From positions 682,001-746,000 of the forward strand of contig NZ_JAPDMU010000001.1 of the NCBI RefSeq assembly GCF_026319325.1: a stretch of DNA of 64,000 nt. The letters run 5' to 3'. Position numbers and translations under genes: made by a program. Source of the DNA: Methylophaga sp. OBS3. Its GTDB lineage: Bacteria; Pseudomonadota; Gammaproteobacteria; Nitrosococcales; Methylophagaceae. Position 1 is the stretch's first letter; each line of letters begins with the position of its first letter. The notes below the pieces were generated by a model, which was not told where the DNA came from, searched no databases, and saw nothing but the letters and a program-made list of their open reading frames with translations. Below are positions 1 through 64,000 of this stretch, one piece after another.

Positions 1-857
1 TGGTCTCAGGAACCGATGGTGTTGGTACTAAGCTACGTTTAGCAATTGAGTCTGGTATTCATAACACGATTGGTATTGATTTGGTTGCCATGTGTGCCAA
101 TGACATCGCTGTATTAGGTGCTGAACCCCTCTTTTTCCTAGATTACTACGCTACCGGTAAATTAAACGTTGATATCGCAACTGATGTGGTTGCAGGTATT
201 GCTGAAGGTTGTCTGCAATCTGGTGCAGCATTGGTTGGTGGTGAAACCGCCGAAATGCCAAGCATGTATGAAGAAGGCGACTACGACTTAGCTGGTTTTT
301 GTGTTGGTATCGTTGAAAAAGATGGTGTCATTGATGGCAGTAAAGTGGCTGCTGGTAACGCCATTATCGGTATTGCCTCGTCGGGCCCACACTCAAATGG
401 TTATTCATTGATCCGTAAAATCATCGAGCGTAGTGGTGCCAACCTTAACGATGCATTTGATGGTGCAACGTTGGGCGAAAGACTGTTAGCACCAACAAGA
501 ATTTACGTTAAACAACTTCTGCAACTTAATGAAAAAGTTGATATTCATGCACTTTCCCACATCACTGGCGGTGGTTTAATCGAAAATATTCCACGCGTTT
601 TACCTGAGGGTGTTGTAGCCGTTATCAATGCAGCTAGCTGGCAGCGCCCTGCTGTATTTGATTGGTTACAAACTAACGGTAATGTTGTTGATCACGAAAT
701 GTACCGTACCTTTAATAATGGTATCGGCATGGTCGTTGTTGTTGACGAAAGCCAAGCGCAAGAAACAGTAAATACCTTAATTGCATTGGGCGAAACGGCA
801 ATGCAAATTGGTCATATCGAAGCATCTGATGCTAGCGAGCGTGTGATTATCCGATGA
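1..857 (+). CDS. purM: Phosphoribosylformylglycinamidine cyclo-ligase (AIR synthetase), 5'-truncated
   Basis: PurM closes the imidazole ring in the fifth step of de novo purine synthesis, using ATP to turn FGAM into AIR in the cytoplasm. The reading frame is open from base 3, so the true start lies before the window and roughly the first 60 residues are missing. The visible part opens with the motif [10 protein letters not shown] and continues with [40 protein letters not shown] and [13 protein letters not shown], all characteristic of PurM. Its TGA overlaps the purN start by four bases (ATGA), so the two are probably translationally coupled. The purM-purN pair is a common gammaproteobacterial arrangement. 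Confidence 0.97.
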
Positions 858-1432
858 AAAAAGCACGACTGGTCATTTTAATTTCGGGTCGTGGTAGCAA
901 CATGCAGTCAATCATCCGTGCCATTGAGGCGGATGAACTGTCAGCAGAAATAACTGCGGTTATTAGTAACCGACCCGATGCTGCTGGCCTTGACTCAGCT
1001 GCCAATGCAGGTATTGCCACACAATTACTCGACCACAAACAATACGAAAGCCGTGAAGCTTTTGATATTGAGCTTGCCCGTGTCATTGACAGCTACCAAC
1101 CAGATTTCGTTATTCTGGCTGGCTTTATGCGAATTTTGACGGCTGATTTTGTGGAGCACTTTGCAGGCAAACTTATCAATATCCATCCGTCGCTATTGCC
1201 AAAGTTCAAAGGCTTACACACGCATCAAAGAGCCATTGAAGCTGGGGAAAAAGAACATGGTGCAAGTGTGCATTTTGTCACAGCAGAGTTGGATGATGGC
1301 CCTGTAATCTTACAAGCCAAAGTACCCGTAATGGCTGATGATACAGCGGATACTCTCGCTGCCCGTGTACTGATTGAGGAACATAAGCTGTATCCAGATG
1401 CCATAAAGCTATTGATACAACAAGGCGCTTAA
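854..1432 (+). CDS. purN: Phosphoribosylglycinamide formyltransferase (GART)
   Basis: PurN transfers a formyl group from 10-formyl-tetrahydrofolate to GAR, the third step of purine synthesis. At 192 aa it is slightly shorter than the usual 200-220 aa. The phosphate-binding segment ISGRGSNMQ is near residues 10-18. The folate and catalytic motif [13 protein letters not shown] carries N109 and H111, and ELDDGPVI carries D147; these match the family catalytic Asn-His-Asp. The start overlaps purM by four bases and the stop is four bases before the DUF3108 gene, so purM, purN and the next two genes look like one transcript. Confidence 0.97.
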
Positions 1433-1436
1433 CTTT

Positions 1437-2189
1437 ATGAGACAACTGCTGACCGGCTTATTTTTGCTGCTGTTGGCAACGCGTTTATACGCTGAACCGT
1501 TGCCTGATTTTCATGCAAATTATCAGGTTGAGTTAAACGGCATTCAAGCTGGTGAACTCAAACAAACCCTAACAACTGATGAAGCAGGACAACGGAAGTT
1601 TGTTTCAAAAACCCAAGCGAAAGGCATCTTCGCATTTATAAAGCCCGATATTATTGAAGAAACCAGTCTTTGGGTTTATCACCAAGATAAAATTCGTCCT
1701 ATGTTTTATCGCTATTCACGTGATGGCGGCAAGAAAGATAAAACGCTCACCATGGACTTTTACTGGAATAAGTTAAAAGTACATATTGATGATCGTGAGC
1801 AACCTTGGGATTTAAAACTCAAACGCAATACCCTCGATAAGCTGGTCTACCAACTTCAAGTCATGCACGATTTGGAAAATAATCGCGATAAACTGACCTA
1901 CACCATTGCCGATGGTGGCAAACTCAAAAAGTATGAAATTATTCGTCTAGGCGAAGAAATCATTGATACCCCATTAGGTAAAATCGCTGCCGTAAAACTC
2001 ACTCGAGAAAGAGACGCCGATAGCGATCGCAAAACCACATTATGGTGTGCCCCCGAACTTGGTTATTTGCCGGTCAAACTCGAACATATCGAAAAAGACG
2101 ATAGTCGCTTTACTGCATACCTACGTAAGCTAGAAGGTATACCTACCGACGTTTTCCAACCAGAAGTCACAGCCAATGTCACTCAATAA
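1437..2189 (+). CDS. DUF3108 family exported protein
   Basis: This 250-aa protein begins with a signal peptide (MRQLLTGLFLLLLATRLYA, likely cut after residue 19), so it is probably periplasmic. The rest fits the DUF3108 family, with the segment YQVELNGIQAGELKQTL near the N terminus and a later WCAPELGYLPVKLEH motif. The function of the family is not established. A DUF3108 gene directly after purN also occurs in Pseudomonas, so the neighbourhood is conserved, but I see nothing that ties it to purine synthesis. It overlaps nudF by 14 bases. The family call is fairly firm; any role would be guesswork. Confidence 0.8.
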   Translation: MRQLLTGLFLLLLATRLYAEPLPDFHANYQVELNGIQAGELKQTLTTDEAGQRKFVSKTQAKGIFAFIKPDIIEETSLWVYHQDKIRPMFYRYSRDGGKKDKTLTMDFYWNKLKVHIDDREQPWDLKLKRNTLDKLVYQLQVMHDLENNRDKLTYTIADGGKLKKYEIIRLGEEIIDTPLGKIAAVKLTRERDADSDRKTTLWCAPELGYLPVKLEHIEKDDSRFTAYLRKLEGIPTDVFQPEVTANVTQ

Positions 2190-2790
2190 CGCCGAGAAAA
2201 AGTTTGAAATCATTGCCGAAGATGCCGTTTTTAAAGGTTATTTTGGCGTTAACGAAGTCACCGTAAAACATACACTTTATCAAGGTGGCTGGAGCGCCCC
2301 ATTAACCCGCGAAGTCTTTCATCGTGGCGAATGTGTTGCCGTGATTTTGTACGACCCAATCAAAGACGCTGTGGTGCTTATTGAGCAATTCCGTGTGGGT
2401 GCACTGCAATTTAATGATGAGCGTGCTTGGTTAATTGAAATTGTTGCTGGCGCAATTGAAAAAGGCGAAACACCTGAAGCGGTCGCCCATCGTGAAGCAA
2501 TGGAAGAATCTGGCTGTGACATTCAAGCGTTAATCAAAATCAACGAGTTTTTCACCTCTCCGGGCGGCACTTCAGAGTTATTACATCTTTACTGCGGCAA
2601 AATTGATAGCAGTCATGTCGGTGGTGTACACGGTCTTGATCATGAAGATGAAGATATTGCCGTGTCAGTCGTGCCATTTGACGAGGTCTATCAATTACTT
2701 AATGAGGGTAAAATTGTCTCAGCCATCCCCATTATTGCTATCCAATGGTTATTTATTAATCGGCAGAAGTTACGTGAACAATGGTCATAA
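2176..2790 (+). CDS. nudF: ADP-ribose pyrophosphatase (Nudix hydrolase)
   Basis: NudF hydrolyses ADP-ribose to AMP and ribose 5-phosphate and removes a reactive sugar nucleotide from the cytoplasm. The 204-aa protein carries a Nudix box starting GAIEKGETPEAVAHREAMEE (about residues 94-116) that matches G-x5-E-x7-RE-x2-EE-x-G. It also has the family loop FTSPGGTSELLHLYCG downstream and the VVLIEQFRVG strand upstream, both typical of the ADP-ribose subfamily. The start at 2176 overlaps the DUF3108 gene by 14 bases in a different frame. NudF is preferred over the GDP-mannose subfamily because of the FTSPGGTSE loop. Confidence 0.9.
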   Translation: MSLNNAEKKFEIIAEDAVFKGYFGVNEVTVKHTLYQGGWSAPLTREVFHRGECVAVILYDPIKDAVVLIEQFRVGALQFNDERAWLIEIVAGAIEKGETPEAVAHREAMEESGCDIQALIKINEFFTSPGGTSELLHLYCGKIDSSHVGGVHGLDHEDEDIAVSVVPFDEVYQLLNEGKIVSAIPIIAIQWLFINRQKLREQWS

Positions 2791-2850
2791 CACCAAAGTA
2801 ACAACGATATACCCAAGCCAAACACTCTAGCCCATTTTAAAGGTAAGCAA

Positions 2851-3417
2851 ATGAATAAAGTTTTGATTTCCGTGTTGGGAAGTGATCAACCCGGCATCAT
2901 GGCCAACGTCGCAACTGTCATTCAGCAACGTCACGGCAATATTGAAAATCTCAGCCAAACTTTATTGGAAAATGTATTCGGGGCATTGCTTCTCGCCTCT
3001 TTGCCTGAAGGCGAAACGCCAGCCGAATTACAAAAAGCCATCCAAGAGGCATGTGGTGAGTTGGGTTTATTTATTAATGTGCATGCATGGGATGAACACA
3101 CCACGGATTGGCAACAATCCAAGCCGGAAACGCAGCCATACATCATTTCTTGCATCGGGCCGGATAGACAAGGTTTAGTGGCGGCTGTTGCCAATGCCTT
3201 GTTTAAACACAGCGTTAATATCACCAATATCCAAGCTATTTTCAAAGGCGGTAAAAACCCAATGGATAACCTGATGGTATTTGAAATTGATGTGCCTAAA
3301 TCAACAGTGATGGATGATTTGCGTGACGATTTAAATGTCATTTCTCAAAAGCTAAATCTTGAGATTAGTGTTCAGCACCGCAAAATCTTTGAATCTGTCA
3401 GTAACATCCTCAATTAA
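2851..3417 (+). CDS. GcvR-like double-ACT-domain regulator
   Basis: The 188-aa protein has two ACT domains. The first starts at residue 3 (ISVLGSDQPGIMANVATVI) and the second near residue 92 (ISCIGPDRQGLVAAVANAL), each with the D-x-x-G turn used for amino-acid binding. This is the layout of GcvR, which modulates the glycine-cleavage activator GcvA by protein contact. The gene lies 30 bases before a UPF0210 protein, and an ACT protein next to UPF0210 is a recurring pair in bacteria. It might therefore regulate or bind that partner rather than a gcv operon, and no gcv gene is visible nearby. A GTAAG-type ribosome site precedes the ATG. Confidence 0.75.
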   Translation: MNKVLISVLGSDQPGIMANVATVIQQRHGNIENLSQTLLENVFGALLLASLPEGETPAELQKAIQEACGELGLFINVHAWDEHTTDWQQSKPETQPYIISCIGPDRQGLVAAVANALFKHSVNITNIQAIFKGGKNPMDNLMVFEIDVPKSTVMDDLRDDLNVISQKLNLEISVQHRKIFESVSNILN

Positions 3418-3447
3418 ATTCGCGAAGCCAAAAAATCAGGAATTTTT

Positions 3448-4821
3448 ATGCTTAATCAAAAAGACATTATTTCAACACTGCAAATGGTTCGCGAAGAAAA
3501 TCTGGATCTGCGTACCGTCACGGTGGGTATTAACCTAACGGATTGTGTCAGTGATGATATCAACACGTTCAAACGCAAGATTTACGACAAAATTACGCGT
3601 TATGCCGGCAAGCTCGTATCGACTTGTCAGCGTATCGAGCGTCGTTATGGTATTGAAGTTGCCAATAAACGTATTTCAATCAGCCCGATTGGTGTTGTAG
3701 CCGCGCCCTTCTCTTCCGAACAAATGGTCGAAATTGCGTTAACTCTAGACAAAGCGGCTGATGAACTGGGCATTGATTTTATCGGCGGCTTTAGTGCACT
3801 GGTCGAAAAAGGTATGAGCGCCGGTGATCGTGCATTAATTGATGCTATTCCCCAGGCCCTGACACAAAGTAAACGTGTTTGTTCATCTGTAAATGTGGCA
3901 AGTACCCGAGCCGGTATCAATATGGATGCCATTAATCGCATGGGACATGTGATTAAAGAAGCCGCAGAATTAACAGCAAAAGATGATGGTTTAGCTGCGG
4001 CAAAATTGGTGGTGTTTGCCAATATTCCGCAAGATGTACCTTTCATGGCGGGTGCGTATTTGGGTATTGGCGAAGCTGATGCGGTAGTGAGTGTCGGTGT
4101 AAGTGGACCCGGCGTTGTCAAAGCAGCTTTAGAGCGTGCGCTGGCTGAAGATGATCATATGGATTTAAGCCGTGCGGCTGATGTCATCAAACAAACCGCT
4201 GCACGTTTAACCCGTGCAGGCGAGTTAGTCGGTCGTGAAGTTGCTCAAATTTTAGGTTTACCATTTGGTATCGTCGATTTATCTCTGGCGCCTACGCCGA
4301 ATAAAAATGACAGTGTCGGTGAAATTTTTGAAGCAATTGGTCTACCTGCAATGGGCGCACCGGGCAGCACGGCATTTTTAGCTATGTTGAATGATGCGGT
4401 TAAAAAAGGTGGTGCGTTTGCCAGCTCACATGTTGGTGGTCTTAGTGGTGCATTTATTCCTGTCTGTGAAGACTTGAGCATCGCAGACTCAGCGAAAAAT
4501 GGCACATTAAGCCTAGAAAAACTCGAAGCGATGACCGCAGTTTGCTCGGTTGGCTTAGACATGGTTGCTTTGCCTGGTGATACCTCTGCCGAAATGCTTT
4601 CAGCCGTTATTGCTGACGAAATGGCGATTGGTGTTATCAATAAGAAAACAACTGCAGCACGCCTTATCCCAGCGCCGGGTAAAAAAGCAGGAGATCACGT
4701 TGTATTTGGTGGTCTATTAGGTGAAGGCCCAGTTATGGAAGTTAATCTCGGTAGCCAAGAAAATCGCTTTGTTCGTTTAGGCGGTCGCATTCCAGCGCCA
4801 ATTCAAAGTTTGGTTAACTAA
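3448..4821 (+). CDS. UPF0210 / PFL family protein
   Basis: This 457-aa protein matches the UPF0210 (DUF711, PFL-like) family in length and over its whole extent, with an N-terminal ENLDLRTVTVGINLTDCVSD, a mid-protein NVASTRAGINMDAINRMG and a C-terminal PAPGKKAGDHVVFGGLLGEG. The family is named for structural relation to glycyl-radical pyruvate formate-lyase-like proteins, but I see no C-terminal glycyl-radical loop and its reaction is unknown. An AGGAA ribosome site precedes the ATG. It follows the double-ACT gene by 30 bases. That pairing suggests amino-acid-linked control of UPF0210 activity, as inference only. Confidence 0.88.
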   Translation: MLNQKDIISTLQMVREENLDLRTVTVGINLTDCVSDDINTFKRKIYDKITRYAGKLVSTCQRIERRYGIEVANKRISISPIGVVAAPFSSEQMVEIALTLDKAADELGIDFIGGFSALVEKGMSAGDRALIDAIPQALTQSKRVCSSVNVASTRAGINMDAINRMGHVIKEAAELTAKDDGLAAAKLVVFANIPQDVPFMAGAYLGIGEADAVVSVGVSGPGVVKAALERALAEDDHMDLSRAADVIKQTAARLTRAGELVGREVAQILGLPFGIVDLSLAPTPNKNDSVGEIFEAIGLPAMGAPGSTAFLAMLNDAVKKGGAFASSHVGGLSGAFIPVCEDLSIADSAKNGTLSLEKLEAMTAVCSVGLDMVALPGDTSAEMLSAVIADEMAIGVINKKTTAARLIPAPGKKAGDHVVFGGLLGEGPVMEVNLGSQENRFVRLGGRIPAPIQSLVN

Positions 4822-4828
4822 ACACATC

Positions 4829-4854
4829 AGCGTTGGTCATGGATCACCAGCGCT
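4829..4854 (+). terminator. Hairpin after the UPF0210 gene, possible weak terminator
   Basis: A nine-base-pair stem (AGCGTTGGT pairing with ACCAGCGCT through one G-U pair) starts eight bases after the UPF0210 stop and is followed by TTACTTA, not a clean T run. It may end or attenuate transcription before the DUF2845 gene. The stem is seen in the sequence; the function is inferred. Confidence 0.35.
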
Positions 4855-4881
4855 TTACTTACTATTTATGGAGAACTAACA

Positions 4882-5199
4882 ATGAAATGGATCTTGTTGT
4901 TAACACTGTTGGCCAGCCCATTAGTTCAGGCTGACATCACGTTTAGTGAAATGAACTCATATCGCTGTGGCAATAAGCTGATACAAAAAGGAATGACCAA
5001 ACCCGAAATCATGACAGCTTGCCCACGACTAAAACCAGTGGATAAAAAACAATGGACTCGTACTTACAGTACGTTTTTCAATAGTTATCACCGGCATTAT
5101 GAAGGATGGGTTTATCAGCAATATGGCAAATTTGATGTCTGGGTTGTGTTTTATCAAGGACGTGTCATTGAAATATTGCAAACAAATCAGCGTAGTTAA
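4882..5199 (+). CDS. DUF2845-like small secreted protein
   Basis: A 105-aa protein with an N-terminal signal peptide (MKWILLLTLLASPLVQA, cleavage about residue 17) and two cysteines in the pattern YRCGNKLIQKGMTKPEIMTAC. This C-G-x-LI-x-x-GM-x-x-EI-x-x-C arrangement is that of DUF2845 proteins, whose role is unknown. The C-terminal half is rich in aromatics (YEGWVYQQYGKFDVWVVFY), suggesting a compact beta fold. The two cysteines could form a disulfide in the periplasm. GGAG lies nine bases before the ATG. It stands alone between a hairpin and rlmJ. Confidence 0.65.
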   Translation: MKWILLLTLLASPLVQADITFSEMNSYRCGNKLIQKGMTKPEIMTACPRLKPVDKKQWTRTYSTFFNSYHRHYEGWVYQQYGKFDVWVVFYQGRVIEILQTNQRS

Positions 5200-5328
5200 G
5201 CCATTAATACAGATTTCCACGCTGCCTAACTGAAAAGTGGTTATGATTTGTCGACCTTGCCATCAGCTGAACGTTAGCAACGCAAATGCTGACCGTAGAT
5301 TTCTGGAAATTTAATTGGAGCTTTGCCG

Positions 5329-6165
5329 TTGTTAAGTTATCGCCACGTCTATCATGCAGGTAACTTTGCTGATGTGTTGAAACATATTGTTTTAACTGAA
5401 ATTTTGCAGCACTTAATCCAGAAAAATAAAGCCTTTAGCTATATTGACACGCACTCTGGCGTCGGACTATATAACTTAAGTTCAGAACCGGCAGAAAAGC
5501 TACAAGAATACCGAGGTGGTATTGGCAAACTCAACGAAAGTGACTGGCCGGAATTGGCTAACTATTTTTCTATCATTAAGCAGTTTAATACTGCGGGCTC
5601 TTTAGATTTTTATCCGGGCTCACCTTTATTCGCACTTAATATGATGCGCTCTCAAGATCGCGCTTGGTTATTTGAGTTTCATAAAGAAGATGTCAGGTTA
5701 CTTGCTGATAACTTGAAAACGGATCCTCGCGCCCAAGTCTGGCATGAAGATGGACTCAAAGGACTTGGCAGATTGTTACCACCGATATCCCGCCGCGGCT
5801 TAGTGTTAATTGATCCATCATATGAAATTAAGTCTGATTATGACCTGGTTTGTCAGACGGTAATTCAAGCCCACAAGAAGTTTGCCACCGGAATTTATGC
5901 TATTTGGTATCCCGTTGTGGAACGTACTCGCATTGAGCGAATGGAAAAATTACTTGTCAATAGTGGGATTAGAAATATCCAACGTTTTGAATTAGCTTCT
6001 CAGGCAGACAGCCTGGAACTAGGAATGACCTCATCTGGCATGATTGTCATTAATCCACCATGGCAGTTAATGACAACAATGAAAGCCTTATTACCTAAGC
6101 TGACAAAAGCACTAGCTGTTGATGACGGTGCTTTCTACAAAGCCGATACCTTAGTCACTGAATAA
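5329..6165 (+). CDS. rlmJ: 23S rRNA (adenine-2030-N6)-methyltransferase
   Basis: RlmJ adds a methyl group to N6 of adenine 2030 of 23S rRNA using S-adenosylmethionine. I place the start at the TTG at 5329 rather than the TTG at 5323. The protein then begins MLSYRHVYHAGNFADVLKH, as in the family, and GGAG at 5317-5320 is eight bases upstream rather than two. The SAM region is around YIDTHSGVGLYNL. The N6-adenine catalytic tetrad reads DPSY (in LIDPSYEIK) where many relatives have DPPY; the substitution is conservative and probably harmless. At about 278 aa the length fits. It is convergent with the mutarotase gene. Confidence 0.93.
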   Translation: MLSYRHVYHAGNFADVLKHIVLTEILQHLIQKNKAFSYIDTHSGVGLYNLSSEPAEKLQEYRGGIGKLNESDWPELANYFSIIKQFNTAGSLDFYPGSPLFALNMMRSQDRAWLFEFHKEDVRLLADNLKTDPRAQVWHEDGLKGLGRLLPPISRRGLVLIDPSYEIKSDYDLVCQTVIQAHKKFATGIYAIWYPVVERTRIERMEKLLVNSGIRNIQRFELASQADSLELGMTSSGMIVINPPWQLMTTMKALLPKLTKALAVDDGAFYKADTLVTE

Positions 6166-6177
6166 ATCAGCCGCTTA

Positions 6178-7086
6178 TTAAACGTAGTCAGTGAGACTGT
6201 ATTCAGCAACCAGTGTATGCGACTGACCTGGCGCCAGTTCAATACTATCTTCTGTCGCATTGGCCGTTTCAACACAAACGAACTGTTGATAGGCATCATT
6301 CGGCATGTCCATCAGTAACATGGCCTTATTCCACGGGTTCCAAACCACAGTTGTTTTGGAACCTTGGCTTTTAATAATCACCTGACGTTGCAAAGATTCA
6401 TCTTCGATATACGTTTCCGATGGTGCTTTTTGATAAATACGATCTGTTTCTGACACAAAACGAACTTCACCAATCTGATACTTTTCGGCAAAGTTGAGCG
6501 TTTTATCTAAATAGTGGTGTTTATCGAGCCCCCTTAAATGTAGACGCTCAATATCTCCCACATTGAAATAAGTGTGTAAGGCTTGTGAGATAACAAAACT
6601 CTCGTTATCAACGTTATGGGTAGTCAGTGCCATTTTAAGGCTGTCACCAATGGTGACCTTAAAGACTAAAGAAAAATCACAATGCCAATATTTCCGGCTG
6701 GTTTCATTTGGTAATAACTGTAATGACACGACGATATCGTCATTAGCATTTTTAGTTGTTGAAATGACCTGCCAAACCTGATTACGAGCAAACCCATGTG
6801 CAGGCCGGCCATGACCACTTGGATCATCACCAAACCATGGCCAACAAATCGGCACACCACCGCGAATAGCTTTGCCACCACCATAAATGCTATCTGGACT
6901 GAGATATAACAAATCTTCATTTGCCGCTGCCGGTTTAAAGGATAAAACCTGTGCACCATAGGTTGATAACTGAGCCCGAGACTTTTCGGTTTCAATATCA
7001 ATCATAACCGTGTCATTAGGGCCAGCTGAAAAGCTTAACGCCCCTGGAATTGCAAACTGTTGATTTAAATTTTCGATGTCTTGCAT
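6178..7086 (-). CDS. yeaD: D-hexose-6-phosphate mutarotase (aldose 1-epimerase family)
   Basis: The protein of about 302 aa belongs to the YeaD group, which interconverts alpha and beta anomers of hexose 6-phosphates. Signature pieces are the strand STYGAQVLSFKP, AIRGGVPICWPWFGDD, HGFARNQVWQV, ALHTYFNVGDIE with a catalytic His, and a late VVWNPWNKAMLLMDMP followed by FVCVETANA with the catalytic Glu. I choose the ATG at 7086. A longer frame begins at 7119, but that stretch is occupied by the slyD terminator hairpin. The gene follows slyD on the same strand but is separated from it by that terminator. Confidence 0.9.
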   Translation of the reverse strand: MQDIENLNQQFAIPGALSFSAGPNDTVMIDIETEKSRAQLSTYGAQVLSFKPAAANEDLLYLSPDSIYGGGKAIRGGVPICWPWFGDDPSGHGRPAHGFARNQVWQVISTTKNANDDIVVSLQLLPNETSRKYWHCDFSLVFKVTIGDSLKMALTTHNVDNESFVISQALHTYFNVGDIERLHLRGLDKHHYLDKTLNFAEKYQIGEVRFVSETDRIYQKAPSETYIEDESLQRQVIIKSQGSKTTVVWNPWNKAMLLMDMPNDAYQQFVCVETANATEDSIELAPGQSHTLVAEYSLTDYV

Positions 7087-7101
7087 TTTGAAATATCTCA
7101 A

Positions 7102-7128
7102 ACAAAAAGACGGGCACAATGCCCGTCT
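7102..7128 (-). terminator. Rho-independent terminator of slyD
   Basis: A perfect ten-base stem (AAAGACGGGC, loop ACAAT or its complement, GCCCGTCTTT) is followed on the minus strand by a short T run. It starts 27 bases after the slyD stop and overlaps the extra N-terminal codons of the longer mutarotase frame, which argues against that longer start. Confidence 0.88.
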
Positions 7129-7154
7129 TTAGGTTACTGCGTTAACAGTATTTT

Positions 7155-7637
7155 TTAGTGGTGATGACCACCTTCACCATGAACATGACCATGTTCTAAT
7201 TCTTCTTTTGTTGCTTCACGAACTTCGCGAATCTCAACATCAAAGTTCAGATGAACACCAGCCAGTGGGTGGTTACCATCAACAGTAATGGTTTCAGCAC
7301 CAACTTCAGTAACAGTAACTAAAACTGGGCCTTGGTCAGTTTCAGATTGAAATTGCATACCCACTTCAACTTTATCAACACCGCTGAATAATTCAGCTGG
7401 TACTTCTTGTTTTAATGCTTCATGGCGTTCGCCGTAAGCTTGTGCAGGTTCAATGCTTGCTTTAACGCTATCTCCAGCTTCTTTACCAGCTAATGCATCT
7501 TCCAAACCTGGAATGATGTTACCAGCGCCATGAAGATATGCCAGAGGACCCGCGCCTTCTGAACTATCAATAACTTGGCCTTCGTTGTTGGTGAGTGTGT
7601 AATCGATAACAACGACTACATTATCTGCAACTTTCAT
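7155..7637 (-). CDS. slyD: SlyD-type FKBP peptidyl-prolyl isomerase with His-rich tail
   Basis: This is a prolyl isomerase and chaperone that in relatives also delivers nickel to hydrogenase and urease. I start it at the ATG at 7637, where an AGGAGA ribosome site lies a few bases upstream; the longer frame to 7694 adds a non-homologous stretch. The 160-aa product has the split FKBP domain (VVIDYTLTNNEGQVIDSS and GPLAYLHGAGNIIPGLE), the inserted-in-flap chaperone domain (about residues 70-125), and a metal-binding tail HGHVHGEGGHHH. No hydrogenase or urease genes are in the window, so the tail may serve general metal buffering. Single gene with its own terminator. Confidence 0.93.
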   Translation of the reverse strand: MKVADNVVVVIDYTLTNNEGQVIDSSEGAGPLAYLHGAGNIIPGLEDALAGKEAGDSVKASIEPAQAYGERHEALKQEVPAELFSGVDKVEVGMQFQSETDQGPVLVTVTEVGAETITVDGNHPLAGVHLNFDVEIREVREATKEELEHGHVHGEGGHHH

Positions 7638-8068
7638 AACTTCTCCTAAGATGTGTTGGGTAACAGCTGCAGCATTATCACTACAACTAAGCATACCAAT
7701 GATTTGTATGAGGCTACATTAACCAAATTGGTATGCCGTACGCCATTAACCATGACGCTGTTCATTGCCAAAAAGCTCGTCGCTAATCAGCACTAATTCA
7801 ACAATGTTGCTACTTTCAGTAACTATTCTGGCAATGCTGAAACCAGTCAGCATGTGATTGCAAAAATCATTATTGAGTCCAGGATTTTCATCTATTTAAA
7901 AAAATAGATTCAACCTGTTATCCAGCTATATTGGTACGGTTGATGAAATATCAACCCTGATGTTTATTACATTCAGCAAAACGCTAAACTGCTATGCTGA
8001 ACACACGAAAACCAATACGTCGAAAAATAAAGCCGCTATTTTAGCATTATCCTAGGCCACACTTCACC
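7638..8068. other. 431-bp gene-free region between divergent slyD and rluE, rich in inverted repeats
   Basis: No credible protein frame is seen here. The region must hold the slyD and rluE promoters, but I find no strong -35/-10 pair. It holds a spaced 10-bp inverted repeat (listed separately) and three compact stem-loops: TGCTGA/TCAGCA at 7835-7852, ATCTATTT/AAATAGAT at 7890-7909 and GGTTGAT/ATCAACC at 7938-7956. Their clustering could mean a small RNA, a leader or protein-binding sites. None ends in a T run on the plus strand, so a terminated sRNA is not proven. Confidence 0.5.
7691..7736. repeat. Perfect spaced 10-bp inverted repeat upstream of slyD
   Basis: GCATACCAAT at 7691-7700 is the exact reverse complement of ATTGGTATGC at 7727-7736, with 26 bases between. 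The right arm is also half of a local palindrome, ACCAAATTGGT. It sits 54-99 bases upstream of the slyD ATG, a usual place for an operator bound by a dimer on two helical faces. The repeat is seen; binding is inferred. Confidence 0.6.
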
Positions 8069-8767
8069 ATGACCAAACTGATCGCCTTTAATAAACCTTA
8101 TGATGTTCTTTGTCAGTTCACTGATACTGAAGGACGTCGAACGCTTAAGGACTTTATTGATATTCCTAATATTTACGCCGCAGGCAGATTAGACCGCGAC
8201 AGCGAAGGCTTGATGTTGTTGACGGATAATGGGCAGTGGCAAAAACAAATCGCTGATCCCAAAGATAAAATGGTGAAAACCTACTGGGTTCAGGTCGAGA
8301 ATATTCCTGATGCAGTCGCTTTAAAACGCTTGCAAGATGGTGTTCAACTTAAAGATGGACTCACCCTTCCAGCAAATGCTCGGTTAATCGATCCGCCTAG
8401 AGTATGGGATCGTTCGCCACCAGTTAGGTTTCGACAAAGCATTCCGACACAGTGGTTAGAAATTCAGATTAGCGAAGGCAAAAACCGCCAAGTTCGTCGT
8501 ATGACGGCTGCTGTTGGTCATCCAACCTTGAGGTTAATTCGCGCGGCAATTGGCCCTTGGCAACTTAACGAACTTTTACCCGGAGAATGGCGCGAAGAAA
8601 GTGACAAGTCCGTGTTAAAATGCGCCGATGATTTGGACACCAAGAACCACCGTAGCCGCCGTCATCGAACGGGATCAAAAATTTCTGATGGTAGAGGAAC
8701 GCATCGGCAGCGCCGTACGTCTCAACCAACCAGCCGGTCACCTCGAAGACAACGAAAGCCTGATTGA
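8069..8767 (+). CDS. rluE: RluE-like 23S rRNA pseudouridine synthase with unusual basic C-terminal tail
   Basis: A pseudouridine synthase of the RsuA/RluE group, which isomerises a specific uridine of 23S rRNA (U2457 in E. coli). The catalytic motif AGRLDRDSEGLMLLT carries Asp42 and the C-terminal core has EGKNRQVRRMTAAVGHPT. There is no N-terminal S4 domain, as in RluE. The family core ends near residue 176 (LPGEWRE). The frame then runs on for about 55 residues, the last 46 encoded inside nudJ (140-base overlap). That tail is rich in Arg and Lys, looks like low-complexity out-of-frame translation, and is either an overprinted extension or the result of a lost stop. Confidence 0.87.
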   Translation: MTKLIAFNKPYDVLCQFTDTEGRRTLKDFIDIPNIYAAGRLDRDSEGLMLLTDNGQWQKQIADPKDKMVKTYWVQVENIPDAVALKRLQDGVQLKDGLTLPANARLIDPPRVWDRSPPVRFRQSIPTQWLEIQISEGKNRQVRRMTAAVGHPTLRLIRAAIGPWQLNELLPGEWREESDKSVLKCADDLDTKNHRSRRHRTGSKISDGRGTHRQRRTSQPTSRSPRRQRKPD

Positions 8768-9062
8768 CGCGGTTATCCGCGAAACACAGGAGGAAACTGC
8801 TTGGCAGTTTCATCCTGAAGCATTGGTTGGCGTTTACCGCTGGCGTCATGAGGCATCACAAGAAACCTATATCCGCTTTTGCTTTACTGGCAGCCTTGGG
8901 GATTTCCTTGATACACCGCTCGACCCGGATATTACTCAAGCGGTTTGGTTAGATAAACAAACCATGCTGGATCGTGCCAGCCAATTTCGTAGCCCACTGG
9001 TTATGGAGTGCTGGCAAGACTATTTAACAGGCAAACGCTTCGATCTTGATTTACTGAAATAA
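8628..9062 (+). CDS. nudJ: Phosphatase NudJ (Nudix hydrolase)
   Basis: NudJ is a broad Nudix hydrolase that in E. coli acts on HMP-pyrophosphate and on nucleoside di- and triphosphates. The 144-aa protein begins with [17 protein letters not shown] and has [18 protein letters not shown] leading into the Nudix helix RETQEETAW. The usual Gly after EE-x is Ala here, a small departure. The start at 8628 is supported because homologues begin just before the T-V-A strand. nudJ lies just before mnmA and hflD, an order shared with other gammaproteobacteria. Its first 140 bases also encode the tail of the RluE-like frame. Confidence 0.88.
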
Positions 9063-9067
9063 ATCCT

Positions 9068-10171
9068 ATGGCAGATATGCAAAAAGTTGTCGTCGGACTT
9101 TCCGGCGGTGTTGATTCTTCAGTGTCAGCTTTATTGTTAAAACAACAAGGTTACGACACCGAAGGTCTATTTATGAAAAACTGGGTCGACTTCGCTGATG
9201 AAAGTGAATGCACTATCGAAGAAGACCGCAAAGATGCTATTTCAGTAGCCAATAAAGTCGGCATCCCATTTCATGAAGCAAACTTTGCCATGGAGTATTG
9301 GGATTTTGTCTTTAAGCACTTTCTTGATGAATACAAAGCCGGCAGAACACCAAACCCGGATATTTTGTGTAACCGTGAGATCAAGTTTAAAGCGTTTCTA
9401 GATCATGCAATGGAACTGGGTGGTTACCTGATTGCCACGGGTCACTATGCTCGGGTAAGAGAGATTGACGGCGAGTTTCAGCTGCTCAAAGGGCTAGACA
9501 ATAAAAAAGATCAAAGCTATTTCCTCTACACGCTTGGTCAAGCGCAATTGTCACGTACCCTATTCCCATTAGGTGAATTACCTAAGACGGAAGTACGTAA
9601 AATTGCCGAGCAAGCTGGCTTTATCACTGCGGACAAAAAAGATAGCACGGGCATTTGTTTTATCGGTGAACGCCGTTTCCGTGAATTCTTGGGCCGCTAC
9701 ATCCCTGCTCAACCGGGTGAAATGCGCACGCCAGAAGGTGAGTTAATTGGCCAACATGCAGGCCTTATGTACTACACCCTTGGGCAACGCCAAGGTCTTG
9801 GTATTGGTGGTCGTAAAAATAGTACGGGCGAGCCTTGGTTTGTGGCCGGTAAAGATATGGCAACACGCACGCTTTACGTTGTGCAAGGTGAACATGAATG
9901 GCTTTACAGCACTGAACTTCGTGCTGAGCAATTATCATGGGTCGCCGGTAATGCACCTGAATTGCCACTGCGGGCTGCTGCTAAAACTCGCTATCGCCAA
10001 CCCGATCAAGCATGCACAATAGATCGTGATGCTAACGGTCAAATTGTCGTTACTTTTGATGACAAACAACGTGCCGTCACGCCCGGTCAATCTGTGGTGT
10101 TTTATTTGGATGATATTTGTCTTGGTGGCGGCATTATTGTCGATACCAATGCACCTGGTATGCATCCATGA
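9068..10171 (+). CDS. mnmA: tRNA-specific 2-thiouridylase
   Basis: MnmA inserts sulfur at C2 of the wobble uridine in tRNA-Lys, -Glu and -Gln, using ATP to adenylate the base and a persulfide relayed by the Tus proteins. The 367-aa protein has the PP-loop [12 protein letters not shown] near residue 10, the catalytic Cys101 in [12 protein letters not shown], and the second Cys197 in [11 protein letters not shown], all at the expected positions. Also present is [15 protein letters not shown] of the central domain. It begins six bases after nudJ and overlaps hflD by four bases. Confidence 0.98.
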
Positions 10172-10800
10172 GCCAAAACAATCCGTACCAAGATAGAGTG
10201 ATTGCCCTTGCCGGTCTGATGCAAGCCGTATCACTTGTTCAAAAAGTGGCTGAGACGGGTCAAGTTGATAACGATGAATTAGCCACTATGCTCAACAGCT
10301 TGTTGGCAATTGAAGCCTCATCGACGATTGATGTCTATGGCAAGCTTGAGAACCTTCGCACTGGATTGTATGCATTTAATCAGCAACTCACCAAAAAGAA
10401 GTCACCAAGTGATGTCATGTTGCTACGTTATGCCATTGGTTTACTGCATTTAGAGCGTAAGTTAATCAAACGCCCTGCAATGCTGGATTTGATTAGTCGT
10501 GAAATCGAACAAATACCTCAACAAGTCGACTATTTTGGCAGCTTAACCAGTCCACAGGTGATCGCAAGATTTGCAGGCATCTACGAGCGAACGATTAGCG
10601 AGCTAAAACCTGTCGTAAAAGTGTTTGGTGACGCTGGCCATCTGCAACAACCTGACAATGTAAATAAGGTACGCGCCCTATTACTGGCGGGTATTCGTGC
10701 AGCTGTGTTATGGCGGCAAAAAGGTGGCAATCGTTGGCAGTTTATTTTTGCCAGTAATAAATTGCTCAACACCTGCTCCGAATTATCAAAATCTATTTAG
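10168..10800 (+). CDS. hflD: HflD (YcfC) lysogenization/membrane-associated protein
   Basis: The 210-aa product is an all-helical HflD family member. In E. coli HflD binds phage lambda CII and sits on the cytoplasmic face of the membrane; its ordinary cell role is unclear. The start is the ATG at 10168, overlapping the mnmA stop (ATGA); a longer frame starting within mnmA is unlikely. Family segments include [19 protein letters not shown] at the N terminus, [14 protein letters not shown] and a final [20 protein letters not shown]. The mnmA-hflD order is widely conserved in gammaproteobacteria. The following 167 bases hold only a weak imperfect stem. Confidence 0.92.
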
Positions 10801-10967
10801 CGATCTATCATCCTCCTCGCTATCAGTCTTGAGGTAGCGAGAAACCATTCTGTTTTATCTCTGTCATAAGAAAATCTTAATAAAGCCTATTTATCATGCG
10901 CATCATGATCTCTTGTTATAGGTGTTAATGGATTTCAATTATGATTTTTGTAAAGGAGAACAGTTAA

Positions 10968-11489
10968 ATGTTGCATGATTCCCCCAGCCGATATGGCATC
11001 GTCACCCGTTTTTTTCATTGGTTAGTTGCCATCCTGATTATTCAGCAATTTTTTAAGTTTGCCGATCGTATTAATGAGGGTGAACATTGGTTAGGTGATA
11101 CTTTTGGGCCATATCACGTTTCGATTGGTGCGGTTTTATTCATACTGATGATTGCACGACTCATCTGGTCTGCAATGCAAAAACAACGCCCTGCCCCTAA
11201 TGGCCAATTGGGTAAGCTTGCTAAAGGCGGCCATCATTTAATGTATTTCTTGGTTATCACAATGCCACCATTGGGTGCTTTGTATATTCATGGCAAAGGT
11301 TATCCCATTAAGGTATTTGGCTACGAACTGATTGCGAAACCTGATGGCAAGCCTGAATGGGCACATATGATTGGCGAATTACACAGTATTTTTGCTTGGG
11401 TGCTAGTGTTACTGGTAATCGCTCATATTGGCGCGGCCATTTATCACCATGCAGTTCGCAAAGACGATACGTTAAAACGCATTATCTAA
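10968..11489 (+). CDS. Cytochrome b561 family membrane protein
   Basis: A 173-aa inner-membrane protein with four predicted helices (about residues 13-31, 51-68, 91-107 and 141-161). It is the soluble-superoxide:quinone-oxidoreductase (CybB) type of b561. Candidate haem-ligand histidines are H17 in FFHWLV, H50 in YHVSIG, H139 in GELHSIFAW and H153. It would move electrons between quinone and an unknown partner. A strong GGAG lies just before the ATG. It stands alone between hflD and a shared terminator, convergent with acnB, so its substrate cannot be inferred from neighbours. Confidence 0.88.
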   Translation: MLHDSPSRYGIVTRFFHWLVAILIIQQFFKFADRINEGEHWLGDTFGPYHVSIGAVLFILMIARLIWSAMQKQRPAPNGQLGKLAKGGHHLMYFLVITMPPLGALYIHGKGYPIKVFGYELIAKPDGKPEWAHMIGELHSIFAWVLVLLVIAHIGAAIYHHAVRKDDTLKRII

Positions 11490-11510
11490 AACTGTATTTA
11501 TTACACACAT

Positions 11511-11549
11511 AAAAAAAGGCTGTTTTCTTATCGAAAACAGCCTTTTTTG
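11511..11549. terminator. Bidirectional rho-independent terminator between cytochrome b561 and acnB
   Basis: A perfect 17-base stem, including an A run on the left and a T run on the right, surrounds a five-base loop TTATC (core GGCTGTTTTC / GAAAACAGCC). It lies 22 bases after the b561 stop and 17 bases after the acnB stop on the other strand, so it can serve both convergent genes. Confidence 0.95.
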
Positions 11550-11565
11550 TTAATGCCCTACCGAA

Positions 11566-15607
<4,042 letters not shown>

Positions 15608-15608
<1 letters not shown>

Positions 15609-16111
15609 TGACAGATGCCACTGCTCCTGTACAACCTCAACGTCAGGTCATTGAGGGCCGTCAGAATGCAGTGGCTGCTTGTTTACAACTGGTAGAACAA
15701 GCAAAACGAGAAATCTGTTTTTTTGCCCCATCTTTAGATAAACATTTGCTCGATAATAGTGCTGTGCTAGAAATAATTAGCCGCTTTGCACGATCCAGTC
15801 GCTTCAGTCAGGTACGTGTATTAGTACATTCAACCAATGACGCGATTAGCAAAAGTCATCAATTACTTCCCCTAGCCCAACGTTTGAGCAGCCATATTGC
15901 CATTCATCAATGTGATCGAGATGATCAAGACCAGATTCATCTTTGTTTATTAATTGACGATAATTCCGTTTTGTACTGCGCTGATCCATTACGTTATCAG
16001 GGGTATATGGCGACAGATGATCGCGCTAGAAACCTACAGTTGAAACAAGCCTTTGATGCCATGTGGGCGCGTAGTCAACCAGATCCACAATCACGTCGTT
16101 TACATATCTAA
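15608..16111 (+). CDS. PLD-like small protein coupled to purB
   Basis: The 167-aa protein starts inside the purB stop (TAATG). I do not assign a function. The sequence has an alternating pattern reminiscent of a single phospholipase D-like half domain: VEQAKREICFFAPSLDKH at residues 29-46, then VRVLVHSTNDAI and HLCLLIDDNSVLYCAD. It lacks a full H-x-K-x4-D motif, so catalysis is unlikely. Similar proteins adjoin purB in Pseudomonas, where the same kind of domain also occurs fused to a GNAT acetyltransferase. No signal peptide or membrane helix is visible, so it is probably cytoplasmic. The conserved position is the strongest clue. Confidence 0.6.
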
Positions 16112-16124
16112 TGAAGGGCTAACA

Positions 16125-16904
16125 ATGAAGCAAATTTTTAGCGCTATTTTATTTAGTTTGTGGCTATTACCCGCTTGGGCCGTCACAACAATGCATACGA
16201 TTGAGCTTAAACATAGTACGCCCGATCAAGTATTACCAGAAATCACGCCGCTATTGCCCGAGGATGCGGCTATCAGTAGTTTTAATAACACGATTCTTTT
16301 GCGTAGTGATGGTGCCACCTTTGAAGATGTGCAACGCGTATTAGACGTTATAGATAAGCCACAACAAAGTATTACGGTCACTGTTCTACGAAGTAAGCAA
16401 GTTTTGAATTACCAGCAACAACATAGCAACCGAATCAATATCGATAACCACGGTGCTGATGTACAAATAAATCGCTGGTCGACAAGTGATAGTCGCGACC
16501 GTGGTATGGAAATAGCATCACGTGGTCTAGCTGGAGAACCAATACAAGTCCAGACTGGAACCTTGATTGCCAAGCAAGAACAACTTGTTTTATTTGGCCA
16601 TCATGGCGGAGCAGTTCAGCAAAACACCACGTATCTCCCTATCGAAAATGGCTTTCAAGCGGTGGTGAATGTTTTGGCCAATAAACAGGTTCGCGTAGAA
16701 GTTTTACCTATGTTTGCTGAATATGATGTTCGCACAGGTAATGTTGAGAATAGTCAGCTTCTCACCACGATAAATAGTTCAGCCAATAAATGGACATTAA
16801 TTGGTCAAAGTGGTGATCGTGAATCATTTAACCAGAATGGCAATACCTATCGCAGCCACCGAGATGAACACGAATATATTTACCTAAAAGTCGAACTGAA
16901 TTAA
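16125..16904 (+). CDS. Secretin N-domain-like exported protein
   Basis: I start this at the ATG at 16125, which gives a signal peptide (MKQIFSAILFSLWLLPAWA) and a 259-aa protein. After the signal, residues about 22-85 (MHTIELKHSTPDQVLPEITP and then ILLRSDGATFEDVQRVLDVI) have the N1-like fold pattern of secretin N-terminal domains. There the chain runs through an NTILLRS strand followed by a helix ending in DVIDKPQQSI. The remainder is beta-rich and lacks the secretin beta-barrel gate motif, so it cannot form the pore itself. It may be an orphan secretin-like adaptor. No type II secretion or pilus gene is near. It follows the PLD-like gene by 13 bases. Confidence 0.65.
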   Translation: MKQIFSAILFSLWLLPAWAVTTMHTIELKHSTPDQVLPEITPLLPEDAAISSFNNTILLRSDGATFEDVQRVLDVIDKPQQSITVTVLRSKQVLNYQQQHSNRINIDNHGADVQINRWSTSDSRDRGMEIASRGLAGEPIQVQTGTLIAKQEQLVLFGHHGGAVQQNTTYLPIENGFQAVVNVLANKQVRVEVLPMFAEYDVRTGNVENSQLLTTINSSANKWTLIGQSGDRESFNQNGNTYRSHRDEHEYIYLKVELN

Positions 16905-16931
16905 TTATTTAAAAGAGGTTTATTAATATTT

Positions 16932-17534
16932 ATGGATGTTAAAGAAGCTATCCGTAGCCGCCGCTCAGTAAAACACTATGATCCAAGTCATGTAATGAGT
17001 GATGCGGAAGTACAAGAGTTAATGGAGCATGCAGTACTATCCCCTACTGCCTTTAATATCCAACATTGGCGTTTTGTTCAGGTTGCAGATAAACAAAAAA
17101 GGCAGCAAATTTTTGAGGCCGCTTGGGGTCAAGCCCAAGTCGTTGATGCTTCAATGCTGCTGGTATTATGTGCCGATCTTAATGCTTGGGAAAAAGAGCC
17201 GCAACGCTATTGGCAGCATGCACCACAAGCAGCGCAAGACGCTATATTACCTGCCATCGAAAACTACTACGCAAACCATCATCAAGGCCAGCGTGATGAA
17301 TGTATTCGTTCAGCAAGTATTGCCGCTATGAATATTATGTTGATGGCAAAATCGATGGGGTATGACACGTGCCCAATGGACGGTTTTGACTTTGATAAAG
17401 TCGCCAAAATCATTAACCTACCACACGATCATATTATCGTAATGATGATTACGGTGGGTAAAGCATTGCAGGAAGCTAGACCAAGATCTGGTCAATTAGC
17501 ACTGGAAGACGTTTTTCTTAAAGACGGATTTTAA
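16932..17534 (+). CDS. Nitroreductase family flavoprotein
   Basis: A 200-aa FMN-dependent oxidoreductase of the nitroreductase superfamily. The N terminus has the FMN-binding RSRRSVKHYDP, followed by HAVLSPTAFNIQHWRFV, and the centre has SIAAMNIMLMAKSMGYDTCP, which lines the dimer and flavin site. Its electron donor would be NAD(P)H and its natural substrate is not evident. An AGAGG ribosome site is a little far (about 13 bases) from the ATG. It may belong to the purB transcript, 27 bases after the secretin-like gene, and ends convergent with a diguanylate cyclase, three bases apart. Confidence 0.85.
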   Translation: MDVKEAIRSRRSVKHYDPSHVMSDAEVQELMEHAVLSPTAFNIQHWRFVQVADKQKRQQIFEAAWGQAQVVDASMLLVLCADLNAWEKEPQRYWQHAPQAAQDAILPAIENYYANHHQGQRDECIRSASIAAMNIMLMAKSMGYDTCPMDGFDFDKVAKIINLPHDHIIVMMITVGKALQEARPRSGQLALEDVFLKDGF

Positions 17535-17537
17535 AAA

Positions 17538-18575
17538 TTAAATAATGGGTGGTGGCGCTTCACTAACATTGTTGCGCCCTTGCCGCTTCGCCATATACAG
17601 CGCACGATCGCTGCGCTGCATAAAACTATCAACACCTTCACCAGCGACATAACGCGCGACACCGAAAGACATCGTGATCACACCCAATGGTTCATGCGTA
17701 TCTTTACGTTGAATACGTTTTCCAGATATTTCATTACGCAAAGTATCAGCAATGGCTCGGGCGTTTTGCAACGAGGTATTCATTAACAAGATAGCGAACT
17801 CTTCACCGCCATAACGAGCAACTAAGTCACGCCCTTTTAGACTACCGCGTAAGGTGTCAGCAACAACCCGTAATACTAAATCCCCAACCAGTTGGCCGTG
17901 CTTTTCATTGAGCGCTGAGAACATATCCAGATCGCAGAAAATCAGCGATAAATCCATTCCTGTTGCATCAGCATCAGCACATGCTTTGGAAACTGCATCA
18001 TCAAATGCTTTACGGTTGGCTAGCCCTGTCAAAGTATCTTTTTTGGCTTCACGGCGTGTTTCATCTAGCTGTTTTTTGAGTACTTCAACTTCAGTGACAG
18101 CGGTATTAAGACGCTCGCTTAGTAATTCACCAGCAGAAACAATTAAACGCGTTTCGATAAGAATCTCTTCAACCAAATCATGTAACTGCTGTTTTGACAT
18201 GTCTGGTTGAAGACGTGCCAACATTGAATTTAGTTGATGATTGCTTTTGTCTGTGGAATTAACACCGGTATAGACAAAGTTAAGTACTTGCTTGAGTAAA
18301 CGGCCCATTTCTTGACGCATTTCAAATAAAGCATGACGATCTTTCTCACGATCAAAAAAACGCTCATATAAATCACGACTTTGTTGTTCAGTAAGACGGC
18401 CGGTTTCAGCTAGTTCGGCATCTAATGCATCCATAAGATTGGCATTATTTCCCGATACGTATTCATACCAAACGGCATAGTTTGCAGGCGTTGTGGCGAT
18501 TCCATGCTTTTTCATCATGGAAATCGCCAAACGCATGTATTCCGCAGTACGTTCTTCGTATTCGGTGTAATCCAT
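17538..18575 (-). CDS. Diguanylate cyclase (GGDEF), soluble
   Basis: A 345-aa protein with no membrane helix. Residues about 1-105 form a helical region (YAVWYEYVSGNNANLMDALD), residues about 140-180 look like a coiled coil, and the GGDEF domain is at about 178-340 with an active GGEEF at 256-260. The product-inhibition I-site normally reads RxxD; here the equivalent bases encode KGRD, so feedback inhibition may be weak. It should make cyclic di-GMP from two GTP. The helical N-terminal region resembles regulator domains found in other soluble cyclases but has no clear sensor family. It is convergent with the nitroreductase and 34 bases from argG. Confidence 0.9.
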   Translation of the reverse strand: MDYTEYEERTAEYMRLAISMMKKHGIATTPANYAVWYEYVSGNNANLMDALDAELAETGRLTEQQSRDLYERFFDREKDRHALFEMRQEMGRLLKQVLNFVYTGVNSTDKSNHQLNSMLARLQPDMSKQQLHDLVEEILIETRLIVSAGELLSERLNTAVTEVEVLKKQLDETRREAKKDTLTGLANRKAFDDAVSKACADADATGMDLSLIFCDLDMFSALNEKHGQLVGDLVLRVVADTLRGSLKGRDLVARYGGEEFAILLMNTSLQNARAIADTLRNEISGKRIQRKDTHEPLGVITMSFGVARYVAGEGVDSFMQRSDRALYMAKRQGRNNVSEAPPPII

Positions 18576-18609
18576 TTATGTCTTGCCTGTCAGCCTTCTT
18601 GGCTAAAAT

Positions 18610-19818
18610 TTAACGTTTCTTACCTGCGATTTTTAGACGTAATGCATTCAATTTGATAAAGCCTTCTGCGTCTTTTTGATCGTAAGCACCTAAATCATCT
18701 TCAAAGGTGGCAATTGACTCATCAAATAAACTGTCCGTTGCTGAACGTCTTCCGACCACGACAACATTACCTTTGTATAGTTTTATTCTGACATCACCGT
18801 TAACAGTTTGTTGTGACGCATCTATCATTGTTTGCATCATTTTTCTTTCTGGTGCCCACCAGTAACCGTTATAAATCATGCTGGCATAACGTGGCATCAA
18901 TTCATCTTTCAAATGCGCGACTTCACGATCAAGTGTCAATGACTCAATGGCACGGTGAGCACGAAGCATGACGGTACCCGCTGGAGTTTCATAACAACCA
19001 CGAGATTTCATACCAACATAACGGTTTTCAACAATATCTAAACGACCAATACCGTTTTCACCAGCGACTTTATTCAAATAAGTCATGACTTGTGCAGGTG
19101 TCATGGCTTCGCCATTAATGGCAACGATATCACCTTTTTGGTAGGTTAATTCCAGATAGGTTGGTTTATCAGGCGCATTTTCTGGTGATACCGACCAACG
19201 CCACATTGACTCTTCAGCTTCTGCCCATGGATCTTCAAGAATGCCGCCTTCATAAGAAATGTGCAGCAAGTTGGCGTCCATTGAATAAGGCGATTTCTTG
19301 CCCTGCTTCATTTCAACAGGAATGCCATGTTGTTCAGCGTAATCTAGCAGTTTTTGACGTGATAACAGGTCCCATTCACGCCATGGTGCAATAACCTTAA
19401 TGTTTGGATTTAAGCCATATGCGCCTAATTCGAAACGAACCTGGTCATTACCTTTACCTGTGGCACCGTGAGATACAGCTTGTGCCCCCGTCTCTGCAGC
19501 AATTTCTACCAAACGCTTAGCGATCAGTGGACGCGCAATTGAGGTACCAAGCAGGTATTCACCTTCATAAATGGCGTTGGCACGAAACATTGGAAACACA
19601 TAATCTCGTGCAAACTCTTCACGTAAATCTTCGATATAAATCTCTTTAATACCCAAAGATTGTGCTTTAGCACGAGCTGGCTCAACTTCTTCACCTTGGC
19701 CTAGATCTGCCGTAAACGTTACGACTTCACATTGATACTTATCCTGTAACCATTTCAGAATAACTGACGTGTCCAAACCGCCGGAATACGCCAGAACGAC
19801 CTTATTAATATCAGACAT
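18610..19818 (-). CDS. argG: Argininosuccinate synthase
   Basis: ArgG joins citrulline and aspartate with ATP in arginine synthesis. I start it at the ATG at 19818, which gives [20 protein letters not shown] and a 402-aa product of the usual size. The longer frame adds a non-homologous stretch. Motifs are the P-loop AYSGGLDTS (about residues 9-18), [15 protein letters not shown] and [15 protein letters not shown]. It lies downstream of dam on the same strand with a 53-base gap. No other arginine gene is next to it. Confidence 0.97.
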
Positions 19819-19871
19819 TGGGGAAGATCCTGTAACTTGAAGAGATAAAGTTTTGTAGTTGGAATATTGTA

Positions 19872-20654
19872 TCAAAAACCACGCAAAGCCAGCACTTCCT
19901 TAACGGCTTTACGTGATGTAGTTTTGCAACTAATTCGACGTGGTGCATCCACATAACGCAGCTTAAAACCTAACTGACGGTATAGCTTACAAATTCTTGG
20001 TGTTGCTTGATTAGATAACACCACAGGGCCAGTATGTTGTGCTAACCACTCTGCGAGACGTTCTTGATCCTGCCACTCGAACCCTTGCTGGGCATATTGC
20101 CGAAAAGGCACATCGTATGGCGGATCCGCATAGATAAAGTCATTATTTTGGATATCTAGTTGCTCAAAGTCAGTGTTAGTAAATTGCCATTGTGACAACA
20201 CCGGCTGATAGTCGGCAAAATCCGTTAAATAATGAATCGTTTTGTAACGACCGAAAGGTACGTTGTAACCGCCCGATTTATTAAATCGGCACAGGCCGTT
20301 GTAGCCAGTTCGGTTGAGATAATAAAAAAGCTGGGCGCGTTGCTTAGGATCTTGCAGCTTTTCATTAAACTGTTGTCTATGCTGATAGTACAGCGCCTCA
20401 TCATTTAACAAACTGATATCCATTTTCAACCCAGTTTTGAGCTGCTGATAAAAGTTGATGAGTGCGGGATTAATGTCGTTGAGTAAGGCCTCTTGCGGCT
20501 GTAATCCAAGGGCGACAGAAAGACCGCCACAAAACGGTTCAACAAGACGTTTGTCACTATGGGGACGCCATAACTTTTGTAACACTGGCAATAACCAGCG
20601 TTTGCCCCCCGCCCATTTTAGTGGTGGGCGTAATGACGTATTCACTTCGGACAT
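19872..20654 (-). CDS. dam: Dam-family DNA adenine methyltransferase, orphan
   Basis: This is an N6-adenine methyltransferase of the Dam group, expected to methylate GATC, with no restriction enzyme beside it. Motif I is [14 protein letters not shown] and the catalytic motif IV is [10 protein letters not shown] (DPPY about 177-180). The N-terminal [14 protein letters not shown] and the [20 protein letters not shown] segment are typical of Dam. The start is uncertain: ATG at 20654 (260 aa) or TTG at 20681 (269 aa), and neither has a clear ribosome site. A hairpin separates it from lpdA upstream. It is likely to work in mismatch repair and replication timing, as in relatives. Confidence 0.9.
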
Positions 20655-20679
20655 TAAGATTCGACGATTAGATACAGAC

Positions 20680-20705
20680 AAGGGCTGACCAAATTGGCCA
20701 ACCCT
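20680..20705 (-). terminator. Imperfect hairpin between lpdA and dam
   Basis: AAGGGCTGACCAA pairs with TTGGCCAACCCTT over 13 positions with two mismatches, 32 bases after the lpdA stop on the minus strand. There is no good T run after it, so it may be a weak terminator or attenuator in front of dam. It also overlaps the TTG start candidate of dam. Confidence 0.4.
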
Positions 20706-20736
20706 TGTGGTGTTTCAAGCAACAAACCTTGCTGCA

Positions 20737-22503
20737 TTACTTAGAGTGCAATGTTTGCCGAGGCGGCATCAAATCAGTGATGCTACCTTCAGCCATTTCA
20801 GCTGCAAAGCCGAATGTTTCAGACAATGTTGGGTGTGGATGAATTGTCAAACCGATGTCTTCAGCGTCAGCACCCATTTCAAGTGCAAGTACTGCTTCAG
20901 CAATCAATTCACCAGCATTTGGCCCAACAATACCGGCACCAATCAGACGACCCGTTGATTTTTCAAATAATGCTTTGGTCAAACCTTCATCACGACCAAG
21001 GCTCAAACTACGGCCACTAGCTGCCCAAGGGAAAGCACCTTTAACGTAGTCAATACCCTGCGCTTTCGCTTCAGTTTCATTTAACCCCATCCAAGCAACT
21101 TCTGGGTCTGTATAAGCAACTGATGGAATTGTCAGTGGTTCAAACACGGATTTCTGGCCGGCAATCACTTCAGCAGCCACTTTACCTTCGTGAGTCGCTT
21201 TATGCGCCAACATAGGTTGACCTACAATATCGCCAATCGCAAAGATATGTGGCTGATTAGTACGCATCTGTGCATCAACTTCAATAAAGCCCCAGTCGTT
21301 CACTTGAACGCCCGCCGCTTCTGCATTGATTAACTTACCGTTTGGCGTACGACCAACTGCAACTAAAATCTTGTCGAAAGATTGCGGCTCAGGTGCTTTA
21401 TCACCCTCGAACGTTACTTTCAGGCCTGATTTCAATGGCTCGATTTTGCTGACTTTGGTATTCAGATAAATCGCTTCGTATTGCTTTTCAATGCGCTGAT
21501 GTAACGGTTTAACGATGTCTTTGTCAGCACCAGGAATCAAGCTATCTTGTAACTCAACAACCGTGATTTTTGAACCCAACGCGTTATAAACAGTCGCCAT
21601 TTCCAGACCGATAATACCGCCACCGATAACCAGTAAGCTTTTCGGCACATCTTCCAGATCTAACGCATCAGTCGAATCCATCATGCGAGGATCGTCATTT
21701 GGGAACACTGGAATTTTCGTAACGCGTGAGCCTGCCGCAATAATGCAGTTATCAAAACTAATGGTTTTGTCACCGTCCGCAGTTGTCACAGTCAGACTGT
21801 TGGCACTGCTAAACTGACCTTCGCCTTGAACGATTTCAACTTTACGTTGTTTCGCTAATGCTTTCAGACCACCAGTTAGCTTGTTAACAACACCATCTTT
21901 CCAGCCGGCCAGTTGTTTTAAATCAACTTTAGGGGCGCCGAAAGTCACACCATTTTCTGACATGTGTGAAGCTTCGTTGATGATTTGTGCTGTATGCAGT
22001 AATGCTTTAGATGGGATACAACCCACGTTTAAGCATACACCGCCAATGCGCTCATGGCGTTCGACCATGATGACTTTTTTACCCAAGTCAGCCGCACGGA
22101 AAGCAGCAGTATAACCACCAGGACCGGAACCTAAAACCAACACTTCGGCGTGCATATCACTATGGTCTGGCTTAGGTGCAGCTTGTGGCGCAGGTTTAGC
22201 TTCAGTCGCTTTTTCAACTGGTGCTGGTGCTTTTTCAGCAGGCTTATCAGCCGACGCATCTGCAGTATTAGTTTCAAGCTTTAAAATTACATCGCCTTCA
22301 CCAACTTTATCGCCAACAGACACCAACAGCTCTACGATTTTACCGCTAGCTGTACTTGGAATTTCCATAGCTGCTTTGTCAGACTCAAGCGTAATGATGT
22401 CTTGGTTATTGGTGATTTCATCACCGACAGCAACCAGTACCTCGATGATCTCAACTGCGTCAAAATCACCGATATCAGGGACTTTTACTTCCACCAAACT
22501 CAT
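20737..22503 (-). CDS. lpdA: Dihydrolipoyl dehydrogenase (E3) with N-terminal lipoyl domain
   Basis: E3 reoxidises dihydrolipoyl groups of E2 with NAD+. This 588-aa form carries an extra lipoyl domain (residues 1-80) with Lys43 in [11 protein letters not shown], an Ala/Pro/Lys linker (80-112), and then a flavoprotein. The redox pair is Cys157 and Cys162 in [13 protein letters not shown], the FAD motif is [17 protein letters not shown] and the C-terminal catalytic His lies in [11 protein letters not shown]. Lipoyl-domain fusion to E3 is known in several bacterial PDH operons, often together with an E2 of reduced lipoyl number. It overlaps aceF by four bases (ATGA). Confidence 0.97.
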
Positions 22504-23816
22504 AACAAGACCTTCCGGATATCAGACAACATTTGGCTCAGCATAACGGTAAAGCGTGCACCTGCCGCACCATCAATAACACGATGATCATATGAGATTG
22601 ATAACGGTAACATCAGGCGTGGTACAAACTCTTTGCCATTCCAAACAGGTTTCATTTGATGACGGCTAACACCCAAGATAGCAACTTCAGGGGCATTAAC
22701 GATTGGCGTAAAGAATTGACCGCCAATACCGCCTAAACTTGAAATTGAGAAAGTGCCACCCTGCATGTCTTTGGCACTCAAAGCACCATCACGAGCACGT
22801 TTACTAATTTCGCCTAACTCACCAGCAAGCTCCAAAAAGCCTTTTTTATCAACGTCTTTAATGACTGGGACCATCAAGCCATTTGGTGTATCAACGGCAA
22901 CACCAATGTTGTAGTACTTTTTGTAAATCAGACTTTCTTTGTCTTCACTCAGTGAAGCATTGAACTCTGGATATTGTTTTAAGCAAGCCACAACAGCTTT
23001 CATAATGAAAACCAGCGGTGTCAGGTTCACACCTTTTTGCGCTGCCATATCTTTGTTTTCTTTGCGGAACTGTTCTAATTCCGTGATATCGGCTTCGTCA
23101 AATTGTGTAACGTGTGGAATATTCAACCAGCAAGCATGCAAATGCTTACCAGAGATTTTCTTAATGCGAGACAACTCTTCGCTATTGGTTTCACCAAACT
23201 GCTCAAAGTTAACCACTGGCACCGGTGGAATACCACTGCCTTGTGCTGCAGGTGCAGCCGCTGGTGCTGATAATGCTTGTTTAACGAATTGTTGAACATC
23301 TTCTTTGGTAATACGGCCTTTAGTACCTGTACCAATAACGGATGTTAATTTCACCCCAAGCTCTCTGGCAAAACGGCGAACTGATGGAGAAGCATGCGCA
23401 CGTTTCTGACCAGATTTGTTATCCGGTGCATAAGGAATAACTTCATCGGCGCTGACAGTTGCAGTAGGCGCAGGTGCGGCTTCTGCTTTGGCAGGCTCAG
23501 CTTTTGGCGCTTCTTGAGGTTTAGCCGCAGCTGGTGCTGGTGTTTCAGCAGGTTTTTCTGCTTGTGGTGCATCACCGCTTGCTTCAACCAATGCAATCAC
23601 ATCACCTTCACTGACTTTGTCACCCACTTTGACTTTCAAAGTTTTGATAACACCGCCGAATTCTGCAGGAATACCCATCATCGCTTTATCAGACTCGATG
23701 GTGATCACTTCCTGATCAGCACTAATTTCATCGCCTTCGGCTACCAGTACTTCGATAATTTCAACGCCGTCAAAGTCACCGATATCCGGTACTTTCAATT
23801 CAATTAAATCTGCCAT
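22500..23816 (-). CDS. aceF: Pyruvate dehydrogenase E2, dihydrolipoyl acetyltransferase
   Basis: E2 is the core of pyruvate dehydrogenase and passes acetyl groups to CoA. The 438-aa protein has one lipoyl domain (1-78, Lys44 in [11 protein letters not shown]) and a Pro/Ala/Lys-rich linker. A peripheral-subunit-binding domain follows near 139-178 ([14 protein letters not shown]). The catalytic domain ends with [14 protein letters not shown], His411 and Asp415. E. coli has three lipoyl domains; here there is one on E2 and another on E3. It lies two bases after aceE on the same transcript. Confidence 0.97.
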
Positions 23817-23818
23817 GA

Positions 23819-26473
23819 TTACGCCTTAACTGGGTTTACTGCATCTGCATTGATTTCGTATTGCTTAATCGCTTTTTCAACCACGTCATATTTGATATCA
23901 CCTTGGTCTGCTAACGCGTTTAACGTTGCAACAACAATGTGATGACGATCAACTTCAAAGAAGCTACGCAGTTGTTCACGAGTATCACTACGACCAAAGC
24001 CATCAGTACCTAATACGGTGTAGCTGCTCTTAACCCATGGACGGATTTGCTCAGCATACATACGCATATAGTCTGTTGCAGCCACGACAACACCTGGTTG
24101 CTCATCCAAGCACTCAGAAACATAAGCACGTTTCTTGGGCGCAGTAGGATGCAGACGGTTATGACGTTCAACGCTCTGACCATCACGAGTCAATTCGTTA
24201 AAGCTTGTTGCACTCCAAACGCTGCTTGATACTTTCCAGTCGTTTTCTAACAGCTCAGCTGCTGCTTCAACTTCACGCAGAATCGTACCACTACCAACCA
24301 ATTGTGCTTTCAGCTTGTGTTTACCACCCGCTTTCAATTGGTACAGACCTTTAATGATGCCTTCTTCTACACCCTCTGGCATTTCCGGATGAGTATAGTT
24401 TTCGTTCATTGCCGTCAGGTAATAGAAAACATTTTCCTGTTTTTCATACATACGGCGCATACCGTCATGAACGATAACAGCAACTTCATAAGCATAGGTT
24501 GGATCGTAGCTGATGCAGTTAGGTACTGTGTTTGCCAAGATCATGCTGTGACCATCTTGATGCTGCAGACCTTCACCATTCAGCGTTGTACGACCAGCAG
24601 TACCACCAATCAAGAAACCTTTCGCTTGGATGTCACCGGCTAACCAGCACAAGTCACCAACACGTTGGAAACCGAACATCGAGTAGTAGATGTAAAACGG
24701 AACCATATTGACGTTGTAGTTAGAGTAAGCCGTCGCAGCCGATACCCATTCAGACATCGCACCCGCTTCGTTAATACCCTCTTCCAGGATTTGGCCTTTG
24801 GTATCTTCGCGATACCACATGACTTTGCCTGAGTCTTCTGGCTCGTACATTTGACCTGAAGATGAGTAAATACCAACGCTACGGAATAAACCTTCCATAC
24901 CAAAGGTACGCGCTTCGTCAGGTACGATTGGTACGATATTTTTGCCAATAGACTTATCACGAATCAACGCTGTCAATACACGGACAAATGCCATCGTAGT
25001 AGACAGCTCACGCTCGCCACTTGACTTTAAGACCGCATCAAAAATCTTTAAATCTGGAATCGTTAAAGCTGGTGCGCTGTTGTTACGTTTCGGTAAGAAA
25101 CCGCCTAACTCTTCACGACGCTTTTGCAGGTACTCTTTCTCTGGGCTGCCATCTTTCAGCTTGATGTATGGGATCTTATCAATTTGCTCATCAGAAACTG
25201 GAATATTGAAACGATCACGGAAGCGTTTCATTTGTTCGATTTCGAGTTTCTTCTGTTGGTGAGTGGTGTTCTGACCCTCACCCGCTTCACCCATACCGTA
25301 ACCTTTGACTGTTTTCGCTAAGATAACAGTTGGTTGACCTTCATTATCAACAGCACGTTTGTAAGCTGCGTAGATCTTACGTGGATCATGACCACCACGG
25401 CTCAGATTCCAGATATCTTCATCTGTCATATCTGAAACCATGTCTAACAATTCTGGATACTTACCAAAGAAGTGTTGGCGAACATACGCGCCATCTTTTG
25501 CTTTGTAGTTTTGATATTCGCCGTCGACAACTTCTTCCATGCGTTTTAACAACAGACCATGTGTGTCACGGGCCAACAGCTGATCCCAGCCACTACCCCA
25601 AAGCACTTTGATGACATTCCAGCCAGCACCACGGAATAAAGCTTCTAATTCTTGTACGATCTTGCCGTTACCACGAACCGGACCATCCAGACGTTGCAAG
25701 TTACAGTTAACAACGAAAATCAGGTTATCGAGTTTTTCACGACCAGCCAGTGTGATGGCACCTAATGATTCTGGCTCATCCATCTCACCGTCACCCAAGT
25801 AAGCCCAAACATGGCGGCCACTGGTTTTAACGATGTCACGGTGTTCCATGTATTTCATGAAACGTGCTTGGTAAATAGCGAGAAGCGGACCTAACCCCAT
25901 TGAAACTGTTGGGAACTGCCAGTAATCAGGCATCAACCAAGGGTGTGGGTATGAAGACAGACCTTTACCGTCAACTTCAAAACGGAAACCGTCTAACTGT
26001 TCTTCTGTCAGGCGACCTTCAAGGAATGAACGTGCGTAGATACCTGGTGATGAATGACCTTGGAAAAAGACCATATCCGCACCGTTACCGTAGTTATCAC
26101 CTTTAAAGAAGTGGTTAAAACCAACATCATATAAGGTTGCAGCAGATGAGAAGCTGGCAATATGACCACCGACTGAACCAGGTTTCATATTGGCTTTAAC
26201 AACCATCGCCATCGCATTCCAGCGAATGTACGAACGTAGTTTTTGTTCCATGGCTTGGTCGCCTGGAATACGTTCTTGTTGGTCAAATGGGATTGTATTT
26301 ACATATGCTGTGTTAGCACTGTAAGGCAGATTGATGCCGCTACGACGCGCCATATCAATCAGTTTTTCAATTATGAGGTGGGCTTTCTCTTCGCCGGCGA
26401 CTTCAATGACGGACTCTAACGCATCCAGCCATTCTTGTGTTTCCTGTGGGTCTTGATCGACAAAATCAGTCAT
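23819..26473 (-). CDS. aceE: Pyruvate dehydrogenase E1 (homodimeric type)
   Basis: AceE decarboxylates pyruvate with thiamin diphosphate and acetylates the lipoyl arm of AceF. I start it at the ATG at 26473, which follows an AGAAGG ribosome site and gives [20 protein letters not shown], the family N terminus, for 884 aa; the longer frame to 26545 runs through the promoter. The ThDP motif is [13 protein letters not shown] and the substrate pocket shows [19 protein letters not shown]. The central loop and the [10 protein letters not shown] segment match AceE. It is the first gene of aceE-aceF-lpdA and has no pdhR regulator beside it. Confidence 0.98.
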
Positions 26474-26518
26474 AAATACCTTCTTAAGATCTAAAAACGC
26501 CGTTAATAACAACGCAGC

Positions 26519-26527
26519 ATTGTAACA
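26519..26527 (-). promoter_or_regulatory. Extended -10 promoter candidate of aceE
   Basis: On the minus strand TGTTACAAT places a five-of-six -10 hexamer at 26524-26519 with an upstream TG, 46 bases from the aceE ATG. The -35 region is poor. The site is consistent with an extended -10 promoter for the PDH operon. Confidence 0.5.
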
Positions 26528-26592
26528 GTTTTTGCCAGATTTCATCCCCTAAATGGCTGCTACAGCTGATTAGGCAACAGCTTGATCACAGG

Positions 26593-26601
26593 TTATCCAC
26601 A
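26593..26601 (+). promoter_or_regulatory. Perfect DnaA-box sequence upstream of aceE
   Basis: TTATCCACA matches the consensus TTATNCACA exactly, 120 bases upstream of the aceE start and about 70 upstream of the -10 candidate. A single nine-base match can arise by chance. It may bind DnaA as a regulator, but I see no cluster of boxes and no origin here. Confidence 0.35.
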
Positions 26602-26637
26602 GATAGGTCGAGATAAAATTTGTGTTACAGCAGATAC

Positions 26638-27240
26638 TTAAGTTCGCGCAAGGGCTACAGTCTTAAAAATTTGACGATAAATTCTGACAGCAAACAATAG
26701 CGATAAAATCACTATGTAGATGACCGGCTCCGTAATATCGGCCTTCACTAGCATCAGAAAATGTAGACATGACAGCGCTGCCACGACATAAGTTAGCTTA
26801 TGTAACTGCTTCCACCGCTGTCCACCAAGGCGTTTCATCATTTTGTTGGTTGAGGTGATAACTAATGGTAACAATAGCAGCATGCTGATGAAACCAATAG
26901 TGATGAACGGCCGCTTAATAATGTCTTTAAGTATTTCAGTCCAATCAAAAAATTGATCGAGCCATAAGTACAAAAGCATATGAGTAACGGCATAAAAAAA
27001 CACAAATAAGCCTGCCATGCGGCGAAATCGGATAATTTGATTAAAGCCCGTTAGCCATCGAATAGGCGTTAGCGTTAATGTCAGTAATAAAAATCGTAAT
27101 GCCCAGGTACCTGAATCGCGAGTTATGGCCTCAATTGGATTTGCACCAAGCTGATCGGTAAATAAAGCGTAAGTCAGCCATATTGCAGGCACTAACGCTG
27201 CAATAAAAAAAAGTACTTTAAAGTGACTGACCCGCAACAT
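26638..27240 (-). CDS. msrQ: MsrQ haem-binding membrane subunit of MsrPQ
   Basis: MsrQ is an inner-membrane b-type haem protein that passes electrons from the quinone pool to MsrP for repair of periplasmic methionine sulfoxide. The 200-aa protein has five to six predicted helices. Family marks are SGTWALRFLLLTLTLTPIRW, FRRMAGLFVFFYAVTHMLLY with a haem His, and RWKQLHKLTYVVAALSCLHF with further ligand histidines. It begins five bases after msrP on the same strand. The pair is followed by a 164-base spacer and then the aceE operon, which has its own promoter. Confidence 0.95.
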   Translation of the reverse strand: MLRVSHFKVLFFIAALVPAIWLTYALFTDQLGANPIEAITRDSGTWALRFLLLTLTLTPIRWLTGFNQIIRFRRMAGLFVFFYAVTHMLLYLWLDQFFDWTEILKDIIKRPFITIGFISMLLLLPLVITSTNKMMKRLGGQRWKQLHKLTYVVAALSCLHFLMLVKADITEPVIYIVILSLLFAVRIYRQIFKTVALART

Positions 27241-27245
27241 ATTGC

Positions 27246-28202
27246 TTAGAAATACTTTCGTAAATCCATGCCATCGTAGAGGCTTGCAACCTCTTCACCA
27301 TAGCCATTAAACATTAAGGTTTCTCGCTTTAGAAACTCACCAATTCGGCGTTCACGTTTTTGGCTCCAACGAGGATGATCAACTTCCGGATTCACATTGG
27401 AATAAAAACCATACTCACCTGCATTGGCATGCATCCAAGCGGTTAACGGCATTTCTTCGACAAAGCGAATTCTGACAATCGATTTAATACTTTTAAAACC
27501 ATATTTCCATGGCACTACTAGGCGTATCGGTGCACCATTTTGCCCTGGCATTTCATGCCCGTATAAACCTGTCGCCAGTATTGTTAATGGATGCATAGCT
27601 TCGTCGATTCTAAGACCTTCGATATACGGCCACTGTAAAACCCGGCGGTTTTGCCCTGGCATTTGTTGTGGATCAAACAAGGTGGTGAATTCGACAAACT
27701 TAGCATTCGCATTGGGTTTGGCCGCTTTTAAGATGTCAGCCAATGGAATACCAATCCATGGAATCACCATAGACCAGCCTTCTACACACCGCATACGATA
27801 AATACGTTCTTCGAGTGTTTTCCCTTTTAGCAACTCGGTATATTCGTAATCACCCGGATTATCACATTGACCATCGATTTTAATCATCCAGGGTTTATTG
27901 GGATCGGGGAAATCCGCAGCTAAAATCGCCGGTGATTGTTTATCAGTACCAAACTCATAGAAGTTGTTATAGGTCGTGATGTCTTGGTAAGAGGTTAACT
28001 TTTCCTCGGTTGAAAAATCACTGTTTTTAACATTCTCAATGACCTCCCCAGTTGGTTTTGTCTCGGCAAAACCCGGTGTTGCCATTGCTGCTGTGGCAAG
28101 CCCCATCGCACCGTTGATAAATTGTCGACGGTTAAGAAAAACATTGTGATCAGTTACTTCAGACTCAGGTAACTGCCATGATTGTTTTTTTCGGATAAAC
28201 AT
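27246..28202 (-). CDS. msrP: MsrP molybdopterin methionine sulfoxide reductase catalytic subunit
   Basis: MsrP reduces methionine sulfoxide in periplasmic proteins with a molybdenum-molybdopterin cofactor. The 318-aa protein opens with a twin-arginine signal ([18 protein letters not shown] at 24-41), so it is exported folded by Tat. The molybdenum-binding Cys is Cys139 in [11 protein letters not shown]. Other MsrP marks are [33 protein letters not shown] and the C-terminal [15 protein letters not shown]. An AGGGGG ribosome site precedes the ATG. It lies eight bases after the DoxX-like gene and is probably in one operon with it and the hvfA-like gene. Confidence 0.96.
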
Positions 28203-28210
28203 TGTGCCCC

Positions 28211-28819
28211 CTACTCGACTTTTTTAGCCAACCAGTAATCAATACTGAGATAACGCCCCGCGCCCATGAAAAATAGCGTCACGAGCATGATGAAATAAGT
28301 GGCTGCGAACTCAATACCGTTATTTAAAACGACAAAATTTCCATATTCAGTTAACCAACTGTAATTGCCATGCTCCTGCAAAATATCTTTGGCACGAGCT
28401 AAGCGTTCAATCGCCTCAGGCGCATGAGCCGATGCAAACGCACTACTTGGGTCATGGATCGCCTGCCAGCCATTTTTCCAATGCACACTAAATGCAGCGA
28501 CCAGCATCGTGACCATCAAAGGAATACTGATCCAACGCACCGCTAAACCAAGCAATAACAAAATGGCACCAAAATATTCTGCGCTCCAGGCCAAATAAGC
28601 CATCAACTCAGGGAAAGGTAATCCCAATCCCCAATCAGGATTGGCAAACCAATTAATCGTGCCTTGTAATGAACTATTTGGATCAAGTGGATTCCACTTA
28701 TTGTTTGCCGCGACCCAAAATACAGGTACCAGATACAACCTTAATAAAACTGGTGCAATAAAATCGACTGCGCGCGTTTTATTAAGTATTGACTGAAGTT
28801 TATTTAATATATTTTTCAT
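28211..28819 (-). CDS. DoxX-like membrane protein, HvfX/HvfD type
   Basis: The protein of about 202 aa belongs to the DoxX superfamily and has four or five predicted helices. I prefer the ATG at 28819, which has AGAGG upstream; a TTG at 28843 would start inside a terminator stem. Family features are the first helix with [38 protein letters not shown] in the centre, and a C-terminal [16 protein letters not shown]. Such DoxX-like proteins are encoded beside hvfA-type genes in copper-binding-peptide loci, where they are thought to help maturation or export. Here it sits between the hvfA-like gene and msrP. Confidence 0.8.
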
Positions 28820-28842
28820 CGTGTGGCCTCTGCCCTTAAACA

Positions 28843-28868
28843 AACAAGGGCTCGGAGGAGCCCTTGTT
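28843..28868 (-). terminator. Strong hairpin between the hvfA-like gene and the DoxX-like gene
   Basis: A perfect 11-base stem (AACAAGGGCTC, loop of four, GAGCCCTTGTT) begins 22 bases after the hvfA-like stop. The minus-strand bases after it read TGTTTAAG, a poor T run, so it may be a partial terminator or mRNA stabiliser. Either would lower the downstream genes relative to the small peptide. Confidence 0.7.
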
Positions 28869-28889
28869 GATATTGCTTAACAAAGGCGA

Positions 28890-29186
28890 TTACTCACCAC
28901 CACACTTGGCTTCACCGCATTTACCTTCACCATCTTTTTTCATGTCTTCGCCACATTTGGCTTCACCACATTTACCTTCGCCGTCTTTTTTCATTTCTTC
29001 GCCACATTTGGCTTCACCACATTTGCCTTCGGCATCGTGTTTATCAGCGAGTTGCATGTAGCCACTAGACAGCTCGGCACTGGCAAACGGGTTGCTGTCA
29101 GCATTTGCCATTGGAGATAAAGCCAAACCCGCTGTAAGCGCGACACCGGTTGCTAAAGCGATAGAAGTTTTTTTGCTTGTTGCCAT
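28890..29186 (-). CDS. hvfA: HvfA-like Cys-repeat secreted peptide precursor (putative copper-binding RiPP)
   Basis: This 98-aa protein has a signal peptide (start MATSKKTSIALATG, cut near ANA|DSNPF at residue 29) and a C-terminal half made of three near-identical 17-residue repeats that open with EGKCGEAKCG. The third is cut short by the end of the protein. It has six cysteines at 56, 61, 73, 78, 90 and 95. EGKCG repeats mark HvfA precursors, whose cysteines are converted by HvfB (DUF692) and HvfC (DUF2063) into oxazolone/thioamide pairs that bind copper. The ATG at 29186 is chosen because AAGGA lies eight bases upstream. It is probably the first gene of an operon with the DoxX-like gene, msrP and msrQ. 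HvfB and HvfC are not adjacent. Confidence 0.8.
   Translation of the reverse strand: MATSKKTSIALATGVALTAGLALSPMANADSNPFASAELSSGYMQLADKHDAEGKCGEAKCGEEMKKDGEGKCGEAKCGEDMKKDGEGKCGEAKCGGE
28893..29030 (-). repeat. Tandem 51-bp coding repeats in the hvfA-like gene
   Basis: Two full 51-bp units and a third partial unit (36 bp before the stop) encode the EGKCGEAKCG blocks. The units differ at only a few mostly synonymous bases, so they probably arose by recent duplication, and repeat number could vary between strains. Confidence 0.9.
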
Positions 29187-29244
29187 GAGATACATCCTTT
29201 ATAAATTTGCAAAAACCAACCGATAAAATTACCGGCCTTAACAA

Positions 29245-29273
29245 CTAGACTCACAACAAATCGTTTTGTTACA
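29245..29273 (-). promoter_or_regulatory. ECF-type promoter candidate for the hvfA-like operon
   Basis: On the minus strand TGTAAC (29273-29268) is followed after exactly 17 bases by GTCTAG (29250-29245). An AAC-containing -35 and a GTC-containing -10 are hallmarks of many ECF sigma promoters. It leaves a leader of about 55 bases before the hvfA-like ATG and lies in the intergenic region shared with an ECF sigma gene. The sequence match is seen; recognition by that sigma is inferred. Confidence 0.55.
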
Positions 29274-29401
29274 GCTTTTTTTTAAAAAACAATAAGCATC
29301 TGTTTTTAGTAATTCATGAGCGATTTTTATCAACCGTTGTGTGTATGATGAGTGAAGAAAATGAACGCCTATCAACATTGCGTTAAGAAACTTAAGGGAA
29401 T

Positions 29402-30019
29402 ATGACGACTCATCCAGACAATCCATTCGCTGATGATAAACAGCTTATAGATGCCTTACTGTCTGGTGATGCCGCTGCATTTGATTGGTTAGTCAGTCAA
29501 CATCATAACCGGATGCTGGCAATTGCAAACAGCATCATAGGTGAAGCTTTTGCTGAGGAAGTTGTTCAGGAAGCCTGGCTCTCTGCGATTAATGGTCTGG
29601 GTCAATTCGCTGGCCGAAGCAGTCTATCAACCTGGTTAATACAAATTACAGCAAATGGTGCAAAGTCACGCTTGCGCCGTGAGAAGCGGAATGTATCGCT
29701 TGATGAGGGTTGGGATGAGCAAGCGCATGAAGCGCGCTTTGATCATACTGAGCATTGGCGGCAGAGCATTCAACAATGGGAGCTGGCAACGCCTGAAGCC
29801 ATCGCTGAAAATAGTGAGTTGTCCGCCATCATCGAACAGAGCTTTGCACAATTGCCACCCTTACAGCAATCCGTTTTGATGCTGTTTGATCTCGAACAAA
29901 CCCCAATGCCAGAAATTTGTAACATTCTAGATATCAGTGCATCTAATGCACGTGTACTACTTCATCGTGCACGTGCGACGATTCAACAAAAAATTGCTAA
30001 ATATCAGGACCCAAAATAA
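29402..30019 (+). CDS. ECF-type sigma-70 family RNA polymerase sigma factor
   Basis: A 205-aa alternative sigma factor. Region 2 occupies about residues 14-98, with EEVVQEAWLSAING (the -10-contact helices) and a basic SRLRREKRN after it. Region 4 is at about 150-200, with LPPLQQSVLMLFDLEQTPMP and a helix-turn-helix ending ARVLLHRARATIQQ. There is no region 1.1 or 3, as in ECF sigmas. The zf-HC2 gene starts on the very next base after its stop, the standard sigma/anti-sigma coupling. It diverges from the hvfA-like operon, which it most likely transcribes in response to metal or oxidative stress. Confidence 0.9.
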   Translation: MTTHPDNPFADDKQLIDALLSGDAAAFDWLVSQHHNRMLAIANSIIGEAFAEEVVQEAWLSAINGLGQFAGRSSLSTWLIQITANGAKSRLRREKRNVSLDEGWDEQAHEARFDHTEHWRQSIQQWELATPEAIAENSELSAIIEQSFAQLPPLQQSVLMLFDLEQTPMPEICNILDISASNARVLLHRARATIQQKIAKYQDPK

Positions 30020-30271
30020 ATGCTCAGTTGTAAAGAAGTAGCTGAACAAGCCAGCGACCATATAGATCAGCATCTCCGATGGGATCAACGGCTACGCTTT
30101 AAATTACATTTACTGATTTGTCGAAATTGTCGACGTTATGTCGCGCAGCTACGTTGCACGATTGAGAGCTTGCAGAAATTACCTATTAAACAAACGCCTC
30201 AACCAACTGAACAGCACAAATTACTGGCCAGTCGGTTGCGTGAGCAGGCGCGTAAACAAGATTATTTTTGA
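30020..30271 (+). CDS. Small soluble zinc-finger anti-sigma factor (zf-HC2)
   Basis: This 83-aa protein starts on the base after the sigma-factor stop. It has the anti-sigma zinc motif H-x3-C-x2-C at His30, Cys34 and Cys37 (HLLICRNC), an additional Cys4, and is rich in Arg and Lys. It has no membrane helix, so it is a minimal cytoplasmic zinc-dependent anti-sigma. Oxidation or metal exchange at the zinc site could release the sigma factor directly, without proteolysis. Its last ten bases overlap the convergent DUF1244 gene. Confidence 0.8.
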   Translation: MLSCKEVAEQASDHIDQHLRWDQRLRFKLHLLICRNCRRYVAQLRCTIESLQKLPIKQTPQPTEQHKLLASRLREQARKQDYF

Positions 30272-30507
30272 TATTTATCTTTCCACTCACTATACGGCAT
30301 TGCATATACGTATTCGCGAGCCCCGTCATAATCCATCTCAACACCTTTTTCTTCAGCCGCAGCTAAATACCACTTAGACAGACAGTTACGGCAAAACCCA
30401 GCCAGATTCATCAGATCAATGTTTTGGACATCTTTACGTTCTTGTAAGTGAGCCAATAGACGACGAAATGCTGCGGCTTCTAATTCTGTTTGTGTTTGCT
30501 TATCCAT
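30262..30507 (-). CDS. DUF1244 family protein
   Basis: The 81-aa product, begun at the ATG at 30507 ([20 protein letters not shown]), belongs to DUF1244, a small family widespread in proteobacteria with no assigned role. The signature is NLAGFCRNCLSKWYLAAAEEKG, with two cysteines in C-x2-C, followed by a conserved Tyr-rich MPYSEWKDKY end. It overlaps the upstream ABC-transporter gene by eight bases and the convergent anti-sigma gene by ten, so it probably shares the ABC transcript. The single CxxC might hold a metal or act in thiol exchange. Confidence 0.85.
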   Translation of the reverse strand: MDKQTQTELEAAAFRRLLAHLQERKDVQNIDLMNLAGFCRNCLSKWYLAAAEEKGVEMDYDGAREYVYAMPYSEWKDKYQK

Positions 30508-32521
30508 GATTTTCCGAATTTTTATATAAATAACAATTAACCACATGACCATTACCTAAGTCAGTGGTTTCAGGGTAGTCCAGTTTACATTCTGGCATCG
30601 CCTCTGGACACCGTTGGTGAAAGTGACAACCTGTAGGTGGATTTGCGGGTGACGGTAACTCACCACTGATACCGACAGGTGGTTCACTACTTTCAATTTC
30701 CGGTACAGCAGCCAATAAGGCTCGGGTATAGGGATGTTTTGGCTGCGTTAATACCTGCTCGCGGCTGCCTTGCTCAACAATTCGTCCCAAGTACATCACG
30801 GCCACACGATGGGCTAAATAATCCACTACGGCGATATTGTGAGTGATAAATAAAAACGATAAACCAAATTCATGCTGAATATCGCGCAGCAGGTTTAACA
30901 CCTGTGCCTGTACTGAAACATCTAAAGCACTAGTTGGCTCATCACAAATAATGACTTCAGGCTCAGCTGCCAGCGCCCTAGCAATACATAATCTTTGACG
31001 TTGGCCGCCAGAAAAAGCATGCGGATAACGATTTTTGATATCAGTACGAAGCCCGACGCGTTCAAGTAACGTATCAATATGCTCATCACGTTCAGCCACG
31101 GTCATTTTCCTAAACCGTGAGTGCAGCCCTTCCTCCAAAATATGCCTCACCGTCATTCGCGGATTCATCGAGGAGTAAGGATCTTGGAAGATGATCTGTA
31201 AGGCGTTTCTGATAGGTTTAAGTTGACGGTTTGAAAGTTTATTTAACGTTTTTCCTTGAAAACGCACGGCTCCAGAGGTCACCGGAATTAACTGAAGGAT
31301 GCCTTTCCCTACGGTACTTTTTCCGCAACCTGATTCACCGACTAACGCTAAGGTCTCAGCAGGATGTAGTGTCAAACTTAAGCCATCTACGGCTTTTACT
31401 TGCCCAACTTTACGCTGCAAAATTCCTTTACGAATTGGAAAGTGAATCCGTAAATCTTTTACTTGAAGTGCTGTTTGTTTAGCAGGAATAACCTCAGATA
31501 ATTTGGCAATTTCAGGTTTATGGTCAACCGATGACAGCTCTTCTGGCGCATTGTGCGGATCAAATAAATGGCATCGAACACCATCATCAACTTGCCCAAA
31601 CCAACTCGGCAGTTTCTCCTCACAAACTGATATCGATTTATCACAACGATCAGCAAATCGACAGCCAGTAAAATGCTGATTTAACGGCGGTACCGTACCT
31701 TTGATGACTGACAATCGCTGATCCCGCTTCTGCGCACCGGGCAGCGCTGCAAATAGCTTTTGTGTGTAGGGATGACGAGGTTGAGCAAAAAAAGCATGTC
31801 GATCTGCTGCTTCGACAATTTGTCCGGCATACATAACGGCTACTCTATCTGCCATTTGAGCAACCACACCTAGATCATGGCTAATAAGCAAAATTGCCAT
31901 GTTTTTGTCACGTTGAAGTTGTTTGAGCAAACCTAATATCTGGGCTTGGATGGTTACATCTAAGGCCGTTGTTGGCTCATCTGCGATTAATAATTCAGGC
32001 TCACCAGCCAATGCCATCGCAATCATTACCCGTTGTTTCATACCACCAGATAATTGATGTGGATACTCTTTTAAACGTCTGGTCGGATCAGGTATTCCGA
32101 CATCATCTAAAAGTTGCATACAGCGCTTTTGTATTTCAGCAGCCGTTAATTTGAAATGCCAACGTAAACTTTCTGACAATTGTTGACCAATGGTCAGTAC
32201 TGGATTTAAAGAGCTTTGTGGCTCTTGGAAAATCATCGCGACCCTACGGCCTCGAATATGCTCCATTTGTGCTTCAGATAAGCGCAGTAAATCAACGCCA
32301 TCCAGTAAAATCTCACCAGCCGTAATGTTACTCGCTGGTTGTGGATTTAACCTTAATAGCGATAAAGCCGTCATGGACTTACCGCAACCCGACTCACCTA
32401 ATAAAGCAAACGTCTCGCCTTGATTGATTTCAAAATCAATACCATCAACGGCACGAAATGGTGCCTCACCATTACCAAACCAAGTTTTTAAACCCTTAAC
32501 TTGTAATAATGCTGTACTCAT
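30500..32521 (-). CDS. yejF: Double ABC ATPase of an oligopeptide transporter (YejF-like)
   Basis: A 673-aa fusion of two ABC domains of the Dpp/Opp class. The first has Walker [13 protein letters not shown] (about residues 42-50), signature LSGGMKQRV and Walker [10 protein letters not shown]. The second starts about residue 355, with [13 protein letters not shown] and signature FSGGQRQRL. Each domain ends with the oligopeptide-transporter Cys-rich tail ([10 protein letters not shown] and [14 protein letters not shown]). YejF is the energy subunit of the YejABEF importer, which takes up microcin C and peptides. Here only this subunit and one permease are present, overlapping by four bases. 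Confidence 0.92.
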
Positions 32522-33927
32522 CGGCTTGCCTGCATACGTGGGTCAAAAGCATCACGGACAACATCGGCAAATAAATTTGCAGCTAAGACAAGAATGAACA
32601 TAGAGATAAATGCTGCCGTTAATGACCACCAAACCACAGGATCTCTTGCCATTTCTAAACGAGCGCTATTGATCATATTGCCCCAAGAAATCATTGTGGG
32701 ATCGACACCAACCCCAACGTAAGACAATACAGCCTCGGCCAACACCAGCCCACTAAAGTCGAGTACGACCGTTATCAAAATGATATGCATCAAATTCGGC
32801 AAAATATGACGATGCAATATCGTAAAGCCATTCACACCAAGTGCTCTAGCCGCTAAGACATATTCAGATTCACGAAGTTTTAAAGTTTCACCACGGAGGA
32901 TTCGACACAAGCCTGTCCAACTGGTCACACCAAGGATTAAACAGAGGAATAAAAGCCGGATATCTGCGCGTTCGGCCGCTGTAGCAAAGCTTTCTGGGTG
33001 ATTATTGATATACACCTGCAGCATTAACACAGCTGCAGCGATGAGTAGTACACCGGGAATAGAGTTTAGTGTCGTGTAGATATATTGGATGATGTCATCA
33101 AGCCAACCCCGAAAATATCCGGCCGCAATACCCAATAAAATCGCCAGCGGCAACATTACTAAGGTCGTTAAGGTGCCAATCATAAGACCTGTACGAATAC
33201 TTTTTAGTGACTGATACAGGACATCTTGGCCGACTTTATCGGTACCCAAAACATGGTAATACTGTCCTAAGTGAATAAGATTAAAGCTGACCAGCAGGAT
33301 TAAAAATAACGTTAAGTAGATTGTTCTGACAGGGAAAACACTCTCGCCGCTTAACCATTTTTTAGCCGTTGTTATAGTGCTTTTTTTCTGCCGAGAACTA
33401 AACTCAACAACCATTAACGCCATAATCGCTAGTGTCGTGACTAATGCCCAGAAACTACTAGTCATTATCCGCTCCGAAATATCCGACCATTTGGCATCAG
33501 GATCGGCTAAATGCCGTCCACCATAACGCAGGGGTGGATAGCCGTGGGTAAGGTTACCGTCCAGCATTTGCATTTCACGACTAAATAACCGGGTAGCAAA
33601 TGGTGCAGAGTAAGTTTTCTCGACTTGAGTATGAAGTGGCGTAACTAAGACATCAAAGACACTTTTTACGTGACTGTCATAATGCACTTCATCACTGCCA
33701 GATTGGGCAGGTAAAGCACTTCGAAAATGTAGGGAATCCAATAAACCGATGCTGACGTAAACCGACAGCACCATAATCGCTATCACCCCACGTTTACGGG
33801 TAAAAACATGTAGCCATGGCGCACGAAGGTGCGGTTTACGTTGGATATAAAAGACGCCAGCCCCAATAACGGCCAGCAGGCTGAAGATTAGAATGTCCGT
33901 CCACAATAAAACCGGCAAAAAGGGCAT
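32518..33927 (-). CDS. Oligopeptide ABC permease (YejE/DppC-like) with long N-terminal extension
   Basis: A 469-aa inner-membrane permease. The C-terminal 270 residues are a standard BPD-transport domain with GTDKVGQDVLYQSLKS and the ATPase-docking EAA-like loop EYVLAARALGVNGFTILHRH. The N-terminal 200 residues add two or more helices and a periplasmic loop carrying HYDSHVKSVFDVL and GYPPLRYGGRHLADP, longer than the 341-aa E. coli YejE. The gene overlaps yejF by four bases and follows ispH by 12. No substrate-binding protein (YejA) or partner permease (YejB) is adjacent, so they must be elsewhere or lost. Confidence 0.85.
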   Translation of the reverse strand: MPFLPVLLWTDILIFSLLAVIGAGVFYIQRKPHLRAPWLHVFTRKRGVIAIMVLSVYVSIGLLDSLHFRSALPAQSGSDEVHYDSHVKSVFDVLVTPLHTQVEKTYSAPFATRLFSREMQMLDGNLTHGYPPLRYGGRHLADPDAKWSDISERIMTSSFWALVTTLAIMALMVVEFSSRQKKSTITTAKKWLSGESVFPVRTIYLTLFLILLVSFNLIHLGQYYHVLGTDKVGQDVLYQSLKSIRTGLMIGTLTTLVMLPLAILLGIAAGYFRGWLDDIIQYIYTTLNSIPGVLLIAAAVLMLQVYINNHPESFATAAERADIRLLFLCLILGVTSWTGLCRILRGETLKLRESEYVLAARALGVNGFTILHRHILPNLMHIILITVVLDFSGLVLAEAVLSYVGVGVDPTMISWGNMINSARLEMARDPVVWWSLTAAFISMFILVLAANLFADVVRDAFDPRMQASR

Positions 33928-33939
33928 AAAGCTCCTGTT

Positions 33940-34896
33940 TTAAATTTTTAGACGGCTTATATCTACTTTTAATTCCTTGGGCAGTGAGAAGGCAACATTT
34001 TCCTGTTGACCATTGTCTTCTTGCACATCTTCAATACCCAGCGCCTGCAAACGTTTGACGACATCTTGAACCAGTAGTTCAGGTGCCGATGCACCAGCAG
34101 TCAAGCCCACAGTTTCAATATTCTCAAGCCAAGCCGGATCAATCTCGTCAGCGCTATCAATAAGGTAAGCCGTAGTGCCTAACTTGTTGGCTAACTCTCT
34201 TAAACGGTTTGAGTTTGAACTATTTGTTGAGCCAACGACCAGAACCAAATCACATTCTTGCGCCAGACGTTTTACGGCATCTTGACGATTTTGCGTGGCA
34301 TAACAAATATCATCTTTGCCCGGTCCAATAATATTAGGAAAGCGCTCACGTAAAGCATCAATAACAATCGCAGTATCATCGACTGATAAGGTGGTTTGTG
34401 TAACAAAAGCCAAGTTGTTGGGATCTTTAACCTCAAGCTTTGCAACATCCTCTGGCGATTCAACCAAGTACATTCCACCCTGCTCGGCTGAGTATTGCCC
34501 CATGGTGCCTTCAACTTCGGGATGACCGGCATGACCAATCAAAATACATTCGCGGGCGACTTTTTCGTGGCGAGCAACTTCCATATGAACTTTAGTCACT
34601 AATGGGCATGTTGCATCAAATACTTTCAAACCACGTTGCTTGCCTTCATTTTGCACAGCACGCGATACGCCATGAGCACTAAAGATTAGCGTCGAATCAT
34701 CTGGCACATCCGTCAGCTCTTCAATGAAAATAGCACCTTTATTACGTAAATCATTGACTACTGTACGGTTATGCACGACTTCGTGACGTACATAGACCGG
34801 AGCACCGAATAATGTCAGTGCGCGTTCGACAATATCAATTGCTCTATCCACACCAGCACAAAAACCACGTGGATTGGCCATCAATAATTTCGTCAT
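33940..34896 (-). CDS. ispH: 4-hydroxy-3-methylbut-2-enyl diphosphate reductase
   Basis: IspH makes IPP and DMAPP in the last step of the MEP isoprenoid pathway, using a [4Fe-4S] cluster. The cluster Cys residues are Cys13 ([13 protein letters not shown]), Cys97 (FDATCPLV) and Cys198 (DDICYATQN), which match the family. Other signs are [14 protein letters not shown], with a catalytic His, and [11 protein letters not shown]. The 318-aa length is normal. The start shares one base with the stop of pheA. It may be transcribed from the gyrA-serC-pheA region. Confidence 0.98.
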
Positions 34897-35984
34897 TACA
34901 ACACCGCCTTAGGATATGAGCCTAGAACTCTAAAGACTGAAGACTCATCTTCAAGTTTATTTAATGCTGTGGCAACTGCCTCATCCTGACAGTGACCATC
35001 AATATCGATAAAAAACACGTATTCCCACATGCCTTTTCGGGATGGTCGTGACTCAATGCGACTCATACTAATACCACTATCAGCTAAAGGCTGTAGCAGT
35101 TTTTGTAATGCGCCTGGTTTGTTTTTGGTTGAGACCAATAAGGCCGTTTTATCTTCGCCACTGGCACTCACTTGCTGACTACCGATAACCAAAAACCGTG
35201 TGGTATTACCAGCTTCATCTTCAATATTACTGGCAAGAATTTGCAGACCATAAATGGCAGCAGCATTACTCGCGGCAATCGCTGCAGCAGATTCATCCAT
35301 TTCAGCAACACGGCGCGCTGCTTCAGAATTACTATCTAACGGAATTAGTTCAGCATGCGCCAACTGATCACCGAGCCACTGACGACATTGCGCTAAGGCT
35401 TGAGGGTGAGCATAGACTGTTTTTACTTGGCTTAAATCAGCAGCTTTACCAAGAAGATAATGATGAATTCGCAATGACACTTCGCCATTAATTTTTAATG
35501 GTGAACTGATGAAACGATCCAAGGTGTGGCTGACGACACCCTCTGTAGAGTTCTCAACAGGCACAACACCGTAACAAGCATATTCAGTTTCAACGGCGCT
35601 GAATACATTGGCTATTGTACTTACAGGTTGAAACTCAGCAGAACCACCAAAATGTTTGAGTGCAGCTGCCTGCGTAAATGAGCCCTCTGGGCCTAAATAA
35701 GCAATACGAAGCGGCTTTTCGGCTGCCAAGCAAGCAGACATAATCTCTCTGAACAAACGCGCCATTTCCTTATCGGCTAAAGGGCCTTTGTTGCGAGCCA
35801 TCACATTTCGCAAGACCATCGCTTCACGCTCAGGGCGATAAAAGTCACTTTGATCGCCAACAGATTGCTTTATTTCAGCAACTTGATGGGCAAGCGCGGT
35901 CCGTTCATTGAGCAGTGCCTGAATTTTTTCATCGACTGCATCAATTTGCTGACGCACATTTTGCAAAGCTTTTTGTTCTGACAT
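34896..35984 (-). CDS. pheA: Bifunctional chorismate mutase / prephenate dehydratase (P-protein)
   Basis: PheA commits chorismate to phenylalanine through prephenate to phenylpyruvate. The 362-aa protein has an AroQ chorismate mutase domain (about 1-90, with [20 protein letters not shown]), a prephenate dehydratase domain (about 95-270, with [18 protein letters not shown] and [16 protein letters not shown]), and a C-terminal ACT domain. The ACT domain includes [10 protein letters not shown] and IESRPSRKG, the latter forming part of the Phe-feedback site, so feedback inhibition is expected. It follows serC by two bases and is close to gyrA, a Pseudomonas-like order. Confidence 0.97.
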
Positions 35985-35986
35985 CC

Positions 35987-37066
35987 TTAACCGAACCTAC
36001 GCTCGAATTCCGCCATAAAGGCAATCAGTTTATCAACGCCCTCTTCTGGCATCGCGTTGTAGATACTAGCGCGCATACCACCAAGATCGCGATGACCTTT
36101 TAAGGTTAATAAACCTTGTGTCGCCGCCATTTGCAAAAACTGCTTGTCCAGACTGCTATCGGCTAATGTGAAGGGAATATTCATCCATGAGCGATAACGC
36201 GGATCAACTGGATTAGCGTAAAAATCACTACCATCAATAGCAGCGTATAACTTAGTCGCTTTACGGCCATTAATTTCGGCCATGGCTGACAAACCACCTT
36301 GCTGCTTCAACCATTGAAACACCAGACCAGCAAGATACCAACTGTAAGTTGCAGGTGTGTTATACATTGATGCATTGTCAGCATGAATTTGATAATCAAA
36401 CATCGTCGGTGTGCCCGGTAATGTTTTACCCATCAAATCACGACGAATTATCACAATACACAAACCTGCCGGGCCAATATTTTTCTGGGCACCGGCGTAA
36501 ATCATGCCAAAACGATTAACATCGACAGGTCGCGATAAAATCGTCGATGACATATCCGCAATCAGCGGGGCCTTACCCATTGTTGGAATATCATGAAATT
36601 CCACTCCATGAATGGTTTCATTAGGCGTGTAATGCAGGTAAGCGGCATCATCTGATACTTGCCAATCAGCAAAATCTGGAATGGTCGTGTAGTGACTTGG
36701 TTTAGCGTCAGCAACGACATTTACTTCACAGTAACGACGGGCTTCGTTAATCGCTTTTTCTGACCAAGCACCGGTGTTGGCATAGTCCGCTCTATGGGCA
36801 CCCCGCAGCAAGTTCATTGGGATCATCGAAAACTGGCTTGATGCACCACCTTGCAAAAATAGCACAGCATAATCATCCGATATGCCCATAAGCTCACGAA
36901 GATCGGCTTCAGCCTGTTGTGCTATTTCGGTATATTCAGGTCCACGATGGCTCATCTCCATCACTGACATACCTGAACCGCGCCAATCGAGCATTTCCTC
37001 GCGCGCTTGTTGCATTACTGCATCCGGCAACATGGCCGGACCAGCACTAAAGTTATAGGCTCTCAA
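35987..37066 (-). CDS. serC: Phosphoserine aminotransferase
   Basis: SerC makes phosphoserine for serine synthesis and also acts in pyridoxal phosphate synthesis. The 359-aa protein has the PLP lysine Lys195 in YAGAQKNIGPAG, the N-terminal NFSAGPAMLP, the phosphate-contact segment LQGGASSQFSMIP, and the conserved GGMRASIYNAMP near the C terminus. It lies three bases after gyrA and two before pheA. The block gyrA-serC-pheA is compact and probably co-transcribed. Confidence 0.98.
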   Translation of the reverse strand: MRAYNFSAGPAMLPDAVMQQAREEMLDWRGSGMSVMEMSHRGPEYTEIAQQAEADLRELMGISDDYAVLFLQGGASSQFSMIPMNLLRGAHRADYANTGAWSEKAINEARRYCEVNVVADAKPSHYTTIPDFADWQVSDDAAYLHYTPNETIHGVEFHDIPTMGKAPLIADMSSTILSRPVDVNRFGMIYAGAQKNIGPAGLCIVIIRRDLMGKTLPGTPTMFDYQIHADNASMYNTPATYSWYLAGLVFQWLKQQGGLSAMAEINGRKATKLYAAIDGSDFYANPVDPRYRSWMNIPFTLADSSLDKQFLQMAATQGLLTLKGHRDLGGMRASIYNAMPEEGVDKLIAFMAEFERRFG

Positions 37067-37069
37067 GGC

Positions 37070-39649
37070 TTACTCTTCTGCTAAATCTTCAACATCTGCT
37101 GAGTCAACAGCATCACTATCTTCGTCTTCGATGACGCGTTCTACACCCACCAATTTTTCATCTTTGGTGAGGTTTATCAGTCTTACACCCTGGGTATTAC
37201 GGCCTACCAATGACACATCTTTAACTGGGGTTCTTACCAAGGTACCGCCATTGGTAATCAACATGATTTGATCTTCATCATCAACCTGGACTGCACCAAC
37301 AACTTGACCATTACGAGCAGAGGTTTGGATTGAGATAATGCCCTGACCACCACGGCCTTGAACACGGTACTCTTCAAGATTGGTACGTTTACCGTAACCA
37401 AACTCGGTTGCCGTCAAGATTGGACCTTCAGGACGGGCAATGATCAAAGAAATGATCTTCTCACCGTCAGTTAACCGCATACCACGAACACCGCGCGAGA
37501 CACGGCCCATTGAACGGACATCGGTTTCGGGGAATCGGATAACTTTACCGTTGGTGCTAAACAACATGACATCAGATTGACCATCAGTCAGTGCCACATC
37601 AACCAGTACATCGTCTTCTTTGAGATCAACAGCGATGATACCGTTAGCACGTGGACGCGAGTAATCTACTAAAGGCGTTTTCTTAACCGTACCGCTTGCT
37701 GTTGCCATAAAGATAAATTTATCGGCTTCAAATTCACGAATTGGTAATACCGCGTTGATCCGTTCACCCTCTTCTAATGGCAACAAGTTAACGATTGGTT
37801 TACCACGTGCAGTACGACCACCTTGAGGTAATTCATACACTTTTTTCCAATACACTTTACCGGCGCTTGAGAAACACAGCAGCGTGTCATGCGTATTGGC
37901 AATGAAGAGATGCTCAACGAAATCTTCATCTTTCATGGAGGTTGCGGCTTTACCCTTACCACCACGACGTTGCGCCTGATATGTATCAAGCTGTGTGGTT
38001 TTCGCGTAACCAGCATGAGACAAAGTAACGACCATCTCTTCTTCACAGATAAGATCTTCTAAAGTGAGATCTAAATGTGCATCAAGAATTTCAGTGCGAC
38101 GTTCATCACCATATTCTTCGTTGATAGCCACCAATTCCTGACGGATAACCGCCATCAAATTATCGGCATCACTCAGAATCGCTAATAACTCTGCAATTTG
38201 ATCTAATACTTCACGATATTCTTGCAAGATTTTGTCTTGCTCAAGGCCTGTCAGACGATGCAGACGCATATCCAAAATCGCCTGTGCTTGCACAGGTGAT
38301 AAGTAATATTGACCATCGACTAACCCAAACTCTGATGCCAAATCTTCTGGGCGTGATGCTTCAGCACCAGCAGCGCCGAGCATTTCCAGAATCATTTCGC
38401 TACGCCAGCCGCGAGAAACTAGGCTTTCTTTTGCTTCAGCTGGGTTTGGAGAGGCTTTGATGAGTTCGATAACTTCATCAATATTAGCTAATGCCGTCGC
38501 CAAGCCTTCTAAAATGTGGGCACGCTCACGTGCTTTGCGTAGTTCAAAGATCGAACGGCGCGTTACGACTTCACGGCGATGACGAATAAATGCTTGTAAT
38601 ACTTGTTGCAGGTTGAGTGTACGTGGCTGACCATCAACAATAGCCACCATGTTGATACCAAACACGGTTTGCAATTGCGTTTGTTGGTAAAGATTATTAA
38701 GAATAACTTCGGGTACTTCACCACGTTTTAAAACGATAACCATCCGCATGCCGTCTTTGTCAGACTCATCACGGAGGGCTGAAATACCTTCGATTTTCTT
38801 CTCTTTAACCAGCTCAGCAATTTTTTCTAACAGACGCGCTTTATTAACCTGATATGGCAATTCGTTAACAACAATGCTTTGTTGACCTGTTGCATCATTG
38901 GTTTCAATATCAGCGCGAGCACGCATGTAAACACGACCACGACCTGTTTGGTATGCCTCAGCAATACCGCGCGCACCGTTGATAATAGCAGCTGTTGGAA
39001 AGTCTGGGCCCGGTACATATTCCATCAAACCTGCAACATCAATGTCTGGCTTATCGATCATCGCAATACAGGCATTGAGAATTTCAGTCAGGTTATGAGG
39101 CGGGATATTCGTTGCCATACCGACCGCAATACCTGAAGAACCGTTAACTAACAGTGCAGGAATTTTTGTCGGTAAGACTGCTGGCTCTGATTCTGATTCA
39201 TCGTAGTTAGGGATGAAATCAACAGTCTCTTTATCAAGATCCGCCAGCATTTCATGGGCAATTTTCGCCATCCGCACTTCGGTATAACGCATGGCCGCCG
39301 GCGGATCACCATCCACCGAACCAAAGTTACCTTGACCATCCACCAGCATGTAGCGCATCGAGAATGGTTGCGCCATACGAACCATCGTGTCGTAAACAGC
39401 TGTATCACCGTGTGGGTGATATTTACCGATAACGTCACCGACAATACGCGCCGATTTTTTATAGGGGGCATTCCAGTTGTTGCCGAGTTCTCGCATGGCA
39501 TACAAAACACGACGATGTACTGGTTTCAGACCGTCACGTACATCTGGTAGCGCCCGACCGACAATTACGCTCATCGCATAATCGAGGTAGGACTGCTTCA
39601 TCTCCTCCTCGATGCCAATCGAGTCAAGTTCCAGCGCAATCTCAGACAT
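37070..39649 (-). CDS. gyrA: DNA gyrase subunit A
   Basis: GyrA is the DNA-breaking subunit of gyrase, which supercoils DNA with GyrB. The 859-aa protein has the N-terminal breakage-reunion domain with Tyr122 in [10 protein letters not shown] and the quinolone region at 67-106. The C-terminal pinwheel has a gyrase-box-like segment [12 protein letters not shown] near 560 and beta-pinwheel blades to about 830, followed by an acidic tail. Position 83 is Thr ([10 protein letters not shown]), where E. coli has Ser; Asp87 is retained. Upstream AGGA precedes the ATG at a proper distance. Confidence 0.98.
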
Positions 39650-39744
39650 TCAGTTTTCTTCCTAAAAAATGGGGTCGCGGATGATTGTTACAAAAGAATG
39701 AATATTACCACTCTTGCCGAATTACTGCACGACTAAGGAAATGG

Positions 39745-40401
39745 CTAGGGTGACCCAGCTTTTGCAAAATAATCGCTTAAATCAATCTCCAGCGTGGCGA
39801 GAATCTCTTCAAGACCATTTTTCCAACCGGTTACAACTTCTGATGGACGGGTTTCATCGATGTCTGCATCTACCCTGAAACCGGTTTGAAACAACATCTT
39901 ACTGTCAGCATCGACGCCAGCAGGACTTAGGAAAAACTGCATTTCGACCACGGCAGTTGGCGAATGTGCGGGACGCGCATCACCATATAATTTGGTTAAG
40001 GCACTTTCTAAAACTAAATCATGCGGTTCATTTGGATCAGTTACGACCTTACTAAATAACCCGCTTTTGGCTAACCAGCGCTCCATTTGCGCAGTAAACA
40101 TTGGCTGAGGATTGGTTAACAACTCATGAGGCGGTTGTGGTTCATATTGATTTTCGCCAACACGAAACATGATTGTCGCCTGACGATAATAGGGGGCAAC
40201 CCGAATAGGTTTGATTAATAAGACACGGTCTTGCGCAAACTGCGGCGCTACATTTCCTCTATCAGCTTCGATGATATATAGCCTGGGTTGCGAAGCGTAT
40301 TCATCAGCCTCTCCGCCACCGAAACTAAAGCAACCAGATAGAGTAAGCACCAAAGCCAATAACAGAATTTTTTGCCAGACAGTACGCACAGAGATCAACA
40401 C
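39745..40401 (-). CDS. ABC-transport auxiliary lipoprotein (PqiC/DUF330-like)
   Basis: A 218-aa lipoprotein with the lipobox LTLSGC (Cys at about residue 24), so it is anchored in a membrane. The rest matches the ABC_trans_aux family, whose members work with MCE-type lipid transporters such as PqiABC. Marks are QPRLYIIEADRG after the signal and RVLLIKPIRVAPYYRQATIMFR. No mce or permease gene is next to it, so its partner lies elsewhere. It is divergent from apt and follows gyrA's upstream region on the same strand. Confidence 0.75.
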   Translation of the reverse strand: MLISVRTVWQKILLLALVLTLSGCFSFGGGEADEYASQPRLYIIEADRGNVAPQFAQDRVLLIKPIRVAPYYRQATIMFRVGENQYEPQPPHELLTNPQPMFTAQMERWLAKSGLFSKVVTDPNEPHDLVLESALTKLYGDARPAHSPTAVVEMQFFLSPAGVDADSKMLFQTGFRVDADIDETRPSEVVTGWKNGLEEILATLEIDLSDYFAKAGSP

Positions 40402-40410
40402 TCCCTAACC

Positions 40411-40436
40411 AAGAAAAACCCTGCTTATGCAGGGTT
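40411..40436 (-). terminator. Minus-strand terminator-like hairpin between divergent genes
   Basis: A perfect eight-base stem, AACCCTGC/GCAGGGTT with a four-base loop TTAT, followed on the minus strand by TTTTTCTT, lies just upstream of the lipoprotein gene (start 40401). No gene on the minus strand ends here; apt, on the other strand, begins 60 bases away. It could be an attenuator in the lipoprotein leader or the end of a short antisense RNA. Confidence 0.75.
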
Positions 40437-40450
40437 CAAAAAACTATCGC

Positions 40451-40456
40451 TATAAT
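40451..40456 (+). promoter_or_regulatory. TATAAT -10 of apt
   Basis: A consensus -10 hexamer at 40451-40456, 42 bases before the apt TTG start. No -35 consensus is found at 16-18 bases, and the hairpin at 40411-40436 fills the position. Confidence 0.55.
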
Positions 40457-40497
40457 AACGGTCAGTCGCCATTAACCTCAATAAGCAGGAGAGTCCT

Positions 40498-41013
40498 TTG
40501 GAAACATTAACCGCGCATATTCGTGATATTCCAGATTTTCCATCCGAAGGCATTATCTTTAAAGACATCACACCACTACTTCGAAATCCCGAAGCTATGC
40601 GTTTAGCGGTTAATGCGCTCATTCTTCCTTTTCAGGATCATCCTGTAACTGCTGTTGCCGGTATGGAAGCCCGTGGTTTTGTTTTTGGTGCGCTTGCAGC
40701 ACAAGCGCTCAATGTTGGCTTTATTCCATTACGTAAACCCGGCAAATTACCGCACGATACACATAGTGTTGATTACGAACTGGAATATGGCAGTGCAGCA
40801 TTAGAAGTCCACCGAGATGCCATTCAATCCGGTGACCGTATTCTTATTGTTGATGATGTACTTGCCACCGGTGGTACGGCATTGGCTAGCTGCCAATTGG
40901 TTGAAGCATTAGGTGGCGATGTTGCTGGTTGTACTTTCCTATTAGAGATTGGCCCGCTTAATGGTCGACAAAAACTACATCAGTATTCTTTACACAGCGT
41001 TCTGCAAACTTAG
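40498..41013 (+). CDS. apt: Adenine phosphoribosyltransferase
   Basis: Apt salvages adenine to AMP with PRPP. The start is a TTG at 40498 with AGGAGA upstream; the protein then begins METLTAHIRDIPDFPSEGI as in relatives. Marks are GMEARGFVFGALAAQ, RKPGKLP and the PRPP motif ILIVDDVLATGGTALAS. The 171-aa length is normal. The last 24 bases overlap the 3' end of the thiDE gene on the other strand. It supplies AMP from adenine released in other reactions. Confidence 0.96.
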   Translation: METLTAHIRDIPDFPSEGIIFKDITPLLRNPEAMRLAVNALILPFQDHPVTAVAGMEARGFVFGALAAQALNVGFIPLRKPGKLPHDTHSVDYELEYGSAALEVHRDAIQSGDRILIVDDVLATGGTALASCQLVEALGGDVAGCTFLLEIGPLNGRQKLHQYSLHSVLQT

Positions 41014-42477
41014 GTTGACCTCTTCTGGCCATAAGTTTAATAAATCACGACATACGGTTTCATAGTCATCGGCCTTAGTAATTGCAGAAATCATTGCAAC
41101 ACTGCCAACACCGGTTGTTTTAATCGATTCTGCTCTAGGCACATCTATGCCACCGATAGCCACTAACGGAATATCTTCAACGATAGTCAGCCACTCTCTT
41201 ACTCGTTGATGGCCTTGCGGTTGCCAAGGCATCTGTTTACTGTCTGTTGCATAGACAGGCCCCAAGGCTAAATAACTCGGATTTATCGTCAGTGCCCGCG
41301 CTAATTCCCAATACGAATGCGTTGAAACGCCTAGTCTGATATCGGCTTTAGCAATCTCTGTGATATCTGCTTCATGTAAGTCTTCTTGACCAAGATGCAC
41401 ACCATAAGCACCAGCCTGAATTGCAGCCTGCCAATGATCGTTAATAAACAAACGACTCTCTGGATATTTATGCGCTATTGAAACGGCTCTCTGGATTTGC
41501 GCTGTTATCAGCGTTTGGTCTTCACTTTTAACACGCAGTTGTACGGTACGAATACCCGTTTTCAAACATTTCTCAACCCACTCGGCTGAATCAACCACTG
41601 GGTAAATACCAAGCTCAGGACAGTTTGGAAATTTAATCGCGGTTTGGTGAATACCCGCAACGCTCATATCAATGCGCGGCAATAAGTTACGGCTTAATTG
41701 TAACGGTTGATGCGAAAGCACATGATAAGGGCCAATCACTTTTGCATTTTGATAGCTTTGATTTAGATAAGTACGTCCCAATACAGTGGCATCACGCAGT
41801 GAATGCCCTAAAGCTAAATGACTGGCAATGGCCGACGCCAAGACACAACCCGTCCCCCTCACTACGTATTCATAGCGGTCTGTAGTGATATAAAACTGTT
41901 CGTCCTTGTCTTGAAAAAAATCACTGCATGATTCTTCAGAATCATGTCCGCCTTTGACTAAGCAAGCAGCTAGTCCACTGTTAGACAGTTTATACACAGC
42001 AACTTGATCAGATGTTTCACCAGATAACTTAATTAACTCTGGCTTATTCGGCGTTAACAACGTTACTAGTGGCAATAACTGTTTACTAATCGCATCAATG
42101 ACTTGTTCGTTAACACCATGCCCACCACTACTTGCAGTTAATACGGGATCTAAAACTACCGGTATTGATTTACCCGATAACCACTTTGCAATCACGGCGA
42201 CGATTTCGTGATTAGGCAATAAACCGATTTTGATAGCAGCGATCTCAAAGTCAGCAACACAACATTTAAGTTGCTCTGTAAAGTCATCAGCAGATAAAGC
42301 GTTAAGCGATATCAAACCTTGCGATGTTTGCTCTGTTAAACACGTCACCAACGGCACTGGATGTAAACCAAGCTGACTCACTGTTTGGATATCTGCGGTT
42401 AGCCCAGCAGCGCCTTGGGGATCTAAGCCACCGATTAATAAAACTGCTTGCTTCGTTATTGTATTGTCACCTGTCAC
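40990..42477 (-). CDS. thiDE: Bifunctional HMP/HMP-P kinase and thiamin-phosphate synthase (ThiD-ThiE fusion)
   Basis: A 495-aa fusion. ThiD occupies about residues 1-255, phosphorylating HMP and HMP-P, with VLLIGGLDPQGAAGLTADIQ at the N terminus and the anion-hole RGTGCVLASAIASH near 208. ThiE occupies about 285-480, coupling HMP-PP with thiazole phosphate, with IYPVVDSAEWVEKCL, TVQLRVKS, FINDHWQAAIQAGAYGVHLG and VAIGGIDVPRAESI. Such a fusion keeps the two intermediates close. It is the last gene of the thi operon, four bases after thiG, and its end overlaps apt convergently by 24 bases. Confidence 0.95.
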   Translation of the reverse strand: MTGDNTITKQAVLLIGGLDPQGAAGLTADIQTVSQLGLHPVPLVTCLTEQTSQGLISLNALSADDFTEQLKCCVADFEIAAIKIGLLPNHEIVAVIAKWLSGKSIPVVLDPVLTASSGGHGVNEQVIDAISKQLLPLVTLLTPNKPELIKLSGETSDQVAVYKLSNSGLAACLVKGGHDSEESCSDFFQDKDEQFYITTDRYEYVVRGTGCVLASAIASHLALGHSLRDATVLGRTYLNQSYQNAKVIGPYHVLSHQPLQLSRNLLPRIDMSVAGIHQTAIKFPNCPELGIYPVVDSAEWVEKCLKTGIRTVQLRVKSEDQTLITAQIQRAVSIAHKYPESRLFINDHWQAAIQAGAYGVHLGQEDLHEADITEIAKADIRLGVSTHSYWELARALTINPSYLALGPVYATDSKQMPWQPQGHQRVREWLTIVEDIPLVAIGGIDVPRAESIKTTGVGSVAMISAITKADDYETVCRDLLNLWPEEVNLSLQNAV

Positions 42478-42481
42478 AACA

Positions 42482-43279
42482 TTAACCTTGCTGCCAAATC
42501 GGTTGGTCTAATGTTGGCGTACTTGGTTTGGCTTGTAAGCGTTTGGGCATAATGCCTGCTTCATAGGCTAGACGACCAGCATGAATGGCCTCTTTAAAAG
42601 CTTGGGCCATTACTTCTGGTGATAATGCTTCAGCAACCGCGGTGTTTAATAAAATCCCATCGAAACCTAACTCCATTGCCATCACCGCATCTGAAGGTTT
42701 ACCTATACCGGCATCTACCAATAAATTCATTTCCGGTAAACGCTCACGTAATACAGTTAATGCATATGGGTTTAACAACCCCTGTCCGGTGCCAATTGGA
42801 GCGCCCCACGGCATTAAGACCTCACAGCCCAAATCTGCCAGTTTTTGGCAAAGCACAAGATCATCAGTGCAATAGGGAAAAACTTTGAATCCTTCTTTAA
42901 TCAAGGTTTCCGTAGCTTCCAGTAAAGCAAAGGGATCGGGCTGTAAATTGAAACTATCACCTAAAACTTCTAACTTTACCCAATCCGTCTCAAATAATTC
43001 GCGAGCCATTCTTGCCGTTTTTACTGCTTCCGCAGCACTGTAGCAACCGGCTGTATTCGGTAATAAATGACACCCTAAGTCTTCAATCATTTGCCAAAAC
43101 TGTTGACCGTTTTGACTATCACTAGCTGTTTGCCGACGAAGCGAAACAGTGATGACCTCAGCACCTGAAGCCTGAATAGCATCACACATGACTTTTGGGG
43201 ACGGATACAAAGCCGTACCAATAAATAAGCGACTATTTAGTGTCTGCCCATAGACTTGCCATTGATTGGTTTGCATCAT
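42482..43279 (-). CDS. thiG: Thiazole synthase
   Basis: ThiG builds the thiazole phosphate ring from deoxyxylulose 5-phosphate, dehydroglycine and sulfur delivered by ThiS. The Schiff-base lysine is Lys102 in [11 protein letters not shown]. Others are [46 protein letters not shown] and [18 protein letters not shown]. The 265-aa size is normal. It shares one base with the thiS stop and is four bases before thiDE. Dehydroglycine would come from the oxygen-using ThiO in this operon, not from radical-SAM ThiH. Confidence 0.97.
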
Positions 43280-43491
43280 TAACCTCCGCTAATGGGTGAC
43301 AATATATCGATACGGTCCCCATCATTAATTAGGCATTCTGACAAAGCTGTTTTCGGGATCACCGTATCGTTGACCACCGCGACAAAGCGACCTTTGTTAA
43401 GGCCTTTAGACGTGAGCAGTTCAGATAAACTTTGTTCTGAATACGATGACATTTGCTCGTCATTTAACGTGATATTGATTTCAGTTGGCAT
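43279..43491 (-). CDS. thiS: Sulfur carrier protein ThiS
   Basis: ThiS is the ubiquitin-fold sulfur carrier for thiazole synthesis. The 70-aa protein ends with the essential diglycine (SPISGG), which is adenylated and thiocarboxylated. The N-terminal [10 protein letters not shown] and a central [12 protein letters not shown] match the family. Its start lies within the thiO stop region (11-base overlap) and its stop shares one base with thiG, so translation is coupled. The adenylating enzyme ThiF is not in the window. Confidence 0.95.
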
Positions 43492-44545
43492 AAGCAGCCA
43501 TATCCTGTTTTTCGGTGATCATCGTCATTAGCTCCGAGACCATATACGGGCCTAATAAGAAACCGTGGCGGTAAAAACCATTAATCTGATATCCCCAAGA
43601 TGTTGTTCGAATACTTGGCAGGTGATCTGGGAGTGCTGGACGGCAATGAGCACGCATCTCTAATACTCTAGCCTCAGCAAAGCCTTTATCAATGGTGTAA
43701 AGCGCAGACAATAATTCCATTGCACTACGCACACTGATATCACTTCGATCTGCTGACTCAATCACCGTCGCACCAATCACATATTCATTATTGGGTCTGG
43801 GTGCCAAGTAGATGGGATAACGTGGATGCAGTAACCGCACACAATGTGCGATATCAACTTCAGGCGCATGCACACGTAAAACCTCGCCGCGAACACTTCT
43901 AAGATCAGCGATATCTTGTCGACTTCCATTGCCACGGCAATCTAAGGTCATATCAAAAGCTGAAAAAGGTTTATGTAGAGCCTCTCTACAAACCTTATCA
44001 AGTGACTTCTCATCCATCTGTGTCAGCGGTGGAATTTGATGCCACTCAGCTTGTTTCTGCAGCATTTCACCGATGGCTTTAAACAACTGCCGATTGTCTA
44101 AACACGCCTCATGCTCAAACCATAAGGCTTCATTAAAACTCTCCGCCAATGCCGGTGAATATTGTGCAACCGTGTCCTTGTCTAACCGCTGGAAATCACC
44201 GGGTTCAAGAATATGTTCTGCACGTAGCCGATAACGTTGTAATTCACTCTGATCACCGCTGTGAGCCACAACCATGGTGCCGCATTGGGGGAAAAACACC
44301 GGAGTTGTTAATTCCGCTAACCAATGACGCCATAATGACAAACTCTGTAAGCCCTGATCTCGTAGCGTTTTGCTATCCGTCACAGCTTCAGTAAATGGTG
44401 CAATCATTGATGCAGCAATATAACCGGCACTATCGGTACCGGTCATATCATCACTGGAGAGAATCGTGACTTCATGACCGGCAGCCAGCAAACGCCAAGC
44501 TGCCAATCGCCCCACTAATCCACTACCAACAATCAGAATGTTCAT
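43481..44545 (-). CDS. thiO: Glycine oxidase ThiO
   Basis: ThiO oxidises glycine to iminoglycine (dehydroglycine) with FAD and oxygen, giving the C-N unit for the thiazole ring. The 354-aa protein opens with the FAD motif NILIVGSGLVGRLAAWRL and has FPQCGTMVVAHSG, RSVRGEVLRVHAPE and a C-terminal YQINGFYRHGFLLGPYM. Presence of ThiO instead of ThiH indicates aerobic thiazole synthesis. It lies 18 bases after thiC and overlaps thiS by 11 bases. Confidence 0.94.
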   Translation of the reverse strand: MNILIVGSGLVGRLAAWRLLAAGHEVTILSSDDMTGTDSAGYIAASMIAPFTEAVTDSKTLRDQGLQSLSLWRHWLAELTTPVFFPQCGTMVVAHSGDQSELQRYRLRAEHILEPGDFQRLDKDTVAQYSPALAESFNEALWFEHEACLDNRQLFKAIGEMLQKQAEWHQIPPLTQMDEKSLDKVCREALHKPFSAFDMTLDCRGNGSRQDIADLRSVRGEVLRVHAPEVDIAHCVRLLHPRYPIYLAPRPNNEYVIGATVIESADRSDISVRSAMELLSALYTIDKGFAEARVLEMRAHCRPALPDHLPSIRTTSWGYQINGFYRHGFLLGPYMVSELMTMITEKQDMAAYAN

Positions 44546-44563
44546 GCTTGAAGATTTCAGCGC

Positions 44564-46423
<1,860 letters not shown>

Positions 46424-46488
46424 TCAGCGAACAAGAATAAAGCATACACGGCGGCTACAGTCAGACATTAACTATACCGGTACACCGG

Positions 46489-46574
46489 CTTGTTTCCTAC
46501 GGAGGTCTTAACCTCTTCAGGTTCAACGGGTTTCATCTCAGCCACATCTGAAAAACAGTGGGCACCCCGACAAG
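46489..46574 (-). promoter_or_regulatory. TPP (THI box) riboswitch aptamer
   Basis: On the minus strand the leader contains CTTGTCGGGGTGCCC, then GGCTGAGATGAAACCCGTTG, AACCTGA and GGAAACAAG, the conserved core of the thiamin pyrophosphate riboswitch. P1 is formed by CTTGT and ACAAG. It lies 117 bases from the thiC start, which fits TPP repression of the operon. Confidence 0.97.
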
Positions 46575-46675
46575 TGTTTTTTCATCGTAAATCAAAATGA
46601 AGATGGGATACAAGTCCAATTTCACCTAGCACTCTGGCACAATGTCAGCAATAAATTCGATTGGTTTTAATCCAC

Positions 46676-47230
46676 ATGTCTCGCGATAAATCCCCTGAAG
46701 ATGACGAGTTTGCTTTGTTTCGGCAAGAAATGCGTGACGCTGAACCGTTGCGACAAGATCCTCGGGTGACACCCAGTCGTGAATTACCCAAAGCTGTTGT
46801 TCGCAAAAGAAAAATTGAATCAGAAGCAGAACCACTTTCCGCGTTTTCGGATATGTTTGCTGACAACGTTGTGGGTAATGAAGAGGTGCTTGAATTTCGT
46901 CGTCCCGGGATTCAACACAAACAATTTGCCAAGCTACGTAGCGGCAAAGTTCACATAGATGCTGAACTGGATTTACATGGTATGACGGCAGAGAAAGCCG
47001 AACCCATCCTTTCTGTGTTTCTTGAACAATGCCAACAACAACAAATTCGCTGTGTCAGGGTAATTCATGGCAAAGGCTGGGGCTCACGCGACAATCGCCC
47101 CGTTTTGAAAAGCAAAGTAAATCACTGGCTTCGGCAAAGTGATGCTGTTTTAGCATTTTGTAGTGCGACGATTGAAGATGGTGGTAGCGGCGCTTTATAT
47201 GTTTTATTAAAACGTCAGTTTACTGACTAA
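46676..47230 (+). CDS. smrA: Smr-domain protein
   Basis: A 184-aa protein with a C-terminal Smr (small MutS-related) nuclease-like domain: ELDLHGMTAEKAEPIL with the LDLHG motif at about residues 102-117, then VRVIHGKGWGS and a last GALYVLLKR strand. The first 90 residues are charged and disordered. I start it at the ATG at 46676 (MSRDKSPEDDEFALF); an upstream TTG is poorer. Smr proteins cut nicked or mRNA substrates; the E. coli SmrA/SmrB proteins act on collided ribosomes or DNA. It is divergent from the thi operon leader and convergent with the next gene by four bases. Confidence 0.9.
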   Translation: MSRDKSPEDDEFALFRQEMRDAEPLRQDPRVTPSRELPKAVVRKRKIESEAEPLSAFSDMFADNVVGNEEVLEFRRPGIQHKQFAKLRSGKVHIDAELDLHGMTAEKAEPILSVFLEQCQQQQIRCVRVIHGKGWGSRDNRPVLKSKVNHWLRQSDAVLAFCSATIEDGGSGALYVLLKRQFTD

Positions 47231-47733
47231 ACTGAGTTAGTTTTTTCATTAAGCGAAATTAAAGATAAGAACTGCTTTTCCGGCGCTGTTTCCACAAATA
47301 TCTCAGCCGCATTTTCACTCTCAAACGCGGCATTTATTGTGACATTTTCATAAAGCCAGAACACATATCCCTCATGTTCTACGCGATATCGCCAGTCATA
47401 CTGAAATTGATACCAGCCCTTTTGCATTTCGACCAATAATTGTGGCTCAATTGCCGCCTTTAAAGTGGTTTTAAATTCAACTTTTCCGGTTTGTAAGTCA
47501 AAACGAAAACGGTCAATTAATAAAAAATTATTAATCAGCTGGAATTGAAGCCGGTTACCTAATAAATCATCGCCATGATGATCAATAATAATGTCATTTT
47601 CAGTATCAACAAATGTTGGCTTTTCACGAAGCTGATAACCATTTGGTAGTTGCGATCTGAGTTGTTGGGCTTCTTCTGATAATTGGGATTTATCCCATTG
47701 TCGGGTAATGATTTGTAACGTTAGTTTTGCCAT
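47227..47733 (-). CDS. Uncharacterized 168-aa protein
   Basis: I do not recognise this family. The 168-aa product has no signal peptide and no membrane helix, so it is probably cytoplasmic. It has an alternating, beta-like central region with aromatic clusters (QKGWYQFQYDWRYRVEHEGY) and many Gln and Asn residues. A run of acidic positions (DTENDIIIDHHGDD) could bind metal. It lies 18 bases after a PAS-GAF-GGDEF cyclase gene, so both may be co-transcribed and share a signal, which is only inference. The end overlaps smrA by four bases. Confidence 0.7.
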   Translation of the reverse strand: MAKLTLQIITRQWDKSQLSEEAQQLRSQLPNGYQLREKPTFVDTENDIIIDHHGDDLLGNRLQFQLINNFLLIDRFRFDLQTGKVEFKTTLKAAIEPQLLVEMQKGWYQFQYDWRYRVEHEGYVFWLYENVTINAAFESENAAEIFVETAPEKQFLSLISLNEKTNSV

Positions 47734-47751
47734 AAGTCTTATTGCTGAGTA

Positions 47752-49014
47752 TTAACGTACGCAGTTTTTGCCACTGTTTTTTGCCCTGTACATTGCTTCA
47801 TCAGCGGCGCGAATTAATGATTCAGCATTAGTCCCCTGCTCGGGATACATTGCGACACCAATACTCGCCGACATCTCAATGACGTCATCATGCCAATAAT
47901 ACGGGTGACTTAATGCAAGCCTAATTTTTTCGGCAACACTCCAAGACTGGAGGCGGTTCTCAATACCAGCCAGCAGAACAACAAATTCATCGCCACCAAA
48001 ACGAACAACGGTGTCAGCACTTCTCACACAGCTACAAATGCGTATTGCCACTTCTCGTAGTAAGGCATCACCAACGCTATGACCATACTGATCATTCGCC
48101 TGTTTAAATCCATCTAAATCTAAATATAAGATGGCAACATTATGTTCTTCGCGACGTGCTAGCGTTAACGCTTGTAATAGTCGATCGTGTAATAGCTGGC
48201 GGTTTGGCAGGTCGGTTAATCCGTCATACAAGGCCATGTACTGAAGTCGGGCCAACATTTGTTGTCTTTCTAACGCATAACTTAATTGGCTAGCGACAAA
48301 GGTCAGTAATGACTCTTGATTAACTTCAAGGTTTGCCAATAACGGCGTTTTAAATGAGACTCTACCAAGCTCTTTGTCGCCAACGGATAAAGGTTTTGAA
48401 ACCTCGATGCTCGTTGATAACGGATCATCATTCAAACCAAGTAATACACTTTCACTCGGCTGCCAGTTGCTATCACTGGTGAAAATCACTTTTAAGCCTT
48501 GTGTTTCGTAAACAGCCACACAGAAATCTAGGCCGGGAATAAAGTCACTAAGAATATTTCGAAGTGGCAGGTAAATCTCATCCAATTGTGACTGGCTATG
48601 AATGACCTCAGACACCGCTAATAGCGTTTGTTGCATCGCTTCTGCGCACTTAATACGGCTGATATCCCGAGCGACACCTAAACGTAATTGATGCGCTTCT
48701 GACCAACTGGTTGACCACATCAAATGCACGATTTGACCATCTTTGCGAATATAACGATTATCGAAGTTCATTACCGCATGCGTTTGCATAACGTCTTTGA
48801 TACTTTGAAAAGTTTTATCTTTGTCGTCTGGATGCACAAATTCCAGCATTTTTCGGCCAATCAGTTCTTCTGCTGTGTAACCCAGAACCTGCTCAGCACC
48901 TTTGCTGGCATATCGGATAGTACTATCCTCGGCAACGGCAAAAAACGCATCGAGTAATAGATCAACTTCAGCTGGTAGCGGATTGAAAATATGAGTTTTT
49001 ATATCAGGTTGCAC
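47752..49014 (-). CDS. PAS-GAF-GGDEF diguanylate cyclase
   Basis: A soluble 420-aa sensor enzyme. An N-terminal PAS domain (about 15-120) has FAVAEDSTIRYASKGAEQVL and GYTAEELIGRKM. A GAF-like domain follows at about 130-250. The GGDEF domain (about 255-420) has ALYDGLTDLPNRQLLHDRL, the product-inhibition site RSAD (331-334) and an intact GGDEF at 340-344. It should make cyclic di-GMP and be feedback-inhibited. The PAS could bind haem, flavin or a small ligand; no specific residue identifies it. Confidence 0.93.
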   Translation of the reverse strand: MQPDIKTHIFNPLPAEVDLLLDAFFAVAEDSTIRYASKGAEQVLGYTAEELIGRKMLEFVHPDDKDKTFQSIKDVMQTHAVMNFDNRYIRKDGQIVHLMWSTSWSEAHQLRLGVARDISRIKCAEAMQQTLLAVSEVIHSQSQLDEIYLPLRNILSDFIPGLDFCVAVYETQGLKVIFTSDSNWQPSESVLLGLNDDPLSTSIEVSKPLSVGDKELGRVSFKTPLLANLEVNQESLLTFVASQLSYALERQQMLARLQYMALYDGLTDLPNRQLLHDRLLQALTLARREEHNVAILYLDLDGFKQANDQYGHSVGDALLREVAIRICSCVRSADTVVRFGGDEFVVLLAGIENRLQSWSVAEKIRLALSHPYYWHDDVIEMSASIGVAMYPEQGTNAESLIRAADEAMYRAKNSGKNCVR

Positions 49015-49087
49015 TAAGTCTAAACCTTGACGTTATGTCCATTCATTATAGTCTGGAAGTCATCAAGCTAATAGCGCCAACTGATAA

Positions 49088-49600
49088 TTACGGTTGCCAA
49101 TCTTTCAAATCACGCACAGCGTATTGAACAGCACGCTGCCAGGCTTTATTTGTATTACCGCGAAAATCAAAGGCTTTTTTCTTTACTAATTGCCCTGTCT
49201 CAACATCTTTAATTTCAATATGCAGGGTTGAAATTAAATGACTCATCCTAAAGACATATGGCGTCATCACCCAGTTTGCATTGTATTCATCAGCAATTGA
49301 TATCTCACAACCATTACAATTTTGGATTTTTTGTTCTGATTGTAATGCACCAATTTCTGCAAGCGCTTTATCGTCATTAATCACATCAAATCGTGTGTCA
49401 TCTTGCAGCTGTTCCCTTAGGTCGCTACTAAAAGTATTTATCTTAGCTATATTGTCTTCCTTATCCCCTGTTACAGAGCTATCACCTGTTATTTCGAAAT
49501 CCATGACTAGGGTTTTACCAAGATGCTTTTCTGACGCTAATGCGATATTCGCTGTTAAACCAACAGATATGGCAAAGGTTAGTACAGATATTATTTTCAT
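49088..49600 (-). CDS. DUF3280/DUF2380-like exported protein
   Basis: From the ATG at 49600 the product is 170 aa with a signal peptide (MKIISVLTFAISVGLTANIALA). The segment GKTLVMDFEITGDSS and the late HIEIKDVETGQLVKKKAFDFRGN resemble DUF3280/DUF2380 proteins, which are found in the periplasm of methylotrophs and others and are of unknown role. It has two close cysteines in IQNCNGCEIS. AGGTC lies upstream of the ATG. It is on the same strand as the two neighbouring cyclase genes but is separated from them by 70-140 bases. The family call is tentative. Confidence 0.6.
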   Translation of the reverse strand: MKIISVLTFAISVGLTANIALASEKHLGKTLVMDFEITGDSSVTGDKEDNIAKINTFSSDLREQLQDDTRFDVINDDKALAEIGALQSEQKIQNCNGCEISIADEYNANWVMTPYVFRMSHLISTLHIEIKDVETGQLVKKKAFDFRGNTNKAWQRAVQYAVRDLKDWQP

Positions 49601-49737
49601 GTTTGTGAGACCTGTCTCTAAATGACAAGGTTCAACGTAACAATTCACAGCGTGGCTGTTAAGGTAGATTTGACTGAGAAATGTATGATATTTGCCCAGT
49701 AAATTTAGAGAAAAAGACTACTTCGTATGCAATGTAG

Positions 49738-51924
49738 CTAAGCGTGAAGTTGATTTGGGGTATCAAGATCATTACTGACAATAACCTGATTTCGTCCATT
49801 TTGTTTGGCACGGTATAAGGCTTTATCGGCGGCGAGCAATAAACTGTTTATTTCTGTAGTTTGACCTTGCAGGCTGGCAATACCAATTGATACGGTGATG
49901 GCATCTAACACCTTTCCTTGATAACTGATTTTTTTATCAGCCACTTTGGTTAATAACGCTTCAGCACGATTTAATGCATCCTCCGGTGACGCGCCGGGCA
50001 TTAAGACAACAAACTCCTCACCACCGAACCGGCATGGAATATCGGTTTCACGGAAGTGCTCTAACATGATATTCGCCACGGTTCTAAGTGCCATATCGCC
50101 CGCATCATGACCATGCAAGTCATTAAAGCGTTTGAAGTGATCAATATCACAGATAAGTAATGCCAATGGCGAATCGCTTCGTAATGCGATTTGTTGTTCC
50201 CGCTGTAATGCTTCATCAAAGTAGCGACGGTTTTTCAAGCCTGTTAACGCATCTTCAAATGACATGATTTGTAGGCTTTCACGCAGCTTAATACTACTTA
50301 AGGTGATCTGCAGCCTTTCAACAACACGACGGCCAAATTGATCCATCAGTTGTTTTGTTTCTTCGTTATCAGTTTTATTACGTTCTAAGCAGTCGATATA
50401 AATAAATGGCGTGATTTGACCCTGAATATCTTCAACATCAATAAAGTAACGTGTGACCGTCGGGTCAACAGTAACCAAGTTTGGAGAAACTAGGTCTACG
50501 CGTATTTCACGTGGCGCCAAAATTTTTGGCAATCGCTCACAAACCATTAATCCTGCTTCATGTAAATCAACACTGGTTTGGAGTGCACTTATCAGTTCTT
50601 CTAATTCCAGACTATATTTGTTCATCTGGGCTAATTGTTGTGACCGTTCAATTTCTCGGTCTGCATATGCCTGTAAGCTTTCGGTTCGTTCCGTAACGCG
50701 GCGCTCAAGCATTTGGTTCATCTCATGCAGTTTATCCTGCATTTGTTTGTAGTGATGTAATGACACCGAAGCCACAATCATCGTGAACAATAACGCGCCC
50801 AACTCCATTGGAAAATCAATCCACGGCACAACACTATGGGCAATCAACATATCAACCAGCAAAAACACGGCTAACAATACAAAAGCCAGCATCACTAACT
50901 TCTGTTCGCGACTTAACAATGAAAATTGGCGACGAACAATCAATAACATCACCGTTGCCGAAAATAGCAGCAACAAGTCAAATATTGGGTAAAAAACGGC
51001 AAGATTGGCGACCTGCATTAACGATAAGGTCAAAGCCACGATCCAGTAGATCCCATGCATCCAAGCAAGCGATAAAAACCACTGTCGCTCCCGCGCCTGA
51101 CACCAATGACTTAATAACATGGCGAGAAAGATAGGCATGGCAAAATAACTAAACGCAGCGATATAGCGTTTTAGCAGTGGTGCGTTAAAAACGAGTTGCG
51201 CTGATAATGCTTCACCGATAATCGTGCCTGCTGTAGCCAGTGCAAATAAACCTAGATACATAAAGTCTTGGCTATTTTGACGCATGCAGGCAAATAACAG
51301 TGCCATTAACGCTAATAGGACGCTAAATGCCGCAATAATGAGGTCATCAACACCACCACGTAACAAGTGAAGCTGTAGCATACTTTTATCGATTATCCAG
51401 ATATCGCCCCACATACCGATATCGGTGTAATCTGAAAAGATTTTTAACGATAGAGTTTTACCAGCAAGTTCGTCTGGTAATGGAATGGCGTGCCATGGCC
51501 AGCCTTTAAAAGATGGTGACTTATCGGCTGTGACCTCTCCAAACTGGTAAATTTTTTCGCCGTCTATATAAGCAGCAACCGTGAGATCGATGCTGGTAAC
51601 GTAAAAAACTGGATTGTGATAATGGCCTTCCGGCAGTGTTGTCCGAAACCAAACGTAACTTTGGCCGTTTCGGTCAGGAGGTGAGGCTGGGAAGGCAATA
51701 GGCTGCCAGTTTTCAGGATTTTGTAATTTGGGATCATCAATATCGACATCACCCCAAAAATATTGCCAATCTGCACCTGACAAATCTTGGGTATCTGCTG
51801 GCGTCGCAGCAGCGGCAATATTTGAAATTAAGAAAAAGCCTAACAGCCAAAACAAGAAAATAACTTGCCTTGGCTGCCAGACGGCAACGCCCCTGCTAGA
51901 AATCAGCTGAGGCAGTCGCGACAT
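49738..51924 (-). CDS. 7TMR-DISM membrane diguanylate cyclase coupled to purL
   Basis: The start at 51924 shares one base with the purL stop (TAATG) and gives about 728 aa. It begins with a signal-like helix (about 18-40), then a periplasmic beta-rich domain of the DISM/galactose-binding type (SGADWQYFWGDVDI onward). A block of about seven membrane helices (residues about 185-390), a coiled coil (VTERTESLQAYADREIERS) and a GGDEF domain follow. The cyclase has RETD for the product-inhibition site and GGEEF near residue 670, so it should make cyclic di-GMP. The periplasmic domain would bind a carbohydrate or other small ligand. A shared signal with purL is not proven. Confidence 0.9.
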   Translation of the reverse strand: MSRLPQLISSRGVAVWQPRQVIFLFWLLGFFLISNIAAAATPADTQDLSGADWQYFWGDVDIDDPKLQNPENWQPIAFPASPPDRNGQSYVWFRTTLPEGHYHNPVFYVTSIDLTVAAYIDGEKIYQFGEVTADKSPSFKGWPWHAIPLPDELAGKTLSLKIFSDYTDIGMWGDIWIIDKSMLQLHLLRGGVDDLIIAAFSVLLALMALLFACMRQNSQDFMYLGLFALATAGTIIGEALSAQLVFNAPLLKRYIAAFSYFAMPIFLAMLLSHWCQARERQWFLSLAWMHGIYWIVALTLSLMQVANLAVFYPIFDLLLLFSATVMLLIVRRQFSLLSREQKLVMLAFVLLAVFLLVDMLIAHSVVPWIDFPMELGALLFTMIVASVSLHHYKQMQDKLHEMNQMLERRVTERTESLQAYADREIERSQQLAQMNKYSLELEELISALQTSVDLHEAGLMVCERLPKILAPREIRVDLVSPNLVTVDPTVTRYFIDVEDIQGQITPFIYIDCLERNKTDNEETKQLMDQFGRRVVERLQITLSSIKLRESLQIMSFEDALTGLKNRRYFDEALQREQQIALRSDSPLALLICDIDHFKRFNDLHGHDAGDMALRTVANIMLEHFRETDIPCRFGGEEFVVLMPGASPEDALNRAEALLTKVADKKISYQGKVLDAITVSIGIASLQGQTTEINSLLLAADKALYRAKQNGRNQVIVSNDLDTPNQLHA

Positions 51925-54900
51925 TATCCAACCCAGCGTCGTGCATTGTGGAATAAACGTAACCAAGGTGAATCTTTACCCCAGTTATCTGGATGCCATG
52001 AGTGCTGAACACTGCGAATAACACGCTCCGGATGCGGCATCATGATTGTGACGCGACCATCGGTTGTGGTAAAACCTGTTTGGCCTGCTGCAGAACCATT
52101 TGGATTAAATGGATAAGCTTCGGTACTTTGACCATAGTGATCAACAAAACGTAACGCCATTAGTGCTTTTTCAGCGTCGCCATTTGCCGTGAAATCGACA
52201 CGACCTTCACCATGAGCAACCGCAATCGGCATGATTGAACCCGCCATACCTTGTAATAAGATTGATGGTGAATCAGTGACTTCAACCAGTGAAAAACGTG
52301 CTTCAAACTGCTCAGACAAGTTACGGTTAAAGCGTGGCCAATGTTCACTACCTGGAATCAGCTCGGTTAGTTGTGACAGCATTTGACAACCATTACAGAC
52401 ACCTAATGCAAAAGTATCTTCGCGGTTGAAAAAGGCAGCAAACTCATCACGAGCACGGGCATTAAACAACACGGTACTTGCCCAACCACGACCAGCGCCC
52501 AGTACGTCACCGTATGAGAAACCACCACAGGCAACTAAGCCTTTAAAGTCGGCCAGTGTAATACGACCTTCGACAATATCACTCATGTGAACGTCAATTG
52601 CCGTGAATCCAGCATGATCAAATGCTGCAGCCATTTCTAACTGACCGTTAACACCTTGCTCACGCAAAATAGCAATCTTCGGCCGGTGACCGCCGACAAT
52701 AAATGGTGCGGCAACTTGCTCGCTGATATCAAAACTCAGCTTGGCAAAGAGACCCGGATCATTTTCATCATTTAAGGTGGCGAACTCTTGCTCAGCACAA
52801 TCTGGGTTATCACGCAGTGCTTGCATGCGATAGCTGGTTTCAGTCCAGAAACGTTGTAATGTCGCACGTTTCTGCTTCAATACGCTTTGGCCGTTAACCT
52901 GAATTGCAATATCTTGTGACTCACTAGGCGCGCCAATTAGATGGCTGTGCTTATCTAGCGCAAATTGGGCCAGAACTTCCAAAACAGTGTCTTGATGCTC
53001 AGCACGAACCTGTATGACCGCACCTAACTCTTCGTTAAACAAGACCGGTAAGGCATCACCCAAGCCATTCAACTCAATATCTAAACCACAGTGGCCTGCA
53101 AATGCCATTTCACACAAGGTGGTCGCCAGACCACCATCACTGCGATCATGATAGGCAAGCAGTAAACTGTCCTGTTTCAAGACTTGCATGGCCGCAAAGA
53201 AATTTTTCAATGTTTTGGCATCATCAACATCTGGACCTCTATGGCCTGTTTGTTGATAAACCTGTGCCAATGCCGAAGCGGCTAAACGGTTATGGCCGTG
53301 TCCTAAATCGATATAAATTAATTTGGTGTCACCTAAGTCTGTGCGTAATTGCGGTGTTAAGGTTTTGCTGGCATCAGTCACAGGTGCAAAGGCACTGATA
53401 ATCAATGACAGTGGCGATGTAACGGCTTTAGTTTCGCCCTCTTCCTGCCACACAGTCTTCATTGATAAAGAATCTTTACCAACTGGTATAGCAATGCCTA
53501 ACTGTGGGCATAATTCCATACCCACTGCTTTGACAGTGTCATATAGCAATGCATCTTCACCACCATGACCACAAGCAGCCATCCAGTTTGCTGACATCTT
53601 AATATCACCCAGTTTAGCAATATCAGCAGCAGCAATATTCGTTAGCGCCTCACCAATCGCCATACGGCCTGATGCAGGTGCATCAATAACGGCTAATGGT
53701 GTACGTTCGCCCATCGACATTGCTTCACCCAATAAACCGTGGTGATCTGCCAAAGTCACGGCGCAGTCAGCTACCGGTACCTGCCATGGACCAACCATCT
53801 GATCACGTGCAACCAGGCCAGTAATACTGCGGTCACCAATGGTGATTAGGAAACTTTTGCTACCGACTGTTGGTAATTTTAGAACACGCTCCAACGCCAT
53901 TGGTACAGTGATGCCATCTAGTTCCAATTCTGGCTTTGGCTTGCTGTGATGTTTAACATCACGCAGCATTTTAGGCGGCTTACCTAACAGCAATGACAAC
54001 GGCATATCGATAGGATTATTTTCAAATACCGCATCACCTAACATTAGGTGTTGTTCATCTGTCGTTTCACCCACAATCGCCCATGGGCAACGTTCACGCT
54101 CACAGATAGCCTGAAACACTTCAACATCGTCTGGGCTAACACCTAAAACATAACGTTCTTGCGATTCATTACACCAAATTTCCATTGGTGACATGCCCGG
54201 CTCATCATTTGGAATGACACGTAGTTCGAATTTACCACCACGACCACTGTCATCGACTAATTCTGGGAAGGCATTCGACAAACCACCGGCACCAACGTCA
54301 TGGATGGAGACAATCGGGTTTTTGTCATCTAACGCCACACAACGGTCAATAACCTCCTGACAACGACGTTCCATTTCAGGGTTGCCACGCTGAACTGACG
54401 CAAAGTCTAAACCTTCTTCACTAGTACCAGAGGCGACAGATGATGCTGCACCACCGCCGAGACCAATTAACATTGCAGGGCCACCCAGCACGATTAATTG
54501 CGTGCCAGGTTTCATCAGATGTTTTTCAACGTGTTGTGGACGGATGGTGCCCATTCCACCGGCAACCATGATTGGTTTGTGGTAACCACGCACTTCAAAA
54601 CCACTATCAGATGGCACATTGGCTTCGTATGTACGGAAATAACCACACAGGTTTGGACGACCAAACTCATTATTAAACGCAGCACCACCAAGTGGGCCAT
54701 CAATCATGATTTGTAATGCAGAAGCCATACGAGCAGGTTTACCGTATGGGATTTCCCAAGGCTGTTCAAAGCCCGGGATATGTAAGTTTGAAACGGTGAA
54801 ACCAGTCATACCGGCTTTTGGTTTAGAGCCACGACCAGTTGCACCTTCGTCACGAATCTCACCACCGGCCCCCGTTGCTGCGCCCGGGAATGGTGAAATA

Positions 54901-55808
54901 GCGGTTGGGTGGTTGTGGGTTTCCACCTTCATCAGAATATGTTGGACTTCACCTTCATAGCAGTAATGGTTGTCGGCCATATTGACCTGAAAACGATGGC
55001 TACGAGGGCCTTCGATAACTGATGAGTTATCGTTATAAGCTTTAACAACACCCTCTGGATGTTGTTCATGTGTGTAACGAATCATGTCAAACAAGCTGCG
55101 TTCTTGCGGCTTACCATCAATGACCCAATCAGCACGGAAAATCTTATGGCGACAGTGCTCTGAGTTTGCTTGGGCAAACATCATTAGCTCGATATCGTTC
55201 GGGTTACGATTTAATGCTGAAAAGTTATCAAACAAATAATCAATTTCATCATCAGCCAGTGCCAAACCCATATCAATGTTGGCATTTACTAATGCTTGGC
55301 GGCCACCGCCCAAAATATCTACAGATAACAATGGTCTCGGCGCTGTATGCATAAACAATTGTTCAGCATCATCCACATCGTCAAAAACCGACTCAATCAT
55401 GCGGTCATGTAGCTTAGCGGCGATTAGCTGTTTTTGTTCTGCGTTAATCGCATGTTTGGTTTGCACAAAGAAAGCAATACCACGCTCAACACGCTTAACA
55501 TCGACAAGGCCACTGTTATGGACGATATCAGTCGCTTTACTTGACCATGGTGAAATTGTGCCCGGACGCGGCGTGACAAGTAACAGTGTTTCATCACTAG
55601 CTGCGACAGAATCTTTACTCTCAGCAACCAACAATGTTTGTAATGTCGTTAAATCTGATGCTGACAATTGGCCGTCATTTTCAATCTCAGCAAAATAACG
55701 ATATTCGCTGCGTACCCCAGTGATATCAGGTAATTCAGCGCGCAATCCACGCAGTAATTTCTCGATACGAAACGCAGAAAAAGCCGATTGGCCGATCAGA
55801 TGCAACAT
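51924..55808 (-). CDS. purL: Phosphoribosylformylglycinamidine synthase (large, single chain)
   Basis: PurL converts FGAR to FGAM with glutamine and ATP, the fourth step of purine synthesis. The 1294-aa gammaproteobacterial form joins an N-terminal domain, the synthetase domain with [20 protein letters not shown], and a C-terminal glutaminase. The last carries nucleophile Cys1138 in [11 protein letters not shown] and [16 protein letters not shown]. It is divergent from an RDD gene across 78 bases, which must hold its promoter. Its product feeds PurM, whose gene lies at the far end of the window. Confidence 0.98.
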
Positions 55809-55886
55809 TTGAAACCCGATTCACAGAAAACGAAACCGAATATGATACTTTATAGGCCATTTTTAGCCCAATAAAATTGAGCCACT

Positions 55887-56336
55887 ATGTCAATCACTGC
55901 TTCAACTATTCAACGCCCTAGCCCGCTTCGCCTGCTTGGCATCTTGCTATATGACTCATTACTGCTGTTATCCGCGCTAATGGTGGCTGCTGGTATTGCT
56001 GTCGCTTTTAATGGTGGTGAAGCAATTGGTGCGCGCAATCCGTTCTTTTTTATCTATCTACTCGGCGTTGCCTTTGTATTCTATGGCTGGTTTTGGACCC
56101 ATGGCGGCCAAACTTTAGGCATGCGCGCATGGCAGGTCTATTTGATAAGTGGCAATCAAACCGGCATTAATTGGCAACAAGCTGGATTACGTTTTGTCGT
56201 GTCGATTTTTTCTTGGCTGCCCGCCGGGTTAGGCTTTGCTTGGCAGTGGTTTAGTGCCGATAAATTGAGCTGGCATGACATCGTATCAGGCAGTGAACTT
56301 GCGCTAATCAAGCGTGAAAAAAATGCCAAACCTTAA
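55887..56336 (+). CDS. RDD family membrane protein
   Basis: The 149-aa protein has three predicted helices (about residues 18-43, 53-70 and 103-122) and the RDD-type pattern of a short N terminus (PSPLRLLGILLYDSLLLLSA) and a central GGQTLGMRAWQVYLIS. RDD proteins are integral membrane proteins of mostly unknown role, some in transport or stress. It is divergent from purL and overlaps the convergent DUF2835 gene by four bases. Confidence 0.85.
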   Translation: MSITASTIQRPSPLRLLGILLYDSLLLLSALMVAAGIAVAFNGGEAIGARNPFFFIYLLGVAFVFYGWFWTHGGQTLGMRAWQVYLISGNQTGINWQQAGLRFVVSIFSWLPAGLGFAWQWFSADKLSWHDIVSGSELALIKREKNAKP

Positions 56337-56557
56337 CCAATACGCTCGATTGATTTGAGCTTGTTATTAGTATCAATCAGGATTTGAAAACGACCACTGA
56401 TACCATGCTGACCAATAAATCTTCTGATATGGGATGCGGGAAACTGGATTGATTGACCGCTATCTGTGACCACACGTACCGATAATGCTTCGCCTCGGTA
56501 ATAACGCATGGCCTGATCACGGCCAACTTGCATGCTAAATGTTAACTTTCTGTCCAC
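56333..56557 (-). CDS. DUF2835 family small protein
   Basis: A 74-aa protein with the family pattern MRYYRGEALSVRVVTDSG, SIQFPASHIRRFIGQHG and GRFQILIDTNNKLKSIE. DUF2835 is common in gammaproteobacteria and has no known function. The start at 56557 overlaps the HIT gene by 23 bases; a second ATG at 56533 would remove the overlap but lose part of the first strand, so the longer form is preferred. It is the last gene of the apbC-to-DUF2835 cluster. Confidence 0.85.
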   Translation of the reverse strand: MDRKLTFSMQVGRDQAMRYYRGEALSVRVVTDSGQSIQFPASHIRRFIGQHGISGRFQILIDTNNKLKSIERIG

Positions 56558-56972
56558 TCACCAGAAAACCTGCAAATAAATCCTGTAAATCTGCTATCGC
56601 TTTTTGTTTTTCCTTTTCAGGATAGGCAACCGCTTTGCCATTTCCCCACACTGGCGCAGGCCAAGCTGGATCATCCTTAAATCTTGCAATCACATGCACA
56701 TGTAGCTGTGGCACTTGGTTACCCAAAGCTGCCATATTCATTTTATCGGCACCGGTAAGGTCTTTTAGGCGCTCGGCGACAAATGAGGTTTCTTGTAATA
56801 GCAGTTGCTGATCTTTCATCGACAAATCAAACATTTCACTCATTTGTTCACGACGCGGCACCAGAATTAACCATGGGAATCGCGCATCATTCATCAGCAA
56901 AATCTGGCAAAGCGGCAGATCACCAACCTCAATAGTGTCATTAGCTAACTGCTTGTGTAATGAAAACGCCAT
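56535..56972 (-). CDS. HIT family hydrolase
   Basis: A 145-aa HIT-fold protein. The histidine triad H-x-H-x-H reads QLHVHVIAR here, so the first His is replaced by Gln, as seen in a branch of bacterial HIT proteins whose next segment is DDPAWPAPVWG. It could act as a nucleotide hydrolase, but the change and the family mean the substrate is unclear. It lies two bases after pepN and overlaps DUF2835. No metal or membrane segment is visible. Confidence 0.85.
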   Translation of the reverse strand: MAFSLHKQLANDTIEVGDLPLCQILLMNDARFPWLILVPRREQMSEMFDLSMKDQQLLLQETSFVAERLKDLTGADKMNMAALGNQVPQLHVHVIARFKDDPAWPAPVWGNGKAVAYPEKEKQKAIADLQDLFAGFLVSGQKVNI

Positions 56973-56974
56973 GA

Positions 56975-59623
56975 TTAACTCGCAAGATATTTGTTAACGA
57001 TTTCAAACACATCAGAAGACAGATCGGGTTGTTTTGCGATCGACTGTAATGCTGAGCGCATTTTTTCCTGGCGTGCTTCATCGTATTGACGCCATGAGTT
57101 AAATGCACCTAACTGACGTGCAGCAACCTGTGGGTTGAGCTTATCCAAGATCAGAATTTGCTCAGCTAAGAATTTGTAACCACTGCCATCTTTAGCATGA
57201 AACTGTGATGGGTTATTACGACAGAATTGGCCAATCACGGCACGCACATTATTCGGGTTTTTGATGCTAAACGCTTCGTGTTGCAACAAGCCTTTTACAC
57301 GATGCAGTGTACCCGGCAAGGTTGATAAAACTTGAACCGTGAGCCATTTATCAACCACTTGGCGGTCATGTTGCCACTGATGGTAAAACGATTGTAATGC
57401 CTGTTGGCGTTCAGAGCCGTCAACATCCACCATTTGCCGTAAACCTGCCAACAAATCAGTCATGTTGTCTGCTTGCTTCATTTGCTTAAGACAACGTTGT
57501 GTCTGCATTGGATCTTTGGTTGCCATCAGATATGACAGACAAATATTTTTCAAACTACGCTGCGCCATATCCTCAGCCGCAAAGCGATACTCTCGTTTCA
57601 CATTAAGCTGTTGATATATGGCTTCAAATTGCGCTTTTAATGCTTTTGCAATCGCAAGCTCTACCTGCTGGTGCACGGCATGAATCGCATCAACATTAGC
57701 GACATCCATTTGCGCCGCTAAATAGTTTTCAGTTGGTAACGACAACATTCGTGCCGTTAGCGCCGGATCTTGTTCCACTTGTTTTAGAACTGCCCGTAAT
57801 TGTTCAATTAACAAGTCTGGCACTTCAAGCGATTTACCCGATTGATAATCAGCAACCATGGCTAACATGACGTTGATAAATAACGTCTGACCGGCATCCC
57901 AACGGTTAAAGCTGTCAGCGTCTTTGGCCATCATAAATGCAAGTTCAGCATTATCTCGAGGCTGATTTAATTTAACTGGCGCCGAAAACCCACGAAGCAC
58001 CGACAAATATGGCAGCTCATCGACATTGATAAACGTAAATGTTTGGCTAGCTTCGGTTAATAACAGAACTCGCGTTTCTGCATCCGAGGCGTTTGTTTCG
58101 CCTTGTAATTGAAGTGCCAGACTTTGTCCTGATTGACCAATAAGACCAACTGCCACCGGCATCATAAACGGTAATTTTTCAGTCTGGCCTGGCGTTGAAG
58201 GGCAAGTTTGAGACAAGGTCACACTGAAAGTTTTCGCTGCTGCATCATAGTTACTTTCGACTGAAAGTGTCGGTGTACCAGCTTGTGAGTACCAACGTTT
58301 GAATTGGCTTAAATCAAGTTTATTAGCATCTTCAATAGCAGCAACAAAATCATCGGTTGTCACTGCTTGACCATCATGACGGTCAAAGTAAAGATCAGTG
58401 CCTTTACGGAAGCCTTCATCACCAGCCAATGTTTTTAACATTCTGACGACTTCGGCGCCCTTCTCGTAAATCGTTACGGTATAGAAGTTACTGATCTCGA
58501 TATAACTGTCGGGACGGACAGGATGTGCCATTGGACCAGCATCTTCTGCAAACTGCATACGACGTAACATATCGACATCATCGATACGTTGTACTGCAGC
58601 AGAATTGAGATCAGCACTGAATGACTGATCCCGCATAACAGTAAAGCCTTCTTTCAGGCTTAACTGGAACCAGTCGCGACAGGTAACACGATTACCAGAC
58701 CAGTTGTGAAAGTACTCATGACCGACAATACTTTGAATGGTATAGAAATCAGCATCTGTAGCCGTTTCTGGACTGGCTAAAACGCAGGCGGCATTGAAAA
58801 TATTCAGGCCTTTGTTTTCCATCGCGCCCATATTGAAATCGTTAACGGCTACGATCATAAAGACATCTAAATCATACTCACGGCCGTAAGCTTCTTCATC
58901 CCAACGCATCGATTGTTTTAGTGACGTTAAAGCATGGTCACACTTATGGTGATTTTCAGGATCAACAAAAATCTGCAGTTTGACCTCGCGACCACTTTGC
59001 GTGGTAAAGCTATCTTCCTGGCAATACAAGTCACCAGCAACCAAAGCAAACAGATAAGCTGGTTTTGGATGTGGATCATGCCATTGCACCCAATGACGGC
59101 CATCAGCCGCTTCGCCAGCCGCTTGCTGATTACCGTTTGATAACAAATTTGGCCAACTCGCTTTGTCAGCCTCAATCGTGACGGTAAACACTGACATCAC
59201 ATCAGGACGATCTGGGTAATAAGTAATCCGACGAAAACCTTCGGCTTCACACTGCGTGCATAAAATCGAGCCCGAGTGATACAAGCCTTCTAACGCAGTG
59301 TTTTGATCAGGGTAAATTTCAGTTTCAATTTCCAGCGTAAATTGCTCAGGGACTTTAGGCAGCATCAGCTGATTATCAGAGCGTTGATACTGGTTTGCAC
59401 CCAGCGTATCACCATCTAATTTGATCGACAATAATTTTAACTGCTCACCATCTAGCTTTAATTCCCCACCCTGACCTTCAGGATTACGACGCATCATCAG
59501 TTTGCTACTGACAATGGTTTTTGCAGGATCTAAAGCAAAGTGCAACGTGACGTTATCAACCAAATAAGCAGGTGGTTGATAATCAGCTAAGCGAATCGTC
59601 TGCGGCACCAACGGGGCGTTCAT
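56975..59623 (-). CDS. pepN: Aminopeptidase N
   Basis: PepN is a cytoplasmic M1 zinc aminopeptidase that trims N-terminal residues from peptides. The 882-aa protein has the exopeptidase motif GAMENKGLN, the zinc motif HEYFH with His302, His306 and catalytic Glu303, and the third ligand Glu325 in SLKEGF. The substrate Tyr lies in the TVTIYEKGAEVVRM segment and the C-terminal domain is helical. It follows the YqfO-like gene with no gap and precedes the HIT gene by two bases. Confidence 0.98.
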   Translation of the reverse strand: MNAPLVPQTIRLADYQPPAYLVDNVTLHFALDPAKTIVSSKLMMRRNPEGQGGELKLDGEQLKLLSIKLDGDTLGANQYQRSDNQLMLPKVPEQFTLEIETEIYPDQNTALEGLYHSGSILCTQCEAEGFRRITYYPDRPDVMSVFTVTIEADKASWPNLLSNGNQQAAGEAADGRHWVQWHDPHPKPAYLFALVAGDLYCQEDSFTTQSGREVKLQIFVDPENHHKCDHALTSLKQSMRWDEEAYGREYDLDVFMIVAVNDFNMGAMENKGLNIFNAACVLASPETATDADFYTIQSIVGHEYFHNWSGNRVTCRDWFQLSLKEGFTVMRDQSFSADLNSAAVQRIDDVDMLRRMQFAEDAGPMAHPVRPDSYIEISNFYTVTIYEKGAEVVRMLKTLAGDEGFRKGTDLYFDRHDGQAVTTDDFVAAIEDANKLDLSQFKRWYSQAGTPTLSVESNYDAAAKTFSVTLSQTCPSTPGQTEKLPFMMPVAVGLIGQSGQSLALQLQGETNASDAETRVLLLTEASQTFTFINVDELPYLSVLRGFSAPVKLNQPRDNAELAFMMAKDADSFNRWDAGQTLFINVMLAMVADYQSGKSLEVPDLLIEQLRAVLKQVEQDPALTARMLSLPTENYLAAQMDVANVDAIHAVHQQVELAIAKALKAQFEAIYQQLNVKREYRFAAEDMAQRSLKNICLSYLMATKDPMQTQRCLKQMKQADNMTDLLAGLRQMVDVDGSERQQALQSFYHQWQHDRQVVDKWLTVQVLSTLPGTLHRVKGLLQHEAFSIKNPNNVRAVIGQFCRNNPSQFHAKDGSGYKFLAEQILILDKLNPQVAARQLGAFNSWRQYDEARQEKMRSALQSIAKQPDLSSDVFEIVNKYLAS

Positions 59624-59947
59624 TTATCGTAAATCCTCAATTGTTTTAATCGGCCAGCATTCATAAGCAGGCACTTCATAGGGGTGTGCAAGTAACAATG
59701 CCGTGATAACTGGTTTTAAAATGTCATCAGGGCAAATCACTTCGACACGATATTCGTTAACTTGTTCAATTTCACCTTGTTGACCAATAAACGGCTGACT
59801 ACCGTCAAGTGGACGAAATTGACCTGTGCCTAGTGTTTCCCAGCTACAGCTATCATAACCATTAAATTGCCCCGCGCCCGCATCAAAAATGGCTTTTTTG
59901 ACACGCTCTTTGTGGGTTTCGGGAACATAAAAAACCAGTTTATACAT
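59624..59947 (-). CDS. YqfO-like (NIF3-related) small protein
   Basis: The product of about 107 aa, started at the ATG at 59947 (MYKLVFYVPETHKERVKKAI), has the stand-alone form of the central domain of NIF3/YqfO proteins: FDAGAGQFNGYDSCSWET, GTGQFRPLDGSQPFIG and VEVICPDDI. In larger NIF3 proteins this domain is inserted in a dinuclear-metal GTP-cyclohydrolase-like fold; its function alone is unknown. Longer starts at 59962 or 59968 would overlap the WD40 gene. It sits directly before pepN. Confidence 0.82.
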   Translation of the reverse strand: MYKLVFYVPETHKERVKKAIFDAGAGQFNGYDSCSWETLGTGQFRPLDGSQPFIGQQGEIEQVNEYRVEVICPDDILKPVITALLLAHPYEVPAYECWPIKTIEDLR

Positions 59948-59952
59948 ATACG

Positions 59953-61005
59953 TTACCGCCATGGCCACTGTTGGGCATAACCATCACCACCAATCGCCAA
60001 TACCGAATTATCGTTATTTCTAAAGCTGACCGCTTGGATAATGATGCCTGGACTCAATTCATTTTGCCTGGCGACTTTCCAGCATTGTTGTTTATCACCG
60101 TTTGGCAAACGCCAAATACACACGCGCTCGTTACTATGCCCCGTGATCAGTAAAGTGCCGTCGGCGGAAAAGTTAACTGCGGTTGTGGTGTAATCGAAGA
60201 TTGGGAAATTTGGTAGTGGCCATTCTTTAGGCCACGGCGAGGTGCGAAGGCTTGCTTGTAAATCACCATTAGGCATAGCCCACAAATGGGTTTGGTCAGT
60301 ATCACCTGCAGTAATAACAAAACGACCTTGCGGCTCGAATTTGACTAAGTTAACGCGATTATGATGTTTCCAACTATGGAGCTGCTCGCCGGTTTCAATG
60401 TTCCACAGACGTGCCATGAAGTCGTCACCACCTGTTAGTGCGAGCTTCCCATCAGGAGAAAAACTTACCGTATTAACTGGTTGATTAATTTCAGAGTTGA
60501 TTGGGCTGCCATCGTGAACAAATATCTGTCGAACTTGGTTAGCAGCGATATCAAAATAAATGGCTGTATGATTCGCCAAGGCAATCAATAAAAAATCGCC
60601 TTCGGGTGACAAATCAATGTCGTTAACACGCATTGGAAATGCTAAACGGTTAAGGGGCTTCCCAGAATCAATATCCCAAACCAAGACTTTGTCATATTCG
60701 ACGGTTGCCGCACGTTTTGCATCCGCAGAAAAAGCAACAGCTTGTGTGCCAATACTATTATCTGCATTATTTTGCCAATCGTATTTGATTTGGTTAGTGG
60801 TTGTATCCCATAGGCGCGCAGCCGTATTGGTGCTGCCTGACAATAGCAATTGACCATCGTTTGAAAACTCAGCGGCATAACTACTCTTACTATGCCGCCA
60901 CTGCGATATATCAGGAGATGGCGCCTCACAAGCCGACAATAAAACGGCTAAACCAGCAATAACAGGGATTGATAACCTTGGCATCAGCATCCCTATATTG
61001 CTCAA
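59953..61005 (-). CDS. WD40-repeat lipoprotein
   Basis: A 350-aa protein with a lipobox LLSAC (Cys at about 26), so it is exported and lipidated. After it come about six WD40-like blades, marked by [45 protein letters not shown] and [17 protein letters not shown]40 propellers usually bind other proteins. Its ligand is unknown. It overlaps dcd by four bases and the YqfO-like gene lies just after it, so it shares the dcd transcript. Confidence 0.88.
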
Positions 61006-61565
61006 GATCTTGGTAACGTTACGCCGCTCTGACCTTGGTATTTACCACCCCGATCTGCATAAGACGTATCACAAACTTCGTCAGATTCAAAAAACAACAT
61101 TTGTGCCACACCTTCGTTGGCATAAATTTTTGCTGGTAATGGCGTGGTATTAGAAAATTCTAATGTCACTTGCCCTTCCCATTCAGGCTCTAGTGGCGTG
61201 ACATTAACAATGATGCCGCAGCGAGCATAGGTGGACTTACCTAAGCACACCGTCAAAACATTACGTGGAATGCGGAAAGTCTCGACCGTACGTGCCAGCG
61301 CAAAAGAGTTTGGTGGAATGATACAAACATCAGAATTCACATCGACGAAACTATTGGCGTCGAAGTTTTTCGGATCCACAATCGCCGAGTTGATATTGGT
61401 AAAAATCTTAAACTCAGTTGAGCAGCGAACATCATAGCCGTAGCTTGATGTGCCATAAGAGATAATACGGTTACCATCACGCTCACGAATTTGGCCCGGT
61501 TCAAAAGGCGAAATCATGCCCTGCTCAGCCATCCGGCGAATCCATTTGTCTGACTTAATACTCAT
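61002..61565 (-). CDS. dcd: dCTP deaminase
   Basis: Dcd makes dUTP from dCTP, supplying most dTMP in gammaproteobacteria. The 187-aa protein has the catalytic Glu136 in [10 protein letters not shown], plus [25 protein letters not shown] and the C-terminal [13 protein letters not shown]. It follows apbC by 42 bases and overlaps the WD40 gene by four (ATGA), so the cluster is co-transcribed. Confidence 0.97.
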
Positions 61566-61607
61566 AAGTACTCACAAAACCCTTTGTCAAAAAAACCATA
61601 ATAGCGA

Positions 61608-62675
61608 TCAATCGTTCTTAATCACAATATTTGGGAATGCAGCAGAATAATCTTTACCTTGTTTCGCCAAGTTCGCAGCGATTCGACGAGCGATTGCTCT
61701 GTAGGCCATCGCAATATCACCATCAGGATTTTTCACGACTGTTGGCTCACCATTATCAGCATCTTCACGAATATTAATATCTAAAGGCAGGCTACCCAAC
61801 ATGTTCACGTCGTATTGCGTTGCCATGGCCTGACCACCACCGGCACCGAAGATGTGCTCTTCATGACCACATTGGCTACAGATATGGGTGCTCATATTTT
61901 CAACAACGCCCAAGACCGGCACTTTGACCTTCTCAAACATCTTCAAGGCCTTACGCGCATCAAGTAAAGAAATATCTTGAGGCGTTGTTACGATTACGGC
62001 ACCACTGACAGGGACTTTTTGCGATAACGTCAATTGAATATCACCGGTACCTGGTGGCAAGTCGATAACCAAATAATCTAATGACTGCCAGTTGGTATCG
62101 CCAAGCATTTGCTGTAATGCTTGTGTGACCATTGGACCACGCCAGATCATTGGCTCTTCTTCATCGATCAGAAAACCAATTGACATACTTTGCAAACCAA
62201 AGCTTTCAATGGGCTCAATCGTTTTACCGTCAGCAGATTCTGGACGTTGGGTTGTACCCAACATGCGTGGCTGGCTAGGGCCATAAATATCGGCATCAAG
62301 AATACCGACTTTGGCGCCTTCTGCTGCCAATGCTAATGCAAGATTCACCGACGTTGTTGATTTACCCACACCACCTTTACCGGAGGCAACGGCAATAATG
62401 TTTTTCACATTTTCCAGCGCTGGCACACCCTGCTGAACTTTATGTTTAATCACTTTAAAGCCAACAGACACATCAGCATTCACACCATTGTCAGCCAATA
62501 GTGCTTTGATTTGTGATGCTAATTCGTCTTGATAGCCTTTGCATGGATAACCAAGTGTCACGGTGACGTTATCACCATCAACTTTGATAACCGCTTTACT
62601 CTCTGCTAACGACATTTCGGTAGAGGGATCGATAAAGCCTTCAATCAATTGCTTCACTTGCTCGGGGTTGGTCAT
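61608..62675 (-). CDS. apbC: Iron-sulfur cluster carrier ATPase ApbC/Mrp
   Basis: ApbC/Mrp assembles or carries Fe-S clusters for client enzymes in the cytoplasm. The 355-aa protein has a DUF59-like N-terminal domain (about 1-75), the deviant Walker A SGKGGVGKS (98-106), and the cluster CxxC at Cys266 and Cys269 in HICSQCGHE. In other bacteria it is needed for thiamin and for aconitase clusters, both of which are represented here by thiC and acnB. It is the first gene of the run down to DUF2835. Confidence 0.96.
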   Translation of the reverse strand: MTNPEQVKQLIEGFIDPSTEMSLAESKAVIKVDGDNVTVTLGYPCKGYQDELASQIKALLADNGVNADVSVGFKVIKHKVQQGVPALENVKNIIAVASGKGGVGKSTTSVNLALALAAEGAKVGILDADIYGPSQPRMLGTTQRPESADGKTIEPIESFGLQSMSIGFLIDEEEPMIWRGPMVTQALQQMLGDTNWQSLDYLVIDLPPGTGDIQLTLSQKVPVSGAVIVTTPQDISLLDARKALKMFEKVKVPVLGVVENMSTHICSQCGHEEHIFGAGGGQAMATQYDVNMLGSLPLDINIREDADNGEPTVVKNPDGDIAMAYRAIARRIAANLAKQGKDYSAAFPNIVIKND

Positions 62676-62771
62676 GCTGACTCCTGAAAAACCAAATATT
62701 TGTTTCGTATTTTACGCCTTGCCCTCAAAGGCTTCATCCACACGGTGAGTGTGGTTATCCCCATCTCAGAC

Positions 62772-62798
62772 AAAAAAACACCGCATTAATGCGGTGTT
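62772..62798 (-). terminator. Rho-independent terminator of the nitrilase gene
   Basis: A perfect palindromic stem AACACCGCATTAATGCGGTGTT is followed on the minus strand by seven T. It lies just after the nitrilase stop at 62805 and before apbC, so the two genes are separate units. Confidence 0.95.
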
Positions 62799-62804
62799 AG
62801 AGAG

Positions 62805-63680
62805 TTATTTAGGCGCGTTGAGTGTTGTTTGTTTTGGCCAGTCACGGTAATTAAATACCTGACCTTCTTGGCGAACGCGGGCAATTTCCGCTAAATCCAA
62901 GTCGGCATATACCCAACCTGGCTTATCACCTACACCTTCAACAAGGATGCCATTATCTGGAAAACCGTAATCAACTGGCGTGTAAATGCTGGCACGACCA
63001 GTGTTGACATCAACGGCTTCTGACCATGCTGCTTTACCAAATGTTGGTGACTGCACGACATAACATTGATTTTCTAATGCGCGCGCCTGGCAACCGATAC
63101 GCACACGATAAAAACCTGCTTCGGTATCAGTACAGCTTGGTGCCAAAATCAAATCTGCACCGGCTTTAACTTGCTGGTTAGCAATTAAAGGAAACTCACT
63201 GTCGTAGCAGATGTTAATGCCAATCTTACCGATGTCAGTTTCTAGCACTTTAATATCAGCGCCAGCATTAATCAGCCATTGCTCATTTTCAAAGCGTGTC
63301 ATGATCAGTTTATCTTGAAAACCAACCAGACCGTCTGGGGAATAAAGATTCGCGCGATTACGGAATGAACCATCGGTTTGCAGAACAGGGAAAGTACTAC
63401 CCAAAATCATCAAATCGTATTGACGAGCCAACTCAACATGTAAGTCTTGCCACTGGGCATAAACATCTTGCATCGCATGCAATTGCTGACCTAAGTCTTT
63501 GTAAACTGACTCACCAAATAGTGATGCCAATTCCATACTGCCGTATTCTGGGAATACCAATAATTTGGCTTCTACTTCCGCAGCTTCTTTTACCCACTGG
63601 TGTAATTTTTCAGCAAAATCCGTCCATTGGTTAAAAAAACCAATGTCGTACTGCGCCGCAGCGACTTTTACTTTACTCAT
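62805..63680 (-). CDS. Carbon-nitrogen hydrolase (nitrilase superfamily)
   Basis: The 291-aa protein, started at the ATG at 63680, has the catalytic triad Glu45 (LVFPEYGSME), Lys124 (VGFQDKLIMTRFE) and Cys158 (INICYDSEFP). Nitrilase-superfamily members hydrolyse amides or related C-N bonds; the substrate is not evident. It lies 46 bases after a GNAT acetyltransferase gene, and these two activities are fused in YhcX-type proteins in other bacteria, so they probably act on one substrate or product. Its own terminator follows. Confidence 0.9.
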   Translation of the reverse strand: MSKVKVAAAQYDIGFFNQWTDFAEKLHQWVKEAAEVEAKLLVFPEYGSMELASLFGESVYKDLGQQLHAMQDVYAQWQDLHVELARQYDLMILGSTFPVLQTDGSFRNRANLYSPDGLVGFQDKLIMTRFENEQWLINAGADIKVLETDIGKIGINICYDSEFPLIANQQVKAGADLILAPSCTDTEAGFYRVRIGCQARALENQCYVVQSPTFGKAAWSEAVDVNTGRASIYTPVDYGFPDNGILVEGVGDKPGWVYADLDLAEIARVRQEGQVFNYRDWPKQTTLNAPK

Positions 63681-63726
63681 CAAAATTCCGAATATCTGAC
63701 CTGCTTAGCTGCAGGCGCAATAAAAC

Positions 63727-64000
63727 TTAAAGGGCTTTCATCCAGAAAGTCATTGGCTTTGGTGACTCAATGTCTTCGCCAATTTCTTTCCAACTAAAGG
63801 TGGTATGTAGTTCTGGATGCTTCTCATAACCACGTTTACGCCAAAAATTGTCTAATGGTTTGAAACCTGCTGGGCGACGTGGGTGATCTTCAGGGCGTTG
63901 AACACCACAAAAACAGCTATGAGTATAACCACCTAGCTCACGAGCATGGGCTTCACGATGATCAAAAAAGGCAACACCAGCACCTTGACCACGATATTTA
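63727..64000 (-). CDS. GNAT acetyltransferase, C-terminal part
   Basis: Only the last 91 residues are in the window; the start lies beyond 64000. The N-terminal end of the visible part, YRGQGAGVAFFDHREAHARE, is the acetyl-CoA-binding loop and helix of the GNAT fold. The rest (FKPLDNFWRKRGYEKHPELH, TFSWKEIGED) is the final beta strand region. Neighbour of the nitrilase. The substrate is unknown. Confidence 0.8.
   Translation of the reverse strand, partial: KYRGQGAGVAFFDHREAHARELGGYTHSCFCGVQRPEDHPRRPAGFKPLDNFWRKRGYEKHPELHTTFSWKEIGEDIESPKPMTFWMKAL

Follow-up and report, generated by a model that had tools for sequence, protein, structure and literature searches.

In Methylophaga sp. OBS3 an ECF sigma factor gene and the gene for its putative inhibitor lie divergent from the operon hvfA-hvfX-msrP-msrQ, and the site TGTAAC-N17-GTCTAG found upstream of this operon (29273..29245, minus strand) is, to judge from its sequence and conservation, very probably a genuine promoter and one of a type already known. 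Coordinates are those of the window, i.e., the whole 64,000-nucleotide stretch of DNA that was analyzed. Our explanation of the region, in which as a whole we place considerable confidence, begins with envelope oxidant or copper stress as the probable inducer, under which the zinc anti-sigma factor would release its partner. The freed sigma factor would transcribe hvfA-hvfX-msrP-msrQ from the divergent site and hvfB-hvfC from a second site 51 kb away; the sigma gene, which has no such promoter, is presumably read by the housekeeping polymerase. In most of the family, a further promoter is predicted near the end of the sigma coding sequence; its transcript would cover the anti-sigma gene alone and so provide a shut-off feedback, and in the window species this candidate promoter lacks the G of its -10.

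The site upstream of hvfA

The elements and genes concerned are:

29402..30019, plus strand: ECF sigma factor gene, regions 2 and 4 (Sigma70_r2, 48.1 bits; Sigma70_r4_2, 43.7 bits)
30020..30271, plus strand: zinc-binding anti-sigma factor gene (83 aa, putative), starting directly after the sigma gene, with an HLLICRNC motif
29268..29273, minus strand: -35 element TGTAAC of the predicted hvfA promoter, kept in Methylophagaceae
29245..29250, minus strand: -10 element GTCTAG of the predicted hvfA promoter, after an N17 spacer, kept in Methylophagaceae, its core that of the Neisseria sigma-E -10 CGTCTAAH
29238..29239, minus strand: predicted transcription start (A), conserved in the family, with spacing as in Neisseria msrA/msrB
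28890..29186, minus strand: hvfA, HvfA-family metallophore precursor (NF050137, 66.7 bits, cut-off 19.5)
28211..28819, minus strand: hvfX, DoxX-family HvfX (NF050144, 237 bits)
27246..28202, minus strand: msrP, periplasmic methionine sulfoxide reductase catalytic subunit (NF003767, 465 bits)
26638..27240, minus strand: msrQ, heme-binding subunit of MsrPQ (NF003831, 182.6 bits)

The 205-aa sigma protein matched no sigma region other than 2 and 4, as befits an ECF factor; the genome has five sigma-70 region-2 genes in all, and one further ECF-like gene (G000:C6:66452) aligns to the window sigma gene. The 83-aa protein encoded next to it (zf-HC2, 27.1 bits against a cut-off of 22.2; NF052368, 57.4 against 50) combines the HxxxCxxC motif with the adjacency to a sigma gene that mark a ZAS protein, and is putatively the inhibitor of its neighbor. 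HvfA, the putative copper-binding peptide, carries three KCGEAKCG repeats, fitting the repeated KCGExKCG pattern looked for, and falls below the cut-off of the strict equivalog NF050188 (51.3 against 95); the HvfA repeat model matches a single gene in the window genome. The listed open reading frame starts at 29195, but the ATG at 29186, with AAAGGA upstream, is the better fit and probably the true start, the upstream ATG overlapping the ribosome-binding site.

A preliminary description of this DNA had proposed an ECF-type promoter here, on the minus strand and with exact 17-base spacing, and the element and its spacing are as it described them. TGTAAC-N16/17-GTCTA has one match in the 64 kb window, against 0.06 expected. 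That description had also suggested scanning the genome for this pattern so as to define the regulon. When the scan was run, the exact pattern showed no excess over a reversed control per genome, in the window genome or its congeners; the single hvfA match is thus not proof by itself, and for the same reason per-genome motif counting was abandoned in favor of position and conservation. A looser core did outline hvfA and hvfB, as described below.

TGTAAC-N17-GTCTA was found upstream of hvfA in 20 of the 24 genus genomes; in two others (G003 and G013) the site takes the form GTCTCT, and we attribute the remaining genus genomes without a match to incompleteness. Across the Methylophagaceae (L102–L135) it was present at all 33 loci in which the region is present, L124 having been left out of the count because its upstream region was lost at a contig end. 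The site remains with hvfA even where the sigma gene lies at a distance of some 1 kb or more, as at L115 and L129 (about 1 kb) and, with GTCTCT as its -10, at L142 and L149. A site-anchored alignment of the family concentrates its information in TGTAACAA, in GTCTA and in a CAAG further downstream, and also shows a conserved A lying 35 bases beyond the first letter of TGTAAC; outside the family, the Halopseudomonas hvfA sites retain GTCTA. A chance match would sit well with the exact pattern being no commoner than its control within single genomes, but not with conservation at every one of the 33 loci, nor with the fact that the looser core has just two intergenic copies, which precede the precursor and maturase genes, and we consider it extremely improbable.

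Promoters of Neisseria sigma-E have the -10 CGTCTAAH and, six bases beyond it, a start-site A that is conserved (Hopman et al., PMC2893595). The window -10 is GTCTAG with an A before it, and both GTCTA and the A at +35 are conserved in the family, in agreement with the -10 core and start-site spacing of Neisseria. The -35 elements differ, GTMAGBWTT there (PMC2893595) and TGTAAC here, and as only GTAA is common to both, we call the hvfA promoter related to the Neisseria sigma-E type rather than a member of it. In Neisseria meningitidis, too, a small zinc-type anti-sigma gene directly follows the sigma gene (sigma-E/MseR, NMB2144/NMB2145), and the targets are DoxX with neighboring genes and a methionine sulfoxide reductase; however, the reductase is MsrAB there and MsrPQ here, and the sigma gene there is autoregulated from inside a target operon, whereas here it is divergent and without a site of its own (PMC2893595). 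Family conservation, the match to the Neisseria -10 and start-site A, and the second site before hvfB together lend strong support to the predicted ECF-type promoter of the hvfA operon.

The conserved element might instead bind some other regulator, or serve the general RpoE-type sigma factor that this genome also encodes. There is indeed a second ECF sigma gene, and our assignment of the site to the window sigma factor is drawn from sequence. Nonetheless the two-hexamer form with its fixed 17-base spacing and variable spacer, the synteny with the window sigma gene, and a -10 core equal to that of a Neisseria factor controlling homologous genes all speak against this alternative, which we judge very unlikely.

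hvfB-hvfC and the wider regulon

Searching the window genome by pattern for the looser core TGTAAC-N17-GTC gave nine copies: seven inside genes, all antisense to those genes, and only two intergenic, one before hvfA and the other before hvfB. hvfB-hvfC, about 51 kb from hvfA, encode an MNIO maturase and its partner (NF003818, 445.8 bits; NF050145, 302.1 bits; G000:C3 about 761 kb), so that both maturation genes sought for an HvfA system are at hand. The hvfB site was found in 18 of the 19 readable genus orthologs, window genome included, the nineteenth having ATC for GTC (the L192 upstream region is unreadable and stands outside the 19); no site precedes the seven MNIO paralogs that are 31–36% identical to HvfB. 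Given this second copy, the best explanation is that the hvfA precursor and the hvfB-hvfC maturase form one two-operon regulon, with predicted dependence on the window sigma factor. Such a regulon, defined from sequence alone, would be compact, with a single stress sigma factor in charge of the precursor of a metal-binding peptide, of the maturase encoded far from it, and of methionine repair in the periplasm. One point against this explanation is that the transcription start predicted for hvfB in the window genome falls on the annotated ATG; the gene may be leaderless or may begin at codon 9.

hvfB-hvfC come after a rhodanese gene and a gene for a 254-aa secreted protein with no NCBIfam match (G000:C3 about 761–763 kb; L035 8387–11128). 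Several congeners have second, distant MNIO genes (L204–L210) that lack a sigma-type site, which suggests separate regulation.

A third site, TGTAAC-N17-GTCTA with a spacer ending in TGATT or AGATT, occurs in 11 congeners, and the copies inspected (those of seven of the 11) lie upstream of dsbD. At L075, L076, L082, L087, L088, L089 and L099 the form before dsbD is TGTAAC-N17-GTCTAG, divergent from a phosphate-transporter-like gene. We rejected dsbD as a target in the window genome, where, unlike in those congeners, no site lies upstream of it.

Comparable target sets are known elsewhere. Haemophilus influenzae RpoE2 controls a doxX/DUF692/DUF2063 operon under hypochlorite, with very little rpoE2 autoregulation (PMC7907618). 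It resembles the window system in pairing an ECF sigma factor with a small cytoplasmic anti-sigma factor and in targeting an hvf-type operon and a periplasmic MetSO reductase; it differs in that its hvf genes form one operon, here split over two sites, and in that hypochlorite induction was demonstrated there, whereas the Methylophaga system is known from sequence (PMC7907618). Caulobacter sigma-F also controls a DUF692-DUF2063-DoxX operon, but from the promoter GTAACC-N16-CGAA, with a membrane anti-sigma factor (NrsF), and sigF itself has a sigma-dependent promoter upstream (PMC3511200). By analogy, the window system appears related to the Neisseria sigma-E/Haemophilus RpoE2 class.

The motif within the sigma gene

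Having seen no second copy ahead of the gene for the sigma factor, the preliminary description had suggested that control may be one-way rather than autoregulatory. The absence itself held up: the window has no canonical site before the sigma gene (the best candidate matches 7 of 11 positions), and none of 80 related loci has a sense-strand copy there. Just upstream of the gene, a simple scan of the sense strand, which is a weak test, found no sigma-70-type promoter either. The suggested one-way control was only partly upheld, for in relatives the coding sequence of the sigma factor contains a copy under constraint, ahead of the anti-sigma gene, and the window has a variant of it:

29918..29946, plus strand: degraded internal promoter candidate TGTAAC-N17-ATCTAA in the sigma gene; TGTAA[CT]-N17-GTC in 34 of 34 related loci

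These 34 Methylophagaceae loci (L102–L135) carry the motif near the sigma gene's 3' end, 28 of them as full TGTAAC-N17-GTCTAA. It ends about 70 bases upstream of the anti-sigma gene and overlies the codons of the conserved helix ICNILDISASNAR (helix-turn-helix), where codon usage at the 34 loci was TGT (34), then AAC (31) or AAT (3), and in the -10 GCG (21) or TCG (13), then TCT (30), TCC (3) or TCG (1). The window species, with ATCTAA, has lost the G, a single mismatch relative to the related loci.

Synonymous constraint was assessed on a tree built without the internal-site codons; permuting matched synonymous sites gave P = 1.4e–4. The two fourfold sites in the internal -10 are the most conserved of 39 in the sigma gene (1 and 4 changes, median 14), the TGT wobble of the -35 has zero changes on the tree, and the spacer codons are mostly free to vary. 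In the Ala/Ser codon of the -10, eight changes fell on the first base and one on the wobble G, the latter being that of the window species (GCATCT); congener G002 reads GCATCT too. A putative internal feedback promoter of the Methylophagaceae, partly lost in the window species, is well supported by these patterns.

At two loci the anti-sigma gene has been relocated. In M. lonarensis (L149), handled separately because it is more distant, the gene is inverted, with TGTAAC-N17-GTCTTC upstream, and the internal -35 now reads TGTCAC. At L142 it is the last gene of a thioredoxin/CcdA-like cluster, which is preceded by TGTAAC-N17-GTCCTC. Together with the internal copies, the anti-sigma gene thus keeps a sigma-type site in three architectures.

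The codon constraint may possibly have a cause other than promoter function, since the site overlaps helix-turn-helix codons and the TGT/AAT constraint outlasts the -10 G outside the Methylophagaceae. Outside the family TGT was found in 42 of 42 cases and AAT in 40 of 42, with the -10 G mostly absent. In distant gammaproteobacteria (L136–L181, codons of ICNILD..SN) TGT and AAT are fixed even in G+C-rich genomes that prefer TGC and AAC. Such far-reaching fixation would fit a reading in which the hvfA site is used but the internal motif is no promoter, codon choice in the helix being limited by the needs of translation or of the mRNA and the motif match being coincidental. Within the Methylophagaceae, however, the low-change synonymous sites sit on both hexamers at a spacing of exactly 17 while most spacer codons vary, the wobble G outlasts eight Ala/Ser switches, and the relocated anti-sigma genes carry sites of their own; we therefore think this reading unlikely. 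We consider it likely instead that the Methylophagaceae select synonymous codons to keep an internal sigma-dependent promoter, so that the sigma factor would induce its inhibitor and not itself, an arrangement decayed in the window species and perhaps extending in weaker form to Kangiella, Alcanivorax and Pseudomonas.

Strictly one-way control, in which the sigma factor would act on hvfA but on no gene of the operon that encodes it, would accord with the 80 loci lacking a site before the sigma gene and with the ATCTAA of the window, but hardly with a family-wide internal site and with the sites at relocated anti-sigma genes. At best it could describe the window species and congener G002, and as a general account we find it improbable. 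Because the internal copy is degraded by one base there, one-way control may nearly hold in the window species, and the preliminary description may have been nearly right about that species for a reason invisible to a single-sequence view.

Feedback on the anti-sigma factor only, as we propose for the Methylophagaceae, would have a precedent in Corynebacterium glutamicum, where a sigma-dependent promoter inside sigH drives only the anti-sigma gene rshA, as determined by Northern blot and primer extension, and sigH itself is read from housekeeping promoters (PMC3489674). In sequence, the candidate promoter of the 34 related Methylophagaceae loci has a comparable position, while the window species has one mismatch in its -10; the phylum and the target genes are different (PMC3489674). 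The predicted loop lies within coding sequence and can be probed by a single synonymous substitution, and a natural loss variant for comparison is available in the window species.

RNA structures around hvfA

Two further features of the hvfA transcript were noted:

29218..29237, minus strand: conserved stem-loop of the hvfA leader, immediately downstream of the predicted start and followed by a U-run (from a covariation count)
28843..28868, minus strand: 11-bp hairpin with a T-rich tail between hvfA and hvfX, possibly a partial terminator

The leader helix, set by hand, pairs in 83.5% of cells, against 17–52% with the partner slid, and shows 17 double changes; 1–2 of 500 shuffles score as high. 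RNAalifold found no consensus structure in the same leader alignment, for which reason we take support for the helix to be only moderate, and Rfam gave zero matches. The stem-loop with its U-run is possibly a stabilizer or attenuator, and the hairpin between hvfA and hvfX possibly lowers downstream expression relative to the precursor.
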